This document shows, in pieces, positions 1 to 64,000 of a DNA stretch of 64,000 nucleotides. The first letter of the stretch is position 1, and each line of letters begins with the position of its first letter. The DNA lies in the NCBI RefSeq assembly GCF_023702125.1, contig NZ_CP098415.1:2356001-2420000 (forward strand). Reading direction: 5' to 3'. This DNA comes from Halorubrum hochsteinianum. GTDB lineage: Archaea > Halobacteriota > Halobacteria > Halobacteriales > Haloferacaceae. The notes beneath the pieces were generated by a model. It was not told the DNA's origin, did no database searches, and saw nothing but the letters and a program-made list of their open reading frames with translations. A program made the translations under genes and the position numbers.

Positions 1-1073
1 ACGCGAGCGGCGAGCTCGTCGACGTCGGCTACGGCACCCCGGCGGAGATCGACGAGCGCGACGTGGAAGGACGGATCGCGGTCGCCTCGACGACGACGCC
101 GTCGGGCGGCCGGTTCGTCCACCGGATGGAGAAGTTCGGCTACGCGATCGACTCGGGCGCGGTCGGCTTCGTGTTCGTCAACCACGTCGACGGCCAGCTG
201 CCCCCGACCGGATCGCTCACGTTCGGGAAGGAGGCCGAGGCGGTCGCCGCCGGCGTCTCGAAGGAGACCGGCGCGTGGCTCCGCGAGTACGCGGTCGACG
301 GGACCGGCGACGGTGCGACCGCCGGGTCCGGACCGGTCGCGCAGGCCGAACTCACCGTCGACGCCGAGACGACCCCGGGCGAGAGCCGCAACGTTACCGG
401 GCGCGCGGGGCCGGACACCGACGAGCGCGTCCTCCTGCTCGCCCACTACGACGCCCACGACATCGCGGAGGGCGCGCTCGACAACGGCTGCGGGATCGCG
501 ACGGTCGCGACCGCGGCCGGAATCCTGGCGGACGCGGACCTCCCGCTCGGTGTCGATATCGTTGCGGTCGGCGCGGAGGAGGTCGGGCTGCTCGGCGCGG
601 AGCACCTCGCCGAGCGCGTCGACCGCGACCGGGTGAAGGGCGTGGTCAACGTCGACGGCGCGGGGCGGTTCCGCGACCTCGTCGCGCTCGCGCACGCGTC
701 CACGGCGACCGCGTCGGTTGCGGAGGCGGTGTCGACGGCGACGCGCCAGCCGATCGAGGTCGACGCGCAGCCGCACCCGTTCTCCGACCAGTGGCCGTTC
801 GTGCGCCGCGGTGTGCCGGCGCTCCAGCTACACAGCGACTCGGGCGACCGCGGCCGGGGGTGGGGTCACACCCACGCGGACACGCGCGACAAGGTCGACG
901 ACCGGAACGTCCGCGAACACGCGATGCTGATCGCGCTGATCGTCGCCGAGTTCGCGGCCGACGAGCGCGACCTCCCGCGGCTCGACCGGGAGGAACTCGC
1001 CGCCGCGTTCCGCGAGGCCGACTTCGAGACGGGGATGCGCGCCGCCGACCTCTGGCCGGCCGACTGGGACTGA
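1..1073 (+). CDS. M28-family zinc metallopeptidase (5' end outside window)
   Basis: The frame is open from base 3, so the gene begins upstream; about 356 residues are visible. The first ~100 residues look like a protease-associated (PA) domain. They are followed by an M28 aminopeptidase core. Visible metal-site motifs are HYDAHD (His, Asp), the bridging Asp in ALDNG, the EEVG pair (general base and ligand), the Asp in NVDGAG and the late His in HTHADT. M28 enzymes are co-catalytic zinc exopeptidases that remove N-terminal residues from peptides. No signal peptide can be judged because the N-terminus is missing. The gene converges on nadE, with a short repeat-rich spacer between them. An ATG at 63 lies inside the PA domain and is unlikely to be the real start. 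Confidence 0.85.
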   Translation, partial: ASGELVDVGYGTPAEIDERDVEGRIAVASTTTPSGGRFVHRMEKFGYAIDSGAVGFVFVNHVDGQLPPTGSLTFGKEAEAVAAGVSKETGAWLREYAVDGTGDGATAGSGPVAQAELTVDAETTPGESRNVTGRAGPDTDERVLLLAHYDAHDIAEGALDNGCGIATVATAAGILADADLPLGVDIVAVGAEEVGLLGAEHLAERVDRDRVKGVVNVDGAGRFRDLVALAHASTATASVAEAVSTATRQPIEVDAQPHPFSDQWPFVRRGVPALQLHSDSGDRGRGWGHTHADTRDKVDDRNVREHAMLIALIVAEFAADERDLPRLDREELAAAFREADFETGMRAADLWPADWD

Positions 1074-1079
1074 GCCGCG

Positions 1080-1146
1080 GGCCGGACGAGCGAACCGACC
1101 AGGCCGGGCGAGCGAGCCGGCCCGGGCGGAGCGAAAGAACCGGCCC
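1080..1146. repeat. Degenerate 22-23 bp tandem repeat, three copies
   Basis: Three imperfect units (1080-1101, 1102-1123, 1124-1146) share a GGCCGG-xCGAGCGAA-CCGGCC pattern. They fill the gap between the convergent M28 and nadE genes. They could act in termination or be slippage products; no function is visible. Confidence 0.5.
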
Positions 1147-1163
1147 GGCGGGACGAGTCGCTC

Positions 1164-2138
1164 TCACTCGACGTCGGCGTCCGGCGTCGGCGGCGGGAGC
1201 CGCTTGTGCGCCGTCGCGCGGTGTCGACCGAGCAGGTCCGTGACCAGTTCGCGGTCGACGGGCGCGAACTCCTCGCCGTCGCCGCCCTCGGCGTCGGTCA
1301 CGTTGGCGTCGGTGACGGCCGCCGCGATCCGTTTGACGACCGCGTCCGGGTCGAGCCCGCGGTCGACGCCGAGGTGGAGGACGGGGTCGATCACCTCGTA
1401 CGGCGCGCCCAGGTCGTCCGCGTCGCGCTGCCCCGGCAGGAACCCGGCGGACGGGGACTTCTCGACGACGAACTCCGGGACGTCGAGCTCGGCCGCGAGC
1501 GAGCGGACGTGCGTCTTGTACAGGTGGCCGAGCGGGAACAGGTCGGCCGCGCCGTCGCCGTGTTTCGTCAGGTAGCCCGAGAGCAGTTCGCTCCGGTTGG
1601 CGGTGCCGCACACGAGGCGGTTCGTCGCGTTGGCGACGAGGTACGCGACGGCCATTCGGAGCCGCGCCACCGCGTTTCCGGAGCGGACCGGCTCGTCGTG
1701 GAGGGCGAACCGGTCGGGGACGACCGCGCCGAACTGCGCGAACAGCGGCTGGAGGTGGACGGTGTCGTGCTCGATTCCCAGCGCCTCCGCGAGCGCCTCG
1801 GCGTCGCGGGCGTGCGGCGCGCCGATCTTGTTACACGGGAGAATCAGTCCGTACACCCGGTCGGGGCCGAGGGCCTCGACGGCGAGCGCGGCCGTCACCG
1901 TCGAGTCGAGGCCGCCGCTCATGTTCACCACCACCCCGTCGGCACCCGCCGCGCCGACCCGTTCCGCGACGAACGAGCGGATCCGGTCGCGCTCCGTCAC
2001 CGGATCGCGATCCGAGAGCAGCGACCGGAAGGGCGATCCCTCGCGGTCGGTGGCGTGACCGTCGCCGACCGCGACGCCGTCGCTAGACTCCGACGAGGCG
2101 GGCCCGTCGGGACCGAACGCGGACTCGCGGTCAGCCAT
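1164..2138 (-). CDS. nadE: NAD+ synthetase
   Basis: A 324-residue NadE. It makes NAD from deamido-NAD, ATP and an ammonia donor in the cytoplasm. The ATP-pyrophosphatase P-loop SGGLDST, the family motif CGTANRSE, the HGDGAADLFPLGHLYKT block and the KSPSAGFLPGQRDADDLG motif are all present. There is no glutaminase domain, so it probably uses free ammonia. I chose ATG 2138 (MADRES) over the in-frame GTG at 2153 because a purine-rich G-run that could act as a ribosome site lies just before it. The N-terminal ~40 residues are acidic and low-complexity, usual for haloarchaea. It is divergent from the HTH gene across an AT-rich spacer. Confidence 0.93.
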   Translation of the reverse strand: MADRESAFGPDGPASSESSDGVAVGDGHATDREGSPFRSLLSDRDPVTERDRIRSFVAERVGAAGADGVVVNMSGGLDSTVTAALAVEALGPDRVYGLILPCNKIGAPHARDAEALAEALGIEHDTVHLQPLFAQFGAVVPDRFALHDEPVRSGNAVARLRMAVAYLVANATNRLVCGTANRSELLSGYLTKHGDGAADLFPLGHLYKTHVRSLAAELDVPEFVVEKSPSAGFLPGQRDADDLGAPYEVIDPVLHLGVDRGLDPDAVVKRIAAAVTDANVTDAEGGDGEEFAPVDRELVTDLLGRHRATAHKRLPPPTPDADVE

Positions 2139-2544
2139 CGATTCCCCCCTCACGCTCCGTCGGTGCTACCGCTCGAACGAGCCGTCCGCCGAGCCCGTTC
2201 TGTCCCTCGACTCCGTTCCGCTCGTCGCTCCGAGTCGCCATTGGTTGCCCGCGGCTTCCGTTCGCCCCGGTAAATACTTGCGGTGTAGATCATATAAGGA
2301 ATTAGAATACTACTCTGTTATCCGTAGATAATAGAGAGACATCGAGTACGCACGTTATTTATTTCCGCTCGAAACCTCCGTACTATCGGAATACGGGTTC
2401 GTTCAATAGAGCGTTCTCACGCTCGCGCATATTAGCACCCTATATTTTGTCTATTTAAAATTTGAATCCGAGAAAGACTCTTCTTCAAGCATATAATGTC
2501 GTTATATACGAACATTTATTGTCTGAACTGCGCTCGTCGTATCC
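2139..2544. promoter_or_regulatory. AT-rich divergent promoter region
   Basis: This ~400-base spacer holds no convincing gene and is far more AT-rich than its surroundings. For the rightward gene, GTTATATACG at 2501-2510 is a good TATA box: transcription would start about 10-15 bases before ATG 2545. For nadE a weaker TATA-like sequence (AGTATTTACC on the minus strand, near 2270-2280) would give a leader of more than 100 bases. Several short A/T palindromes are present but no clear operator. Confidence 0.6.
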
Positions 2545-3078
2545 ATGTCGAACATCGAGCTGAGTTCCAGTCAGAACCGGGTGCTCACCGCGCTCGTGAA
2601 CCTCTCCGAGGGGCGGGACACGCCGGTACAGGGACGCGAGATCGCCGACGCCATCGACCGCAACGCGGGGACGGTTCGAAACCGGATGGGGAGCCTCCGA
2701 ACGCTCGGCCTCGTCGAGGGGGTGGCCGGCCCCGACGGCGGTTACGTTCCGACCGACAGCGCGTACGACGTCCTCGGTATCGAGCGGCTGGAGGACGCCG
2801 CGACGACCCCCGTCGAACGAGAGGGCTCCCCCGTCGAGGACGTCACTGTCGCGGAGATCGACCTGTCGAGCGTCGCGAACCCGGAACTGTGCCGCGCAGA
2901 GCTCGTGATCCGCGGGCCGGTCGGCCCCTTCGACGCGGGCGATCACGTCACCGTCGGTCCGACGCCCGCCACCGGGCTGCGGCTCTCGGGCGTCGTGGAC
3001 GCGACGAACGTCGACGGCAACACCCTGCTGGTCCGCGTCGACGGCATGGAGACCCCGACGGGCGGGTCCGCGGCCTGA
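2545..3078 (+). CDS. Winged-HTH transcriptional regulator with C-terminal sensor-like domain
   Basis: A 177-residue protein. Residues ~5-70 form a winged helix (SSSQNRVLTALVNL, then the recognition-helix region AIDRNAGTVRNRMGSL, then a wing ending in GGYVPT), like Rrf2/TrmB-type haloarchaeal regulators. Residues ~95-170 are a beta-rich domain rich in Gly, Val and Asp that may bind a ligand or mediate dimerization. It has its own TATA box ~35 bases upstream, so the message is nearly leaderless. It converges on truA with one base between the stop codons. The regulated target is unknown; no conserved cysteines for an Fe-S cluster are visible. Confidence 0.7.
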   Translation: MSNIELSSSQNRVLTALVNLSEGRDTPVQGREIADAIDRNAGTVRNRMGSLRTLGLVEGVAGPDGGYVPTDSAYDVLGIERLEDAATTPVEREGSPVEDVTVAEIDLSSVANPELCRAELVIRGPVGPFDAGDHVTVGPTPATGLRLSGVVDATNVDGNTLLVRVDGMETPTGGSAA

Positions 3079-3079
3079 G

Positions 3080-4048
3080 CTACCCGCCGTCGTCGGGCGC
3101 GGCGAGCCGCTCGCGGACGGCACCGGTGGCGGCCGCGGCGTGGCGCGCGTCGCGGTGTCGCTCGCCGAAGGCGACGCGCGCGCTCTCGACCGCCTCGCGG
3201 TCGACCGCGAACTCCGCGTCCGGGTACGCCACGTCCCACAGCACGAGCGGCTCGGGGGGTGCCGGCCCGACGCCCCGGCCGCCGGCGACCGGCTCGTCGG
3301 CGAGCAGTCGGTCGATCCACGCGAGGTCGGCCGTCCCCCGGCTCACCGCTCGGACCGCGGCGACGACCCGGCGCACGAGCGCTCGCGGGAACCCGCCCGC
3401 CGCGAGTTCGACGACGAGGATGTCACCCTCTCTGGTCGCCCGCGCGTCGAGGTCGCGGACCGTCCCCGTCTCGTCGGTCGTCAGGTTGTGAAAGTCGTGT
3501 TCGCCGTCGAACCGCGCGAGCGCGTCGCGGAACCGGTCGTCGTCGACCGCGTGTTCCGGGTCTCGGCGCGCCGCGTCGGATCCGGTTTCGCCCCCGCTCT
3601 CGCCCCCCTCACCGTTGCCGTCGCCGCCATCGTCGCTGTCGCCGTCGGCGGGGGGCGCGTAGAGGTGATACCGGTACGTCCGCCGGACCGCGTCGTGGGT
3701 CGCGTGGAAGTCCTCCCGGACGTCGGCGGCGGCCCACACGCGGACCGTCCCCGGGAGGTGCCCGTTGAACGCGCGCGGCGTGAGCCACGTCGGTGCCTCG
3801 AACGCGACGGTCTGCGCCACCGCCGAGACCCCGGCGTCGGTCCGACCGGCGGCCGCGTAGCCGGGCGGGGTGGCGTGGGTCGGCCCATCGCCGCGCTCGA
3901 CGATCCCGTGTTCGTCGAGCGCGGCGAGGAGCGCGTCCGAGACCGTGTGGGCGTGCGGCTGGCGCTGGAACCCGGCGAACCCGCGGCCGTCGTAGGCGAC
4001 GCGGAACGCGCGGGTGACGGTCTCCCGCGCCGACGAGTCGCTCGTCAC
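3080..4048 (-). CDS. truA: tRNA pseudouridine(38-40) synthase TruA
   Basis: A 322-residue TruA. It isomerizes uridines 38-40 in the tRNA anticodon arm. The catalytic Asp lies in AGRTDAGVSA (D71). Also present are the N-terminal VAYDGRGFAGFQRQ motif, the FHATHDAVRRTYRYHLY segment and the ARATREGD-LVVELAAGGFPRALVRR C-terminal region. Residues ~135-160 are an acidic, Gly-rich insertion typical of halophile surface loops. The start is GTG at 4048, which overlaps the stop of the upstream stress-protein gene (GTGA), so the two are probably translationally coupled. Confidence 0.93.
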   Translation of the reverse strand: MTSDSSARETVTRAFRVAYDGRGFAGFQRQPHAHTVSDALLAALDEHGIVERGDGPTHATPPGYAAAGRTDAGVSAVAQTVAFEAPTWLTPRAFNGHLPGTVRVWAAADVREDFHATHDAVRRTYRYHLYAPPADGDSDDGGDGNGEGGESGGETGSDAARRDPEHAVDDDRFRDALARFDGEHDFHNLTTDETGTVRDLDARATREGDILVVELAAGGFPRALVRRVVAAVRAVSRGTADLAWIDRLLADEPVAGGRGVGPAPPEPLVLWDVAYPDAEFAVDREAVESARVAFGERHRDARHAAAATGAVRERLAAPDDGG

Positions 4049-4539
4049 CGACCCCCCGACGCGTCGTCGGCGTCCCTCCCTCCTTCCCCGTTCTCCGCCT
4101 CGGCCCCCGCCTCCGGTTCGCCCATCGGAACCGTCACCACGGGCACGGACGCGACGCGGATTACCTTCTCGGTCACGCTCCCGAGGAGGAGGCGGCGGAT
4201 CCCCCGGCGGGTGTGGCTCGGCATGACGACGATGTCAGCGCCGTCGTCGATCGCGTTCTCGATCACTTCCAGCGGCTCGCCGCGGACGACGCTGCCGACC
4301 GCCTCAACGCCGGCGGCCTCCAGTTCGCCGGTCATCGCCCCCACGCGCTCCGCGGCCGCGTCGGCCAGCCGCTCCGAGAACGCCCCGGCCCGCGGTCCCG
4401 CGAGGGTGTCGGCCGCGGTGTCGGCGGCGGAGACGACGTGGACCGTCGCGTCGTAGCGGTCGGCGAGGCTGATCGCGTGTGCGATCGCGTCGTTCGCCTC
4501 GCCGCCGGGCGCGACGGGCAGGAGGATCTCGTCGTACAT
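4045..4539 (-). CDS. Universal stress protein (UspA family)
   Basis: A 164-residue protein starting MYDEILLPV, the standard start of this family. The fold has one UspA domain (~1-140). Its ATP-binding loop near the C-end reads MPSHTRRGIRRLLLGSVTEKVIR, a match to the G-x2-G-x9-G(S/T) motif except that RGIRRLLLGS is used. The last ~25 residues are an acidic, Gly-rich tail. The longer reading frame upstream of this Met is GC-driven and has no family similarity. It is translationally coupled to truA. A second copy of the family lies at 54445-54879. The role is stress survival in general; the ligand is not known. Confidence 0.88.
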   Translation of the reverse strand: MYDEILLPVAPGGEANDAIAHAISLADRYDATVHVVSAADTAADTLAGPRAGAFSERLADAAAERVGAMTGELEAAGVEAVGSVVRGEPLEVIENAIDDGADIVVMPSHTRRGIRRLLLGSVTEKVIRVASVPVVTVPMGEPEAGAEAENGEGGRDADDASGGR

Positions 4540-4625
4540 GTGCGCTACTGCTCCCGGCCGGGGGAAAACGGTACCGGCCGGGGGAGGCGGGATACGCCGA
4601 CAGGGCGGTCGGACGAACGGGGCGG

Positions 4626-4826
4626 TCAGAGCCCGAGCGCGTCGAGCAGGTCGAAGCCGACGCCGGCGTAGCCGACGAGCTTGAACCCAAGGTAGATCCC
4701 GACGATCGCCATCACGCCCGGCAGCTCCGGCGGCGCGGGGATCGGGACGCGGAGGAACGCGAACAGCGCGCCGACCGTCACCCCGACGAGGAGGGCGGCG
4801 ACGGTGAGGACTGAGGTCGAACTCAT
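4626..4826 (-). CDS. XapX-domain small membrane protein
   Basis: A 66-residue protein with two hydrophobic segments (~5-25 and ~38-58) separated by RVPIPAPPELPGVMAIVG. The P-x-P-x-P-x-x-x-G-x-x-x-I-x-G pattern followed by YLGFKLVGY matches the XapX family of small inner-membrane proteins of unknown function. I chose the ATG at 4826. An upstream in-frame ATG at 4853 would add nine charged residues. The gene lies between the stress-protein gene and the divergent cyclophilin. Confidence 0.72.
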   Translation of the reverse strand: MSSTSVLTVAALLVGVTVGALFAFLRVPIPAPPELPGVMAIVGIYLGFKLVGYAGVGFDLLDALGL

Positions 4827-4889
4827 GTCGACGCGTCGGCGTCGTTCGTTCATAAGCGCGGTGTTCGCGGTCGGCCGCCCGCCCGCGCG

Positions 4890-4935
4890 GACGGAGGCGG
4901 GCCGAGCGGGTAGACGAAGGCGGGCCGGCCGGCCG
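4890..4935. repeat. Imperfect 23-bp tandem duplication
   Basis: Two adjacent units sharing ACGRAGGCGGGCCG lie in the divergent spacer between the XapX and cyclophilin genes. Similar short GC-rich tandem repeats occur in other spacers of this window. Confidence 0.4.
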
Positions 4936-4975
4936 GATGGGTAGGGTTTTCCGACGCGCGTCCCTCTCGCCGGAC

Positions 4976-5542
4976 ATGGCACGAGAGGTTTCCAATCCCG
5001 ACAACCCGCAGGTGACGCTCCAGACCAACCACGGCGACATCGTCGTCGAGCTGTTCGCCGACCGCGCGCCGAAGACGGTCGAGAACTTCCTCGGTCTGGC
5101 CCGCCACGACCCCGCCGCCGACGCGGAGCCGGCCCCGGACACGAACACGTGGGAGGACCCCAAGACGGGCGAGGTCCGCGGCGACTCGCTGTACGAGGGG
5201 ATCGTCTTCCACCGCGTCATCGACGACTTCATGATCCAGGGCGGCGACCCGATGGAGAACGGCCGCGGCGGTCCCGGCTACGAGTTCGACGACGAGTTCC
5301 ACGACGACCTCACCCACGACGGGCCCGGCGTCCTCTCGATGGCGAACTCCGGCCCCAACACGAACGGCTCGCAGTTCTTCATCACGCTCGACGCCACGCC
5401 GCACCTCGACGGCAAACACGCCGTCTTCGGACAGGTGATCGACGGGATGGACGTCGTCGAGGAGATCGGCGGCGTGCCGACCGGGCGCAACGACGACCCG
5501 CGCGAGGCCGTCGAGATCGAGACCGTCCACGTCGACGAGTAA
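4976..5542 (+). CDS. Cyclophilin-type peptidyl-prolyl isomerase
   Basis: A 188-residue single-domain cytoplasmic cyclophilin that speeds cis-trans isomerization of X-Pro bonds during folding. The active-site set is present: [15 protein letters not shown], the GSQFFITL strand and a closing [11 protein letters not shown] block. His replaces the Trp usual in eukaryotic cyclophilins, as in many prokaryotic ones, which lowers cyclosporin binding. The start at ATG 4976 (MAREVSNP) fits the family; the 13 residues encoded upstream are Arg-rich and unlikely to be translated. It is followed by tRNA-Glu. Confidence 0.93.
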
Positions 5543-5657
5543 CGCCGCGAACCCGGCCCGCGCGCGACGCCGAGCGCGTCGCGGTCGCGTGTGTTCCCCT
5601 CTCACGCCGGGGGGAGTTAAGAAGATATAAATCATCCCCGACGTAAGCGATAATCGC

Positions 5658-5766
5658 GCTCGGTTGGTGTAGTCCGGCCAATCATGTTGGCCTTTCGGCG
5701 GACGCGGCGCGTCAGCGCCGGTTCGGAAGTCAGCCGACGACCAGGGTTCAAATCCCTGACCGAGCA
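5658..5766 (+). tRNA. tRNA-Glu(UUC) with a 34-nt archaeal intron
   Basis: The acceptor arm GCTCGGT pairs with ACCGAGC, the discriminator is A, and CCA is not encoded. The T-arm is CAGGG-TTCAAAT-CCCTG. The anticodon stem is TTGGC (5687-5691) with GCCGA (5733-5737), and the anticodon TTC is at 5694-5696. The intron is 5698-5731. It folds into a canonical bulge-helix-bulge. The central helix is CTTT/GAAG (5692-5695 with 5726-5729). The 3-nt bulges are CGG (5696-5698) and TCA (5730-5732), each cut after its second base. The intron also has a CGGCGC-GTCA-GCGCCG hairpin (5705-5720). Splicing gives a 75-nt tRNA with a normal 7-base loop. Confidence 0.93.
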
Positions 5767-5883
5767 TCCACTCACACACCGCGAGCCACGCGTTTAACCG
5801 CCTCTCCTCATGCGGACGGTGCGTCCGCGGTCCCCGGAACTCCGAAGGGGAAGAATCACCTCCCTCGGCGACGTGGTTCGCCC

Positions 5884-7089
5884 ATGAGCGACCGTTCCGA
5901 CGAGAGCGACCGAGCCGGCGACGGCGACAGCGCCGACGACCGCCGCTTCGAGACCCGCGCGATCCACGCCGGGCAGGAGCCGGACCCGGAGACGGGGGCG
6001 CTGATGACCCCGATCCACGCGAACTCCACCTACGAGCAGGACGGGCCGGGCGAGCACCGCGGCTACGAGTACAGCCGGACGGGGAACCCGACGCGAACCG
6101 ACCTCGAAGCGAACCTCGCCTCGCTGGAGTCGGGCAGCCACGCCCGCTGCTTCTCCTCGGGGATGGGCGCTATCAACACCGTCCTGAACCTGCTCTCGGC
6201 GGGCGATCACGTCGTCGCCGGCGACGACGTGTACGGCGGGACCCACCGGATCCTGACGCAGGTGTACGACGAGTACGACATCGAGACCACGTTCGTCGAC
6301 ACCACGGACCACGACGCGGTCCGGGAGGCCGTGCGCGAGGAGACGGAGCTGGTGTGGGTCGAGACGCCGACGAACCCGCTGATGAACGTCAACGACATCG
6401 GCGCGCTCGCCGACATCGCCCACGAGGCCGACGCGCTTTGCGCGGTCGACAACACGTTCGCGACGCCGTACCTCCAGCGCCCGCTCGAACACGGCGCGGA
6501 CATCGTCTCCCAGTCGCTGACGAAGTACCTCGGCGGCCACTCGGACACCATCGGCGGTGCCCTCATCGTCGACGACGCGGAGCTCGACGAGCGGCTCGGC
6601 TTCTATCAGAACTCCGTCGGCGCGACGCCGGGGCCGTTCGACGCTTTCCTCGTCCTCCGCGGGACGAAGACGCTCCCCGTCCGGATGGACCGCCACTGCG
6701 AGAACGCGATGGCGCTCGCCGAGTGGCTGGAGGGACACGACGCGGTCGAGCGCGTCTACTACCCCGGACTGGAGTCGCACCCGGACCACGAGCTTGCGGC
6801 CGAGCAGATGGACGACTTCGGCGGCATGCTATCCTTCGAACTGGACGGCACCCTCGAAGAGGCCTCGACGGTCGTCAGCGAGACGGAGGTGTTCACGCTC
6901 GCGGAGTCGCTCGGCGGCGTCGAGAGCCTCATCGAGCAGCCGGCCGCGATGACCCACGCGGCCATCCCGCGCGAGGAGCGGCTCGCGGCCGGCCTCACCG
7001 ACGGCCTCGTCCGCGTCTCGGTGGGAATCGAACACGTCGACGACATGAAAGCCGACCTCCAGGCGGCGTTCGACGCGGCGCTGTCGTAA
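5884..7089 (+). CDS. Cys/Met-metabolism PLP enzyme (cystathionine gamma-synthase/lyase-like)
   Basis: A 401-residue fold-type I PLP enzyme. The Schiff-base lysine is K214 in SQSLTKYLGGHSD. Other family blocks are YSRTGNPTR (phosphate contact with Tyr and Arg), SGMGAINTVL, WVETPTNPLMNV, DNTFATPYLQRP and the C-terminal SLGGVESLIEQPAAMTHA. The enzyme acts on cystathionine, homocysteine or O-acyl-homoserine. The exact reaction (synthase, gamma-lyase or sulfhydrylase) cannot be settled from sequence alone. The first ~20 residues are acidic. It is a single gene between tRNA-Glu and the antiporter. Confidence 0.88.
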   Translation: MSDRSDESDRAGDGDSADDRRFETRAIHAGQEPDPETGALMTPIHANSTYEQDGPGEHRGYEYSRTGNPTRTDLEANLASLESGSHARCFSSGMGAINTVLNLLSAGDHVVAGDDVYGGTHRILTQVYDEYDIETTFVDTTDHDAVREAVREETELVWVETPTNPLMNVNDIGALADIAHEADALCAVDNTFATPYLQRPLEHGADIVSQSLTKYLGGHSDTIGGALIVDDAELDERLGFYQNSVGATPGPFDAFLVLRGTKTLPVRMDRHCENAMALAEWLEGHDAVERVYYPGLESHPDHELAAEQMDDFGGMLSFELDGTLEEASTVVSETEVFTLAESLGGVESLIEQPAAMTHAAIPREERLAAGLTDGLVRVSVGIEHVDDMKADLQAAFDAALS

Positions 7090-7174
7090 CCGGCCGGCGG
7101 GTCCAGAGCGGCGGCGAACCGACCGCCTGAAGCGGGGCTTTGGGTGGATTCCTGTCGGCGTGAGATCATCAACT

Positions 7175-7183
7175 GGTTTATAC
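7175..7183 (+). promoter_or_regulatory. TATA box of the antiporter gene
   Basis: GGTTTATAC lies about 40 bases before the GTG start at 7221, a suitable distance for a short-leader transcript. Confidence 0.55.
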
Positions 7184-7220
7184 GGGCCGCCGCACGGAGT
7201 TACGACACGAGCGATCCACC

Positions 7221-9101
7221 GTGGCACAGGAGCTACTGATACCGCTGGTCGCGGGGATCATCGGGCTCGGCGTGCTCTCTCAGATCCTCGCCGCCCGCCT
7301 TCAGGTCCCGAGCATCATCTTCTTCCTGTTGGTCGGGGTCGTCATCGGCCGGCCGGGACTGGGGCTCGTCACGAGCGAGAGCTTCGGCGACTCGCTGCCG
7401 ACGATCGTCGGCCTGGCGGTGGCGATCATCGTCTTCGAGGGGGCGTTCCACCTGGAGTTCGAGCGCATCCGCAAGGCACCGCGGGCGGCGGTCCGCCTCG
7501 TGACCGTCGGTGCCCTCATCGCGCTCGTCGGGACGGCGATTGCCGTCCGCCTCTTGGAGGGGCTTCCGTGGGAACTCTCCTTCGTGATCGGTGCCCTGCT
7601 CGTCGCCACCGGGCCGACGGTCATCTCGCCTATCCTCGAAGTGGTCCCGGTCAGAGACCGGGTCTCGGCCGTCCTCGAGACCGAGGGGATCGTCAACGAC
7701 GTCACGGCGGCGATCACCGCCGTCGTCCTCTTCGAGGCCGTGAACCCGACCGTCGCGGCGGAGGGATTGGTCCAGGGGTTCGCGCTCCGGCTCGGTGAGG
7801 GGCTGCTCGTCGGGCTCCTCGTGGCCGGGGTGCTCTACTACCTGCTCCAGTACGTCGACCTCTCGCGCGGCGCGGCACCGCGGAACGCGAGGCTGCTCGT
7901 TCTCGCCGGCGCGCTCGTCGCGTACGCCGGCGCGAACCAACTGGCGAGCGAGGCGGGCGTCGCGGCCGCCGCCACCGCCGGGCTGGTCCTCGGGAACTTG
8001 GACGTTCCCTATCAGGAGGAGATCACCGACTTCAAGGGGGACATCACGCTGCTCGTCCTGGCGTTCGTGTTCATCGCGCTCGCCGCACAGTTACCCCCCG
8101 AGGCGATATCGGACGTCGGACTCGCGGGCCTCGGCGTCGTGGTCGCCGTCGCGCTGGTGATCCGGCCGCTGCTCGTGTTCGTCTCGACCATCGGCGACCG
8201 GTTCACCCTCTCCGAGCGGCTGTTCATCAGCGCCATCGGACCGCGGGGGATCATTCCGGCGTCGGTCGCGACGCTTTTCGCCACCGAACTCAGGGCGGCG
8301 GCCGTCGAACTCAACGACCCAGCCCTGGCACAGCAGGCAGACCTGCTCATCGGCACGGTGTTTCTCGTCATCTTCGTCACCGCCCTCGTACAGGGCGGAC
8401 TGGCGCGCTACATCGCGAAGTACCTCAACGTGATACCCATGAGAGTCATCATCGTCGGAGGCGGACAGGTCGGACACGCGCTCGCCGAACGCCTCGAAGA
8501 CCGCGGGGAGAACGTCGTCATCATCGAGAACGATGAGGCGACCGTCGAATCGCTTCGAAACGACGGCTTCGCCACCGTCATCGGCGACGGCACGGACACC
8601 GACGTGCTGCGGGAGGGCGGGGCCTCGAACGCCAAGATCGTTGTCGCCGCCACCGGGGACGACGACGCGAACCTGCTCGTCGCACAGCTCTCGAAGACGA
8701 AGTTCGACGTGGACACCGTCCTCGCGAAGGCCAACAACTCCGGCAACGTCGACGCGTTCGAAGACCTCGGCGTTCGGACCATCTCCGGCGCGATGGCGGC
8801 CGCGTGGGCGCTCGACAACCAGATCGAACGACCGGACCTCGCCAACTGGATGACCGACGTCGGCCAGTCCGGTGACGTCCAACAGGTCGAGGTCACGAGC
8901 GACTCGTTCGTCGGGAAGACCGTCCGCGAGGCCGGCCCCATGCTCCCGGACGCCTGTCTGATCGCCGTGCTCAGCAGGGGAGACGACAAGACCGTCGAGG
9001 TGCCGAGCGCGGACACCGTCATCGAGCGCGGGGACCAGATAACCCTCCTCGGACGCCGAGACGCCGTTCGGGAGGGGATGTCGCTGGTCGGTTCCGACTG
9101 A
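7221..9101 (+). CDS. Monovalent cation:proton antiporter (CPA1/NhaP type) with RCK domain
   Basis: A 626-residue protein. Residues ~1-400 form about 12 membrane helices of a Na+/H+ or K+/H+ exchanger, with the family-typical ATGPTVISPIL and GIVNDVTAAI segments. Residues ~407-530 are a cytoplasmic RCK/TrkA-N Rossmann domain (MRVIIVGGGQVGHALAERL, an NAD(H)-binding glycine motif). The last ~80 residues match TrkA-C. Such fusions export Na+ or adjust K+ in step with nucleotide state. The start is GTG; no other start lies upstream of the first helix. No operon partner is apparent. Confidence 0.9.
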   Translation: MAQELLIPLVAGIIGLGVLSQILAARLQVPSIIFFLLVGVVIGRPGLGLVTSESFGDSLPTIVGLAVAIIVFEGAFHLEFERIRKAPRAAVRLVTVGALIALVGTAIAVRLLEGLPWELSFVIGALLVATGPTVISPILEVVPVRDRVSAVLETEGIVNDVTAAITAVVLFEAVNPTVAAEGLVQGFALRLGEGLLVGLLVAGVLYYLLQYVDLSRGAAPRNARLLVLAGALVAYAGANQLASEAGVAAAATAGLVLGNLDVPYQEEITDFKGDITLLVLAFVFIALAAQLPPEAISDVGLAGLGVVVAVALVIRPLLVFVSTIGDRFTLSERLFISAIGPRGIIPASVATLFATELRAAAVELNDPALAQQADLLIGTVFLVIFVTALVQGGLARYIAKYLNVIPMRVIIVGGGQVGHALAERLEDRGENVVIIENDEATVESLRNDGFATVIGDGTDTDVLREGGASNAKIVVAATGDDDANLLVAQLSKTKFDVDTVLAKANNSGNVDAFEDLGVRTISGAMAAAWALDNQIERPDLANWMTDVGQSGDVQQVEVTSDSFVGKTVREAGPMLPDACLIAVLSRGDDKTVEVPSADTVIERGDQITLLGRRDAVREGMSLVGSD

Positions 9102-9118
9102 CGCCCGGCGGCGTCGGC

Positions 9119-9212
9119 GGACGGTCGAATCGGGTCGGAGGCCTCCGGACGGTCGAATCGGGCCGAAGGTCTCCGGATGGTCGAATCGGGTCGGAGGTCT
9201 CCGGACGGTCGG
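9119..9212. repeat. 28-bp tandem repeat, 3.3 copies
   Basis: Three near-identical units (9119-9146, 9147-9174, 9175-9202) plus 10 bases of a fourth follow the antiporter stop codon. Each contains GGWYGGTCGAATCGGG. Units differ at only a few positions, so the array is recent or under concerted change. A second array of the same period lies at 35053-35192. Confidence 0.85.
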
Positions 9213-9283
9213 CGGGGGTGGCGTCGGGGACTCCCCGCTCGTTGACGACCACGCTTTTCACCGAGCGAGGAGACGCACGGCGC

Positions 9284-10230
9284 ATGAGTGATCCCGACGT
9301 ACTCGTGTTGCGACAGACGATCCACGGACTGGGACCCGACGAACTGGCGGCCGCGATCCGCGAGCGGCTCCCGGACGCCAAAGTCGCGCGAGCGCGAACC
9401 CCGACGGAAGAGCGAGAACTCATCCGGACAGCGCGGGTAGCGGTCGGTCTCAACATCGACGAGGAACTGCTCGCCGCCGCCGAGGAACTGGAGCTGTTCG
9501 CCTGCGTGTTCGCGGGCACGGGGCATCTCCCGCGGGACCTCCTCGCCGATCACGGCGTCGCCGTGACGAACGCGTCCGGCGTCCACGGGCCGAACATCGC
9601 CGAGCACGTCGTCGGCTCGATGATCGCACACGCGCGGCAGTTCCACCGCGCGTACCGCCAGCAGTCCCGCCGCGAGTGGCGGACCTACGAGACGACGGAG
9701 GTGTACGGCTCGACGGTCGCGGTGGTCGGACTCGGGGCCATCGGGCAGGCGGTCGTCGACCGGCTGGAGTCGTTCGACGTTGAGACGGTCGGCGTCCGCT
9801 ACTCCCCCGAGAAGGGGGGGCCGACCGACGAGGTGTACGGCTTCGACGAGTTCCACGAGGCCGTCACCGACGCGGAGTACGTCGTGCTGGCCTGCCCGCT
9901 CACCGAGACGACGCGGGGGTTGGTCGACGCCGACGCGCTCCGGACGATGCGGCCCGACGCCGTTTTGGTCAACATCGCCCGCGGCCCGGTCGTCGACACC
10001 GACGCCCTGGTGACTGAGCTCCGGAACAACCGGATCCGCGGCGCGGCGCTCGACGTCACCGACCCGGAGCCGCTCCCCGAGGACCACCCGCTCTGGGGGC
10101 TGTCGAACGCGACGATCACGCCCACAACGCCGGCCACACTCCCGAGTACTACGAGCGCGTCGCCGACATCCTCGCGGACAACGTCGCGCGGCTGGACGCC
10201 GGCGACGACCTGCGAAACCGCATGGTGTGA
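9284..10230 (+). pseudogene. D-2-hydroxyacid dehydrogenase with a frameshift at its catalytic His
   Basis: The reading frame from ATG 9284 encodes a D-isomer-specific 2-hydroxyacid dehydrogenase. It has the NAD-binding VVGLGAIGQAV motif, the catalytic Arg in NIARGPVVD and the catalytic Glu in DPEPLPEDHPLW. At 10118-10123 the sequence reads ACG CCC ACA where ACG CCG CAC is expected. Loss of one G removes the catalytic His of the ITPHNAG motif and garbles the rest. Restoring one base gives a normal C-terminus (HTPEYYERVADILADNVARL...) ending at TGA 10228-10230. As written, the frame instead runs on to 10261. It is either a recent pseudogene or a base-calling error. Natural substrate unknown. 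Confidence 0.88.
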
Positions 10231-10369
10231 ATTGACGAGCAGCCCCCGTCCGAATACATAGAGATATATAATTCCATTCTTGTTTCACTCTTGACTCGGC
10301 GTGCGGGCGTATATAGCGGCATAATACCCGATCTCTGTTTAGATTGAGCCAACACCACCGCTCTCGCCG

Positions 10370-10380
10370 GATATATATTT
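10370..10380 (+). promoter_or_regulatory. TATA box of the AbrB-PhoU gene
   Basis: GATATATATTT sits about 45 bases before ATG 10420. The 10231-10419 spacer is otherwise AT-rich and without a gene. Confidence 0.6.
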
Positions 10381-10419
10381 TGAGCAAGATTAACGTACCG
10401 TCCCCTCGAACGTCCGCGT

Positions 10420-11418
10420 ATGGAAACGCGGAAGGTCCAAGTCACCGGCGGCTCGACGTACACCGTGTCGATTCCGAAGACGTGGGCGACGGACAACGAC
10501 GTCGAGGCCGGGACGGAGATCGAGTTCCACCCGGACGGCGACTCGCTGTTCCTCACGCCGCGCTCGGACGCGAAGCGGACGCGGGGGACGCTCGACATCG
10601 CCGACCTGTCCGGGCAGGCGCTCCGCCGCGCGGTGACGACGATGTACGTCAGCGGCTTCGACATCATCGAACTTGAGGCGGCCGAGATCAGCACCGAGCA
10701 GCGCTCGACGATCCGCGACGCGGTCCAGAGCCTCGTCGGGCTGGAGGTGTTAGAGGAGACGCGCGACCGCGTCGTCGTTCAGGACCTGCTCGACTCCTCG
10801 GAGCTCTCCATCCACAACGCGGTCACGCGGATGCGGCTGATCTCCCTGTCGATGCTGGAGGACGCGATCACCGCGCTCGCGGAGCGCGACCACGACCTCG
10901 CGCGCGACGTGATCGGTCGCGACGACGACCTCGACCGCCTGTGGCTCGTCGTCTCGCGGATCTTCCGCGCCACGCTGCGGACGCCGAAGGCCGCCGAGGA
11001 GCTCGGGCTCCCGCGCGAGGAGTGTTTCGACTACCACTCCAGCGCCCGCCAGTTGGAGCGGATCGGCGACCACGCGACGAAGATCGCGCACCTGACGCTG
11101 AACATCGAGGAACCGCTCCCGGACGAGGTCGTCGAGGCGGTGAGCGACCTCCACGGCGACGCGGTCGACGTGATCGACACGGCGATGGACGCGCTGTTCG
11201 ACGAGGACACCGAGGCGGCGACGCGTCGGGCGAACGAGGCGCGAACCGGCGTCAGAGCGATCGACGAACGCGTCCGCGCCATCGACGAACGCCTCCGCGA
11301 ACTCGATCCGACGCGCGCGCAACTCCTCGGACTGGTCGTCGACTCCGTCCTCCGGTCGGCCGACTACGGCGGCAACATCGCCGAGACCGCGCTCCAGAAG
11401 GCTGCGCCCACGCCGTGA
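10420..11418 (+). CDS. AbrB/SpoVT-PhoU phosphate-uptake regulator
   Basis: A 332-residue protein. Residues ~1-50 are a SpoVT/AbrB-type DNA-binding beta domain (METRKVQVTGGSTYTVSIPKTW). Residues ~110-330 are two three-helix PhoU repeats. The acidic helices with E/DxxxD patterns that bind metal clusters in PhoU proteins are seen in HDLARDVIGRDDDLDRLW and YHSSARQLERIGDHATKIA. This haloarchaeal fusion is thought to repress or sense phosphate transport genes. No pst genes are next to it here, so it acts in trans if that role holds. A T6 tract at 11454-11460 after the stop may be its terminator. Confidence 0.85.
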   Translation: METRKVQVTGGSTYTVSIPKTWATDNDVEAGTEIEFHPDGDSLFLTPRSDAKRTRGTLDIADLSGQALRRAVTTMYVSGFDIIELEAAEISTEQRSTIRDAVQSLVGLEVLEETRDRVVVQDLLDSSELSIHNAVTRMRLISLSMLEDAITALAERDHDLARDVIGRDDDLDRLWLVVSRIFRATLRTPKAAEELGLPREECFDYHSSARQLERIGDHATKIAHLTLNIEEPLPDEVVEAVSDLHGDAVDVIDTAMDALFDEDTEAATRRANEARTGVRAIDERVRAIDERLRELDPTRAQLLGLVVDSVLRSADYGGNIAETALQKAAPTP

Positions 11419-11473
11419 GTCGATCCCCGAGGCGATAGGCTCCGGGTGGACGGGTTTTTTGGGCGCGCTCCCC

Positions 11474-11483
11474 GGAGGTGATC
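11474..11483 (+). promoter_or_regulatory. Perfect 10-base Shine-Dalgarno
   Basis: GGAGGTGATC is fully complementary to the last ten bases of the 16S gene in this window (22967-22976). Its GGAGG core ends 7 bases before ATG 11486. This decides the start of the next gene and is unusual in a genome where most messages look leaderless. Confidence 0.8.
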
Positions 11484-11485
11484 GC

Positions 11486-11869
11486 ATGCCAGAGATCGAA
11501 CTCGGCGTGCCGAAGGGCGTCGTCGAGTCGCTCCCGGAGGAGGAAGGGACCGCCGAACGCGACATGCGACGCGCCATCAGGGGGATCCAGTCGCGGCTGA
11601 ACGAGGCCCTCGACGAGGCGGACCCGGACGAGGCGGCAGAGGTCGTCGCCGACGCGGTCGAGCGCATGGAGACGCAGGCGAGCACGTACCACGAGTTCGT
11701 CCCGGAACTGCGCGCGTGGGGCCAGTCGCCCATCTACGCCATCGCGTGGCGGAACCTCTACCTCGAACTCATCGGCCAGCTGTACGACCACGAGTGGCTC
11801 GCCGACGACCTCGACCGCGAGCGCAACTTCCGCTTGGTCGAGGACGGGATCCGGCTCTCGGACCTGTGA
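11486..11869 (+). CDS. Conserved haloarchaeal protein of unknown function (127 aa)
   Basis: I do not recognise a characterised family. The 127-residue protein is acidic and predicted mostly helical. The central segment YHEFVPELRAWGQSPIYAIAWRNLYLELIGQLYDHEWL is hydrophobic and aromatic and is probably the conserved core. It has no membrane segment, cysteines or signal peptide. The perfect Shine-Dalgarno upstream fixes the start and predicts strong translation. It follows the PhoU-like gene and precedes the SAMP-like cluster in the same direction. Confidence 0.75.
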   Translation: MPEIELGVPKGVVESLPEEEGTAERDMRRAIRGIQSRLNEALDEADPDEAAEVVADAVERMETQASTYHEFVPELRAWGQSPIYAIAWRNLYLELIGQLYDHEWLADDLDRERNFRLVEDGIRLSDL

Positions 11870-11963
11870 GCTCTCGGCCGTCGGCTCCCGCGACCGGCAG
11901 TTTCGGCCCGTAATCGCTTCCGCGGCCGGCCGCTTTTAAGCCGCCGCGCCACGACGTACTGGT

Positions 11964-12245
11964 ATGGAACTCGAACTGCGGTTCTTCGCGACGTTTCGCG
12001 AGGCCGCCGGCGGGAAGACGGTGAACGCGGAGTTCGCCGACGGCTCCACGGTCGGCGACGTGCTCCGGGAGCTGGAGTCGGAGTACGACGGCATGGCGGG
12101 TCGCCTGATCGTCGACGGCGACCTCGCGCCGCAGATCAACGTCCTGAAGAACGGCCGCGAGGTCCTCCACCTCGACGGACTCGACACGCCGATGGCGGAC
12201 GGCGACCGGCTCTCGGTCTTCCCGCCGGTCGCGGGGGGCGCATGA
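11964..12245 (+). CDS. samp3: Ubiquitin-like small archaeal modifier / MoaD-family protein (SAMP3-like)
   Basis: A 93-residue beta-grasp protein: MELELRFFATFREAAGGKTV at the start, a VLRELESEYDGMAGRL helix and a C-terminal SVFPPVAGGA. MoaD and SAMP proteins end in Gly-Gly, which is adenylated by an E1-like enzyme for sulfur transfer or isopeptide linkage to target lysines. The overall sequence is closest, from memory, to the SAMP3 subgroup. Here one Ala codon (GCA) follows the Gly-Gly, because the stop overlaps the next start (GCATGA). Either the Ala is trimmed or this copy cannot be activated. It is translationally coupled to the next gene. Confidence 0.82.
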   Translation: MELELRFFATFREAAGGKTVNAEFADGSTVGDVLRELESEYDGMAGRLIVDGDLAPQINVLKNGREVLHLDGLDTPMADGDRLSVFPPVAGGA

Positions 12246-12595
12246 CGGACGACGCGTCCGCGTCGGTCGAGGGGGCCGACGACGCGAGCACGCCGGGCCT
12301 CCCCCCGGCCGAGGAGGGCTGGGAGCGTCGGACGGTGGCGTATCGCGGTATCTCGCGGCGGCTCGCGGCCCACTACCTCAGGAACCTCGGCGGCGAGCTG
12401 GCGGGGACCGACGACCCAGCGGAGGCGACCCGCGTGGACGGCGACGGGTGGCGGGTGACTCTCAGCGCCGAGAAGGTGACCGCCGCGGCCGCGATCGAGA
12501 TCACGGAGGTGACCGCCGAGTTCGCCGGCGACCCAGACGCGCTCGCCGACCTCCTCCCGAAGTACCGGCAGAAGGCGATGCGCGCCGGCGGGTGA
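12242..12595 (+). CDS. Conserved haloarchaeal protein coupled to the SAMP3-like gene (117 aa)
   Basis: ATGA overlap with the modifier gene. The first ~30 residues are acidic and disordered. The core (~32-115) has a predicted beta-alpha-beta arrangement with GWRVTLSAEKVTAAAAIEITEVTAEFAG. It resembles the C-terminal domain fused to some archaeal MoaD proteins, but I am not certain. Fixed coupling suggests it assists or is a partner of the modifier. The stop overlaps the next start (TGATG). Confidence 0.65.
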   Translation: MTDDASASVEGADDASTPGLPPAEEGWERRTVAYRGISRRLAAHYLRNLGGELAGTDDPAEATRVDGDGWRVTLSAEKVTAAAAIEITEVTAEFAGDPDALADLLPKYRQKAMRAGG

Positions 12596-13002
12596 TGTCC
12601 GACGACGACGCGACCGCCGGCTCGGATCCCGACTCGTACCCGATCGAGGGGACCGCCCTGGTGAAAACCGCCGCGCTCGCGAGCGTGCCGGCCGCCGCCG
12701 TCCCGGAACTGCTCGCGCGGGTTCAGGCCGATCTCGGTCCCCGGATCGACGAGTACCGCCGGCGCTACGAGCGGATCGCGGCCGAGCCCGAGCGGGAGAC
12801 GTTCTTGGTCGAGCCCGACCACTGGGAGGCGGTCGGCGAACGGCTCGGACTCACCGAGCGCGAGCGCGACGCCGTGGCCCGGGCCCACGAGGCGGCCGTC
12901 GAGCGGATCGGCTCCGGGAACGACCGACGAGAGGAGTTCGACACCGCCTTGGAGATCCGGTCCGGCGTCGTGATCGGAGTCGATTCCGACGGCGACGAGT
13001 GA
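12595..13002 (+). CDS. Hypothetical haloarchaeal protein, third gene of SAMP3-like cluster (135 aa)
   Basis: Not recognised. The protein is acidic and helical: a hydrophobic alanine-rich stretch (ALVKTAALASVPAAAVPELL) precedes charged helices (RIDEYRRRYERIAAEPERETFLVE). There is no membrane segment or metal motif. It starts at the ATG overlapping the previous stop, so the three genes 11964-13002 form one translationally coupled unit. Confidence 0.65.
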   Translation: MSDDDATAGSDPDSYPIEGTALVKTAALASVPAAAVPELLARVQADLGPRIDEYRRRYERIAAEPERETFLVEPDHWEAVGERLGLTERERDAVARAHEAAVERIGSGNDRREEFDTALEIRSGVVIGVDSDGDE

Positions 13003-13072
13003 TTCCGGGCTGGTCGTCGCCGCACGCCGCTGGTCACCGATCCTTTTCAAGGCGTAGCACGCACGTGTCCGC

Positions 13073-13798
13073 ATGCGACTCGCTCGACTGCTCACCCCGG
13101 ACGGTCCCGTGGCCGGCCGCTACGTCGACGGCGAAATCGTCACCGACGGCGGTCGCTACGAGGTCGGTCGCGACGGGCGGCTGCTCCCCCCCTGTGACCC
13201 CAGTGCGCTGTACTGCGTCGGCCGCAACTACGCGGAGACGCTCGACCAGATGGACTACGAGCGGCCCGAGGAGCCGGACTTCTTCATCAAGCCGCCGACG
13301 AGTCTGCTCGCACACGGCGAGGCGATCCGGTACCCCGAGTGGACCGACGAACTGACCTACGCCGGCGAACTGGTGGCGGTGATCGACGAGCGCTGCCGCG
13401 ACCTCGCGCCCGAGGACGTGCCGGAGGTCGTGCGCGGCTACACGGTCATGAACGACGTGGACGCGCTTGACCAACAGGGCCGGACCGCCCGCAAGGCGTT
13501 CGACGGGTCGGCACCGCTCGGGCCGTGGATCGAGACCGACGTGGACCCGACCGACCTCGACATAGAGACCACCGTCGGCGGCGAGACGCGGCAGGACGCC
13601 AGCACGGAGCTGATGCTGTTCGGGCCACGCGAGATCGTCTCGTACCTCTCGAAGCGGTTCACGTTCGAGCCGGGCGACTGTATCGCCTTCGGCAGCCCCG
13701 CGAACCCCGGTCTCGTCGAACCCGGCGAGCGCGTCGAGATCACCTACGAGGGGGTCGGAACGCTCTCGAACACAGTGATAGACCCGGACGCGGAGTGA
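13073..13798 (+). CDS. Fumarylacetoacetate hydrolase (FAH) family protein with altered metal site
   Basis: A 241-residue FAH-fold protein (hydrolases, decarboxylases and isomerases of 2-oxo or hydroxymuconate-type acids). Motifs: YCVGRNYAETLDQM, FFIKPPTSLL, GYTVMNDVDALDQQ and the C-terminal GDCIAFGSPANPGLVEPG. Family enzymes bind Mg2+ through Glu-x-Glu plus an Asp. Here the first Glu position is A97 (TYAGEL), while E99 and D128 (MNDVDALD) remain. Substrate cannot be named. It is transcribed alone after a 70-base gap. Confidence 0.82.
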   Translation: MRLARLLTPDGPVAGRYVDGEIVTDGGRYEVGRDGRLLPPCDPSALYCVGRNYAETLDQMDYERPEEPDFFIKPPTSLLAHGEAIRYPEWTDELTYAGELVAVIDERCRDLAPEDVPEVVRGYTVMNDVDALDQQGRTARKAFDGSAPLGPWIETDVDPTDLDIETTVGGETRQDASTELMLFGPREIVSYLSKRFTFEPGDCIAFGSPANPGLVEPGERVEITYEGVGTLSNTVIDPDAE

Positions 13799-13841
13799 TC
13801 GGCTCGCGGGCGGACGGACGGCGCGGGACGGTCGGTTCTCC

Positions 13842-14693
13842 TCACGGCTCCGTCGGATCGAGGTCGTCGACGGTCGCGTCGTCGATGCGGTCGTTGGCGA
13901 GCGCCAGCGCTTCCTCGTCGCCCCTCCGCACGTACTCCCCGATCGCGTCGGCGGCCTCAACGAGGGCGTCCGCGGCCGCGGGCGGCACGTCGCCTCCGAG
14001 CGCGTCGGCGCGCGCGACGCGGTCGCGGAGGCGCTCGAAGGCGTCGCGGGCCGGGCCGATCCTCGTTTCGGGTCGATTTCCTTCGACGGCGACCGTCGGG
14101 CCGTCTTCGGGCTCGTCAGCATCGTCCGCGTCGGTTCGGTCGGCGTCGTCCGCGTCGGTGTCGGCCTCGAGTTCGTCGAGGAAATCGAGGGCGTCGCTCC
14201 GGTACGCCTCGACCGCGCGCACGGCCGCCATTCCCCTCGCCTCCCGGAGCGCGGCCGGGACCTGGTCGGCCGGCGGTCGCTCGCCCCCGTCGGCCCCGGC
14301 GAGCAGTCGGAGGAGGTACTCGCGGTCGGCGTCGGTCGGATCCCGGAGCCGCTCGAAGCAGTCGACGGCCTCCAGCAGTTCGCGGGCCGCGAGGTAGGTG
14401 CCGTCGAGGGTCGCGAGCCGTCCGCCGTCGATGAACCCGCGCTTCCGGCAGTACTCTCGGAGGTCAGACTGGAGGTCGTCGACCCCGGACCGGGGGAGGG
14501 TCTCCGGCGCGTCACCGAACCGCTCCCGGTGTGCGGAGAGGTCGAGCGTGACGGCCGCGTCGGTGTGTGCGGTGCGGGCGTCGACGCCGACGCTGCGCAG
14601 GTCGCCGCAGCTCGGACACGCGACGGACCCGGTCTCGTAGTACGACCACCGCGTGCCGCACGACTGGCACTCGCGTTCGCCACGGACCTTCAT
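13842..14693 (-). CDS. Zinc-ribbon protein of unknown function (283 aa)
   Basis: The N-terminus has a CQSCG ... CPSCG zinc ribbon (residues ~9-30), as in many archaeal nucleic-acid or protein-binding adaptors. The middle (~50-170) is helical, with LREYCRKRGFIDGGRLATLDGTYLAARELLEAVDCFERL. Residues ~178-200 are an Asp/Ala-rich linker (ADTDADDADRTDADDADE). The last ~75 residues are helical again. It appears to be a haloarchaeal family without known function. It is divergent from the membrane protein gene; the spacer holds a 24-bp tandem repeat. Confidence 0.75.
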   Translation of the reverse strand: MKVRGERECQSCGTRWSYYETGSVACPSCGDLRSVGVDARTAHTDAAVTLDLSAHRERFGDAPETLPRSGVDDLQSDLREYCRKRGFIDGGRLATLDGTYLAARELLEAVDCFERLRDPTDADREYLLRLLAGADGGERPPADQVPAALREARGMAAVRAVEAYRSDALDFLDELEADTDADDADRTDADDADEPEDGPTVAVEGNRPETRIGPARDAFERLRDRVARADALGGDVPPAAADALVEAADAIGEYVRRGDEEALALANDRIDDATVDDLDPTEP

Positions 14694-14773
14694 GAAGGAC
14701 GATTCGTCGCGTCCCCCCTAAACGGCTGCGGGTCGCGAGGTCGTCCTCGGCGGCTCGGCGGCGCGGATGACTG

Positions 14774-14821
14774 CCTATTTGACGCTCTCCGTCGAACCCT
14801 ATTTGACGCTCTTCGTCGAAC
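14774..14821. repeat. 24-bp tandem duplication in the divergent promoter
   Basis: Two adjacent 24-bp units (14774-14797 and 14798-14821) differ at one position. Each carries CCTATTTGACGCTC and GTCGAAC. The second unit ends 7 bases before ATG 14829, so the two TATTTG elements fall where a TATA box would lie. They could be duplicated promoter or operator sites. Confidence 0.8.
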
Positions 14822-14828
14822 GGCCGGT

Positions 14829-15989
14829 ATGAACTGGTACGCCGTCGACGCCCTCGACCGCGCCATCGACGCGACGCGGCGGTTTCTCTTCCCATTCGAG
14901 GCGGTGCGGTGGGCGAAGCTCGCGTTCCTCGTCCTCGTGATGGCCGGCGGAACGGCCGGCGCGTCGCGAGCCGGCCCGTCCGGTCTCGGCGTTTCCGTCG
15001 CCGGAGTGGGCCTATGGGCCGAGACTTTCCCTGCGGGGGTCGAATCGGTGCCGACCGTGACGAGATCGACGCCGACGGGCGTGGGAACGACTCCGAGCGA
15101 GGTCGAGCGCGTCATCGCCCGGACCGTCGAGCGCGTCGCGGGCCTCGACGACGCGCTGGTGGTCGCGGTCGTCGTCGGGGCGCTGACCGTTGGGGTCGCT
15201 CTCGCCGCGTGTTCGGTCGCGTTTCGACTCGTCTTCTACGACGCGCTCGCGACGAACGAGGTCGCGCTCCGGCGGCCGTTCCGCGCCCGGTTCCGACAGG
15301 CGCTGGGACTCTTCGGCGTCACGGCGGCGCTCGCGACCGCGGCCGCGGTCCCCGCCGTCGTGTTCGCTGTCGCCCTCGACCCCGAGGCGGCCCTCCTGCT
15401 CGGCGTTCCGATCGGTGGTCTCTCCGAGGAGCTCTCAACGTTCGGGGTCGTCGTACTCGGCGGGTTCTGTGCCGTGTTCGCCGCGATCTGCGTTCTCGCG
15501 AGTCGGCTCACGTTCGAACTCGTCTCGCCGACGATGGTCGCCCGGGAGACGGGCGTTCTCGGCGCGTGGCGTCGAGTGTGGTCGTCGGTCCGCGGATCGC
15601 CGCTCGACGTCGTCGTCTACCTCGCGATCCACGCGGTCGTCGCGGCCGGCGTCGGGTTCGTTCAGGCCGTCGCGGTCACGGTCGCGGGCGGCGTCGTCGG
15701 CGCGGTCGCCCTCGTCGCGCTGGTGCTCGCAGCGGTCCCACTCGGCGGACTCGGGGCGCTCGCCGGAACGACCGCGGGCGGCGTCGTCCTCGTCGCAGTG
15801 CTGGGGTGTGCGGTCGCCGCCACCGCGGCCCTCGTGCTTCCGGTGCTGGTGGTGACCCGGACGTATCTGATCAGCTACGAGGTCTCGACGCTCGCCGGTA
15901 TCGACCCGGAGTCAGCCCCGCTGAGATCGTCCCCGCCGGCCCCGAAACCGGTCACGAGCGACGAGCGAGAGCCGGGCGTCGGGAGCTGA
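14829..15989 (+). CDS. Haloarchaeal multi-span membrane protein
   Basis: A 386-residue protein with an amphipathic start (MNWYAVDALDRAIDATRRFLFPFE) followed by about six hydrophobic segments (near ~30-48, 108-135, 160-190, 205-235, 270-300, 310-350). Between the first two lies a Thr/Ser/Gly-rich loop (~50-95). The pattern resembles haloarchaeal DUF-type permease-like proteins that pair with transporters, but no catalytic motif is seen. Function unknown. The start is set by the ATG right after the tandem repeat; the upstream extension of the frame is antisense to the zinc-ribbon gene. Confidence 0.78.
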   Translation: MNWYAVDALDRAIDATRRFLFPFEAVRWAKLAFLVLVMAGGTAGASRAGPSGLGVSVAGVGLWAETFPAGVESVPTVTRSTPTGVGTTPSEVERVIARTVERVAGLDDALVVAVVVGALTVGVALAACSVAFRLVFYDALATNEVALRRPFRARFRQALGLFGVTAALATAAAVPAVVFAVALDPEAALLLGVPIGGLSEELSTFGVVVLGGFCAVFAAICVLASRLTFELVSPTMVARETGVLGAWRRVWSSVRGSPLDVVVYLAIHAVVAAGVGFVQAVAVTVAGGVVGAVALVALVLAAVPLGGLGALAGTTAGGVVLVAVLGCAVAATAALVLPVLVVTRTYLISYEVSTLAGIDPESAPLRSSPPAPKPVTSDEREPGVGS

Positions 15990-16064
15990 TCGGATCGTCG
16001 AACGTCGAATTACATATTCGACACCATGGATAGCTTTTTACTCCGTTCATGAATGGAGAGAGGC

Positions 16065-18317
<2,253 letters not shown>

Positions 18318-18378
18318 GCGCGTCGCGTCCGTCGCTACAACCGCGCGTCCCTCGAACAGTGAAGGTTGTTTTGCTCGG

Positions 18379-18404
18379 AGAGACACACCGTGTTTCCGGT
18401 GAAA
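18379..18404 (-). repeat. ORB-like element 1
   Basis: Read on the minus strand, TTTCACCGGAAACACGGTGT and then GTCTCTCC. Core 18393-18404. The plus strand continues TAGGGG beyond the core, which recalls the G-string of canonical ORBs. Confidence 0.85.
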
Positions 18405-18453
18405 TAGGGGTACAGGTGGGTGTAGGTGCGGCGTTGAGACGGTGTTTGTGTCC

Positions 18454-18494
18454 TTCACAAAACAACAGGTTTTATTAACTAATACTGAGTAAAG
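18454..18494. other. AT-rich putative duplex unwinding element
   Basis: It contains CACAAAACAACAGG and TTTTATTAACTAATACTGAG, the longest AT-rich run in the origin spacer, lying between ORB-like elements 1 and 2. Position and composition fit a DUE; melting itself is inferred. Confidence 0.6.
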
Positions 18495-18540
18495 CTCGCC
18501 AAGCCAATCGGCCAACGATTCGCGTAGAACCGGTCCGGTG

Positions 18541-18565
18541 TTTCACCGGAAACGAGGTCTCCCTC
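18541..18565 (+). repeat. ORB-like element 2
   Basis: TTTCACCGGAAACGAGGTCT followed by CCCTC. Core 18541-18552. Confidence 0.82.
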
Positions 18566-18583
18566 AGTTGGAACGGGCTGACT

Positions 18584-18610
18584 CTACCGAACACCTCATT
18601 TCCGGTGAAA
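18584..18610 (-). repeat. ORB-like element 3
   Basis: On the minus strand TTTCACCGGAAATGAGGTGT then TCGG. Core 18599-18610. It carries T where the others have C after the core. Confidence 0.8.
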
Positions 18611-18864
18611 CGTGGCGGTTTGGTGGCTGTACGTTGTCGTCGCCTCGAGCCAAGTCATGTGTTACTAGCGTTTTGGTTCACTGAGACACCGTGCTATCCA
18701 TCGAATGTCGTCTTCTAGACTCCGTAACTGGGTACTCTTCTCCTCCGGACGTTGGTTTCCACGACCACCGGTGGTGGCCGCAGACTCATCCCCGCGGAAC
18801 CTCATCCGCGTTCGGTCGGCCTTGTAGAACCCTCTGCCCACCCACCCACCCCGCCCGACTCCCG

Positions 18865-18892
18865 TTTCACCGGAAACACGGTGTGTGTCTCG
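18865..18892 (+). repeat. ORB-like element 4
   Basis: TTTCACCGGAAACACGGTGT followed by GTGTCTCG. Core 18865-18876. It matches element 1 over its first 22 bases. Confidence 0.84.
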
Positions 18893-18945
18893 AACACCGA
18901 TTGCCGTTCGGGCCTCTTCAACGCGCGGTGACGAAACGGAACGCA

Positions 18946-18970
18946 TTTCACCGGAAACGCGGTGTCTCCC
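18946..18970 (+). repeat. ORB-like element 5, abutting the orc1 start codon
   Basis: TTTCACCGGAAACGCGGTGT followed by CTCCC. It ends only 2 bases before ATG 18973, so a bound initiator would cover the orc1 transcript start. Autorepression is therefore likely (inference). Confidence 0.84.
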
Positions 18971-18972
18971 TC

Positions 18973-20178
18973 ATGGACGCAGCGGACGACCTCTTCACGA
19001 GAGAGGACCCCATCTTCGCGAACAAGGAGCTCCTCGAGATCAGCCACCTCCCGGGCGAGGGGCGTATCGTCGGTCGCGACGACGAGATCGCCGATCTGGC
19101 GACGGCGGTCAACCCGGCCATCTTCGGGCAGAGCCCGAGCAACGTGCTCATCTACGGGAAGACGGGAACCGGAAAATCGCTGTGTGCGAAGTACGTCTCG
19201 AAGCGGCTCGTCTCGACGGCCAGCGAAGAGGGCGTCACGGCGACGTTCGCTTACGTCGACTGCGCGCAGGACACCACGGAGACGCAGGCGGTCCAGACGA
19301 TCGCCGAAGGGGTCAACGACCCCGAGGAGACCGGCATCAACGTCCCGGACAAGGGGCTTTCGACGTCGACGTACTACAAGCGCCTCTGGCGGATCCTCGA
19401 TCAGCGTTACGACGTCGTCCTGATCCTCCTCGACGAGATAGACAAACTCGACGACGACGCGATCCTGATGCAGCTGTCCCGCGCCGGCGAGGCCGGAAAG
19501 ATCACCGACTGTAAGCTCGGCGTCGTCGGGATCAGCAACAAGATCCAGTACAAAGACCGCATGGACGAACGCGTAAAATCGAGCCTCTGCGAACGCGAGT
19601 TCGTCTTCCCGCCGTACGACGCGAATCAACTCCGGGAGATCATGCAGGCGCGTGCCGACGCGTTCCACGACGATGTCCTCGAACCGTCGACGATCCCCCG
19701 CGCCGCCGCGCTTGCCGCACGCGAACACGGCGACGCCCGGAAAGCGATCGACATCCTCCGGTACGCGGGAGAAATCGCGCAGGCGAACGGCGAACCGACG
19801 GTCCGCGAGGAGTTCGTCACGCAAGCGCGCGAACGAGCGGAGACCGACCGGTTCCGAGAACTCATCCGCGGGTCAACCCCTCACTCGCGGTATGTCCTTC
19901 AGGCGCTCGCGCTGTTGTCGCTCTCGAACGGGCGACAGGACGGGTTCCGAACGAGTCGGGTGTACGAGATATACGAGAACATCTGTCGGCAGGAGGGTTC
20001 CGACAGCCTCTCGCTCCGACGTGTCCGCGATCTCCTGAAGGAACACGCGTTCCTCGACATCATCGAGCAGTCGAAACACAGCGGCGGCAGCGCCGAGGGC
20101 AGCTACACGAAACATCAACTGTTGGAGGACCCGAGCGTCGTGAAAGAGGTTCTCACCGAAGACGACGCGGAAGCGTAA
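18973..20178 (+). CDS. orc1/cdc6: Orc1/Cdc6 replication initiator
   Basis: A 401-residue AAA+ initiator, the normal length. Walker A is GKTGTGKS (~62-69) and Walker B is LILLDEIDKL (~148-157). Sensor 1 is in GVVGISNKIQYKDRMDERV. The lid contains EHGDARKAIDILRYAGEIA. The C-terminal ~110 residues are a winged helix that would read the ORB. It binds origin repeats as an ATP complex and recruits MCM. The ATG right after ORB element 5 gives the family N-terminus MDAADDLFTREDPIFANKELL. An earlier in-frame start at 18691 would run through two origin repeats and is rejected. It is convergent with tbp. Confidence 0.95.
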   Translation: MDAADDLFTREDPIFANKELLEISHLPGEGRIVGRDDEIADLATAVNPAIFGQSPSNVLIYGKTGTGKSLCAKYVSKRLVSTASEEGVTATFAYVDCAQDTTETQAVQTIAEGVNDPEETGINVPDKGLSTSTYYKRLWRILDQRYDVVLILLDEIDKLDDDAILMQLSRAGEAGKITDCKLGVVGISNKIQYKDRMDERVKSSLCEREFVFPPYDANQLREIMQARADAFHDDVLEPSTIPRAAALAAREHGDARKAIDILRYAGEIAQANGEPTVREEFVTQARERAETDRFRELIRGSTPHSRYVLQALALLSLSNGRQDGFRTSRVYEIYENICRQEGSDSLSLRRVRDLLKEHAFLDIIEQSKHSGGSAEGSYTKHQLLEDPSVVKEVLTEDDAEA

Positions 20179-20274
20179 CCCGGCAGTACTGGCCACTCGG
20201 CGTCAGTTCCCCGGTGCGTCGTTACCCTCCGCCAAAACGCGGGGTCCGAACAAACCGATCGATGTGAGACCGCG

Positions 20275-20835
20275 TCAGCCGAGGAGACCGAGTCCTTCGA
20301 TGCGTTCGACAATCTCCTCGACCGCCTCCTCAGCGTCATCGGTGCGCTTGCCACCCGTGATGACGATCTTCCCGCTCCCGAAGAGGAGGATGACCACTTC
20401 GGGCTCGTCCATCCGGTAGACGAGTCCCGGGAACTGCTCCGGCTCGTACTCCACGTCTTCGAGACCGAGGCCGATCGCGAGGGCGTTGAGGTTGAGGTTG
20501 TGCCCGAGATCCGCGCTCGACACGATGTTCTGGACGGTGATCTCCGGGTCGTCCTCGACGGGGATCTGGAGACCCCGGAGCTTCTCGAAGATGATTCCGA
20601 GCGCTTCGTGGACATCGTCGATGCTCTTCGCGCCCGTACAGACGATCTTGCCCGAACGGAAGATGAGCGCGGCCGCCTTGGGCTCTTGGGTCCGGTACAC
20701 GAGGCCGGGGAAGTTGTCGGGGTTGAAGTCCGCGCCCGGGAGGTCCTCCGCGAGCGCCTCCAAATCGAGCTCCTGGCCGATACCCGTCGATGCAACAACG
20801 TTTTGAATCTCGATCGAGTCTGCAGGGTTCGTCAT
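20275..20835 (-). CDS. tbp: TATA-box-binding protein
   Basis: A 186-residue TBP consisting of two direct ~90-residue saddle repeats. The repeats can be aligned by FPGLVYRTQEPKAAALIF and FPGLVYRMDEPEVVILLF, and by SGKIVCTGAK and SGKIVITGGK. It binds TATA boxes and recruits TFB and RNA polymerase. The C-terminus is acidic, typical of archaeal TBPs. Haloarchaea often have several TBPs; only one is in this window, with two TFB genes at 33686 and 54972. It converges on orc1. Confidence 0.97.
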   Translation of the reverse strand: MTNPADSIEIQNVVASTGIGQELDLEALAEDLPGADFNPDNFPGLVYRTQEPKAAALIFRSGKIVCTGAKSIDDVHEALGIIFEKLRGLQIPVEDDPEITVQNIVSSADLGHNLNLNALAIGLGLEDVEYEPEQFPGLVYRMDEPEVVILLFGSGKIVITGGKRTDDAEEAVEEIVERIEGLGLLG

Positions 20836-20861
20836 CGTTCGCTTTTATATGTGGTCCCCTC

Positions 20862-20871
20862 CCTTATAAAC
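20862..20871 (-). promoter_or_regulatory. TATA box of tbp
   Basis: On the minus strand GTTTATAAGGG is centred ~31 bases before the tbp start, fitting a nearly leaderless message. A second AT-rich stretch (TTTTATAT, 20843-20850) is too close to the ATG to be the TATA box. Confidence 0.6.
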
Positions 20872-20880
20872 GCCCGTGGT

Positions 20881-21102
20881 ATAAACAACCGACCGGCTTC
20901 GTAACGATGCTAGCCCGATCGCACGCGCACGCGACAGGTCGAATTTCCTCTCAGAAATTATGACAACTTACGGATGGGTGTGTCCGTGACTTCCGTTCAC
21001 GCGACCCTTCGACCGTCCTCGTTTCACCTTGATACTATGGAGTCTCGACCGATCGATATCTCGCTGATCGTTCCATGAAACCGCATGACGTGGCGAAGAT
21101 GG
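20881..21102. other. Spacer between tbp and the rRNA promoters
   Basis: I see no gene here. Base composition is mixed, without long repeats. It may hold further upstream rRNA promoter copies, but none is clear by eye. Confidence 0.4.
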
Positions 21103-21120
21103 TTCGACGGGGTTAAATAC
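21103..21120 (+). promoter_or_regulatory. rRNA promoter P1
   Basis: TTCGACGGGGTTAAATAC has the upstream TTCGACG box and TATA-like TTAAATA that mark haloarchaeal rRNA promoters. Confidence 0.7.
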
Positions 21121-21199
21121 GACCCGGGCATTCGAAGAAATGCGAGGAGCCCCCGACGCGGGGGCACCGGTCGGCCGCAGACGCGGCCGGTCGAAAGCG

Positions 21200-21222
21200 T
21201 TCCGACGTGCTTAAGTGTATAA
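21200..21222 (+). promoter_or_regulatory. rRNA promoter P2
   Basis: TTCCGACG, then CTTAAGTGTATAAG. It has the same box spacing as P1 about 97 bases upstream, so it is a second tandem promoter. Confidence 0.65.
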
Positions 21223-21429
21223 GCCCGTTCGGTCAATACGCGAAGAACGCATCGCGGACTCGGGCCGTTCAACTCGGCCCGGTTTCGCAGAGTCGGCCTG
21301 TCCGACTCACCCGATGAGGATCGCGCCCCCTGCGCTCCGGCGTAAGCGGCGATCTGATGTGAGCCGTGGTCGTTCGGTGCCATCCAAGCCGCTGGCTGGC
21401 CCCGGACACCACACAGACCAATGTAATGG

Positions 21430-21501
21430 TGTGTCAATCTTCGCTTCCACGAAGTTGACACCCGCCAACACCCCCTTCGAGCCGGGAACCAGGCTCGAAG
21501 G
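21430..21501 (+). other. 16S leader hairpins
   Basis: Two hairpins precede 16S. The first is GTGTCAA...TTGACAC with an inner CTTCG/CGAAG stem (about 21430-21461). The second is CCTTCGAGCC/GGCTCGAAGG (21474-21501), a perfect 10-bp stem ending just before 16S. They probably take part in folding or processing of the precursor. Confidence 0.6.
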
Positions 21502-21507
21502 ATATTC

Positions 21508-22976
<1,469 letters not shown>

Positions 22977-23146
22977 ACCGACCCGAGACCTCCCACACGG
23001 GAGGCTCACCTTAGACCGTTCACCAGAACGGTCACTACTCATTCGCATTGGACTGTGTACCGTCCGCCACCCACCGGCTTGGACACCTCAGAACGACCAT
23101 GGCTCACACAACACGCGAGACACCAAACCTTCCCACCAGGGAAGGT
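22977..23146 (+). other. 16S-tRNA-Ala spacer
   Basis: 170 bases with short inverted repeats (for example CCTCCC/GGGAGG and GACCGTTC/GAACGGTC) likely used in 16S trailer processing. No gene. Confidence 0.6.
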
Positions 23147-23218
23147 GGGCTCATAGCTCAGCGGTAGAGTGCCTCCCTTGCAAGGAGGATGCCCTGGGTT
23201 CGAATCCCAGTGAGTCCA
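23147..23218 (+). tRNA. tRNA-Ala(UGC) in the rRNA spacer
   Basis: A 72-nt tRNA: acceptor GGGCTCA/TGAGTCC, D-arm with TAGCTCAGCGGTAGAG, anticodon stem CTCCC/GGGAG with TGC, and T-arm TGGGTTCGAATCCCA. CCA is not encoded. This is the usual tRNA in the 16S-23S spacer of haloarchaea. Confidence 0.96.
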
Positions 23219-23498
23219 TGTCCGTTCGGTCCGAATCCGTCCCCTTAAGTGGGAGACGCGACTCGGACAGAACACGACGACCGATGCACCATCCCGGGAA
23301 ACCGCGGATGGGAAGGGTTCGACGAACGCCCCGTCACACCCGGGGCGATTCAATGACAACCGTGTATACGTGCGATCCAGACGTCCACTGAACTCATCCG
23401 AGTTCGTGGAACGTCAGTGAACCATATACAGTCGGAATACTCTGACGAGTATTTCTGACACCGTCAGCACTCTCCTTCGAGAGTTGGCTGACACACTA
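23219..23498 (+). other. tRNA-Ala-23S spacer with processing hairpins
   Basis: 280 bases, no gene. AATACTC-TGAC-GAGTATT (~23436-23453) is a perfect 7-bp hairpin. GTCAGCACTCTC pairs with GAGAGT-TG-GCTGAC (23463-23492), interrupted by a 2-base bulge. Both precede 23S and likely guide pre-23S processing. Confidence 0.6.
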
Positions 23499-26404
<2,906 letters not shown>

Positions 26405-26530
26405 ATTGGCGCTGACGCGCCACGACTCGCATGAGTTCAGGCGGTAACTGGATCGCACGATTATACACGGTTGGTATCGGACCACACCGACACAGGAGTC
26501 TCTCTGTGTCTCCGCGCGGAGACATGGAGG
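26405..26530 (+). other. 23S-5S spacer with serial hairpins
   Basis: The hairpins run head to tail: TGGCGC-TGAC-GCGCCA (~26406-26421), GTTGGT...ACCGAC, GACACAG-GAGTCTCT-CTGTGTC, and the 16-base palindrome GTCTCCGCGCGGAGAC (26508-26523). They may be processing elements or remains of a structured RNA. Confidence 0.55.
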
Positions 26531-26557
26531 GTCTCGGTTCAAATCCGAGAGTCGGCA
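26531..26557 (+). pseudogene. tRNA 3'-half-like remnant between 23S and 5S
   Basis: TCTCGG-TTCAAAT-CCGAGA forms a perfect T-arm with the standard TTCAAAT loop. It is followed by AGTCGGC and A, like the 3' side of an acceptor stem plus discriminator. No matching 5' acceptor, D-arm or anticodon arm was found upstream. It looks like the tail of a former tRNA or an intact T-arm mimic. Confidence 0.6.
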
Positions 26558-26679
26558 TGAAGGCGGCCAGAGCGGTGGGGAAACACCCGTACCCATTCCG
26601 AACACGGAAGTTAAGCCCACCAGCGTATCGTGAAGTACTGGAGTGAGCGATCCTCTGGGAACCACGAGTCGCCGCCTCG
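26557..26679 (+). rRNA. rrf: 5S ribosomal RNA
   Basis: About 122 nt. The terminal stem is AGGCGGC/GTCGCCGCCT, with the conserved CCCGTACCCATTCCGAACACGG and AAGTTAAGCCCACC blocks. No tRNA-Cys follows it, unlike in many haloarchaeal operons. Confidence 0.93.
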
Positions 26680-26711
26680 CCATTCATACGAGAGCGAACC
26701 GCTCTCACTTT
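26680..26711 (+). other. Short hairpin after 5S
   Basis: GAGAGCG-AAC-CGCTCTC forms a perfect 7-bp stem just before the terminator; probably 5S trailer processing. Confidence 0.5.
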
Positions 26712-26755
26712 CAGCCCGCGGGCGTAATGCCCGCGGGCTGTTTTCATTTCATTTC
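26712..26755 (+). terminator. rRNA operon terminator
   Basis: A perfect 12-bp GC-rich hairpin (CAGCCCGCGGGC/GCCCGCGGGCTG, 26712-26740, loop GTAAT) is followed by TTTTCATTTCATTTC. This is the strongest terminator-like element in the window. From here to 26920 nothing else is evident. Confidence 0.8.
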
Positions 26756-26920
26756 ACGCACTCGCGAGCCCCGCGCTCGCGATCAACGACCGATCGATAG
26801 TCGCACGGACACCCGAGCCGGTGCCGCTGTGTAGCGGCCTCGACGGCACCGTCGAACGGCGACGGCGTACTCGGTCGCTGGACCGCGAGCGACCGGTGGG
26901 ACCCCGCTCGCGGATAGTCA

Positions 26921-26934
26921 TATCAGTACTGATA
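26921..26934. promoter_or_regulatory. 14-bp palindromic operator candidate
   Basis: TATCAGTACTGATA is a perfect palindrome. It is followed at once by TGATAGTATCA, another short inverted repeat. It lies ~50 bases before ATG 26981, where a regulator controlling that gene could bind. Confidence 0.6.
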
Positions 26935-26980
26935 GTATCATGCGTAAGTTTATGAGTTTTGTCGGTGAAGCTAAGGTATC

Positions 26981-27831
26981 ATGGACGGACCGAACGACGC
27001 CGACGCCACGGTGCGACTGGCCTGTGGAGATCGTCCGTCGGTTCGCGACGGGATCGCCGCGGAGCGGGTGGTGTCGGTGTTGTTCGGGACCGACATCGAG
27101 GCCTGGCGAACGGGGTGGCAGCGGACGGTTGCGGGACCGCCGAGTCGGGAGGCGGTGGTCGACGCGAGCGACGTCGCCCGGAGCGGGGTTGCCTCGTCGA
27201 CGCAGGTCATGGCGAACGAAGGGCTCGCGTACACGGTGCTCGGTCGGGGGGCCGTGAACGAGCGGGTACTCGACGCCGTGGCGTCTCACTTCGACGGCGT
27301 CCCTTCGGGGACGGTCGATCTGGTGATCGACGACCTCGCGCCCGTCGCGGCGCGCAATGGATCCGACTCCGCGGTCGCGTTCGCGGACCGGCTCCTGAAG
27401 CGTTTGAGGGGCGAGCGAATCGGATCGCGCTCGGATTGTCTTCCGGGAGTCCCGTGGAACTGGTGTCTCAAGTCGGTGACGGCGTCGACTCGCTCGTCGG
27501 TACCGACCCCGAGGCGGACGCGGTCGAACTGCTCGCGCGCGAGGACCCGACTACCTTCGGGTACGTCCGTCGGCACTGGGCGGAGGCCAAGCGAGGGATC
27601 GAGGCGTGCGACCGCAACTACCCGCAGTCGAAGCAGGTCCACGCCGCGCTGGCGGATCCCGAGACGACGCCGCGAACGCTCGGCGCGACGCTGTCGGGCT
27701 TGGTGACTCTCGGCGCGTTGGACACGTGGAGCGAGACCGTGGGGCCGACCCGATACGATCTCACCGCGTACCGGCCGGACCGCGCGTGGGCCATCGGCGT
27801 CGCGGTCGAGGCGGGCGGGTCGGACGACTGA
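26981..27831 (+). pseudogene. Haloarchaeal regulator-like protein, frameshifted
   Basis: The start at ATG 26981 reads well to LLKR (~residue 141). At 27400/27401 one G is missing (CTGAAGCGTTT for CTGAAGGCGTTT). The continuation then lies in the next frame: AFEGRANRIALGLSSGSPVELV... to TGA 27831. Joined, the protein is ~283 residues. The N-terminal ~200 look like a degenerate KaiC/RecA-type alpha/beta domain without a P-loop (compare haloarchaeal DUF7504). The last ~85 residues look like a winged helix (TLGATLSGLVTLGAL). As with the 10.1 kb case, one lost base separates it from an intact gene. Function unknown. Confidence 0.75.
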
Positions 27832-27864
27832 GCCGCCGCTCGCGACGCTCTCCCACCCGGTTCG

Positions 27865-28149
27865 TCAGTTGTCCGTCTCGCCGACGCGTTCGAGGTCTGT
27901 CTCCACGACGGTTCCGTCCGGTTCGATTGTCACGCTTCCGAGCGGCGCCGTCTCGCCGGTCTCGTATCGGGCTGCGACCGCCTCCAGGGTCCGGCGGCGG
28001 TCGAGCCGCTCCCACACCGTCTCCGCGACGAGCGACTGGAACGTCTCGGGGTCGGTCCACCCGGCGTCGATGTCGGAGGGGACGCCGACGACGACGCGGA
28101 GTTCCGTCTCGGCGACGCGGATGCCGACGCCGAACGTGTCCGCACACAT
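27865..28149 (-). CDS. Conserved haloarchaeal protein (94 aa)
   Basis: Not recognised as a named family. It starts at ATG 28149 (MCADTFGVGIRV); a TTG upstream at 28176 is less likely. The pattern is beta strand (IRVAETELRVVVGV), helix (DPETFQSLVAETVWERLDRRRTLEAVAARYE), beta (PLGSVTIEPDGTVVETDLERV). It is acidic and soluble. It converges on the preceding frameshifted gene and is divergent from the EamA transporter. Confidence 0.7.
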   Translation of the reverse strand: MCADTFGVGIRVAETELRVVVGVPSDIDAGWTDPETFQSLVAETVWERLDRRRTLEAVAARYETGETAPLGSVTIEPDGTVVETDLERVGETDN

Positions 28150-28281
28150 GGCCCGCGGTTCGAGCCGAGAGGTCAAGTCTCCGTCGCTGCGTCAGTCGGG
28201 CGGTGGGTGTGTTTTTCCGGACCTGCTCGTCCACCACTCGAAACCGGTAAGCGCCCGCCGCTCGAACGGCCGCGAGATCCG

Positions 28282-29169
28282 ATGACTTCGAAGCCGGCGG
28301 TGTCACCGAGCGCGGGACTGGCGGTCGCGGTGGCCGCCGTGAGCGCGGGCGCGATCCTCGTGCGTCTGAGCGACGCGCCGAGCTCGGTCGCCGCGTTCTA
28401 CCGGGTGCTGTTCACTACCCTGCCGCTGGCCTCGGTCGCTGCGTGGCGATACCGCGGCGAGTTCGCCCGGATCCGCTCTCGGGACCTCGCGTTCGCGTCC
28501 CTCTCCGGGGTCGCGCTCGCCGTCCACTTCGCGGCGTGGTTCGAGAGCCTCCGGTGGACCAGCGTCGCGGCGAGCGTGACGCTGGTTCAGGCCCAACCGG
28601 TGTTCGTCGCGCTCGGCGCGTGGCTGTTGTTGCGCGAGCGGGTCACGCGTCGCATGGGCGCGGGTATCGCGGTCGCCGTGGTCGGGATGGCGTCGATGTC
28701 TCTCGGCGATTTCCTCGGCGGCGTGGCGGTCGGTCCCCGTCCACTGTACGGGAACGCGCTCGCGCTGTCTGGTGCGGTCGCCGCCGCGGGCTACGTGCTG
28801 GCGGGACGCTCGTTGCGCCAGCGCATCTCGCTGATCCCCTACGTCACGGTCGTGTACGGCGTCTGCGTGGTCGTACTGTTCGCCTTCGTCCTCGCGGCCG
28901 GGCGTCCGCTCACCGGCTATCCGCCGCGTGAATGGCTGCTGTTCGCCGGGCTGGCGGCGGGGCCGGGGCTGCTCGGCCACACCGTCCTCAACTGGGCGCT
29001 CGCACACCTCGAATCGAGCGTCGTCTCCGTCTCGCTGCTCGGCGAACCGGTCGGCGCGACGCTGCTCGCGTTCGTGTTGCTCTCGGAGGCCCCGACGCCG
29101 GCGACCGTGTCCGGCGGCTGCGTCGTCCTCCTCGGCATCTACGTCACGGCGGCCGCCGACCGCGAGTAG
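28282..29169 (+). CDS. EamA/DMT-superfamily transporter
   Basis: A 295-residue membrane protein with ten predicted helices in two five-helix EamA repeats. The repeats begin at SAGAILVRLSDAPSSVAAFYR and GPRPLYGNALALSGAVAAAGY. LVQAQPVFVALGAWLLLRE and SVSLLGEPVGATLLAFVLL are the matching helix-4 motifs. Members export or import metabolites and amino acids; substrate unknown. It starts at ATG 28282 (MTSKPA). Confidence 0.88.
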   Translation: MTSKPAVSPSAGLAVAVAAVSAGAILVRLSDAPSSVAAFYRVLFTTLPLASVAAWRYRGEFARIRSRDLAFASLSGVALAVHFAAWFESLRWTSVAASVTLVQAQPVFVALGAWLLLRERVTRRMGAGIAVAVVGMASMSLGDFLGGVAVGPRPLYGNALALSGAVAAAGYVLAGRSLRQRISLIPYVTVVYGVCVVVLFAFVLAAGRPLTGYPPREWLLFAGLAAGPGLLGHTVLNWALAHLESSVVSVSLLGEPVGATLLAFVLLSEAPTPATVSGGCVVLLGIYVTAAADRE

Positions 29170-29229
29170 CGTTTTCAGCCTCGATATTTTGGGATAAACG
29201 TTGAAGCCCGCCGGCCGACTGGACGGGGT

Positions 29230-30792
29230 ATGGACCGGCCAACAGTCGTCGCGTTCGTGGGCGACGACGCGAGCGCCGGCGAACGCGTGTCCCGTGCGGT
29301 GGACGCCGCTTGGGAGGGTCCCCACCCGACGTTTCGCGCGCTCGCCCCGGCCGACCTCAACGCGGACCGCGACGGCGAGAGCCCGTTGGAAGCGACCTGC
29401 GGAGTGGTCGTCACCGCCGCGGCCGCGGCCGACGGAGACGTGAGAGACCGCCTCGACGCCCTCCCGTCGAACGTGCCGGTGATCGCGCTCGTCGACGAGG
29501 CGACGACAGCGACGATCCGAACTCTGCTGTCGGCCGGCGTGGACGACGTGGTGGAGGCGGGCGGGCGGAACTCGGTCGCCGACGAACCCGCCGATGTCGC
29601 TCGACTCGTCGAGCGACTCGCGAGCCGAGCGGACCCCAATCGCGTCCGACTGGGCGACGACGACGTCGCCCGTCTCGCCGAGGTGCTGCTCGACGCCGGG
29701 ACGACGCTGATGAGCACGCGGACCGACGAGGTCGGCACGAAGATCGAGTGGACGATGGAGAACGTGGGCGAACACGCCGAACTCGACCGGATCGTCTGTT
29801 ACCGGGAGGACGACGGGCGGTTCGTGCCCGCGTACAGCTGGTGTCCCGACGGATTCGAACCGGAACCGACCGCGTTCGAGGAGTTCCCCGAGCCCGATCA
29901 GCTGTCGACGTTCGCGAACGTCGCCCGTCCCTCCACCGCTCCGGCGTCCGTCGGTGACGAGAGCGGGGAGGTGGACGAGCGACCGCCGGCGACGGTTCAC
30001 GTGCCGCTCGTCGTCGACTGGGAACTGAGCGGGACCGTCGCGTTCGAGTCGGACGACCGCCGGGTGTGGACGGACGAGGAGGTCGACCTGTACCGCACAC
30101 TCGGCGACCTCGTCGCGCACACGGTCGCCCGAAACGATCGCCGGAGGGCGCTCCGGCGGCAGGCCGAACAGCTCGAACAGTTCAGCGCCGTCGTCTCACA
30201 CGATCTCAGGAACCCGCTCAACGTGCTTTCGGGATACCTCTCGCTCTCGGAGGAGGATCTATCACCGGCACGCTACGAGGCGATGAGCGGCGCGGTCGAC
30301 CGCATGGAGACGCTGATCGACGACCTCCTCATGCTCGCGCGGCGCGGCGAGGCGATCGGTGACACGGAGCCGGTCCCGGTCGAGGCCGTGGCGGAGGACG
30401 CGTGGCAGTCGGTGCGCGCGCCCGACGCGACCCTCACGATCGCCGACGAGATCGGCCGCGTCGAGGCCGACCCGAGCCGGCTCCGGCAGGCGTTCGAGAA
30501 CCTCTTCCGGAACGCGATCGACCACGGCGGCCGGGACGTCACCATAGAGATCGGACCGCTCGCGGCGGGCAAAGGCCTGTACGTCGCGGACGACGGCCCC
30601 GGCATCCCTGTCGAGATGGTCGACACGGTCTTCGACTCGGGCGTCTCGTCGGCCGACAGCTCCGGGATCGGACTGGCGATCGTCGACCGCATCGTCGAGG
30701 CGCACGAGTGGGACATCGAGGCGCGAAACGACGACGGTGCCGTCTTCGAACTCACATTCGGCGCGGACGCGACGCAGGCCGCGTCGCTGTAG
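29230..30792 (+). CDS. Sensor histidine kinase (receiver-like/GAF/HisKA/HATPase)
   Basis: 520 residues. Residues ~1-125 resemble a degenerate receiver-like domain (VAFVGDDASAGERVSRAVDAAW), lacking a clear phospho-acceptor. Residues ~155-300 match GAF (VGEHAELDRIVCYREDDGRF...). The H-box is VVSHDLRNPLNVLSGYL with H324. The N-box is FENLFRNAIDHGG, and G-boxes are VADDGPGIP and SGIGLAIVDRIVEAH. It has no membrane segment, so it senses in the cytoplasm. No response regulator lies beside it, as is common for haloarchaeal orphan kinases. Signal unknown. Confidence 0.9.
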   Translation: MDRPTVVAFVGDDASAGERVSRAVDAAWEGPHPTFRALAPADLNADRDGESPLEATCGVVVTAAAAADGDVRDRLDALPSNVPVIALVDEATTATIRTLLSAGVDDVVEAGGRNSVADEPADVARLVERLASRADPNRVRLGDDDVARLAEVLLDAGTTLMSTRTDEVGTKIEWTMENVGEHAELDRIVCYREDDGRFVPAYSWCPDGFEPEPTAFEEFPEPDQLSTFANVARPSTAPASVGDESGEVDERPPATVHVPLVVDWELSGTVAFESDDRRVWTDEEVDLYRTLGDLVAHTVARNDRRRALRRQAEQLEQFSAVVSHDLRNPLNVLSGYLSLSEEDLSPARYEAMSGAVDRMETLIDDLLMLARRGEAIGDTEPVPVEAVAEDAWQSVRAPDATLTIADEIGRVEADPSRLRQAFENLFRNAIDHGGRDVTIEIGPLAAGKGLYVADDGPGIPVEMVDTVFDSGVSSADSSGIGLAIVDRIVEAHEWDIEARNDDGAVFELTFGADATQAASL

Positions 30793-30826
30793 GCGGTGTC
30801 GCTTCGCGGTCGAGTCCGCGGCGCGC

Positions 30827-31327
30827 TCAGTTCTCCGAGAAGCGGTCGACGGTCCGACGGTGCCGGTCGCGAAACATTCCCTCGAACCCGATCTTCGCCG
30901 GCGGGCCGGCGACGTCACCGAGCGGTCCGAGCGGTAGCCGGTAGGCGACCGTGTCGACGAGGAGGGTCTCGTCGCCGTCGGCGTAGAAGGCGTGCGTGTG
31001 TTCCCAGCGTCGGAACGGGCCGCCCTCCATCTCGTCGACGAACCGGGCGGAGCGCTCGGGAGCGGTCGTTCCCTCGGGCTCGCGCTCGGTGATCCGCGAG
31101 GTCCACCGCTGTCGCGGCCCGACCCCGAACGGCCTGATCGACATCTCGATCGTCGACCCGGCGACGAGGACCTCGGGGTCTGACTCCCCGTCCGGCCCCT
31201 CGACGCCGCCGATCCGGAGGCGCATCCAGTCGGGGGTGAGTTCTCGCAGTCCGTCGACCGTGGAGTGAAACTCCCACACGTCTTCGATCGGGGCCGGCAC
31301 CCGAGTCGTCCGCCTGTACGTCGGCAT
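30827..31327 (-). CDS. SRPBCC (START/Bet v1-like) family protein
   Basis: 166 residues. The N-terminal TTRVPAPIEDVWEFHSTVDGLRELTPDW is the classic SRPBCC start. A FVDEMEGGPFRRWEHTHAFYADGDETLLVDTV segment and a C-terminal helix (GMFRDRHRRTVDRFSE) complete a helix-grip fold that binds hydrophobic ligands. Ligand unknown. It is divergent from the ogg-like glycosylase gene (92-base spacer). Confidence 0.85.
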   Translation of the reverse strand: MPTYRRTTRVPAPIEDVWEFHSTVDGLRELTPDWMRLRIGGVEGPDGESDPEVLVAGSTIEMSIRPFGVGPRQRWTSRITEREPEGTTAPERSARFVDEMEGGPFRRWEHTHAFYADGDETLLVDTVAYRLPLGPLGDVAGPPAKIGFEGMFRDRHRRTVDRFSEN

Positions 31328-31419
31328 ACCCGCGGTACGGGTCGGGCGGACAAAAAGCCGTCCTCGGCGGCGGTCCGGGACCGAAACCTCGATGTCTACG
31401 GGGCTCCTGTCCGAACACG

Positions 31420-32346
31420 ATGGAACGCGGGGCGATCGACGTCGACGACCTGGCCGGACCGTTCGACCTTCAGGCGACGCTCGAAAGCGGACAGAGCTAC
31501 CTCTGGAACCGCGCGGACGGCGACACCTACGACGAACTCCACGCGCACGGCGGCGACGCGTGGTACGAGACCGTCGTCGACCCGATCCCCGGCGTGACCG
31601 ACGAGCGCGTCGCGGTCCGGGTCCGACAGGAGGGGGGCGTCCACGACGGGACGCTCCGCTGGGAGGCGTCGACCGACGCCGAGCCGCTGTTGACCCACCT
31701 GCTCCGGCTCGACGACGACCTCGACGCGATCGTGGACGCCACGCCGGACCTCCCGCTCTTGGAGCGCGCGTACGACGCCTACGAGGGACTGCGGTTGACC
31801 CGCGACCCGGTGTTCCCCTGCCTGATATCGTTCATCTGCTCGGCGCAGATGCGCGTCGCCCGCATCCACGGGATGCAGCGTCGACTCCGGGAGACGTACG
31901 GCGACGCGGTCGCGCTCGGCGACGAGACGTACCGCGCCTTCCCGACGCCGGAGCAGTTGGCCGCGCGCACGGAGGGCGAACTCCGCGACCTCTCTCTGGG
32001 CTATCGCGCGCCGTACGTTCAGCGCACGGCCGAGATGGTCGCGAGCGGCGAGGCGGACCCCCGCGAGGCGGCCGACCTGCCGTACGAGGACGCCCGCGAG
32101 TCGCTCACGCGGTTCGTCGGCGTCGGGGAGAAGGTCGCCGACTGCGTGCTGCTGTTCTCGCTCGGCTTCCTCGAGGCGGTGCCGCTCGACACCTGGATCC
32201 GCACCACCATCGAGGAGTACTACCCCGACTGCGACCGCGGGAGCTACGCGGCGACGTCGCGGGCGATCCGCGAGCGGTTCGGCGGGGAGTTCGCCGGATA
32301 CGCGCAGACGTACGTGTTCTACTACCTCCGCGCCGGCGGCGAGTGA
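31420..32346 (+). CDS. ogg: 8-oxoguanine DNA glycosylase/lyase (OGG1 family)
   Basis: 308 residues of the HhH-GPD superfamily. It removes oxidized guanine from DNA in base excision repair. The helix-hairpin-helix reads VGVGEKVADCVLLFSLG, with catalytic Lys K238 (the EKVADC lysine). The catalytic Asp is D256 in VPLDTW. The N-terminal ~110 residues (FDLQATLESGQSYLWNR) form the OGG1 N-domain, and LISFICSAQMRVARI is the substrate-interrogating helix. This length and the N-domain argue for OGG1 rather than AlkA or Nth. Confidence 0.9.
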   Translation: MERGAIDVDDLAGPFDLQATLESGQSYLWNRADGDTYDELHAHGGDAWYETVVDPIPGVTDERVAVRVRQEGGVHDGTLRWEASTDAEPLLTHLLRLDDDLDAIVDATPDLPLLERAYDAYEGLRLTRDPVFPCLISFICSAQMRVARIHGMQRRLRETYGDAVALGDETYRAFPTPEQLAARTEGELRDLSLGYRAPYVQRTAEMVASGEADPREAADLPYEDARESLTRFVGVGEKVADCVLLFSLGFLEAVPLDTWIRTTIEEYYPDCDRGSYAATSRAIRERFGGEFAGYAQTYVFYYLRAGGE

Positions 32347-32407
32347 GTGAGACGAACGGCGACCCGGCCGAAGTTTGATACTCGCTCGCGTGGTAACTCC
32401 GCACGTG

Positions 32408-32806
32408 ATGGACTGTCGAGTCGTCGTCGAGGCCGCGGTCCCGGTGTACGACGTGGAGACCGTCGACGAGGCGGTCCGGATCGCCATCTCGAAGACCGGC
32501 GAGATGCTCAACCCGGACCTCAACTACGTCGAGATCGACGCCGGGACGCGGACGTCGCCCGGCGGCGAACAGCTCGATCCGGCGTTCGTCGCGGCGGACG
32601 AGGCGCTCGTCGCTCTGGAACTTCAGATGGACGTGTTCAACGTCGACCGCGACGAACACGCTAGCCGCGTGGCGCGCAAGGAGATCGGAAAGCGTCTCCA
32701 GAACATCCCGCTGAAGGTGCTGTCGGTCACCGAAATCGACCCCGAGGAGAGCGACCGCGCCGAGGAGACGCCGGTGACCGACGACGAGGGAAGCGCCGGC
32801 GACTGA
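32408..32806 (+). CDS. UPF0212 (DUF555) protein
   Basis: 132 residues starting MDCRVVVEAAVPVYDVETVDEAVRIAISKTGEMLNPDLNYVEI, the family signature. Archaea-specific and of unknown function. The last ~15 residues are acidic. The coding end carries one copy of a 25-bp unit that is repeated once more after the stop. Confidence 0.85.
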   Translation: MDCRVVVEAAVPVYDVETVDEAVRIAISKTGEMLNPDLNYVEIDAGTRTSPGGEQLDPAFVAADEALVALELQMDVFNVDRDEHASRVARKEIGKRLQNIPLKVLSVTEIDPEESDRAEETPVTDDEGSAGD

Positions 32807-32830
32807 CGACGAGGGAAGCGCCGGCGACTG
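32781..32830. repeat. Perfect 25-bp tandem duplication spanning the UPF0212 stop
   Basis: Two identical units (32781-32805 and 32806-32830). The first encodes the C-terminal DDEGSAGD and the start of the stop codon; the second lies just after it. This is a recent slippage event. Confidence 0.92.
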
Positions 32831-32909
32831 AACGTACCGACGGTCGGACGACGGTCGCTCCGCTGGGCGGTGAACGGGACGGTCGGCGAGGAGCAGTACG
32901 CGGAAGGTC

Positions 32910-33143
32910 TCAGTCGGCCGTCGGGGCCAGGGGCTCCGACTCGGACGACTCCATCGGCTCGGTGATTCCTTCGGTCAGCTTGAAAACGGCCGCTTTGTGG
33001 TCGGTCTTCGACTTGTGAATCGATGTCGGCTTGACGCCCAGTTCCTCGTACGCTTCGAGGTCGACGTCGTCGTCCCAGAACTCGCACTGTTTTCGTACCT
33101 CCGCGAGGAGACCGTGAAGATGGATGAGTTCCTGCTTCTTCAT
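32910..33143 (-). CDS. UPF0058 family protein (77 aa)
   Basis: 77 residues starting MKKQELIHLHGLLAEV, the typical start of this archaeal family, with the family block KPTSIHKSKTDHKAAVFKL. Function unknown; sometimes annotated as metal-binding. ATG 33143 is preferred over the upstream extension. A minus-strand TATA-like AATAATATATACC (~33166-33180) and a small CCAGT/ACTGG inverted repeat lie upstream. A paralog lies at 59478-59756. Confidence 0.85.
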   Translation of the reverse strand: MKKQELIHLHGLLAEVRKQCEFWDDDVDLEAYEELGVKPTSIHKSKTDHKAAVFKLTEGITEPMESSESEPLAPTAD

Positions 33144-33433
33144 GAGTACCAGTTCTTTGCTACTGGAGGTATATATTATTATCTTGAGCCACGTTACCAT
33201 GGTCTTTGCGTATTTCGCGAGTAGCGGGGCGGAGAAGTGGGTTCTCGGAGATCGTTCAGGATCGTTTCGCGTACATCCGCGGCTCCGCCGCGAACGTCGC
33301 CCGCGAACGAGGGCCGCTCGCCGGCCCCGACACGCGCAGAACTATCGAAGGAGAGTCGCCGCATTGAGCTCGCCGGGTCGAACTCTCCGGAGTCGACTGC
33401 CGAGTCCGTCGAGACGCGGGACCACCCGGTCGG

Positions 33434-33613
33434 TTACTGGAACTGCCTGACGGCCTCGAGGTCGCGCTCCGTCCGCATGAACTCGGTCAGCCGTCGCGTC
33501 GCGTGACACGCCGAACAGCTGAAGTTGGATCGGAGGTCCTGAAGGTCGGCCGGATTGTCCTGCCACTCCTTGCCACACTCCGGACAGACGAGTCTGACGA
33601 ACGCGTCGACCAT
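33434..33613 (-). CDS. Small zinc-ribbon protein (59 aa)
   Basis: ATG 33613 reads MVDAFVRLVCPECGKEWQ... with two CPxC-type pairs (CPECG at ~10-14, CSACH at ~33-37), enough for one zinc site. The C-end is a charged helix (RTERDLEAVRQFQ) ending in TAA. This is a typical haloarchaeal CPxCG micro-protein, which often act as regulators or adaptors. The DNA of 33144-33433 before it holds only the UPF0058 promoter. It is in line with tfb (72-base gap) on the same strand. Confidence 0.85.
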   Translation of the reverse strand: MVDAFVRLVCPECGKEWQDNPADLQDLRSNFSCSACHATRRLTEFMRTERDLEAVRQFQ

Positions 33614-33685
33614 GTCACCGCTTACACCGGGCCGCGTTAAAAACGTGGGTGGCGGATCCGAGGGTAGCGAATCCGGAGGGCCGCG

Positions 33686-34750
33686 TCAGGCTGCCACGTC
33701 GCCGCTCGCCTCGAGCAGTTCCTTGTACCGGTTCCGGATGGTGACCTCGCTGACGTCCGCCACGTCGGAGACCTGGCTCTGGGTCACCTTCTCGTTCGAG
33801 AGCAGCGCGGCGGCGTACACCGCGGCGGCGGCGAGACCGACCGGCGACTTGCCGCTCGTGATCCCCGCGCTCGCGGCGTCGGCGAGCAGTTCGCGGGCCC
33901 GCCGCTCGGTCTCGTCCGAGAGGTCGAGCCGCGAGACGAATCGCGGGACGTAGCTCGTCGGGTCCGCGGGCTGGACGCGGAGCCCCAGTTCGCGGACGAC
34001 GTAGCGGTACGTCCGCGTGAGTTCCATCTTCTCCACCCGAGAGACGGCGGTGAACTCGTCGAGGCTTCGCGGGTTCCCCACCTGCCTCGCGGCGGCGTAC
34101 AGCGCCGCGGTCGCGACCCCCTCGATGGAGCGGCCGGGCAGGAGGTTCTCGCTCAGCGCGCGGCGGTAGATGACGCTCGCGGTCTCGCGGACGTTGTCGG
34201 GGAGGCCGAGGGCGCTGGCCATGCGGTCGATCTCGCCGAGCGCTTGCTTGAGGTTGCGCTCCTTGGAGTCGCGGGTGCGGAACCGCTCGTTCCACGTCCG
34301 CAGCCGCTGCATCCGCCGTCGCTGTCGCCCGGACAGCGACTTGCCGTAGGCGTCTTTGTCCTGCCAGCCGATGTTCGTCGAGAGCCCCTTGTCGTGCATC
34401 ATGTTCGTCGTCGGGGCCCCGACGCGCGACTTGCTGTCCCGCTCGCCGGAGTTGAACGCGCGCCACTCCGGCCCGCGGTCGACCGAGTCCTCCTCGACGA
34501 CGAGCCCGCAGTCGCTACAGACGGTCTCGCCGTGTTCCGTGTCGCTCGCGAGCCGTCCGCCGCACTCGGGGCAGGTCGTCGTCCGCTCGCTCTCCCGTTC
34601 GCTCGTCGTCTCCGCGGCGCTCTCGGACCCCTCGGCCGTCGACTCCATCGATCGGACGCGCGTGCGTTCCCCGCCCTCGGTCCCGTCGCTCGGGTCCGTC
34701 GGTCGTTCCCGCTCCGTACCGCCGCCGCTGTAGGTATCTGTCTCTGTCAT
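33686..34750 (-). CDS. tfb: Transcription initiation factor TFB (copy 1)
   Basis: 354 residues. An unusually long acidic, Ser/Thr-rich N-terminal tail (~60 residues) precedes the zinc ribbon (CPECG...CSDCG). The B-finger region ([25 protein letters not shown]) follows. The two cyclin-like repeats then include the ending [23 protein letters not shown], which reads the BRE. TFB bridges TBP-DNA and RNA polymerase. The minus-strand TATA-like ATTTATATAC (34831-34840) implies a leader of ~55-60 bases. A shorter TFB lies at 54972. Confidence 0.95.
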   Translation of the reverse strand: MTETDTYSGGGTERERPTDPSDGTEGGERTRVRSMESTAEGSESAAETTSERESERTTTCPECGGRLASDTEHGETVCSDCGLVVEEDSVDRGPEWRAFNSGERDSKSRVGAPTTNMMHDKGLSTNIGWQDKDAYGKSLSGRQRRRMQRLRTWNERFRTRDSKERNLKQALGEIDRMASALGLPDNVRETASVIYRRALSENLLPGRSIEGVATAALYAAARQVGNPRSLDEFTAVSRVEKMELTRTYRYVVRELGLRVQPADPTSYVPRFVSRLDLSDETERRARELLADAASAGITSGKSPVGLAAAAVYAAALLSNEKVTQSQVSDVADVSEVTIRNRYKELLEASGDVAA

Positions 34751-35052
34751 GGGTTGGTCCGACGATCCCCCGACGAAAATACAGCGAGGTCCGCGAATCG
34801 CCAGCTGTTAACGCATAGTTAGTCGCAAAAGTATATAAATCTGCCGGTGCGCAAGGACCCGAACTCCGACGGAAAGCCCCTTAAAGGCGGTCTGAGCCGG
34901 TATTCAGCGCACCAGGGACTCCACGCGAGGACCGAACCCCGCCGGTTCGGAAACGCGGCGACGTATATACTTCACCCTCGAAGCGGTCGCGTTGCGGCCG
35001 ACTTCGCGCTCGCGTGCGCGGTCGGGTCACGAAACGACATCCGGTCCGGCCC
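34751..35052. other. Intergenic region upstream of tfb
   Basis: No gene is evident. It contains the tfb TATA box (34831-34840), a 7-bp hairpin CCGAACC-CCGCC-GGTTCGG (34932-34950) and another TATA-like GTATATAC (~34963-34970). A small RNA is possible but not shown. Confidence 0.45.
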
Positions 35053-35192
35053 CGGCGTCCGGGGTTCGCCGATCGGCCTCCGGCGTCCGAGATCTGCCGG
35101 CCCGCCTCGGGCGTCCGGGATCTGCCGGCCCGCCACGGGCGTCCGGGATCCGTCGATCCCGCTCACGGCGTGCGGGTCACCGGCTCCGGCTC
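35053..35192. repeat. 28-bp tandem repeat, five copies, reaching into mscS
   Basis: Units at 35053-35080, 35081-35108, 35109-35136, 35137-35164 and 35165-35192 share GGCGTCCGGGATCTGCCGGC-like sequence. The middle two are nearly identical; outer ones are diverged. The last unit overlaps the 3' end of the MscS-like gene (stop at 35177), so its C-terminal residues come from the repeat. Confidence 0.8.
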
Positions 35193-36133
35193 ACCGGGAA
35201 CGCGACGCGGTCGGGGTTGTCGTTGAACCGCTCTAGGATCCGCTCGTACAACCGATTTTTCACGCGCTGACCGCGCCGCGGATGGGTCAGGTACCGGACC
35301 CGGAGCTCGACCCACGACTCCTCCTGACGGACGTTGACCGTCGGCCCGTCGTGGACCTCCAGTTCGACCGGCGTCTCCGCGAGCGCCTCGCGGTACGCGG
35401 CGATCCCGTCGGCCATGTCCCGGCCGAGCAGGTCCGTCGTCTCCTCGATCATCACCTCGCGCGCGAACTCCAGGTCCGTCTCGTAGGCGACCTGGATCGG
35501 CACCTCGTTCCAGACGTACGGCGACCCGCCGCCGCCGAAGTTGACGACGTTCGACGAGAGGACGACGCTGTTCGGCACGGTCACCACCCGCCCGGAGGGC
35601 TGGTTCGTCGTCACCAGCTCCCCGTTTATCTCCCACAGCGTCGTCACGAGGAAGTCGACGCCGATCACGTCGCCCTTCGCGTCGTCGATCCGGACGCGGT
35701 CGCCGACGCCGAACGGCTGTTTGACCGCGATGTACACCCACGCTATCAGCGACAGGAGCGGCTGCTGGAGCGCGAAGGTGATCGCGAAGCCGATCACGCC
35801 GAGCGAGAAGAGGAGTCCGAGCCAGTTCTCCGTCGCCACCGCGAGCGTCGCCACCGTCCCGACGATCCCGAACGCCAATCGGAACAGATTCCGGACGTTG
35901 TGCGCCCGGCGCTTGCTCGCCGACCGCGTCAGCACCCGGACCGCGAGCAGGTAGCTCCCGTACACCACGCCCGCGACGGCGACGACGAGCAGCGACCGGC
36001 CCGCGACGACCGCCGCGGGATACCCGCCGATCGGCGGCCAGTCGGCGAGCGCGCCGGTCGTGCCGGCGACGGTCCCGGCGATCCCCGCCAGCAGCCCGAC
36101 CGCGAGCGACGCGAGTCCGAGAGGTCGTCTCAC
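35177..36133 (-). CDS. Small-conductance mechanosensitive channel (MscS family)
   Basis: 318 residues. Three predicted membrane helices are followed by the pore helix (GVIGFAITFALQQPLLSLIAWVYIAVKQPFGVGDRVRI) and the cytoplasmic beta domain (DVIGVDFLVTTLWEINGE...VTVPNSVVLSSNVVNF). The channel opens on membrane tension to release solutes on hypo-osmotic shock, important for a halophile. The last residues come from the 28-bp repeat array. Confidence 0.92.
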   Translation of the reverse strand: MRRPLGLASLAVGLLAGIAGTVAGTTGALADWPPIGGYPAAVVAGRSLLVVAVAGVVYGSYLLAVRVLTRSASKRRAHNVRNLFRLAFGIVGTVATLAVATENWLGLLFSLGVIGFAITFALQQPLLSLIAWVYIAVKQPFGVGDRVRIDDAKGDVIGVDFLVTTLWEINGELVTTNQPSGRVVTVPNSVVLSSNVVNFGGGGSPYVWNEVPIQVAYETDLEFAREVMIEETTDLLGRDMADGIAAYREALAETPVELEVHDGPTVNVRQEESWVELRVRYLTHPRRGQRVKNRLYERILERFNDNPDRVAFPVSRSR

Positions 36134-36206
36134 GCTCGTCGCTCGCGGCCGACCGGCAAAACGGTTGTGCCGGCGCGGACGCGGCGGCCGTCAGAGCCGA
36201 CGACGA

Positions 36207-37520
36207 TCACCGCTCGCCGACCGCGGCGCGCCCCATCGCCCCCGCGAGCACCTCGGTCGCGGCGGCGCAGTCGTCCCAGTCGGTCCACTCGCGGGGGTTG
36301 TGCGAGATCCCGTCGCGCGAGGGGGCGAAAAGCAACGACGCGTCGGTGACGCGCGCGACCCGCATCGCGTCGTGGGCCGCCCCTGAGTGGAGGTCGATCG
36401 CCTCGCGGTCGGCGGCGACGGCCGCCCCGTGGGCCGCCTCGCGCAGCCGGTCGCTCATCGGCGTCGGTGCCACGTCGAAGGGGCGCTCGAACTCCGTCTC
36501 GACCCCCCGCTCGCGTTCCAGCCGAGCGAGGGAGCCGCGCGCGGCGTCGACGACGGTCTCCATCGACTCGGTCTCCACGTCGCGGACGTCCACGCCGGCC
36601 GCGACGCGCCCGGGGACGACGTTCGTCGCGTTCGGCTCGACCGATAGCGACCCGACGGTCCCGACCGCCGACGGCGACGCGGTCTCGACGACCTCCTTGG
36701 CGGCCGCCTCCACGTCCAAGACGAACTCGCTCGCGGCCGCGAGCGCGTCGGTGCGCTCGCCCATCGCGGTCGCGCCCGCGTGGTTCGCCTCCCCCTCGAT
36801 CGTCGCCTCGCAGTGCGTGATCCCGGTGATCGTCGTCACGACGCCGACGGCCGCGCCCGCCTCCTCCAGCGTCGTGTCCTGCTCGACGTGGAGCTCGTAG
36901 AAGGCGTCCCACGACGCGGGGTCGAGCGTCGTCGCCGCGCCGTCCGCGTCGGTCGGGGTGGCGGCGTCGACCGCGTCTCCCCCGCGGTAGCCGATCCGAT
37001 CGAGCGCCTCGGCGAGCGACTCTCCGTCGTCGTTCCTCAGCGCGAGCGCCTCGTCGAGGGGCGTCTCGCCCGTCGCGACCGACGAGCCGAGCAGGCCGTT
37101 CCCGAAGGTGCCGCCCTCCTCCTCGGTGAAGCTGACGACGCCGACCGGTCGCTCCGGCTCGACCCCGGCGTCGCGCATCGCGCGCACCGCCTCCAGCGCG
37201 GCGTACACGCCGAGCGGCCCGTCGAATATCCCGCCCTCGGGGACGCTGTCGAGGTGACTCCCCGAGACGACCGGGGCCGCGTCCGGGTCGGCGCTCTCGG
37301 GCGTCCACGTCCCGAGGACGTTCCCGACCGCGTCGACCGTCACGTCGAGGTCGGCGTCGCGGAGGCGCTCGACCAGCCGGCCTCTGGCCGCCCGGTTCGA
37401 CTCCGTTCCCGTCCGATTCGTCCGCGCGTGCGCCTCCGGGTCCTCCGTCTCGACCCGACCGAACGCCGCGTTCGCCTCGATGTCCGCGCGGAGCCGGTCC
37501 GCGTCGACTGGGAGATCCAT
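36207..37520 (-). CDS. M20-family amidohydrolase (N-carbamoyl-amino-acid hydrolase / allantoate type)
   Basis: 437 residues. Metal ligands: His and Asp in GSHLDSVPEGGIFDGPLG (the second Asp bridges), Glu in FTEEEGGTFGN and a His in ELHVEQ. The dimerization lid lies between ~215 and 335 (GITHCEATIEGEANHAGATAMGERTDAL), and the late His is in HSGAAHDAM. Enzymes of this type hydrolyse N-carbamoyl amino acids, beta-ureidopropionate or allantoate. The substrate is uncertain here. The HxDSVPxGGxFDGP pattern separates it from succinyl-diaminopimelate desuccinylase. Confidence 0.87.
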   Translation of the reverse strand: MDLPVDADRLRADIEANAAFGRVETEDPEAHARTNRTGTESNRAARGRLVERLRDADLDVTVDAVGNVLGTWTPESADPDAAPVVSGSHLDSVPEGGIFDGPLGVYAALEAVRAMRDAGVEPERPVGVVSFTEEEGGTFGNGLLGSSVATGETPLDEALALRNDDGESLAEALDRIGYRGGDAVDAATPTDADGAATTLDPASWDAFYELHVEQDTTLEEAGAAVGVVTTITGITHCEATIEGEANHAGATAMGERTDALAAASEFVLDVEAAAKEVVETASPSAVGTVGSLSVEPNATNVVPGRVAAGVDVRDVETESMETVVDAARGSLARLERERGVETEFERPFDVAPTPMSDRLREAAHGAAVAADREAIDLHSGAAHDAMRVARVTDASLLFAPSRDGISHNPREWTDWDDCAAATEVLAGAMGRAAVGER

Positions 37521-37590
37521 ACCGGAAGCGGGTCCCGCGGGATCAAAACGGTTCGGTCTGCGGCGGCCCAGACCGCTCGCGTCGAAGCGG

Positions 37591-37923
37591 TCACTCCCCG
37601 CGCCGCGCGACCCAGTATGCGGCCGACCCCAGCCCGAGCCCGGCCCCGAACGACCGGGCCGACGGCGGCTCGTCGACGGAGCGGCCGACCGCGACGCCGA
37701 GCGCCGCCCACGCCATCGCCACGCCCAGGCTCCGCCCCGGTCCGCTCCGGAACCGCCGACAGCCTGCGGTCGCCCGCGCGTGTCGGTAGCAGTAGCCGGC
37801 CGCGAACCCGACCGCGAGGGGGCCGGCGCGCACCTCGCCGTCGACGAGCCGCGACAGCCCGATCAGGCCGATCCCGCCGAGACACTCGATCCCGACACCG
37901 ACCGCGCGCACCGCGCTGGCCAT
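37591..37923 (-). CDS. Small membrane protein of unknown function (110 aa)
   Basis: 110 residues from ATG 37923 (MASAVRAVGVG). Two or three short hydrophobic stretches (GIECLGGIGLIGLSRLV, AGPLAVGFAAGYCY, LGVAMAWAALGVAVG) suggest a membrane protein. An upstream ATG at 37938 would add five residues. A minus-strand AT-rich box near 37948-37958 favours the shorter, leaderless start. Not recognised. Confidence 0.55.
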   Translation of the reverse strand: MASAVRAVGVGIECLGGIGLIGLSRLVDGEVRAGPLAVGFAAGYCYRHARATAGCRRFRSGPGRSLGVAMAWAALGVAVGRSVDEPPSARSFGAGLGLGSAAYWVARRGE

Positions 37924-38009
37924 GTAAATCGTTTCCATTACACACGGATATCTATTTCGCCGACCGGCCCCGCGACTAATCCCGAAAACACTTGTCGGCG
38001 GCCGTTGTG

Positions 38010-38237
38010 ATGTCGACCGTCATGTCCCCGTTACTCCTCCAAGGCGCGGCGGCCGCCGGTATCGCCTTCCTGATCGGACTCCTCTTTTTCGTCGTCCACC
38101 TCGCGATGATCGTGTGGACGTACTCGGACGCGCAGTCGCGTAGCGACCACCCGCCGATCCTCTGGGCGCTCATCGTGTTCTTCGCGCCGATCCTCGGTAT
38201 CCTGCTGTACTTCATCATCGGCCGGAACTCCTACTGA
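38010..38237 (+). CDS. PLDc_N-like small membrane protein (75 aa)
   Basis: 75 residues with two membrane helices (~12-32 and ~50-68). The motif MIVWTYSDAQSRSDHPPILWALIVFFAPILGILLYFIIGRN matches the phospholipase_D N-terminal membrane-anchor family, which is often seen as stand-alone proteins. I chose ATG 38010; ATG 38022 is also possible. It is divergent from the previous small membrane gene. Function unknown. Confidence 0.75.
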   Translation: MSTVMSPLLLQGAAAAGIAFLIGLLFFVVHLAMIVWTYSDAQSRSDHPPILWALIVFFAPILGILLYFIIGRNSY

Positions 38238-38259
38238 GGAGTCTCGGCCCGTCGGACGC

Positions 38260-39288
38260 TCACACTCCCTTGAGCGCGTTCGTCGCTCCGACCGTCTCAG
38301 CGACGACCCACGCGACGAACAGGCCGTAGGCCGCGAGCAGCGCGTACGACTCGCGGCGTTCCAGCGCCAGCCCCGTCCGCAGCGTCACGAACAGCAGAAC
38401 CGTCGCGACGGTCAGGACGCCGAGCATCGGCACCGCCGTCGAGAAGTTGACGGCGACCTCGCCGACGATCAGCACCCCGAGCGGGATCGCGACGAGCAGG
38501 TCGAAGGTGTTCGAGCCGAGGACGTTCCCGAGGCTCGTCGCGCCGCGGTCCTTGCGCGCGGTCCGGACGCTCACGAGCGTGTCCGGGAGGCTCGTCGCGG
38601 CCGCGACGATCGTGACGCCGGCGAGGAACTCGGGGATCCCGAAGGCGACGCCGAGCGACTCGACCGACGCGACGAGCCGCTCCACCGTGACGACGATGAG
38701 CCCGAGCCCGGCCGCCAGCTTCCCCCACTCCCGGCCGACGTTCACCCCGTCCCTGACCCGGTCCGTCTCCGCGTCGTCGACGTCCTGATACTGGATGAAC
38801 AGGTACAGCGCGTACAGTGCGAGCGGGATGACGGCGAGCGACCGGGGCATCGTCCCGACGATCGGGTCCGACGAGACCGGGAAGTAGATGACCGCCAGCG
38901 CGAACGTCACGACCAGCGCCGAGACCGCGAGCATGTAGAACTGCGCCTCCTTGTACACGATCGTCCGGTTCGCCTCCAGCTCGTCCTCGCCCCCGATGCC
39001 CGCGGCCGCCGGGATCACGAGGACGTTGAAAATCGCCGAGCCGACGAGCGCGCCCACGCCCATGTCGAAGACCCCGGTGAGTGCGGTGACGAGCACGCTC
39101 ACCAGCTCCGGGAAGCTCGACCCGACCGCGACGACGAGCGACCCCTGAACCACCGCGGGCAGCCCGTAGTACCCCGAGAGGGTCTCGGCGGCCTCCTCCA
39201 ACCACCCGCTACCGAGCCAGATGAGACCGGTCGCCGCCGCGATAACCAGAGCGTGGACCACGGGCGCGTCGGGAAGGGGTCCCGTCAC
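38260..39288 (-). CDS. Na+/Ca2+ exchanger (CaCA family)
   Basis: 342 residues, ten predicted helices in two inverted repeats. The alpha-1 and alpha-2 repeats read GSSFPELVSVLVTALTGVFDMGVGALVGSAIFN and AATSLPDTLVSVRTARKDRGATSLGNVLGSNTFD. Their acidic residues (E in FPEL, D in LPDT) bind cations. It exchanges Ca2+ (or K+) against Na+. It follows malQ by 4 bases on the same strand, so they are probably co-transcribed, an odd pairing of transport and glucan metabolism. Confidence 0.9.
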   Translation of the reverse strand: MTGPLPDAPVVHALVIAAATGLIWLGSGWLEEAAETLSGYYGLPAVVQGSLVVAVGSSFPELVSVLVTALTGVFDMGVGALVGSAIFNVLVIPAAAGIGGEDELEANRTIVYKEAQFYMLAVSALVVTFALAVIYFPVSSDPIVGTMPRSLAVIPLALYALYLFIQYQDVDDAETDRVRDGVNVGREWGKLAAGLGLIVVTVERLVASVESLGVAFGIPEFLAGVTIVAAATSLPDTLVSVRTARKDRGATSLGNVLGSNTFDLLVAIPLGVLIVGEVAVNFSTAVPMLGVLTVATVLLFVTLRTGLALERRESYALLAAYGLFVAWVVAETVGATNALKGV

Positions 39289-39292
39289 GGGC

Positions 39293-40783
39293 CTACCGCA
39301 CGTGGTCGCCGGCCAGTTCCCACAGCCGGTCTGCGACCGCGTCGTCGAGCGCGTCGCGCGGCACGCGCCACTCCCAGTTGCCCGCCAGGGTGCCCGGCTC
39401 GTTGAACCGCGCGTCGCTCCCCAGCCCGAGCAGGTCCTGAACCGTCGTCACGGCGAGGATCGCCTCGGAGGCCCACACCTCGTCGATGATCGCCCACTCG
39501 CTCGGCTCGTCGGGGTCGGAGCCGACGTTGTACCGGAAGCAGTCGCGCTGGCGCTCCGGGAGGTCCTCGAAGTAGCCGGCCCACGTGTCCGTGTCGTGCG
39601 TCGAGGTGTAGCCGACGACGCCCTCGGGGTAGTGCATCGGCTGGTACTCGTTCCCCTCCGCGCACCAGTCGGCGTACTGCGGCACGCGCATCCCCGGGAA
39701 GCCGAACTCGGCCATCAGCTCGTCCATCGCCGGCTCCTCGAAGCCGAGGTCCTCGGCGATGAACGGGGCCCCGCCCAGTTCGCCTTCGACCGTCTCGAAC
39801 AGGTCCCGACCCGGTCCCTCGCGCCACTCGCCGTCCGCTGGGTCGTCGCTGCCGGCGGGGATCGCCCAGTACTTCACGAACCCGAGGAAGTGGTCGAGCC
39901 GGGCCACGTCCGCGAGCTCGAACAGCCGGCGGAAGCGGTCGAGCCACCAGTCGTACCCGGACTCCGCGAGCCGCTCCCAGTCGTACAGCGGGTTCCCCCA
40001 GCGCTGGCCGGAGTCGCCCGCGTTCGGCGGGACGCCCGCGACGGCGGTCGGGCGGTTCCCCTCGTCGAGCCGGAACGCCTCCGGGCTTGCCCACACGTCG
40101 GCCGAGTCGAGCGCGACGTAGATCGGCACGTCGCCGACGATCGACACCCCCTCGTCGGCCGCGACCGCGCGCAGGTCGCGCCACTGGCGGTCGAACGTCC
40201 ACTGGACGAACTCGCGGAACCGTATCTCCCGCGCGTGTTCGTCTCGCGCGCTCGCGAGCGCGTCGGGGTCGCGCGTCCGCAGGGGCGCGGGCCACTCGGT
40301 CCACACGTCCTCCGGGCGCGCCTCCGACAGCGCCCGGAACAGCGCGTAGTCGGAGAGCCACGGCTCCTCGTCGACGAACGCGTCGAGGGCGGCGCGGTCC
40401 GCCTCGCCCGCCCGCTCCTCGAACCGGTCGAAGGCGGTCCGCAACAGCGGGAGCTTGTACTCGCGGACCGCGTCGTAGTCGACGCGGTCGGTCGGGAAGT
40501 CGGGGACCGGCTTCAGGTCTCCCTCGTCGAGCCAGCCGTCCGCGACGAGCCCGTCGGGGTCGACGAACAGCGGGTTGCCGGCGAACGCCGACGGCGACTG
40601 GTACGGGGACTCCCCGGCCACGGAGAGCGTCGGGCCGATCGGACAGATCTGCCAGTGATCGACGCCGGCGTCGCCGAGGAACGAGAGGAACTCGCGCGCC
40701 CCCTCGCCGAGGTCGCCGATCCCGTACGCCCCCGGCAGCGAGGTGACGTGACAGAAGACGCCGTCGGAGCGGTCGAATCGCAT
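39293..40783 (-). CDS. malQ: 4-alpha-glucanotransferase (GH77)
   Basis: 496 residues. It transfers alpha-1,4-glucan segments, consuming maltodextrins. GH77 blocks are visible: YGIGDLGEGAREFLSFL, SPYQSPSAFAGNPLFVD, VALDSADVW, the nucleophile-bearing RLDHFLGFVKYW, FIAEDLGFEEPAMDEL (acid/base Glu) and YTSTHDTDTWAGYF. I chose ATG 40783 (MRFDRSDGVFCHV) over the start seven residues upstream. It lies with the GH13 and double GH15 genes, forming an alpha-glucan cluster. Confidence 0.93.
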   Translation of the reverse strand: MRFDRSDGVFCHVTSLPGAYGIGDLGEGAREFLSFLGDAGVDHWQICPIGPTLSVAGESPYQSPSAFAGNPLFVDPDGLVADGWLDEGDLKPVPDFPTDRVDYDAVREYKLPLLRTAFDRFEERAGEADRAALDAFVDEEPWLSDYALFRALSEARPEDVWTEWPAPLRTRDPDALASARDEHAREIRFREFVQWTFDRQWRDLRAVAADEGVSIVGDVPIYVALDSADVWASPEAFRLDEGNRPTAVAGVPPNAGDSGQRWGNPLYDWERLAESGYDWWLDRFRRLFELADVARLDHFLGFVKYWAIPAGSDDPADGEWREGPGRDLFETVEGELGGAPFIAEDLGFEEPAMDELMAEFGFPGMRVPQYADWCAEGNEYQPMHYPEGVVGYTSTHDTDTWAGYFEDLPERQRDCFRYNVGSDPDEPSEWAIIDEVWASEAILAVTTVQDLLGLGSDARFNEPGTLAGNWEWRVPRDALDDAVADRLWELAGDHVR

Positions 40784-40891
40784 ACGGCCCCCTGCGATCC
40801 CCACCGACTCAAGCGTTGTGTCCGACCGCGCGGTCGACGACGGGACCCCCGTCCGCGCGCGACGACAACGAGGATCTCCCCCCGCGGCGGC

Positions 40892-42988
40892 TCACTCCGA
40901 ATCGACCGGTACCACGGCCACGTCGCCGACGCGGATCCGATCGGTCCCGTCGGCGTCCGCGACGACGCATTCGGTCCCCGTGACGAGGTCGCGCTCGCCG
41001 TGGTCGAGCCCGACCGCGACGCTTGCGTCCGCGGGCGCGAAGTTGAGGACGACGACGAGGTCGTCGTCGCCGTCGCGCCGGCGGAACGCGACCACGTCGT
41101 CGGGGTGTACGTCGCCGCTGGCGACGATCGGTCGCTCCGTGGGGTCGCCGCTCGCGACGTGGTAGTCGACGCGCGCGAGGTCCCCCGCCGGTCCGAGCGC
41201 CGGGTGTTCCCGTCGCGTCGCGACCAGGCGCTCGTAGCGATCGCGCACGTCCTCGCGCGCGTGGTCCCACGCGATGGCGTCGCGCCGCCCGCGCTGGCCG
41301 ATTTCTTGCCCGGCGTACGCCATCGGCACGCCCGGCAGGGTCATGATCGCCGCGCCCGCGGCCGCGGCGGCGGCGTCGCCGCACTCGACGCGGTAGCGCG
41401 TCTCGTCGTGGTTCTCGATGTATTGGAGGAACTCCGCGTGGTCGGGGAATCCGATCTCGGCGCGCTGGTCGACCGCGTCGAGGACGCTGGCGGCCGGCTC
41501 CGCCCCCCGGCCCACCTGTCTGAGCTGGAAGTACAGCGTCGCGTCGAAGTGTACGTCGAACATCCCCTCGTGGAACCCCGGGATGTACGGGATGGTCTCG
41601 TCCATCAGGAGGAACTCGCGGTCGATGTCCTTCACGCGGTCGCGGAGTTCGCGCCAGAACGAGTCGGGCACGGCCCACGCCATGTCGCAGCGGAACCCGT
41701 CGACCAGCGGTGCCCACTCGTCTATCACGTCGAGCAGGAACCGCCGCACGTCGAGGTTCGCGTGGTTCAGGTTCGCGATCAGCTCCCAGTCGAAGTAGGT
41801 GCCCGGCTCGCCCGACTCCTGCCACTCGTAGCGGTCCCGGTACGGCGAGTCGGGGTTCCGGTAGGCGTCGCGGAACCACTCGTGTTCGCGGGCGGTGTGG
41901 TTTGCGACGAAGTCGAAGAGGACGCGCAGCCCGTGGTCGTGGGCGGTCTCGACGAGCGCCTCGAAGTCATCGCGGTCCCCGAGGTCGTCGGCGGTGTCGA
42001 AGAAGTCGACGATGTTGTACCCGTGCGGTTTCCCGTCGTGGCCGAGGACCGGCGTGAGCCACAGCGTGTCGACGCCGAGCGCAGCGATCTTCGGGATTCG
42101 CTCGGCGATGGCGTCGAACGTCTCCCCCTCGTCGGCGTCCGCGAAGGTGCGGACGAACACCTCGTAGACGGAGGCCCCCTCGGTCCACTCCGGCGGGTCG
42201 TTGAGCCGCCGCGTCTCGAAGTCGGGCGCGTCGGGCGTCAGCCCCGCCTCCCCGGCGTCGTCGTCGGGGCGACCGTCGGCGGGGACGCGCTCGACCGCGG
42301 CCGCGTCGGCGACGCTGACCCGCGGATCCGCGCCCGAGTCCCTCGCCACCGCGACCGCGTGGACGCGGAGCCGGTCCGGCACGGCGTCGAGCGGCACGCG
42401 GAGTTCGCGGCCGTCCTCGGCCACGTCGAGCGCGTCCCGGGGGTTTGTGCGTCCCGCCGCCATCGCGCGCTCGACGTCGCGGTCGTCGACGGCGAACGTC
42501 ACCGCCAGATCCGCGGCGTCGAGCGTCGACTCCGGGTTCGGCGTCGGGGTCGCGGTGAACACCGCCTCGCCGGCGCGCTCCCCGGCCGCGCCGTCGCCGT
42601 CGAACTCGACGCGCGCGTCCACCCGAACGCGCGGTCGCCCGACTCCCTCGCGGCGTTCCCGCGCGGCGTACCCCGCCGGCGCGTCGCCCCCGTCGCGGTC
42701 GCGTATCGCGGTGCCGCTCCCGCCCGCGACGTCGACCCCCTCGTAGCTCGCGGCGAACGCCCGCACCGTGAGGAGGTGGTCGCCGTCCGGCGCGTCCAGC
42801 CCGAGCAGATAGCGGCCCGGGACGTCCGGGGTGAACTCGGTCACGGGGGCGTCGCCGACGGTCGCCTCGCTGCCCGGGGGCGCGTCGGCGACGCGCCACG
42901 CGTACCGGCCGTCCGGGTCCGGGTCTCTCGGTGCCAACTCGGTCCGCTCGCCGGTCGCGAGGAAGCGCGGGGGTCCGGGGTGGTGCAT
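40892..42988 (-). CDS. GH13 alpha-amylase-family enzyme
   Basis: 698 residues from ATG 42988 (MHHPGPPRFLATG). Residues ~1-260 are beta-rich, with carbohydrate-binding or CBM48-like character. The GH13 barrel begins near ~274 (YEVFVRTFADADEG...ALGVDTLWLTPVL). Catalytic sites: nucleophile Asp in GFRCDMAWAVP (~431), acid Glu in MDETIPYIPGFHEG (~461) and transition-state Asp in ENHDETRY (~523). No signal peptide, so it acts inside the cell on glycogen or maltodextrin. It is divergent from the double GH15 gene. Confidence 0.9.
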   Translation of the reverse strand: MHHPGPPRFLATGERTELAPRDPDPDGRYAWRVADAPPGSEATVGDAPVTEFTPDVPGRYLLGLDAPDGDHLLTVRAFAASYEGVDVAGGSGTAIRDRDGGDAPAGYAARERREGVGRPRVRVDARVEFDGDGAAGERAGEAVFTATPTPNPESTLDAADLAVTFAVDDRDVERAMAAGRTNPRDALDVAEDGRELRVPLDAVPDRLRVHAVAVARDSGADPRVSVADAAAVERVPADGRPDDDAGEAGLTPDAPDFETRRLNDPPEWTEGASVYEVFVRTFADADEGETFDAIAERIPKIAALGVDTLWLTPVLGHDGKPHGYNIVDFFDTADDLGDRDDFEALVETAHDHGLRVLFDFVANHTAREHEWFRDAYRNPDSPYRDRYEWQESGEPGTYFDWELIANLNHANLDVRRFLLDVIDEWAPLVDGFRCDMAWAVPDSFWRELRDRVKDIDREFLLMDETIPYIPGFHEGMFDVHFDATLYFQLRQVGRGAEPAASVLDAVDQRAEIGFPDHAEFLQYIENHDETRYRVECGDAAAAAAGAAIMTLPGVPMAYAGQEIGQRGRRDAIAWDHAREDVRDRYERLVATRREHPALGPAGDLARVDYHVASGDPTERPIVASGDVHPDDVVAFRRRDGDDDLVVVLNFAPADASVAVGLDHGERDLVTGTECVVADADGTDRIRVGDVAVVPVDSE

Positions 42989-43137
42989 GTGACGGCCATC
43001 GACGCCCGGGGCCTTCGGTGTTGCTCTTGTGCCGGCGTCGAGAACGCGGCGACGCCGTGCTCGCGGTGTCTTCTTCCCCCGCACCCCGTCTCCGCCGCGG
43101 TCGTCAAGGCTTTTACTCCGGCAGGCGCAGAGCGGGT

Positions 43138-46100
43138 ATGCGACTGCGTACCGCCCTCACGGAACACGAACGTCGGCGCGGGGAGCGCTACCCGGCGGAG
43201 CACTCGATGACCGCCGGCGCGTTCACCGGCGACGACGGCCGTCTGGTCCACGTCGGGCCGGACGGGACCGTCCACGACTGTTCGTACTCGCTGTCGGGGG
43301 TCGGCGGTGCCGACCGCCTCCGAATGGGGATCACCGCCGGGCGAGGCGTCCGGTGGTTCGACGACCTGGAGACGACCCGCCAGCACTACGAGGGCGACAC
43401 GCCCCTCGTCGAGACAGAGTACGACGCCGGCCGCTACACGATCCACCAGTTCGACCTCGTCGTGAGCGACACGCACCTCACCCACGTCGAACTCCGCGGG
43501 TCGCCGCCGGCCGACGCCGAACTCGTCGCCGCCTACGCGTTCTCGCCCGACATGGTCGAGGGCCGCGTCGGCAACATGGTCCACGAGGCCGCCGGCCCCG
43601 CGGACGGCGGCGTCGTCGAGGTGTACCACCGCACGGAGCACGACTTCCTCACCGCCTCCACCGGCCTCTCGAACGCCCACGGCCAGCGGCTCCGGACGAT
43701 CCCGGAACTCCTCGGCGAGAACGGCGACGGCTTCCCGCACCGCGGCGAGATCGACCGCCGCGAGGACTCCCGGCTGACCCCGGACGTCGTCGTCCGCGCG
43801 CCGTTCGAGCGCGACGGGCGCACCGAGCGCGTCACGCTCGCGGGCCGCGCCGTCGTCGACCGCCGCGAGGCGCGCGACACCGGCGACGACGCGAAGGACG
43901 CGCTCACCGACGGGATCGACCGCCAGCGCCGCATCGAGGCGGTCTCGAACATCGCCACCGCCTACCCCGACGCCGACGACCTCCGCGAGGCCGCGGACGG
44001 CCGCGGCCCGGACGTGCCCGAGGACGCCCCCCGCCGGTCGGTCGTCGCGAGCGACCTCCGCGCGCTCGACCTGCTCACCGCGGAGTCCGGCGCGCGGATC
44101 GCCGCGCCCGAGTTCGACCCGTTCTACTCCACCTCCGGCGGGTACGGCTACACGTGGTTCCGCGACGAGGCGACGGTGTCGACCGCGCTGCTCGACGCGA
44201 GCGAGGAGCTCGGTCTCGACGCCGACGAGGAGCTGCTCGCGACCGCGAGCTTCTTCTGCCGGACGCAGGACGCGGACGGCTCGTGGCCCCACCGGGTGTG
44301 GGCCGACTCCGGGAAGGTCGCGCCCGGGTGGGCGAACGCCCGGATCGAGGGCGCGAACGGCACTCCCGGCCCGAACGACCAGCTCGACCAGCCCGCCACG
44401 GTCGTCGCCTTCCTCGCGACGCTCCGGCGCGAGGCGGACCTCCCGGCCGAGTGGCGCGACCGGACCGACGAGACGATCGCCGACGCCGTCGACTTCCTCC
44501 TCGAAACGACCGAGGACGACGGGCTCCCCCGCCGCTGTCAGAACTGCTGGGAGAACGCCTTGGGGCGGTTCACCCACACCGGTGCCGAGTACCTGCGGGC
44601 GTTCGCCGCGGTGGCGCGCGCGCCGGTCGACGAGGGGCTGCGCGACGAGGCCGCGGCCGCCGCGGACGCGGCGCTGTCCGGGCTCGACGCCCGCTGGAAC
44701 CCCGAGACGGAGCGGTTCCTCCAGCGCGCGAGCGACGAGGGGCGGGACGGTCGCGCCGACGCCAGCACCTTCGCGCTCGCGACCGCCGCCGCGGAGTACG
44801 CCGCCCTGCTCGACGACGGGGACGCCGCGGACTCGTCCGCGACCGACGCGGCCTCCGCGTCCGGTGGAGACGCGGCCGACGGCTCGGCGGCCACCGACGG
44901 TGCCGGCTCGGTCGAGTCGGTCGAGGCGAGCGAGTTCGACCGCTTCCTCGACCGCGTCAACACGCACGTCCGACAGTCGATCGACGCGCTCCGGCGCGAG
45001 ACCGCGGCCGTGGAGGGGCTGGTCCGGTTCACCGGCGACGACTGGCGCACGGCCGAGCAGGGCGCGGCGAAGGTGTGGTCGATCGCGACGCTGTGGGGCG
45101 CGACGGCGGCGGCGACGCTCGCGGGCGTCGTCGCGGAGCGCGGGGGCGAGCCCGGCCCGCTGTTCGCCGACGCCCGCGACCTGTACGCGCTCTGCGAGCG
45201 GGACGGCCCCTTCGTCAACGAGGCGGGGCTGTTCGCGGAGCAGGCGTTCGACGACGGCGACCTCGACAGCGCGACCCCCATCGCGTGGTCGCACGCCCTC
45301 CGGATCGACGCGACGGTGACGCTCGCGAGCCACGGCGAGCTCCCGGTCCCGCACGACCGCGAGACCGGTCCCGAGGCGGCCCCCCACTGGACGACCGGCC
45401 GGAAGTTCGGGGTCGGCACGCCCGCCGATTACGACGCCGACGATCCGGTTCCGGTGTGGTTCACGCTCACCGAGGGGGCGCTCACCGAGGCGCGGTTCCC
45501 TCGGATCGACGTGATGAACGTCCGGACGTTCGACTTCCTCGTCGCGGACCCCGACTCCGAGTACGCGGTCCGCACGTTCGACGAGACGGACCACGTCACG
45601 GCGACGGAGACCGTCGAGCGGACGACGGAGCCGGCGGCCGACGACGCGCTCGCGTACGTCCAGACGATCCGCGAGACCGGCGACGGCCACGGCCACGGCT
45701 GGACGCTCCGCGTCGAGTACGCGGTCGACACCGACGGGACCGCGATCCTCGCCGACGTGCGCTTCGAGGGGAGCCGCGAGTACGACGTGTACGCGCTCGT
45801 CGACGCGACGGTCGCCAACGTGGGCACCGACGACCGCGCCGAGCGCGTCGACGGCGACGCCGGGGCGCACCTGCTCGCGCGGAAGGACAACCCCGACCGC
45901 GACGCGGGCAAGCTGGTCGACGACGAGGGCGAGCCGTTCGACCCCGCGCTCGCCTTAGCCAGCGGCGACGGCTTCGACTGGGCGAGCGCGCTCGCGGCCG
46001 GCGGCGAGGCGGCGGACGCGCTGTTCGGCGACGGCGAGCGCCGCGAGGCGTCGAGCGAGGCGGTCGGCAACGTCCTCCTCGCCGGGCTGGTCGGCAGCGG

Positions 46101-47883
46101 CGAGGCGGTCGCGGACACGGTCGCGCTCGGGTTCGCCGAGGACTCCGACACCGCGGCGGCGCTCGGCGAGGCCGAGGGGGCGCTCGCGCGCGGCTTCGAC
46201 GACGCCGCGGACGCGTACGCCGAGACGTGGCGGTCGTGGCTCGACGGTCGCGAGCTCCCGGACTCGGTCGCGGACGACCCCGACCTCGCGGCGCAGTACC
46301 GCTTCGCGCTGATGACGCTGGCGGCCGTCGAGGACAAGGCCCACGACGGCGCGGGGATCGCCAGCCCCTCGGTCCCGTGGGGCGAGACCGAGTACGCCGC
46401 CGAGGACCGCGGCTACGGCTACAACTTCGTCTGGTCGCGCGACCTCTATCAGGTGTTCACGGCGCTGATCGAGATGGACGAGCTCGAACGCGGCGCGGAC
46501 GCTCTGGCGTACCTGTACAACACCCAGCAGGACGACGACGGGTTCCTCCCGCAGAACACCTACATCGACGGGCGGACCCGGTGGGGCGGCGAGCAGATGG
46601 ACAACATCGGCTTCCCCTCGGTGATGGCGTGGCAGCTGTACGAGCGCGGCGTGACGCTCGACGAGGCGGGCTACACCTACGACCAAGTCGCTCGCTCGCT
46701 CGACTACATCGCCGAGAACGGTCCCGAGACCGCCCAAGAGCGGTGGGAGGAGGAGGCCGGCTACTCGCCGTCGAGCATCGCCGCCGAGATAGCGGGGCTG
46801 GTCTCCGGCGCGGCGCTCGCGCTCGCGGAGGCCGACCGGCGCACGGAGGGGGAAACCGAAGGCGGGGAATCGCCCGACTCGCTCCGCGCCGACGCGCTCG
46901 CGTGGCTGGCGCTCGCGGACGACTGGGCGGCGCGCGTCGAGGAGTGGTGCGCGACCGCGACCGGAACCGACCGCCACGAGGAGACGCCGTACTACCTCCG
47001 GATCACGGCCGACGGCGATCCCGAGGCGGGGCGTCCCAGAACGATCGCCAACGACGGGCCGACGTACGACGAGCGGGAGATCGTCGACGGCGGGTTCCTC
47101 GAACTCGTCCGGCTGGGGATCAAACCCGCGGACGACGAGGTCGTCCGCAACTCCGTCTCCGTGGTCGACGACTCGATCCGGGTCGACACGCCCCACGGTG
47201 CGGCCTGGTACCGCTACGTCGGGGACGCGTACGGCGAGATCGCGGTCGGCGACCCCGGCGCGCCGTGGGCCGGCACCGGCGACGGCCGCGGGCGGCTCTG
47301 GCCGATATTCACCGGCGAGCGCGGCGAGTACGAGCTCCGCGCCCGCGCCGACGGTCCCGACGCCTTCGGCGGCACCGACGACGAGATGCTCGAACCCCAG
47401 ACCCTCCTGGAGACGATGGCCGGCTTCGGCAACTCCGGGCTGATGCTCCCGGAGCAGGTGTGGGACCGCGAACACCCGACGAAGTACGGCTGGGAGTTCG
47501 GCGAGGGGACCGGGGGGGCGACCCCCCTCGCGTGGTCGATGGCCGGCTTCGTGCGGCTGGCGCACGGCGTCGACGCGGGCGAGCCGGTCGAGACGCCGAC
47601 CGTCGTCCGCGACCGCTACGTCGAGCGCGACCGCCCGGCCGGCCCGGCGCTGACCGCGACAGCCGAGTTCGTCGAGGACGCCGTCGTCGTGGCCGGCGAG
47701 ACGGACGGCGAGCGCGTGGCGGTCCACACGCGCTCGACCTCGGCGCTCGTGACGCCGGACGCCGACGGCGACTTCGAGGTCGACCTCGACGCCGCGACCG
47801 ACGCGGGCACGGTCGTCGTCGCGGCCGCTTCCGACGCCGACTTCGAGGCCGCCGGGACCGCAGTCGAGCGGTTGCGGCTGTAG
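43138..47883 (+). CDS. Two-module GH15 glucoamylase-type protein (1581 aa)
   Basis: It contains two complete GH15 catalytic modules. Module 1 (~1-745) has YTWFRDEATVSTALL (~334), the acid-Glu region NCWENALGRF (~468) and the base-Glu region GLFAEQAFDDGDL (~700). A Ser/Ala/Asp/Gly linker lies at ~558-600. Module 2 has an N-terminal super-beta-sandwich like glucodextranase/bacterial glucoamylase (~748-1030). Its catalytic domain has GYNFVWSRDLYQ (~1096), acid Glu in QERWEEEAGYSP (~1203) and base Glu in LPEQVWD (~1437). The last ~95 residues form a beta domain. The start is ATG 43138 (MRLRTALTEHERRRG). No signal peptide. It likely releases glucose from internal alpha-glucans. Confidence 0.88.
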   Translation: MRLRTALTEHERRRGERYPAEHSMTAGAFTGDDGRLVHVGPDGTVHDCSYSLSGVGGADRLRMGITAGRGVRWFDDLETTRQHYEGDTPLVETEYDAGRYTIHQFDLVVSDTHLTHVELRGSPPADAELVAAYAFSPDMVEGRVGNMVHEAAGPADGGVVEVYHRTEHDFLTASTGLSNAHGQRLRTIPELLGENGDGFPHRGEIDRREDSRLTPDVVVRAPFERDGRTERVTLAGRAVVDRREARDTGDDAKDALTDGIDRQRRIEAVSNIATAYPDADDLREAADGRGPDVPEDAPRRSVVASDLRALDLLTAESGARIAAPEFDPFYSTSGGYGYTWFRDEATVSTALLDASEELGLDADEELLATASFFCRTQDADGSWPHRVWADSGKVAPGWANARIEGANGTPGPNDQLDQPATVVAFLATLRREADLPAEWRDRTDETIADAVDFLLETTEDDGLPRRCQNCWENALGRFTHTGAEYLRAFAAVARAPVDEGLRDEAAAAADAALSGLDARWNPETERFLQRASDEGRDGRADASTFALATAAAEYAALLDDGDAADSSATDAASASGGDAADGSAATDGAGSVESVEASEFDRFLDRVNTHVRQSIDALRRETAAVEGLVRFTGDDWRTAEQGAAKVWSIATLWGATAAATLAGVVAERGGEPGPLFADARDLYALCERDGPFVNEAGLFAEQAFDDGDLDSATPIAWSHALRIDATVTLASHGELPVPHDRETGPEAAPHWTTGRKFGVGTPADYDADDPVPVWFTLTEGALTEARFPRIDVMNVRTFDFLVADPDSEYAVRTFDETDHVTATETVERTTEPAADDALAYVQTIRETGDGHGHGWTLRVEYAVDTDGTAILADVRFEGSREYDVYALVDATVANVGTDDRAERVDGDAGAHLLARKDNPDRDAGKLVDDEGEPFDPALALASGDGFDWASALAAGGEAADALFGDGERREASSEAVGNVLLAGLVGSGEAVADTVALGFAEDSDTAAALGEAEGALARGFDDAADAYAETWRSWLDGRELPDSVADDPDLAAQYRFALMTLAAVEDKAHDGAGIASPSVPWGETEYAAEDRGYGYNFVWSRDLYQVFTALIEMDELERGADALAYLYNTQQDDDGFLPQNTYIDGRTRWGGEQMDNIGFPSVMAWQLYERGVTLDEAGYTYDQVARSLDYIAENGPETAQERWEEEAGYSPSSIAAEIAGLVSGAALALAEADRRTEGETEGGESPDSLRADALAWLALADDWAARVEEWCATATGTDRHEETPYYLRITADGDPEAGRPRTIANDGPTYDEREIVDGGFLELVRLGIKPADDEVVRNSVSVVDDSIRVDTPHGAAWYRYVGDAYGEIAVGDPGAPWAGTGDGRGRLWPIFTGERGEYELRARADGPDAFGGTDDEMLEPQTLLETMAGFGNSGLMLPEQVWDREHPTKYGWEFGEGTGGATPLAWSMAGFVRLAHGVDAGEPVETPTVVRDRYVERDRPAGPALTATAEFVEDAVVVAGETDGERVAVHTRSTSALVTPDADGDFEVDLDAATDAGTVVVAAASDADFEAAGTAVERLRL

Positions 47884-47913
47884 CCGGCTCTCTTCCCGCT
47901 CCCTTTTCGCCCG

Positions 47914-48360
47914 TTATCCCAGCGCGGTCACGTCGACCGCGCGGGACTCCCCGTCGACGTCGATCTCGATCGTCGAGACGACGCTCGCTCGGACCGTCTC
48001 CCGCCACGCCTCCACGGCCTCCTCGTGCTTCTTCCGGCGTGTTTCGAGGTCTGCGTCGGGGTACTCGGCGGCCGTGTCGTCGACCTCAGGGTACGGCGGC
48101 ACCTCCTCGACGAGCGCGCGCGGATCGACGTGGAGCGGCTCGGAGCCCTCCGCGGCGTCGCTCGTGCCCGATCCCCCGGCACCCGTCGCGTCGGCGTTGA
48201 GCGCGTGGAGGCGCGCCCGCATCCGACCGGAGAAGGGCGGCGTCGCCCGGAGGACGACCTCGCGCTCGCTCCGAAGCGTGGCTTCGAGGGCGTTCGCCAC
48301 GTCCTCGCGGTGGACCGCGAGCGACCGGATCCGGTCGGGACCGGCGTCCTCCTCAGTCAT
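47914..48360 (-). CDS. Haloarchaeal protein of unknown function, coupled to the MutS-like gene (148 aa)
   Basis: 148 acidic residues. The start overlaps the end of the upstream MutS-like gene by 8 bases, so translation is coupled. The segment RSEREVVLRATPPFSGRMRARLHAL is basic and hydrophobic; a disordered Gly/Ser/Glu stretch follows (~58-75), then EVPPYPEVDDTAAEYPD and a long charged helix (LETRRKKHEEAVEAWRETVRASVV). It could be a partner of the ATPase, but no known family is recognised. Confidence 0.7.
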   Translation of the reverse strand: MTEEDAGPDRIRSLAVHREDVANALEATLRSEREVVLRATPPFSGRMRARLHALNADATGAGGSGTSDAAEGSEPLHVDPRALVEEVPPYPEVDDTAAEYPDADLETRRKKHEEAVEAWRETVRASVVSTIEIDVDGESRAVDVTALG

Positions 48361-50197
48361 CGTTCGCCGCCCACTCGGCGTCCGAGAGCGTTCGCTGGAC
48401 CGCCTCCTCGCCGACCGCGCCCGCGAGGTGCTCGAAGCCGGCGCGGACGCCGCGGTCGCCCGCGTTCGCGACGAGTCGCGAGACGATGAACTCCGGCGTG
48501 GACTTCCCGACCGTCTCGAACCGGGGCTGGTAGTCGACCCGGAGGTCGAGGTCGTTCGTCAGCCCCTCCGCGAAGATGCCGTCGATGCGCGCCGCGTCGG
48601 GCAGCGGGCTGAGGTCCTCCGCGAGGTGCGTGACGTAGACGCCGAGCGCGCCGCGGTCGACGGTCAGCGTGACGAGGCCGTTCAGCAGGTCTGCGGCCCG
48701 GCCCGGCTCCGTGATCGCCTCGAACTCGTCGACGAGCATGAGCGTCCGCCCCTCCGCGACCAGCGGCGGGACGACCGACTTCAGCGTCGACTCCAGCACG
48801 CCGGCGTTGAAGGAGGCGTGCCGGCGGTGGAAGACGATCCGGTCGAACGTCCCAACCTCGGCCGCGTCCGCGGGGACGGGCAGACCCATCGAGGCGAGCA
48901 GCGCCACCGCGCACAGCGTCTCCAACAGCGTCGTCTTCCCGCCCGAGTTCGCTCCGGTGAGGACGCTCACGCGGTCGCCCGTCGGCGGCGCGTCCGCGCT
49001 CGCGACCCCCGACGCGTCGGCCAGCGAGTGCGAGCCGACGCCGTACGACACCGGCTGGACCTCGCCGGCGAGGAAGGGGTTGCGCGCGCCCCGCACCGCG
49101 ATCCCGTCGTCGACGAGCGTCGGTCGAACGTGGCCGTTCTCGGCAGCGAACCGCCCGAGCGACAGCAGGAAGGCCGCCTCCGAGACCGCCGCCGCGGCGC
49201 GGGCGACGGTCGTGTCGCCGCCGCTCGCCTCGTCGCCCTCCCCGGCCGCGTCCGTCCCCGTCTCGTCGCCGAGTCGCTCGCGGACGTCGGCCGCGACCGC
49301 GGCCTCGCGCTCGTCGACCGCCGCCTCCAGTTCGACGACGAGGTCCCGCAGCGTCGCGGAGACGAAGTCGGCCGCGTCGAGCGCCTCGTCGGGCGCGGCG
49401 GCCCGGACCGTCGCCGGCTCGACGCCGGTCTCGTTCGCGACGTGGTCGATCGTCGCGGCTTCGAGCGCCTCGAAGTCGCGGAGGCTCCCGTCGCGCACCG
49501 ATTCGAGCACGTCGAACGCCGAGTCGGCGAGGTCGCGCGCGGCGGCCAACTGGTCGCGCAGCCGGTCCAACTCCGCGTCCGCGCCCGCCGCGATCTCGAT
49601 CTCGTCGCCGTCGAGCCCGCCGGCCGGGTCGATCGACCCGCGCACGTCGGCGAGCGCGTCGGCCGCGTCCCGGAGGCGGTCCCCGTCCAGCGCGCCGACG
49701 TCGGCGAAGGGGTCGCCGGTCAGCCCCGCCTCGCGGAGCGCGACGGCGGTCTCGACCGCGGCCAGATCCGAGCCGTCGGCCTCGTCGTACGCGGCGAACG
49801 CCCCCTCGACGGCCTCGCGGTCCGCCTCGTCGAGGCCGCTCCACGCGTCGCGAGCGGCGACGACCCGGTCGAGCCGGTCCTCGACGGCGTCCCGGTCGAG
49901 GAGCGGCGTCATCACGCGGATCCGGTCGGCCGCGTGCGCGGTCAGGGCCGCGTCGGCCGCGAGAGCGAGGAGGTCGTCGTACACCGAGCGCGCGTCGCCC
50001 GTGGCGAGCACGTCCATCCCGGCCTCGCCGTTCGCCCGGCGGAGGATCCGAGTCGCGCGGCCGCGGTGGAGCCCGGCGTCGACGAGCGCGCGGACGTCGG
50101 CCGACTCGATCGCCGCGACGGCCCGCTCGGTCCCGAGCGCCTCCGTGAGCCGCTCGCTCGTCTTGGGTCCGATCCCCCAGTAGTCCTGGAGTCGCAT
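48353..50197 (-). CDS. MutS-related DNA-binding ATPase with N-terminal HhH
   Basis: 614 residues from ATG 50197. Residues ~1-60 are a helix-hairpin-helix (DYWGIGPKTSERLTEAL). Residues ~60-400 are long helices like the MutS core and clamp. The C-terminal ATPase has Walker A TGANSGGKTTLLE (~412), a Walker B with MLVDEFEAI (~485) and a THLAEDL switch block. It lacks the mismatch-recognition domain of MutS1, so it is closer to MutS-like/MutS2-type proteins acting in recombination. It heads a two-gene unit with the 148-residue protein. Confidence 0.88.
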   Translation of the reverse strand: MRLQDYWGIGPKTSERLTEALGTERAVAAIESADVRALVDAGLHRGRATRILRRANGEAGMDVLATGDARSVYDDLLALAADAALTAHAADRIRVMTPLLDRDAVEDRLDRVVAARDAWSGLDEADREAVEGAFAAYDEADGSDLAAVETAVALREAGLTGDPFADVGALDGDRLRDAADALADVRGSIDPAGGLDGDEIEIAAGADAELDRLRDQLAAARDLADSAFDVLESVRDGSLRDFEALEAATIDHVANETGVEPATVRAAAPDEALDAADFVSATLRDLVVELEAAVDEREAAVAADVRERLGDETGTDAAGEGDEASGGDTTVARAAAAVSEAAFLLSLGRFAAENGHVRPTLVDDGIAVRGARNPFLAGEVQPVSYGVGSHSLADASGVASADAPPTGDRVSVLTGANSGGKTTLLETLCAVALLASMGLPVPADAAEVGTFDRIVFHRRHASFNAGVLESTLKSVVPPLVAEGRTLMLVDEFEAITEPGRAADLLNGLVTLTVDRGALGVYVTHLAEDLSPLPDAARIDGIFAEGLTNDLDLRVDYQPRFETVGKSTPEFIVSRLVANAGDRGVRAGFEHLAGAVGEEAVQRTLSDAEWAANDD

Positions 50198-50312
50198 ACG
50201 TCGTGGTGTCACCCCGGCGTCTTGGCGCTTTCGTCGCCGTCACCCGGTTCGTCCTCCGGGAGCCGCTTCCGCCACGACAGCGTTCATTCCGCTCCGGTCC
50301 GTACCGACCGCC

Positions 50313-50987
50313 ATGGCGACGGAGATCGCGGACGGCGTCTGGCGGTTCGAGTGTCGCGGGGTCAACGCGTACCTCGTCTTCGACGACGTGCCGACACTCG
50401 TCGACGCCGGCACGCCGTGGGACGAGGCGGCGATCCGAAACGGGCTCGACGAGACCGGCGTCGCGGTCTCGGAGGTCGGCCGCGTCCTGCTTACCCACTA
50501 CGACCTCGACCACGTCGGGACGCTGGCGGCGCTGGCCCCCGAACTTGACGCGCCGGTCCGCGCGTACGGCTTCGACGCGCAGGTCCTTCGGGGCGCGCGG
50601 AAGCCCCCGCTCCGCAACCACAAGGGCCTGATCCAGCGGCTCGGCGGCCTCCTCACCGACGCCGTCGACCTCGACGTGGAATCGGTCGGGGACGGCGAGA
50701 CCGTCGGCTCCTTCACGGCATACCACACCCCCGGCCACACGCCGGGCCACGTCGCGTACGTCAGCGAGGAACTGGGCGTCGCGCTGCTCGGCGACCTCGT
50801 CTCCGAGTCGGACGGCGACCTCTCGCCGTCCGGCTGGCTGATCAGCTACGATACGAGCGCGGTCGCGGCGAGCGTCCGCGGACTCGCCGCAGGCGCGCCG
50901 CCTTTCGAGGTCGCCTGCGTCGGCCACGGGGACCCGCTCGCGTCCGGGGGCGGGGAGGCGTTACGGCGGCTTGCGGCGACGCTGTGA
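50313..50987 (+). CDS. Metallo-beta-lactamase-fold hydrolase with altered metal motif
   Basis: 224 residues. The canonical HxHxDH is HYDLDH here (LTHYDLDHVGTL): Asp replaces the second His, while the Asp-His pair is kept. The later His ligands are in HTPGHTPGHVAYV, the Asp in LLGDLVSE and a terminal His in CVGHGDPLA. Enzymes with this variant occur in haloarchaea. Possible roles include glyoxalase II-like thioester hydrolysis; substrate unknown. It is divergent from the MutS-like gene. Confidence 0.85.
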   Translation: MATEIADGVWRFECRGVNAYLVFDDVPTLVDAGTPWDEAAIRNGLDETGVAVSEVGRVLLTHYDLDHVGTLAALAPELDAPVRAYGFDAQVLRGARKPPLRNHKGLIQRLGGLLTDAVDLDVESVGDGETVGSFTAYHTPGHTPGHVAYVSEELGVALLGDLVSESDGDLSPSGWLISYDTSAVAASVRGLAAGAPPFEVACVGHGDPLASGGGEALRRLAATL

Positions 50988-51014
50988 CTCCGGACCGAAA
51001 GCTAGCGGCCGCGT

Positions 51015-52163
51015 TCAGCGCGACTGCCGGTAGATGAGGTTGCGCTGGATGTCGTTCGCGCCCTCGTAGATCACCGGGATCCGCACGTCGCGGTAGACGC
51101 GGGCGATCCGGCGGTCGGTGAAGTTCGAGCGGCCGCCGTGGAGCTTCATGCCCTTCTCGGCGCAGTCGGTGGCGACCTCGGTCGACTTCGTCTTCGCGAG
51201 TGCGGCCCAGTAGCCGGCGTCCTCGCCGTTCGCGACCTTCTCGCAGGCGCGCCAGTTGAGCGCGCGCGCCGACTCGAACCCGATCCGCATGTCCGAGATG
51301 GTGTGCTGGACGGCCTGGAAGTCGTCGATGGTGCGGCCGAACGCCTCGCGGTCGCTGATGAACGCCTCGGCCTCCTCGATTGCCGCGGCGGCGAGTCCGA
51401 GCCCGTGCCCGCCGACGATGACGCGACCGTGGTTGAAGAAGTCCGCGAGCGCGTAGAAGCCGCCGCCCTCGCTGCCGACGACGTTCTCCTCGGGGACGAA
51501 GCAGTCCTCGAAGACGATGTGGCCCTGCTTGGAGGCGCGCATCCCCATCTTCTCCGGGATGTGTTCGGCCTCGTAGCCGTCCGAGTCGGTCTCGACGATG
51601 AACAGCGTGTAGTTCGAGTAGCGGTCCTCGCCGTCACCGGTCTTCGCGTAGACGGTGAGCCAGTCGGCCTCGACCGCGTTGCCGACCCAGTACTTCTCGC
51701 CGGTGAGTTCGTAGCCGCCCTCGACCTTCTCGGCCTCCGTCGTCATCCCCGCGAGGTCGGACCCGGTCTGCGGCTCGGAGACCGCCAGCCCCGAGATCTG
51801 TTCGTTCTCGGCGACCGGCCGGAGGTACTTCTCCTTCTGTTCCTCCGTCCCGTAGTCTTCGACCATCTCCGCGCCGAAGCTGGCGAGCTGGAGCGTGAGC
51901 GCGATGCCGGCGTCGGCGCGGTAGAACTCCTCCGCCATGGCGAGCATCTGCGCGAGGTCGAACCCCTTGCCGCCGTACTCCTCGCCGATGTCTTGGGCGA
52001 CGAGCCCGGCGTCCATCCCCGCTTCGAGCACCTCCCACGGGTACTCTCCCGTGTCGTAGTACTCCTCGGCGTTCGGGGCGATGTACTCGTCGGCGAACTC
52101 GCGGGCCTCCTGTTTGACGTCTCGCGCGCGCTCCGGCACGATGCTGTCGTCGAATAACTCCAT
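51015..52163 (-). CDS. Acyl-CoA dehydrogenase
   Basis: 382 residues, FAD-dependent. It oxidizes acyl-CoA to enoyl-CoA in fatty- or branched-chain-acid degradation. Motifs: GLAVSEPQTGSDLAGM (flavin/substrate contact), KYWVGNAVEADWLTVYAKTG, AFGRTIDDFQAVQHTISDM and the C-terminal RIARVYRDVRIPVIYEGANDIQRNLI, with the catalytic Glu in YEGAND. The start ATG 52163 (MELFDDSIVPERAR) gives the normal length. Electrons probably pass to an ETF encoded elsewhere. Confidence 0.93.
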   Translation of the reverse strand: MELFDDSIVPERARDVKQEAREFADEYIAPNAEEYYDTGEYPWEVLEAGMDAGLVAQDIGEEYGGKGFDLAQMLAMAEEFYRADAGIALTLQLASFGAEMVEDYGTEEQKEKYLRPVAENEQISGLAVSEPQTGSDLAGMTTEAEKVEGGYELTGEKYWVGNAVEADWLTVYAKTGDGEDRYSNYTLFIVETDSDGYEAEHIPEKMGMRASKQGHIVFEDCFVPEENVVGSEGGGFYALADFFNHGRVIVGGHGLGLAAAAIEEAEAFISDREAFGRTIDDFQAVQHTISDMRIGFESARALNWRACEKVANGEDAGYWAALAKTKSTEVATDCAEKGMKLHGGRSNFTDRRIARVYRDVRIPVIYEGANDIQRNLIYRQSR

Positions 52164-52224
52164 ACGACACGTAACGGCCCCGCGGTGAAAACGTTCGTGG
52201 AACAACGACAAACTACGGGGGAGT

Positions 52225-54411
52225 TTACGTCCGGTCGTCGGAGTCGCCGCTCCCGCCGGCGTCGCCGCTCTCAGCGTCCTCGTCGAGCGTTCCTCCCGCG
52301 TCGGCCTCGTCGGACTCGTTCCCCGAGCCGTCCGCGCCCCGGTCGTCCGCGAAGCCGTCGCCACCCTCCGCGTCCTCGATGATGTCCCCGCCCTCCGCGT
52401 CCTCGATGATGTCGCCGACCGACGCGGTCTCGGGGGCGTCGGTGTCCCCGTCGTCCGCCGCGTCGTCGGGCGCGCCGTCCGCGCCTTCGGACGCGCTCTC
52501 CTCGGGCGTCCGTTCCTCCGGCGGTTCGGTCGGATCGGCGGGCTCGAATCCGGCGGTTTCGAGACCGGCGTCGACGCGCTCTCGGAGGTCCACGCCGCGC
52601 TCGCGGAGGGCGGTCCGCGTCGCTTCCCTGTCGACCGTCCCGGAGACCGTCCGGGGCAGTTCCTCGACGTACGCGACGGTCTTCGGGATCTTGAACCCGG
52701 CCAGCCGCATGCGGGCGAACGCGAGGAACGCCGCCTCGTCGACGGGCGAGGGGCCGATGACCTCCGTGTCCGCGCCCGGATCGGCGGTTCCGTCCGCCGG
52801 TGAACCTCCCTCCGCGGCCTGTTCGGAGCCGTCCGCTCCGGAGTCATCCGATCCGGAGTCGTCCGGTTCGCGATCGCCTTCCGCGGAGTCGTCCTCCACG
52901 GTGTCGTCCTCCGTGGAGTCGTCCTCCGCGGAGACTCCGCCGACAGGGGCGGCGTCGGGCACGACCGACGGGAATCGGTCCCCGACGGCGAGGAGCGCCG
53001 CGACCCGCTCGCCCCACGTGTCGTCATCGAGCCCGACCACCGCAACGTCGTCGACCTCGGCGTACTCGCGGAGCACGTCCGCGACCTCCCCGGGCTCGAC
53101 GTTCTCGCCGCCGGTGATGATCCGGTCATCGACGCGGTTGAGCACGTGGAGGTACCCCGACTCGTCGAACCGCCCCACGTCGCCGGTGTGGAGTCCGTAC
53201 GGACCGAAGTCGCTCCGGTCGATGTCGGCGGGATCGATCCCGTTCACGCCGAACGAGTCCGGCGCTGGACCGTCGCGTTCGTCGGTTTCGCCGGGTCCGT
53301 CGGAGGGGTCGGAGCCTTCGCTCTCCGCCTCGACGAGGTACCCCGGCGTGATCGTCGGTCCGCTGACGGCGATCTCGCCGGTCTCGCCCGGCGCAACCGG
53401 GTCGCCGTCGTCGCCGACGACGGTCACGTCGGTGCCGAAGAGGGGCCGGCCGACCGTCCCGATCCGGTCTCTGGTCTGTCGCGGCGTCGCGGTTGTGATC
53501 TGCGAGGCGGCCTCCGTCATCCCGTAGGTCGGGTACACGGGGATCGAGTAGTCCCGGCACCGCTCCAGCAGCTCCGCCGGCGCGGGCGCGCCGCCGAGCA
53601 GGACGACGCGGAGCGAGTCCGAGAGCGTCCCACGGCGGTCGAGCATCCGCCGGAGCATCGTCGGGACGAGCGAGACGCCGGTCACGTCGTACGCGTCGAT
53701 GTCGTCCGCGGTGCCGCCCGCGTCGAACCCCTCGCGCAACACGAGCGTGGTCCCGTACAGCACCGACCGGTACACCGGTGCGAGCCCGCCCATGTGGTGG
53801 AGCGACAGCGACACGAGCCACCGGTCGTCGGCCTCGACGCCAAGCCGGAACCCGGAGGCGACCGCGGAGCTGTACACGTTGCCCGCGGTCAGCGGCACGG
53901 GTTTGGGGTCGCCGGTGGTCCCGGAGGTGAACAGCACGCAGAGCGGGTCCTCGAACGACCACTCCGGCGGGTCGAGCGACGCGGGGTCGACATCGTGGAC
54001 CGCGGTCACGTCCGCGCTCGCCGGGTCGTCGACGGAGTACACGGGGACCCCGTCGATCCGGGACGCCGCGTCGGTCGCGGTCGGCTCCGTGGCCGCCGCG
54101 CAGACGACGGCGTCGAGGTCCGTCCGGTCGACCCGGGCCGCGATCTCGCGCGGCGTCAGCTCCTCGCCGAGCGGGACGAACGTCCCCCCGATCCGCATCG
54201 TCGCGTGGACGAGCCCGACGGTGCCCACGTACGGCGGCGTGAGCACGCCGATCCGGTCGCCCTCGCCCATTCCGTGTGCGACGAGCCGCCCCGCGGTCTC
54301 GGAGACGAGGCGGTCGAGGTCGGTGTAGCTCCACGCCTCCCCGTCCTCGGCGCGTATCAGGGCGGCGTCGTCCGGCGACGAGACGACGCGGTGTGACAGC
54401 CAGTCGCGCAT
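52225..54411 (-). CDS. menE: O-succinylbenzoate-CoA ligase-like AMP-forming enzyme
   Basis: About 728 residues from ATG 54411. It is an ANL-superfamily enzyme: A3 motif LFTSGTTGDPKPVPLT, YPTYGMTEAASQITT and GLHTGDVGRFDESGYLHVLNRVDDRIITGGENVEPGE. It resembles MenE of menaquinone synthesis. Two acidic, low-complexity stretches (~490-560 and ~620-728, with imperfect EDD repeats) extend it well past the family size of ~460-520. The A10 motif has Thr (T592) where the catalytic Lys of GK is expected (SGTVDRE). Whether it still makes the acyl-adenylate is open. Confidence 0.82.
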   Translation of the reverse strand: MRDWLSHRVVSSPDDAALIRAEDGEAWSYTDLDRLVSETAGRLVAHGMGEGDRIGVLTPPYVGTVGLVHATMRIGGTFVPLGEELTPREIAARVDRTDLDAVVCAAATEPTATDAASRIDGVPVYSVDDPASADVTAVHDVDPASLDPPEWSFEDPLCVLFTSGTTGDPKPVPLTAGNVYSSAVASGFRLGVEADDRWLVSLSLHHMGGLAPVYRSVLYGTTLVLREGFDAGGTADDIDAYDVTGVSLVPTMLRRMLDRRGTLSDSLRVVLLGGAPAPAELLERCRDYSIPVYPTYGMTEAASQITTATPRQTRDRIGTVGRPLFGTDVTVVGDDGDPVAPGETGEIAVSGPTITPGYLVEAESEGSDPSDGPGETDERDGPAPDSFGVNGIDPADIDRSDFGPYGLHTGDVGRFDESGYLHVLNRVDDRIITGGENVEPGEVADVLREYAEVDDVAVVGLDDDTWGERVAALLAVGDRFPSVVPDAAPVGGVSAEDDSTEDDTVEDDSAEGDREPDDSGSDDSGADGSEQAAEGGSPADGTADPGADTEVIGPSPVDEAAFLAFARMRLAGFKIPKTVAYVEELPRTVSGTVDREATRTALRERGVDLRERVDAGLETAGFEPADPTEPPEERTPEESASEGADGAPDDAADDGDTDAPETASVGDIIEDAEGGDIIEDAEGGDGFADDRGADGSGNESDEADAGGTLDEDAESGDAGGSGDSDDRT
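52361..52414 (-). repeat. 27-bp in-frame duplication in the menE-like gene
   Basis: Two tandem copies encode DIIEDAEGG twice in the acidic C-terminal tail. Confidence 0.75.
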
Positions 54412-54444
54412 CGCTGTCACCCCCGTTCGCCGGGGGAGGCGGGG

Positions 54445-54879
54445 TTACTCATCCGTCGGCTGTCGCACGGTCAACACCGGCACGTCCGAGGTGCGGACGA
54501 CGCGCTCCGTGACGCTCCCGAGCAGGTAGCGGTCGAGCCCCTTCCGACCGTGGGTCCCCATCACGACGACGTCGATGTCGTGTTCGTCGACGTAGTCGTG
54601 GATCGACTGGTACGCGGTCCCGGACGCGACGGTCGTGACGCAGTCGACCCCGGCGTCGGCGGCGGCGTCCGCCACGCGGCCCGTCGCCTCCTCGCCCTCG
54701 GATTCGAGCGCGTCCACGACGACCTCCGCCCCGGCCTCCAAGCTGGAGTAGGCCGCGCCGTCGACGACGTACAGCGCGTGGAGGCGGGCGTCGTAGCGGT
54801 CGGCGAGGTCGATCGCGTGTTCGATCGCGGCGTCCGACGCCGGGCTGCCGTCCGTCGGAACGAGGATCTCTGAGTACAT
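54445..54879 (-). CDS. Universal stress protein (UspA family), second copy
   Basis: 144 residues starting MYSEILVPTDGSPASDAAIEHAIDLADRYDA. The ATP-binding motif is MGTHGRKGLDRYLLGSVTERVVR, a canonical G-x2-G-x9-G(S/T). ATG 54879 was chosen over the extended frame upstream. It shares the family with 4045-4539 but is not adjacent. It ends 34 bases before the menE-like start, on the same strand. Confidence 0.92.
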   Translation of the reverse strand: MYSEILVPTDGSPASDAAIEHAIDLADRYDARLHALYVVDGAAYSSLEAGAEVVVDALESEGEEATGRVADAAADAGVDCVTTVASGTAYQSIHDYVDEHDIDVVVMGTHGRKGLDRYLLGSVTERVVRTSDVPVLTVRQPTDE

Positions 54880-54971
54880 CTCACTCCGTGGGTACAGCGG
54901 GTATCGATTAAAAACCCGATCCAACGGCTCCGGAGTCGACGGGCGCGCCGTCGTCCGACGCGCGAATCGCC

Positions 54972-55925
54972 CTACCTGAAGCCCATCGCTTCGATCTGCT
55001 CCTGATACCGGTTGCGGATGGTGACCTCGGTGACTTGGGCCACGTCGGCGACCTCGCGTTGAGTCTTTTTCTCGTTACAGAGCAGCGAGGCCGCGTAGAT
55101 GGCGGCCGCGGCGAAGCCCGTCGGCGACTTCCCGGAGAGCAGTCCCTGTTCGGCGGACACGTCGATTATCTCCGTCGCCTTCGACTGGACCTCCTCGGAG
55201 AGCTGGAGCGAGGACGCGAACCGCGGGACGAACTGCTTGGGGTCGACCGGCCGCAGCTCCAACCCCAGTTCCTGGGAGATGTACCGATACGTGCGCCCGA
55301 TCTCCTTTTGCGGTACCCGAGAGACGTCCGCGACCTCGTCGAGGCTGCGGGGGATCCCCTCCTGTCGACAGGCGGCGTAGAGGGCGGCGGTGGAGACGCC
55401 CTCGATCGAGCGGCCGCGGATGAGGTCCTCGTTCAGCGCCCGTCGGTAGATCACCGAGGCGACCTCGCGGACCGACCGGGGAACGCCGAGCGCGCTGGCC
55501 ATCCGATCGATCTCCGAGAGCGCGAACTGGAGGTTGCGCTCGCCGGCGTCCTTGGTGCGAATCCGCTCCTGCCACTTGCGCAGGCGGTGCATCTGCGACC
55601 GCTTCTCCGAGGAGAGCGAGCGGCCGTACGCGTCCTTGTCCTTCCAGTCGATCGTCGTCGTCAGCCCCTTGTCGTGCATCGTCTCCGTGATCGGGGCTCC
55701 GACGCGCGACTTCGACTGCCGCTCGTTGTGGTTGAACGCGCGCCACTCCGGGCCGCGGTCGATGTTCCGCTCGTCCAAGACGAGCCCGCAGTCCTCACAG
55801 ACCAGCTCCTGATCGGCGTCCGTGACGATGTTCTCCGAGTCGCACTCCGGACAGGCAACCGTCGATTCGTCCGTTTCCTGCTCCGTGTCCCGCTCCTGTT
55901 GCCGCTGGCGACTCGGACGTTCCAT
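54972..55925 (-). CDS. tfb: Transcription initiation factor TFB (copy 2)
   Basis: 317 residues, standard length. Zinc ribbon CPECD...CEDCG, finger [30 protein letters not shown], and two cyclin repeats ending in [25 protein letters not shown] chose ATG 55925 (MERPSRQRQ). Minus-strand TTTAAATAC (55948-55957) is centred ~28 bases before the ATG, giving a leaderless message. Compared with copy 1 the N-tail is short. Haloarchaeal TFB paralogs usually serve distinct promoter sets. Confidence 0.96.
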
Positions 55926-56292
55926 TAAAACGTTTCTGGTTATTCTCGTATTTAAACCTTGTCCAGAATCATAATCGGCCCTGACAGACACGGCGTCGTT
56001 TCGATGTCCGAATTCCGCGTCCCTGAGGGCGTTTATTGCGCGAATGCGAAAATCGGGCATCCTCAGCGGAGATCCGAGAAGTACCCGGCGTTCCCGACGG
56101 GACGCACGAAACGTGACCGCGGCGTTCGGTCGGAATCCGTCGCGTCCGATCGCCCGCGTCGCTCCCGACGCCGACCGGATTGACGGCCGAAACCGGCTCC
56201 GGTCCCGAGCGGTCGGGTCGCGCTCGCCGCCGCGGGGTATTACTGTGAAACATCTACAAAGATTTTTGTATAACCTACACCAATGGGTGTGT
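55926..56292. promoter_or_regulatory. Divergent promoter region between tfb and the METTL5 operon
   Basis: No gene is evident in these ~370 bases. The tfb side carries its TATA box; TTCTGG and CCAGAA form an inverted repeat around it (~55934-55970). The rightward side has TACAAAGATTTTTGTA (56255-56270, TACAAA/TTTGTA inverted repeat) and a TATA-like TTTTTGTATAA just before ATG 56293, a probable operator/promoter for the next two genes. Confidence 0.6.
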
Positions 56293-56691
56293 ATGAGCAC
56301 CACCTCGTCCCCCGGCATCGAACGCACGCTCCGCGGCTGTCGTCCCGCCGACGTCGACCCCGTCGTCATCGACGCGTCGGACCTCGACAGCACCGCGCCC
56401 GACCACCTCCGCGACCTCAAGCAGGGGCTCGCGGCCCGCGGCTACCAGCCCGCCGCGGTCGCGACCGAGGCCGAGTTCGACGCCGACAGCACGCTCGAAC
56501 GCCAGCGCGAGGCCGACCGCCTCCGCGGGCTCGTCCGCGCCGCGTCGTTCCTCGGTGCCGGCCGGATCGAGGTCAGCGTCGCCGCCGACGCGGCGTGCGA
56601 CGAGGTCCGAACCGTCCTCGCGGCGCTCTCCGAGCGGGCGGACCGCGAGGGCGTCGAACTCGTCCGCGTCGGAGCCGACGACGCCGCCTGA
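56293..56691 (+). CDS. Conserved haloarchaeal protein paired with the METTL5-like gene (132 aa)
   Basis: 132 residues. It starts at ATG 56293 ([27 protein letters not shown]). The rest is alternating helix and strand, ending [12 protein letters not shown]. The ATG sits ~25 bases after a TATA-like box, so the message is leaderless. The stop is 3 bases before the methyltransferase start: one operon. A role in rRNA modification or ribosome assembly is possible by context only. Confidence 0.7.
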
Positions 56692-56694
56692 CCG

Positions 56695-57318
56695 ATGGCG
56701 ACGAAGCGGTCGCTCGCCGCAAAACTCGGCGTCGTCGCCGGCTTCGAGCGTCCCGACGCCGCCCTCGAACAGTACCCGACACCCCCGGAACTGGCCGCGC
56801 ACGTGGTCCACCTCGCCGACCTCCACGGCGACGTCGAGGGCCGCACGGTGATCGACTTGGGCGCTGGCACCGGGATGTTCGCGCTCGCCGCGGCGCTGCG
56901 CGGCCCGGCCCGCGTGGTCGGGCTCGAACTCGACGGCGACGCGCTGAGCGTCGCCCGGGCCAACGAGCGCCGCGTCGCGGCCAGCGCGCCGGTCCACTGG
57001 GTCCGGGGCGACGCCACCCGACCGCCGCTCGCCGTCGCCGAACCGGCGACCGTCGTGATGAACCCCCCGTTCGGCGCGCAGGACGGGAACCGCAACGCGG
57101 ACCGCGCGTTCCTCGCGACCGCGAGCGACCTCGCCCAGGTGTCCTACTCGGTCCACAACGCCGGCAGCCGGGAGTTCGTCGAGGCGTTCGCCGCGGACGA
57201 GGGCGGCGAGGTGACCCACGCGTTCGCGGCCGAGTTCCGGATCGAGGCGCAGTTCGACCACCACACCGACGAGGCGCGCGACGTCGACACCGAAGTGTAC
57301 CGGATCGAGTGGGCCTGA
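56695..57318 (+). CDS. METTL5-like SAM-dependent rRNA/N6-adenine methyltransferase
   Basis: 207 residues. SAM-binding VIDLGAGTGMFALAAAL, the catalytic NPPFGAQDGNRNADRAFL (NPPF) and an N-terminal YPTPPELAAHVVHLADL match the METTL5/archaeal rRNA m6A family. YSVHNAGSREFVEAFA is the family's later block. The expected reaction is N6-methylation of an adenine in 16S rRNA, or possibly another RNA. Confidence 0.87.
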   Translation: MATKRSLAAKLGVVAGFERPDAALEQYPTPPELAAHVVHLADLHGDVEGRTVIDLGAGTGMFALAAALRGPARVVGLELDGDALSVARANERRVAASAPVHWVRGDATRPPLAVAEPATVVMNPPFGAQDGNRNADRAFLATASDLAQVSYSVHNAGSREFVEAFAADEGGEVTHAFAAEFRIEAQFDHHTDEARDVDTEVYRIEWA

Positions 57319-57361
57319 CGGGCCCGCGACCGCCCGGCGCGGACTCCCGCCGTCCCTCGCG

Positions 57362-59266
57362 TTACCGCCGTCCCTCGTACGTCTCCCGCTGCGCGATCCG
57401 CACGCGCGTCTCGCCCCGCTCCGCGAACACGGCGTCGTTCTCTCGCACGAACGTGATCCCTCGGACCGTTGTCGACTCGTTCGCGGCCGGGAGCGGGGCG
57501 GTGACGTTGTTCCCGTTGCCGCCGATCACCGACAGCTCGAACCCGCCCTCCGCGGCCGCGACGACGACGTTGCGGCCGTCGATCCGCGGCTCGGCCCGCG
57601 CCGGCCCGCTGGTGAACAGCGTCCGCCTGGTCTCGTTCCGGACCGCGTCGACCCGGTAGGTCGGGCCGCCGCCGGTCGCGACCCACCCGACCCGCTGGAC
57701 CCAGACCGTCTCGCGCCACCCCGTCCCGCCCACGTCGACCGCGCGGTACCCCCAGAACGCGAGGCTCCCCTTCGAGACGGCGGTCGTCCATATCTCCCGG
57801 TCCGGGTGGCTGACGATCACGCCCGACGTGTTGACCGATGTCGAGCGGCCGAACGCCTCCACGTCGACGACGCTCACGAGCCGGTCCTCGACGTCCTCGG
57901 CGTACGTCACCTGATACCCCTCGACCTCGACCGGGTCCCCGGGGAGGTCGCCGTCGTCGACGGCGGCGAGGTTCGGGACGACGCCCGGCCCCGCGACGAC
58001 CGCCAGCGCCGTGACGAGGAGGAGGGTCCCGACCGCCGCGGGCGTCGCGGACCGGATCCCCGCCCGGAGCGTCTCCGGGTTCGGGACCGCCCGGTCCGGC
58101 CACAGCGGCTCGTCGCGCGAGACGGCGGCGACCGCGACGATCGCCCCCAGCAGGGCGAGCAGCCCGACCCCGACCGCGCGGTACAGCTCGTACCGCTCGT
58201 TCCCGAGGTACCAGTACACCGCCCACAGCCGCCGCGAGGCACCGAACAGCAGCAGCGCGCCGAACACGAGGAGCGCGGAGCGCTCGGTCGCGTCCGCGTT
58301 CGACCCGCGGTCCCCCGCGGTCGCGCTCGGGTGGCGGCTCCACCTGCTCCTCGCCGCGTCCGGCTCGGGCCCCTCGTCGTCCGGCCCTCGGCCCTCGTCG
58401 CTCCGGTCCCGACTCCGGCGTCGAACGAGGACGACCGCGATCAGCGCGCCGCCGATGAGCCCGAGCGCGTGCCCCTGTATCGCGATGTTCGCCCAGCTCG
58501 GCGCGCCGTAGGATGGGGACGCCTCGGCGAAGACGACGGGGACTCGCAGGGCGTCGTAGAGGACGCGGACGAGCGTCGTCCCCGCCATCGCCACGAGCGC
58601 GGCGACGGGGCGCGTGACCAGCGCGAACCCCCAGTACGCGAACACGACGACCGAGAAGCCGATCACCGGGCCGAGCGCGAACAGCGCGGAGACGAGCCCG
58701 AAGGCGACGGCGGCACCGGGGACGATCAGGAACGCCCGGACGTAGGGGTTCGACGCGAGCGACCCCCCGGCCGCGATCCGGCTCGGCAGGCGTCGGATCC
58801 GCCGCGGGATCTCCCGGACGTTACTCGGCAGTCGCCGGAGTCGGACGGCGGGCGGTTCCGGATCGTCGACCTCGCGGCCGCCGGGGAAGTGCCCGTACGC
58901 GTACTCGGCGAGCCCGCCGGCGACGAGCGCGGACAGGAGGTTTCCGGTGACGTGTCCGCGGCCCGAGTGCGCGAAGCTGGACCAGAGGAGCCCCTCGGGG
59001 TAGAAGTACGACCACGACCGGAACGGGATCACGACGGGTCGGTTCGGGTCGTCGATCCCCGACTGGACGAACAGGTACACGCCGATCACGCCCGCGATCA
59101 CGACGAGCGTCCCCCACGGGACGCCGAGGAGGAGCCGCGAGCGGAGCGCCCGCGTCCAGTCGCCGGCGGGCCGGTCGACGAGGTACACCGCGGCGAGCGC
59201 GACGGCGACGCCCGCGGCCCCCGCGGCGAGGTGAACGGCGTCCGACGTCAGGGCCTCCGCGACCAT
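57362..59266 (-). CDS. Rhomboid-like intramembrane protease with large C-terminal extension
   Basis: 634 residues. Membrane helices lie at ~10-28, 46-68, 100-120, 178-205, 210-260 and more. Rhomboid-like features are FAHSGRGHVTGNLLSALV (His and Asn of TM2), GFSVVVFAYWG (putative nucleophile Ser in GFS) and GHALGLIGG (late His of TM6). Insertions break up the usual rhomboid core. Two extra helices near 340-430 precede an extracellular-looking beta domain (~440-634). Either a protease or an inactive relative; substrate unknown. Confidence 0.72.
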   Translation of the reverse strand: MVAEALTSDAVHLAAGAAGVAVALAAVYLVDRPAGDWTRALRSRLLLGVPWGTLVVIAGVIGVYLFVQSGIDDPNRPVVIPFRSWSYFYPEGLLWSSFAHSGRGHVTGNLLSALVAGGLAEYAYGHFPGGREVDDPEPPAVRLRRLPSNVREIPRRIRRLPSRIAAGGSLASNPYVRAFLIVPGAAVAFGLVSALFALGPVIGFSVVVFAYWGFALVTRPVAALVAMAGTTLVRVLYDALRVPVVFAEASPSYGAPSWANIAIQGHALGLIGGALIAVVLVRRRSRDRSDEGRGPDDEGPEPDAARSRWSRHPSATAGDRGSNADATERSALLVFGALLLFGASRRLWAVYWYLGNERYELYRAVGVGLLALLGAIVAVAAVSRDEPLWPDRAVPNPETLRAGIRSATPAAVGTLLLVTALAVVAGPGVVPNLAAVDDGDLPGDPVEVEGYQVTYAEDVEDRLVSVVDVEAFGRSTSVNTSGVIVSHPDREIWTTAVSKGSLAFWGYRAVDVGGTGWRETVWVQRVGWVATGGGPTYRVDAVRNETRRTLFTSGPARAEPRIDGRNVVVAAAEGGFELSVIGGNGNNVTAPLPAANESTTVRGITFVRENDAVFAERGETRVRIAQRETYEGRR

Positions 59267-59477
59267 GTCACGACGGAGGGGGCCGCGCGCACATCAATTC
59301 GGGGGTCGGCGGCGTTCCGCGACGAACGGGAAGCCGGAAGCGAGGCAGGCTCGGAACCGGAGGGAGTCAGAGGTGGGAGAAATCCGAAGAGAGAGACTCA
59401 GAAGTACGGGAGCACCGATCGAGACGGCCCCGAAACCCCCGACCGATCTCCCGGTCCGCCGCGTGCGAGCGCCCGCT
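59267..59477. other. Spacer between rhomboid-like and UPF0058 genes
   Basis: About 210 bases. The plus strand is purine-rich (AGAGGTGGGAGAAATCCGAA) and no gene or strong hairpin is apparent. Confidence 0.4.
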
Positions 59478-59756
59478 TCAGATCTTGTTTTCGGCGTCGT
59501 CGGCGAGCTCCTCCATCCGCTTGCCGACGCGGCCGGCGGGCGAGAACTCGTCTTCGCTCATCGCGTTCGCTAAGGCGTTACCGAGGACGAACACGGCGTG
59601 TTTGTGCTCGCTCTTCGACTTGTGGACGTGAGAGGGGTCGACGTCGAGTTCGTCGTAGGGGTCGAAGAGCGACCCGTCCACCGTCTCCTGCGCGCGGAAG
59701 TGCTCCATGATCGTCACCATCTGTTCGTGGAGTTCGAGCAGTTCGTCCTTGTGCAT
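59478..59756 (-). CDS. UPF0058 family protein (92 aa)
   Basis: 92 residues starting MHKDELLELHEQMVTIMEHF. The family block is DVDPSHVHKSKSEHKHAVFVLGNALA. It is a longer paralog of the protein at 32910-33143, with a C-terminal acidic helix. Function unknown. Confidence 0.86.
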   Translation of the reverse strand: MHKDELLELHEQMVTIMEHFRAQETVDGSLFDPYDELDVDPSHVHKSKSEHKHAVFVLGNALANAMSEDEFSPAGRVGKRMEELADDAENKI

Positions 59757-59862
59757 ACCCTCGGATACGGTCTGTAGGCCCTTTAAGCGTTGTTGAGGCC
59801 GGTACGCACGGTTCCGTGCGGTCGCTGACCTCGGCGGAAGTAGTGTGGTCGGAGACGACTGG

Positions 59863-60078
59863 TCAGAAGACGTACTCGTCTTCGTGGCCCATCATCCCCT
59901 CGTCCTCGAACCCGTTGGAGTCGTCGTCGTCTCTGGGGCCGCTCGTCTTGTACGCCTTGATGCCCGTCGATAGCAGTTCCTCGACCGCCTCCTCCCGGTT
60001 GAGGAACTCACCCTCCTCGACCATCTGGGCGATCTGCATCTCCAGATGCTCCGGCACCGTTATCTTCACTCGTGGCAT
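59863..60078 (-). CDS. Ribbon-helix-helix (CopG/DUF7120-type) regulator (71 aa)
   Basis: 71 residues from ATG 60078 (MPRVKITVPEHLEMQIAQMV). The strand-helix-helix pattern with VEEGEFLNREEAVEELLSTGI is a small RHH DNA-binding fold. The tail is acidic. Minus-strand ACTTTTATATG (60108-60118) is a TATA box ~35 bases upstream, a leaderless start. TGAAACACCTGTTTCA (60180-60195) lies further upstream and may be its operator. Confidence 0.82.
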   Translation of the reverse strand: MPRVKITVPEHLEMQIAQMVEEGEFLNREEAVEELLSTGIKAYKTSGPRDDDDSNGFEDEGMMGHEDEYVF

Positions 60079-60179
60079 TTGCTGTCCGGGTCTTGTGGGA
60101 TGGCGCATATAAAAGTGGCGTCGCAGATCCGCGTAACTGAAAAATCAAAACCGATCTCGAAAATTCTCTTTTTGATCGA

Positions 60180-60195
60180 TGAAACACCTGTTTCA
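60180..60195. promoter_or_regulatory. 16-bp inverted repeat (operator candidate)
   Basis: TGAAAC-ACCT-GTTTCA is an inverted repeat in the divergent space between the RHH gene and the molybdopterin enzyme. Symmetric sites of this size fit RHH proteins (inference). Confidence 0.6.
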
Positions 60196-60298
60196 ACATT
60201 TTGAACGCGCCGACGCCGTTCGCGGGAGCCGAGGGCTCGCCCGCGATCCCTCTCTCGGGAGCGACATTCATACGTCGGTCCGGGCCGTACCGGAGTCC

Positions 60299-60913
60299 AT
60301 GACACCATCCCGTGCCGACTCCGTGGAGGACCTCACGGACCTCTACCGCGAGTACGGCGACGACCGGCTCCCGCCGGGCCAACGCGAGACCGACGGCTTC
60401 CCCGTCCTCTCGAAGAGCGGGACCCCCTCGTGGGACCCGGAGACGTTCGAACTCGAGGTGTGGGGCGCGGTCGAGGAGCCGCTCTCCCTCTCGCTCGACG
60501 AGTTCCGCGACCTCCCGAGCGTCACCCAGCGGCAGGACTTCCACTGCGTGACGGGGTGGAGCAGGTTCGACTGCGAGTTCACGGGCGTCGCCTTCGCGGA
60601 GTTGGCCGAACGCGCCGGCGTGACCGACGACGCCGAACACGTCATGTTCCACGCGCTCGACGGCTACACGACCGACCTCCCGCTCGACGAGTGCGGGAAG
60701 CCGGGCGTCCAGCTGACGTACGGCTTCGACGGCGACGACCTGCCGGCCGACCACGGCGGCCCGATCCGCGTCGTCACGCCGCACAAGTACGCGTACAAGG
60801 GCGCGAAGTGGGTCTCCGGCGTCGAGTTCCTCACGGAGAAGGAGCTCGGGTACTGGGAGAAGCGGGGGTACAGCGACACCGCGAACCCCTGGAACGAGGA
60901 GCGCTACAGCTGA
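60299..60913 (+). CDS. Molybdopterin-dependent oxidoreductase (sulfite-oxidase/YedY-type)
   Basis: 204 residues from ATG 60299. Only the molybdopterin domain is present: FELEVWGAVEEPLSLSLDEFRDLPSV and the conserved Cys in FHCVTGWSRFDCEFTGVAF that ligates Mo. There is no C-terminal dimer domain or signal peptide. It resembles stand-alone YedY-like or sulfite-oxidase-like proteins; substrate unknown. It is divergent from the RHH gene. Confidence 0.85.
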   Translation: MTPSRADSVEDLTDLYREYGDDRLPPGQRETDGFPVLSKSGTPSWDPETFELEVWGAVEEPLSLSLDEFRDLPSVTQRQDFHCVTGWSRFDCEFTGVAFAELAERAGVTDDAEHVMFHALDGYTTDLPLDECGKPGVQLTYGFDGDDLPADHGGPIRVVTPHKYAYKGAKWVSGVEFLTEKELGYWEKRGYSDTANPWNEERYS

Positions 60914-61016
60914 CGCCCGTCGCTTCTCGCTCGACCGTTCTCCCGTCGCTCGGATTCACCCCGTCAACCCGCCTCGATAGTCAGGGTAAAGGGTCCCCGT
61001 CCCCGACACGTAACGC

Positions 61017-62402
61017 ATGGAACAGGCGCGCTCGCGGTCGTCGCCGCCGCTGGTCAGCCGGACCACGGAGATCGACGAGCCGGCGTTCGCGGCGGCGTTC
61101 GACGCGCTCTCGTCGCCGCGCACGACCTGGAGCGCGCCCGACGACGCGCTGGTGCTCGGCGGCGGCGCGGCCGCGACGCTGACCGCATCCGGGACCGACC
61201 GGTTCGCCGCGATCCGCGAGGCGACGACCGAGCTGTTCGAGGCCGGCGACGTCCACGCCGGGACCGAGGCGGCCCGCCCCCGCGTCTTCGGCGGGTTCGC
61301 CTTCCACGAGGGGGCCTGCGACGGCGACCCGTGGAAGCCCTTCTCCGAGGCCCGGTTCGTGCTGCCGCGGGTCCAGCTGACGGTCGCGGACGACGGCGGC
61401 GCGTGGCTGACGGTCAACGCGGTCGGCGACGACGCCGACGTCTCCGCCGTCGAGGACCGGCTGGCGCGCGAGGTCGACCGCTTCGCGGCGCTCGACGCGG
61501 CCGACCCCGCAGACCCCCCCACCGACCGCGCCGCTCGCAGCCCTCGACCGGGGATCCGCGAGAGCCGTCGGACGACGAGCCGCGCGGCGTGGCGCGAGAG
61601 CGTCGCCGCCGCGGTCGACCGGATCCGCGACGGCGACCTCCGGAAGGTGGTGCTCGCGCAGGCGCTGGAGGCCGACCTCGCGGCCGACTTCCCGCGGGCG
61701 GCCACGCTCGAACGGCTCGCGGAGAAGTACCCCGACTGCCACCGCTACTGGTTCGAACCGGCCGGCGGCGAGAGCGCCTTCTTCGGTGCCACGCCCGAGC
61801 GACTGGTCTCGCTGCGCGGTCGGACTGTCGAGACCGACGCCCTCGCCGGGACGACCGGGCGCGGCGAGACGCCGGCCGAGGACGAGTGGCTCGCACAGGA
61901 GCTGCTCGACGACGAGAAGAACGTCCACGAACACGAGCTGGTCGCGGAGACCGTCCGCGATCAGCTGGAGCCGTTCGCGGCCTCCGTCTCCGCGGGCGAG
62001 CGTCGCGTCCGCCGGCTCGCGACCGTCCAGCACCTCCACACGCCGATCACCGCCGAACTCGACGCGGACCGTCACGTGCTGGACCTCGTCGAGGCGCTCC
62101 ACCCGACGCCCGCGGTCGGCGGACTGCCGCCGGACCGCGCGCTGGAGACGATCCGCGAGACGGAGCCGTTCGACCGCGGCTGGTACGCCGCTCCGGTCGG
62201 CTGGATCGACGCCGCGGGCAACGGCGCGTTCGCGGTCGCGATCCGCTCGGCCGTCGCGAGCCGGCGGCGCGCCACGCTGTTCGCGGGCGTCGGCATCGTC
62301 TCCGACTCCGACCCCGACCGCGAGTGGGACGAGGTCCAGCTGAAGTACCGACCGATACTCGACGAGTTAGAGGCCGACGCGAGCGACTCGCCGGATCGAT
62401 AA
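61017..62402 (+). CDS. menF: Isochorismate synthase
   Basis: 461 residues, chorismate-binding family. It converts chorismate to isochorismate for menaquinone. Blocks: RKVVLAQ (catalytic Lys), GTTGRGETPAEDEWLAQELLDDEKNVHEHELV, VQHLHTPITAEL, LHPTPAVGGLPPDRAL and FAGVGIVSDSDPDREWDEVQLK. The N-terminal ~190 residues are more variable. It is 10 bases from the convergent PAC2 gene. Confidence 0.9.
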   Translation: MEQARSRSSPPLVSRTTEIDEPAFAAAFDALSSPRTTWSAPDDALVLGGGAAATLTASGTDRFAAIREATTELFEAGDVHAGTEAARPRVFGGFAFHEGACDGDPWKPFSEARFVLPRVQLTVADDGGAWLTVNAVGDDADVSAVEDRLAREVDRFAALDAADPADPPTDRAARSPRPGIRESRRTTSRAAWRESVAAAVDRIRDGDLRKVVLAQALEADLAADFPRAATLERLAEKYPDCHRYWFEPAGGESAFFGATPERLVSLRGRTVETDALAGTTGRGETPAEDEWLAQELLDDEKNVHEHELVAETVRDQLEPFAASVSAGERRVRRLATVQHLHTPITAELDADRHVLDLVEALHPTPAVGGLPPDRALETIRETEPFDRGWYAAPVGWIDAAGNGAFAVAIRSAVASRRRATLFAGVGIVSDSDPDREWDEVQLKYRPILDELEADASDSPDR

Positions 62403-62411
62403 CCGCTCTCC

Positions 62412-63149
62412 CTACTGGAACATCTTCAGCGGCTCGGCCTGCGTGCTCTCCTCCGTCGCCGCCCGCATCTGCTCGGCGAGCTGCTGTTTCGCCTCCCGGA
62501 TCTCGGTCGCCTGCTCGACGAGGCCGTCGGTCGGCGTCTCGATTCCAGCGACTGGATCGATCCCGCCGCGGATGAGCGCCCGCGCCGCCTCCGGGTCGGG
62601 GAACTTCGGATCGGACTCGACGACCAGCCCGACCGCGTCGCGGCCGTCCTCCAGCGCGGCCGCCAGCATCGCGCCCGTCGGCCCCGAGACGAGCCCGGAC
62701 TCGGGCGGCTCCGCCACCTCGGCGCGCGCGAGCGCCTCGCTGCCGTCGCCGGTCGCGATCCCGTACAGATCCGGCGGCGATTCGCCCTTCTCTCGACCGA
62801 GCCCCGACAGGAACACCGGGAACAGGTCGACCTCGTCGAACCACGAGCCGAGACACGCCGCCACCTCCGTCGCCGCGCCCGGCTTCACCGGCACGTCGCT
62901 GCGGAGCGCGACGAGGTCGTTCTCGGGGTCGGCGTACAGCCGAACCGGCGTCGTCGCGGCCGTCTCGCCCTCGTGATACACCGCAACCGGCGGGAGGCCG
63001 TCGCAGTGGACGTTCGCGTAGTGGGTCATCTCGTGGACGTCGATCAGGTGGTCGGTCGCGATCTTGCCGACGAGCCCGACACCGGGGAACCCCTCGATCA
63101 GCGTCGGTTCCTCCAGCGAGACGTCGTCGACGACGGAGATGCGCGTCAT
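62412..63149 (-). CDS. PAC2-family protein (proteasome-assembly-chaperone-like)
   Basis: 245 residues from ATG 63149 (MTRISVVDDVSLEEPTLIEGFPGVGLVGKIATDHLI). The GFPGVGLVGK start and the GPTGAMLAAALEDGRDAVGLVVES block match PAC2. Some archaeal members bind the 20S proteasome. The C-end is a coiled helix (EIREAKQQLAEQMRAATEE) ending LKMFQ, which could dock on a ring. Probable role: proteasome assembly or activity. Confidence 0.85.
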   Translation of the reverse strand: MTRISVVDDVSLEEPTLIEGFPGVGLVGKIATDHLIDVHEMTHYANVHCDGLPPVAVYHEGETAATTPVRLYADPENDLVALRSDVPVKPGAATEVAACLGSWFDEVDLFPVFLSGLGREKGESPPDLYGIATGDGSEALARAEVAEPPESGLVSGPTGAMLAAALEDGRDAVGLVVESDPKFPDPEAARALIRGGIDPVAGIETPTDGLVEQATEIREAKQQLAEQMRAATEESTQAEPLKMFQ

Positions 63150-63201
63150 GCGCGAGGGTACGACTGGCACGGACCTAAAGGTGCGGCGCGCGTCGGGGGC
63201 G

Positions 63202-63214
63202 GTGTTCAGATAAG
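63202..63214 (+). repeat. Left terminal inverted repeat of the IS6 element
   Basis: GTGTTCAGATAAG; the next bases (GATTGAAA) are not shared with the right end. Confidence 0.9.
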
Positions 63215-63251
63215 GATTGAAAGGTGAGGCGGTACGTTTTCAAAGTGGTCT

Positions 63252-63887
63252 ATGCCCGAAAACGACCGCCTCAACGGCTGTTTAGACGAGATTGACTTAG
63301 ACTTTGTGGAGCGAGAAGCAACACCGAAGTTGTTGATGAAGCTCAGTATTCAGATCCATCTTGCTGGATTATCGCTTTCGAATACTGTTTCGTTTCTTGA
63401 GGTATTCGGTGTTGATCGGGCTCGATCCACGGTTCATAACTGGGTCCACAAGGCTGATCTACAGCCAGAATCTGGTCGGAACCCGAATCACGTTGCGGTT
63501 GATGAAACGGTGATTCAGCTTGACGATAAGCAATATTGGCTGTACGCTGCCGTCGATCCAGACTCAAACGATTTACTTCACACAAGGCTTGAGCCGACAA
63601 GAACGAACGTGATCGCAGATCAATTTTTTGCGGAACTCCGCGAAAAACACGACGTGGATGATGCGATCTTTCTCGTTGATGGTGCGGTTCCACTTCACCG
63701 AGCATGTGAAAAACATGGCCTCGATTTCAGATACGAACGACATGGAAATCGAAACAGCGTTGAACGTGTCTTTCGTGAGGTAAAACGCAGAACTACCAGT
63801 TTCTCAAACTGTTTCAGCAATGCCGAAGCAGAAACTGCTAACGAGTGGCTGAGACCGTTCGCTTTCGCATGGAATCAACTTATCTGA
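63252..63887 (+). CDS. IS6-family transposase
   Basis: 211 residues, full length. An N-terminal HTH (LSLSNTVSFLEVFGVDRARSTVHNWVHK) is followed by a DDE core: first Asp in HVAVDETVIQL, second Asp likely in IFLVDGAVPLH, Glu in NRNSVERVFREVKRRT. It makes cointegrates in replicative transposition. The ATG is 38 bases inside the left repeat. Confidence 0.93.
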   Translation: MPENDRLNGCLDEIDLDFVEREATPKLLMKLSIQIHLAGLSLSNTVSFLEVFGVDRARSTVHNWVHKADLQPESGRNPNHVAVDETVIQLDDKQYWLYAAVDPDSNDLLHTRLEPTRTNVIADQFFAELREKHDVDDAIFLVDGAVPLHRACEKHGLDFRYERHGNRNSVERVFREVKRRTTSFSNCFSNAEAETANEWLRPFAFAWNQLI

Positions 63888-63891
63888 ACAC
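63879..63891 (-). repeat. Right terminal inverted repeat of the IS6 element
   Basis: CTTATCTGAACAC, the exact reverse complement of the left repeat. It overlaps the last codons of the transposase. Confidence 0.9.
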
Positions 63892-63980
63892 TACCGCGTC
63901 GGGCGCGGGGTCGGGTCCGAGCCCGGGCCGGCCGCCCGCGTCCCGAAACCGTCTAACGGCCCGGCGCGAAAGGGAGGCCA

Positions 63981-64000
63981 ATGAATCCGCTCGACCGATA
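63981..64000 (+). CDS. Start of a gene cut by the window end
   Basis: ATG AAT CCG CTC GAC CGA TA reads MNPLDR. A purine-rich AAAGGGAGG sits 5 bases before, a possible ribosome site. The product cannot be told. Confidence 0.4.

Follow-up and report, generated by a model that had tools for sequence, protein, structure and literature searches.

The SAMP3 Gene and Its Surroundings

The window, a stretch of 64,000 nucleotides from Halorubrum hochsteinianum, carries on its plus strand at positions 11964–12245 the gene of a SAMP3 precursor of 93 amino acids, whose expected mature form comprises residues 1–92. About 25 bases 5' of the ATG lies a TTTTAA box (11934–11939, plus strand), which was located by eye only and fits a leaderless archaeal transcript. 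The C-terminus translates as LSVFPPVAGGA*; the invariant motif FPPVAGG near its end is encoded at positions 12219–12239, with Gly-Gly at 12234–12239, and is followed on the same strand by the GCA codon of an extra Ala, the P1' residue (12240–12242), and by the TGA stop codon (12243–12245). The initial annotation had described a diglycine buried by one residue, and the translation FPPVAGG-A agrees with it; the ATGA overlap that it noted between this gene and the next is real as well, covering positions 12242–12245 (plus strand), where the SAMP3 stop meets the start of a partner gene with its ATG at 12242–12244. The partner gene (12242–12595, plus strand) encodes 117 amino acids with a DUF1952-like domain from about residue 26 and ends with -KAMRAGG. 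A further ORF of 134 amino acids (12595–12999), for which no family was found above the cut-off, starts at the partner stop (TGATG) and may belong to the same operon.

Judged by homology, the window protein is a true SAMP/MoaD protein and a SAMP3 ortholog, nearer to SAMP3 than to SAMP1. It matched Pfam ThiS at 2.1e-17 and the NCBIfam SAMP1 family at 8.5e-31, and it is 100% identical to H. tebenquichense SAMP3. The structure of Haloferax volcanii SAMP3 (PDB 2m19) aligned to residues 1–92 with E = 1.5e-37, as compared to approximately 1e-11 for SAMP1 structures, upholding the earlier assignment as a SAMP3-like modifier. The title of the 2m19 record merely reads "molybdopterin converting factor subunit 1"; the entry was taken as SAMP3 because of its sequence, its length and the published position of Ala90 ahead of the SAMP3 diglycine (PMC7305310). 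In the window protein, Gly-Gly is not the encoded C-terminus, and because one Ala comes after it, the protein is referred to as a SAMP3 precursor. A single UbaA-like E1 is present in the genome.

The same genome encodes a SAMP1-like paralog (L002, C1:1696924-1697196) which is also tailed, reading VSGG-SVGR. Among 29 SAMP1-like paralogs of the genus that were read (L205-L234), about two thirds carry tails of 3–8 residues, with AVGR, SVGR, LADR and ALGRESDR among the sequences found after VSGG, and 10 stop at GG. The third ThiS-family match of the genome (L278, C1:2173951-2174223) is divergent and ends with FMFCC, not with Gly-Gly.

C-Terminal Tails across Halobacteria

FPPVAGG is encoded in 304 of the 391 genomes of the class sample. 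It is directly followed by TRR in 152 genomes; one of these (G277) reads TGG and was counted as tailed. All Halorubrum genomes of the sample (46/46) encode the motif, and in none of them (0/46) does the stop codon come directly after GG. Outside the genus, 103 putative tails were read, revealing 102 true SAMP C-termini and one chance match (L194), so that the tailed genomes of the class sample total 148. The FPPVAGG matches dropped as chance were L122, L123, L126, L130, L131, L147, L148, L156, L163 and L194, together with the second match in G383 (L255).

Tails or fused proteins follow the FPPVAGG end in about half of the relatives that encode it. Short tails in Halorubrum differ by species and read A, S, T, V, RT, CEA, CET, GEP, GGT, HD, DD or DE; those of other genera include HV, RR, CR, TATEDVV, VNGCER, CVDHRR and many more. 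In several species SAMP3 has no stop codon there, and its reading frame continues through the downstream protein, as seen in 35 unique sequences. Across Halobacteria, FPPVAGG proteins therefore occur with a plain GG end, a short tail or a fusion, and these states have switched repeatedly: a FastTree tree of SAMP3 and its partner, built from short proteins and leaving the direction of change unresolved, gave at least 12 changes between the fused and the separate state and 14 between tail and no tail.

The initial annotation had attributed the Ala to the ATGA overlap. This was refuted by Halobium salinum (L073), in which GGC GGA TGA gives the ATGA overlap and the protein nevertheless ends directly in GG; since GGA-TGA overlaps equally well with a Gly-Gly terminus, the overlap is not the source of the Ala. 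Many tails also occur without any gene overlap. In a rough look at ATGA overlaps within the window, where most such ORFs are not known genes, the last residue was usually Arg and not Ala. Likewise, GGA as a conserved unit, for which an alignment of orthologs had been proposed, was not found; FPPVAGG is invariant and the residue behind it varies, up to a full in-frame fusion. An error in sequencing or annotation is ruled out as the general cause by the recurrence of tails in 148 genomes, that is, in 46/46 Halorubrum and 102 genomes of other genera. The overlap itself is real, which is what speaks for the extra Ala as a functionally meaningless accident of gene overlap or sequencing; however, the comparative data already contradict this explanation with the plain GG end of L073 under the same overlap, the tails without overlap, the fusions and the recurrence across the class sample, and we give it hardly any credence.

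Preference for Small Residues Behind Gly-Gly

In 47 unique Halorubrum-type sequences, picked by the pattern PP[VI][AST]GG, FPPVAGG showed no variation, and the next residue had an entropy of 2.4 bits (maximum along the protein, 2.8 bits). The invariance is upheld despite the selection by pattern, because every one of the 46 Halorubrum genomes in the class sample encodes the motif, as compared to SAMP3 homology matches in 52 of 52 genomes of the genus. Residues behind a conserved Gly-Gly, as in a JAMM-processed Ubl precursor, are thus present.

Residue bias was determined from 176 unique tails, taken from proteins of the SAMP3 and the SAMP1 type. A small residue (A, S, T, C, G or V) stood first in 85% of them, versus 49% further along the tails; D and E together made up 2.8% versus 21.8%, and Pro was absent from the first position versus 4.7% later in the tails. 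For tails of at least two residues, the first residue was small in 84%, D or E in 3.7% and never Pro. In the fused proteins alone, the residue after GG was small in 89%, and among 30 representatives with less than 80% C-terminal identity, 27 had a small residue and none had D, E or P at this position.

This bias is, as expected, the pattern that a protease with a need for a small P1' residue would leave. It agrees with the measured P1' preference of the archaeal JAMM CsRpn11, where the Cys79Gly variant was cut faster and Cys79Glu was not cut (Fuchs et al., PMC6043591). Mutated stop codons could account for part of the excess of Ser, Cys, Gly and Arg. One-base changes of a stop codon yield S, C, G and R, and also Q, E, K, L, Y and W; because the latter six are almost absent after GG, and A and T are not directly reachable in this way, stop-codon mutation can account for no more than a part of the pattern.

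JAMM1 as the Candidate Maturation Protease

The initial annotation was right in stating that, with Gly-Gly buried, a protease would have to expose the diglycine, and the search for a JAMM-type protease that it proposed was successful. The source genome encodes two JAMM proteins, of which L113 (HSHPAGPTEPSETD) belongs to the JAMM1 type and has its HSH-x7-SxxD motif intact, making it the cognate candidate. In published work, HvJAMM1 cuts a SAMP1-MoaE fusion exactly after Gly and is required in vivo for that fusion to work (PMC4443979), and CsJAMM cuts natural SAMP precursors of C. subterraneum (PMC6043591). In the accessible literature, no report was found of HvJAMM1 acting on a single C-terminal Ala.

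JAMM1 orthologs were detected in 295 of the 391 class-sample genomes. Among the genomes with an FPPVAGG protein, leaving out the chance match L194, the JAMM1-positive ones comprised 121 without and 148 with a tail, and the JAMM1-negative ones 30 without and none with a tail (Fisher p ~1e-7 or less, uncorrected for kinship). Five independent contrasts between JAMM1 and tail were obtained in all, two of them on well-supported branches; a sign test on these two, both of which lie in the expected direction, was underpowered and not significant. Eleven of the 16 SAMPs read from JAMM1-negative genomes have no partner gene nearby, and some of them may be paralogs. All 30 JAMM1-negative genomes keep a weaker, JAMM2-like match, and none of them is tailed. 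The responsible JAMM, if any, would be JAMM1, given that a JAMM2-like protein is retained where JAMM1 is missing; that any JAMM would suffice for tails is unsupported, given these 30 tail-free genomes. JAMM1 is apparently missing in genus codes g24, g29, g36, g50 and g56 and in one g53 genome; these retain a JAMM2-like protein, and their SAMPs end exactly at Gly-Gly.

Removal of the tail by another protease, be it a general one or, for the shortest tails, a carboxypeptidase, would suit the many tails of only one to three residues, and the association of JAMM1 with tails is limited by kinship. Fusions of 86–131 residues, however, call for endoproteolytic cleavage behind GG, as carried out by JAMM1 orthologs in the published experiments (PMC4443979), and the complete absence of tails from JAMM1-negative genomes (0/30) is against it too, so that we consider a different enzyme unlikely.

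The DUF1952-like Partner and Its Fusion to SAMP3

Members of the partner domain were gathered by a profile search. The residues R35, G36, Y45, L46, G50, W70, K111, A112, R114, G116 and G117 are invariant, and 161 of 164 unique sequences end with -[MIV]R[AS]GG; among the three exceptions, two run off the end of the retrieved sequence and the third continues past this point. The AlphaFold model of the partner shows a confident beta-alpha-beta-beta-beta-alpha domain (pLDDT 89), for which Foldseek gave as best match 1v8c, the structure of a Thermus MoaD-related protein (probability 1.00, E = 1.9e-3). The domain is therefore predicted to have the fold of the 1v8c C-terminal domain, and a second ubiquitin fold was rejected. 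The partner sequence profile aligned to 1v8c residues 90–167, weakly (E = 0.19), and the FPPVAGG of 1v8c itself, residues 81–87, lies directly ahead of this region. Pfam PF09189 (DUF1952) was not matched by the window partner and was matched by 2 of 45 relatives (best, 2.7e-5). -KAMRAGG ends the partner in nearly all relatives, without a tail behind the diglycine, although the fold is not ubiquitin-like.

The partner is fused to SAMP3 in other species. Taken together with the 1v8c match, these fusions make SAMP3 and the DUF1952-like protein a pair that occurs, in archaea as well as in a bacterium, as neighbours, overlapping genes and fusions. In the model of a haloarchaeal fusion, residues 88–112 (VAGG and linker) form a disordered stretch that separates two folded domains.

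An intact fusion is seen in the Thermus crystal structure 1v8c, and MoaD-like domains may serve as scaffolds. Tailed SAMP3 might accordingly stay unprocessed and, incapable of conjugation or sulfur carriage, have a binding role only, perhaps by forming a two-domain protein together with its partner. Such a role does not explain the constraint on the residue behind Gly-Gly, which an uncut tail would hardly impose, and Gly-Gly is invariant in all tailed and fused forms. We regard it as highly improbable, and the inactive protein that the initial annotation had offered as an alternative is disfavoured by the same two features.

Discussion

In our view, the window SAMP3 is likely not inactive but made as a precursor that JAMM1 matures. 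Observed are its sequence, the conservation pattern, the bias behind Gly-Gly and the presence of both JAMM1 and UbaA. Translation would yield SAMP3-GG-Ala, from which a JAMM1 metalloprotease of the HvJAMM1 type would take off the Ala by cutting after Gly92, and the exposed diglycine would be activated by the E1 UbaA for protein conjugation. JAMM1 would likewise release SAMP3 where the tail is longer and where, in related species, a natural SAMP3-DUF1952 fusion is made. With whatever stands behind GG open to removal by JAMM1, the position of the stop codon would be free to drift; tails could thus arise and change, and an overlapping downstream gene could become fused, as with ubiquitin precursors. 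For Halorubrum, both the cleavage by JAMM1 and the conjugation of the mature form are what we infer from sequence comparison.

A more speculative possibility, to which we give a low probability, is that SAMP3 and the DUF1952-like protein act as a single functional unit, encoded in the form of a pair that can be processed, where -RAGG of the partner would be a second active diglycine, serving as a conjugation or sulfur-carrier tail on a non-ubiquitin fold, and the JAMM1 cut of a fusion would release two diglycine-ended proteins.

The type of system, ubiquitin-like precursors and their processing by JAMM proteases, is already known. In the literature searched, which covered few subscription papers, no description of haloarchaeal SAMP3 precursors or SAMP3-DUF1952 fusions was found, and no paper found there named HVO_2178, DUF1952 or TTHA0341. 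SAMP3 of the model haloarchaeon is translated with its mature Gly-Gly end already. If much of the class makes a SAMP3 precursor, JAMM1 would serve in maturation in addition to deconjugation, like eukaryotic DUBs, and the naturally fused species would offer ready-made in vivo substrates of JAMM1. The series within one genus from GG-stop via short tail and overlap to full fusion shows a possible origin of ubiquitin-like precursor fusions and ties SAMP3 to a conserved, uncharacterised partner.

Haloferax volcanii SAMP3 (HVO_2177; 2m19) resembles the window protein over residues 1–92, with the same FPPVAGG, and Haloferax loci have the same partner gene downstream; Haloferax SAMP3, however, stops directly at Gly-Gly, whereas the Halorubrum protein of the window adds one residue and others add a tail or a fused protein. 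The Thermus protein TTHA0341 (PDB 1v8c) likewise has an FPPVAGG domain followed by a domain matching the haloarchaeal partner, but it is bacterial and the sequence similarity of its second domain to that partner is weak; on its processing, no information was found in the literature searched.

In eukaryotes, the precursors of ubiquitin, SUMO and NEDD8 and the fusions of ubiquitin to ribosomal proteins carry variable residues behind an invariant Gly-Gly and are matured by proteases (PMC11354881). The haloarchaeal proteins are alike in variable tails, fusions and proposed maturation, with the difference that the eukaryotic enzymes are mostly cysteine proteases and the haloarchaeal candidate is a JAMM metalloprotease. 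The SAMP/ubiquitin precursors of Caldiarchaeum, with CsJAMM and CsRpn11, share the residues after Gly-Gly with the haloarchaeal proteins and resemble them in the maturation by a JAMM with a P1' preference (PMC6043591), which is proposed for the latter; they belong to another lineage, cleavage was measured there and is deduced here, and a DUF1952 partner was not described there. In MoaD-MoaE fusions, both the natural DR2607 of Deinococcus with DRJAMM (PMC8832034) and the engineered SAMP1-MoaE (PMC4443979), a MoaD-like domain is joined via Gly-Gly and a JAMM frees both parts, whereas the fused partner of the haloarchaeal proteins is DUF1952-like and not MoaE.
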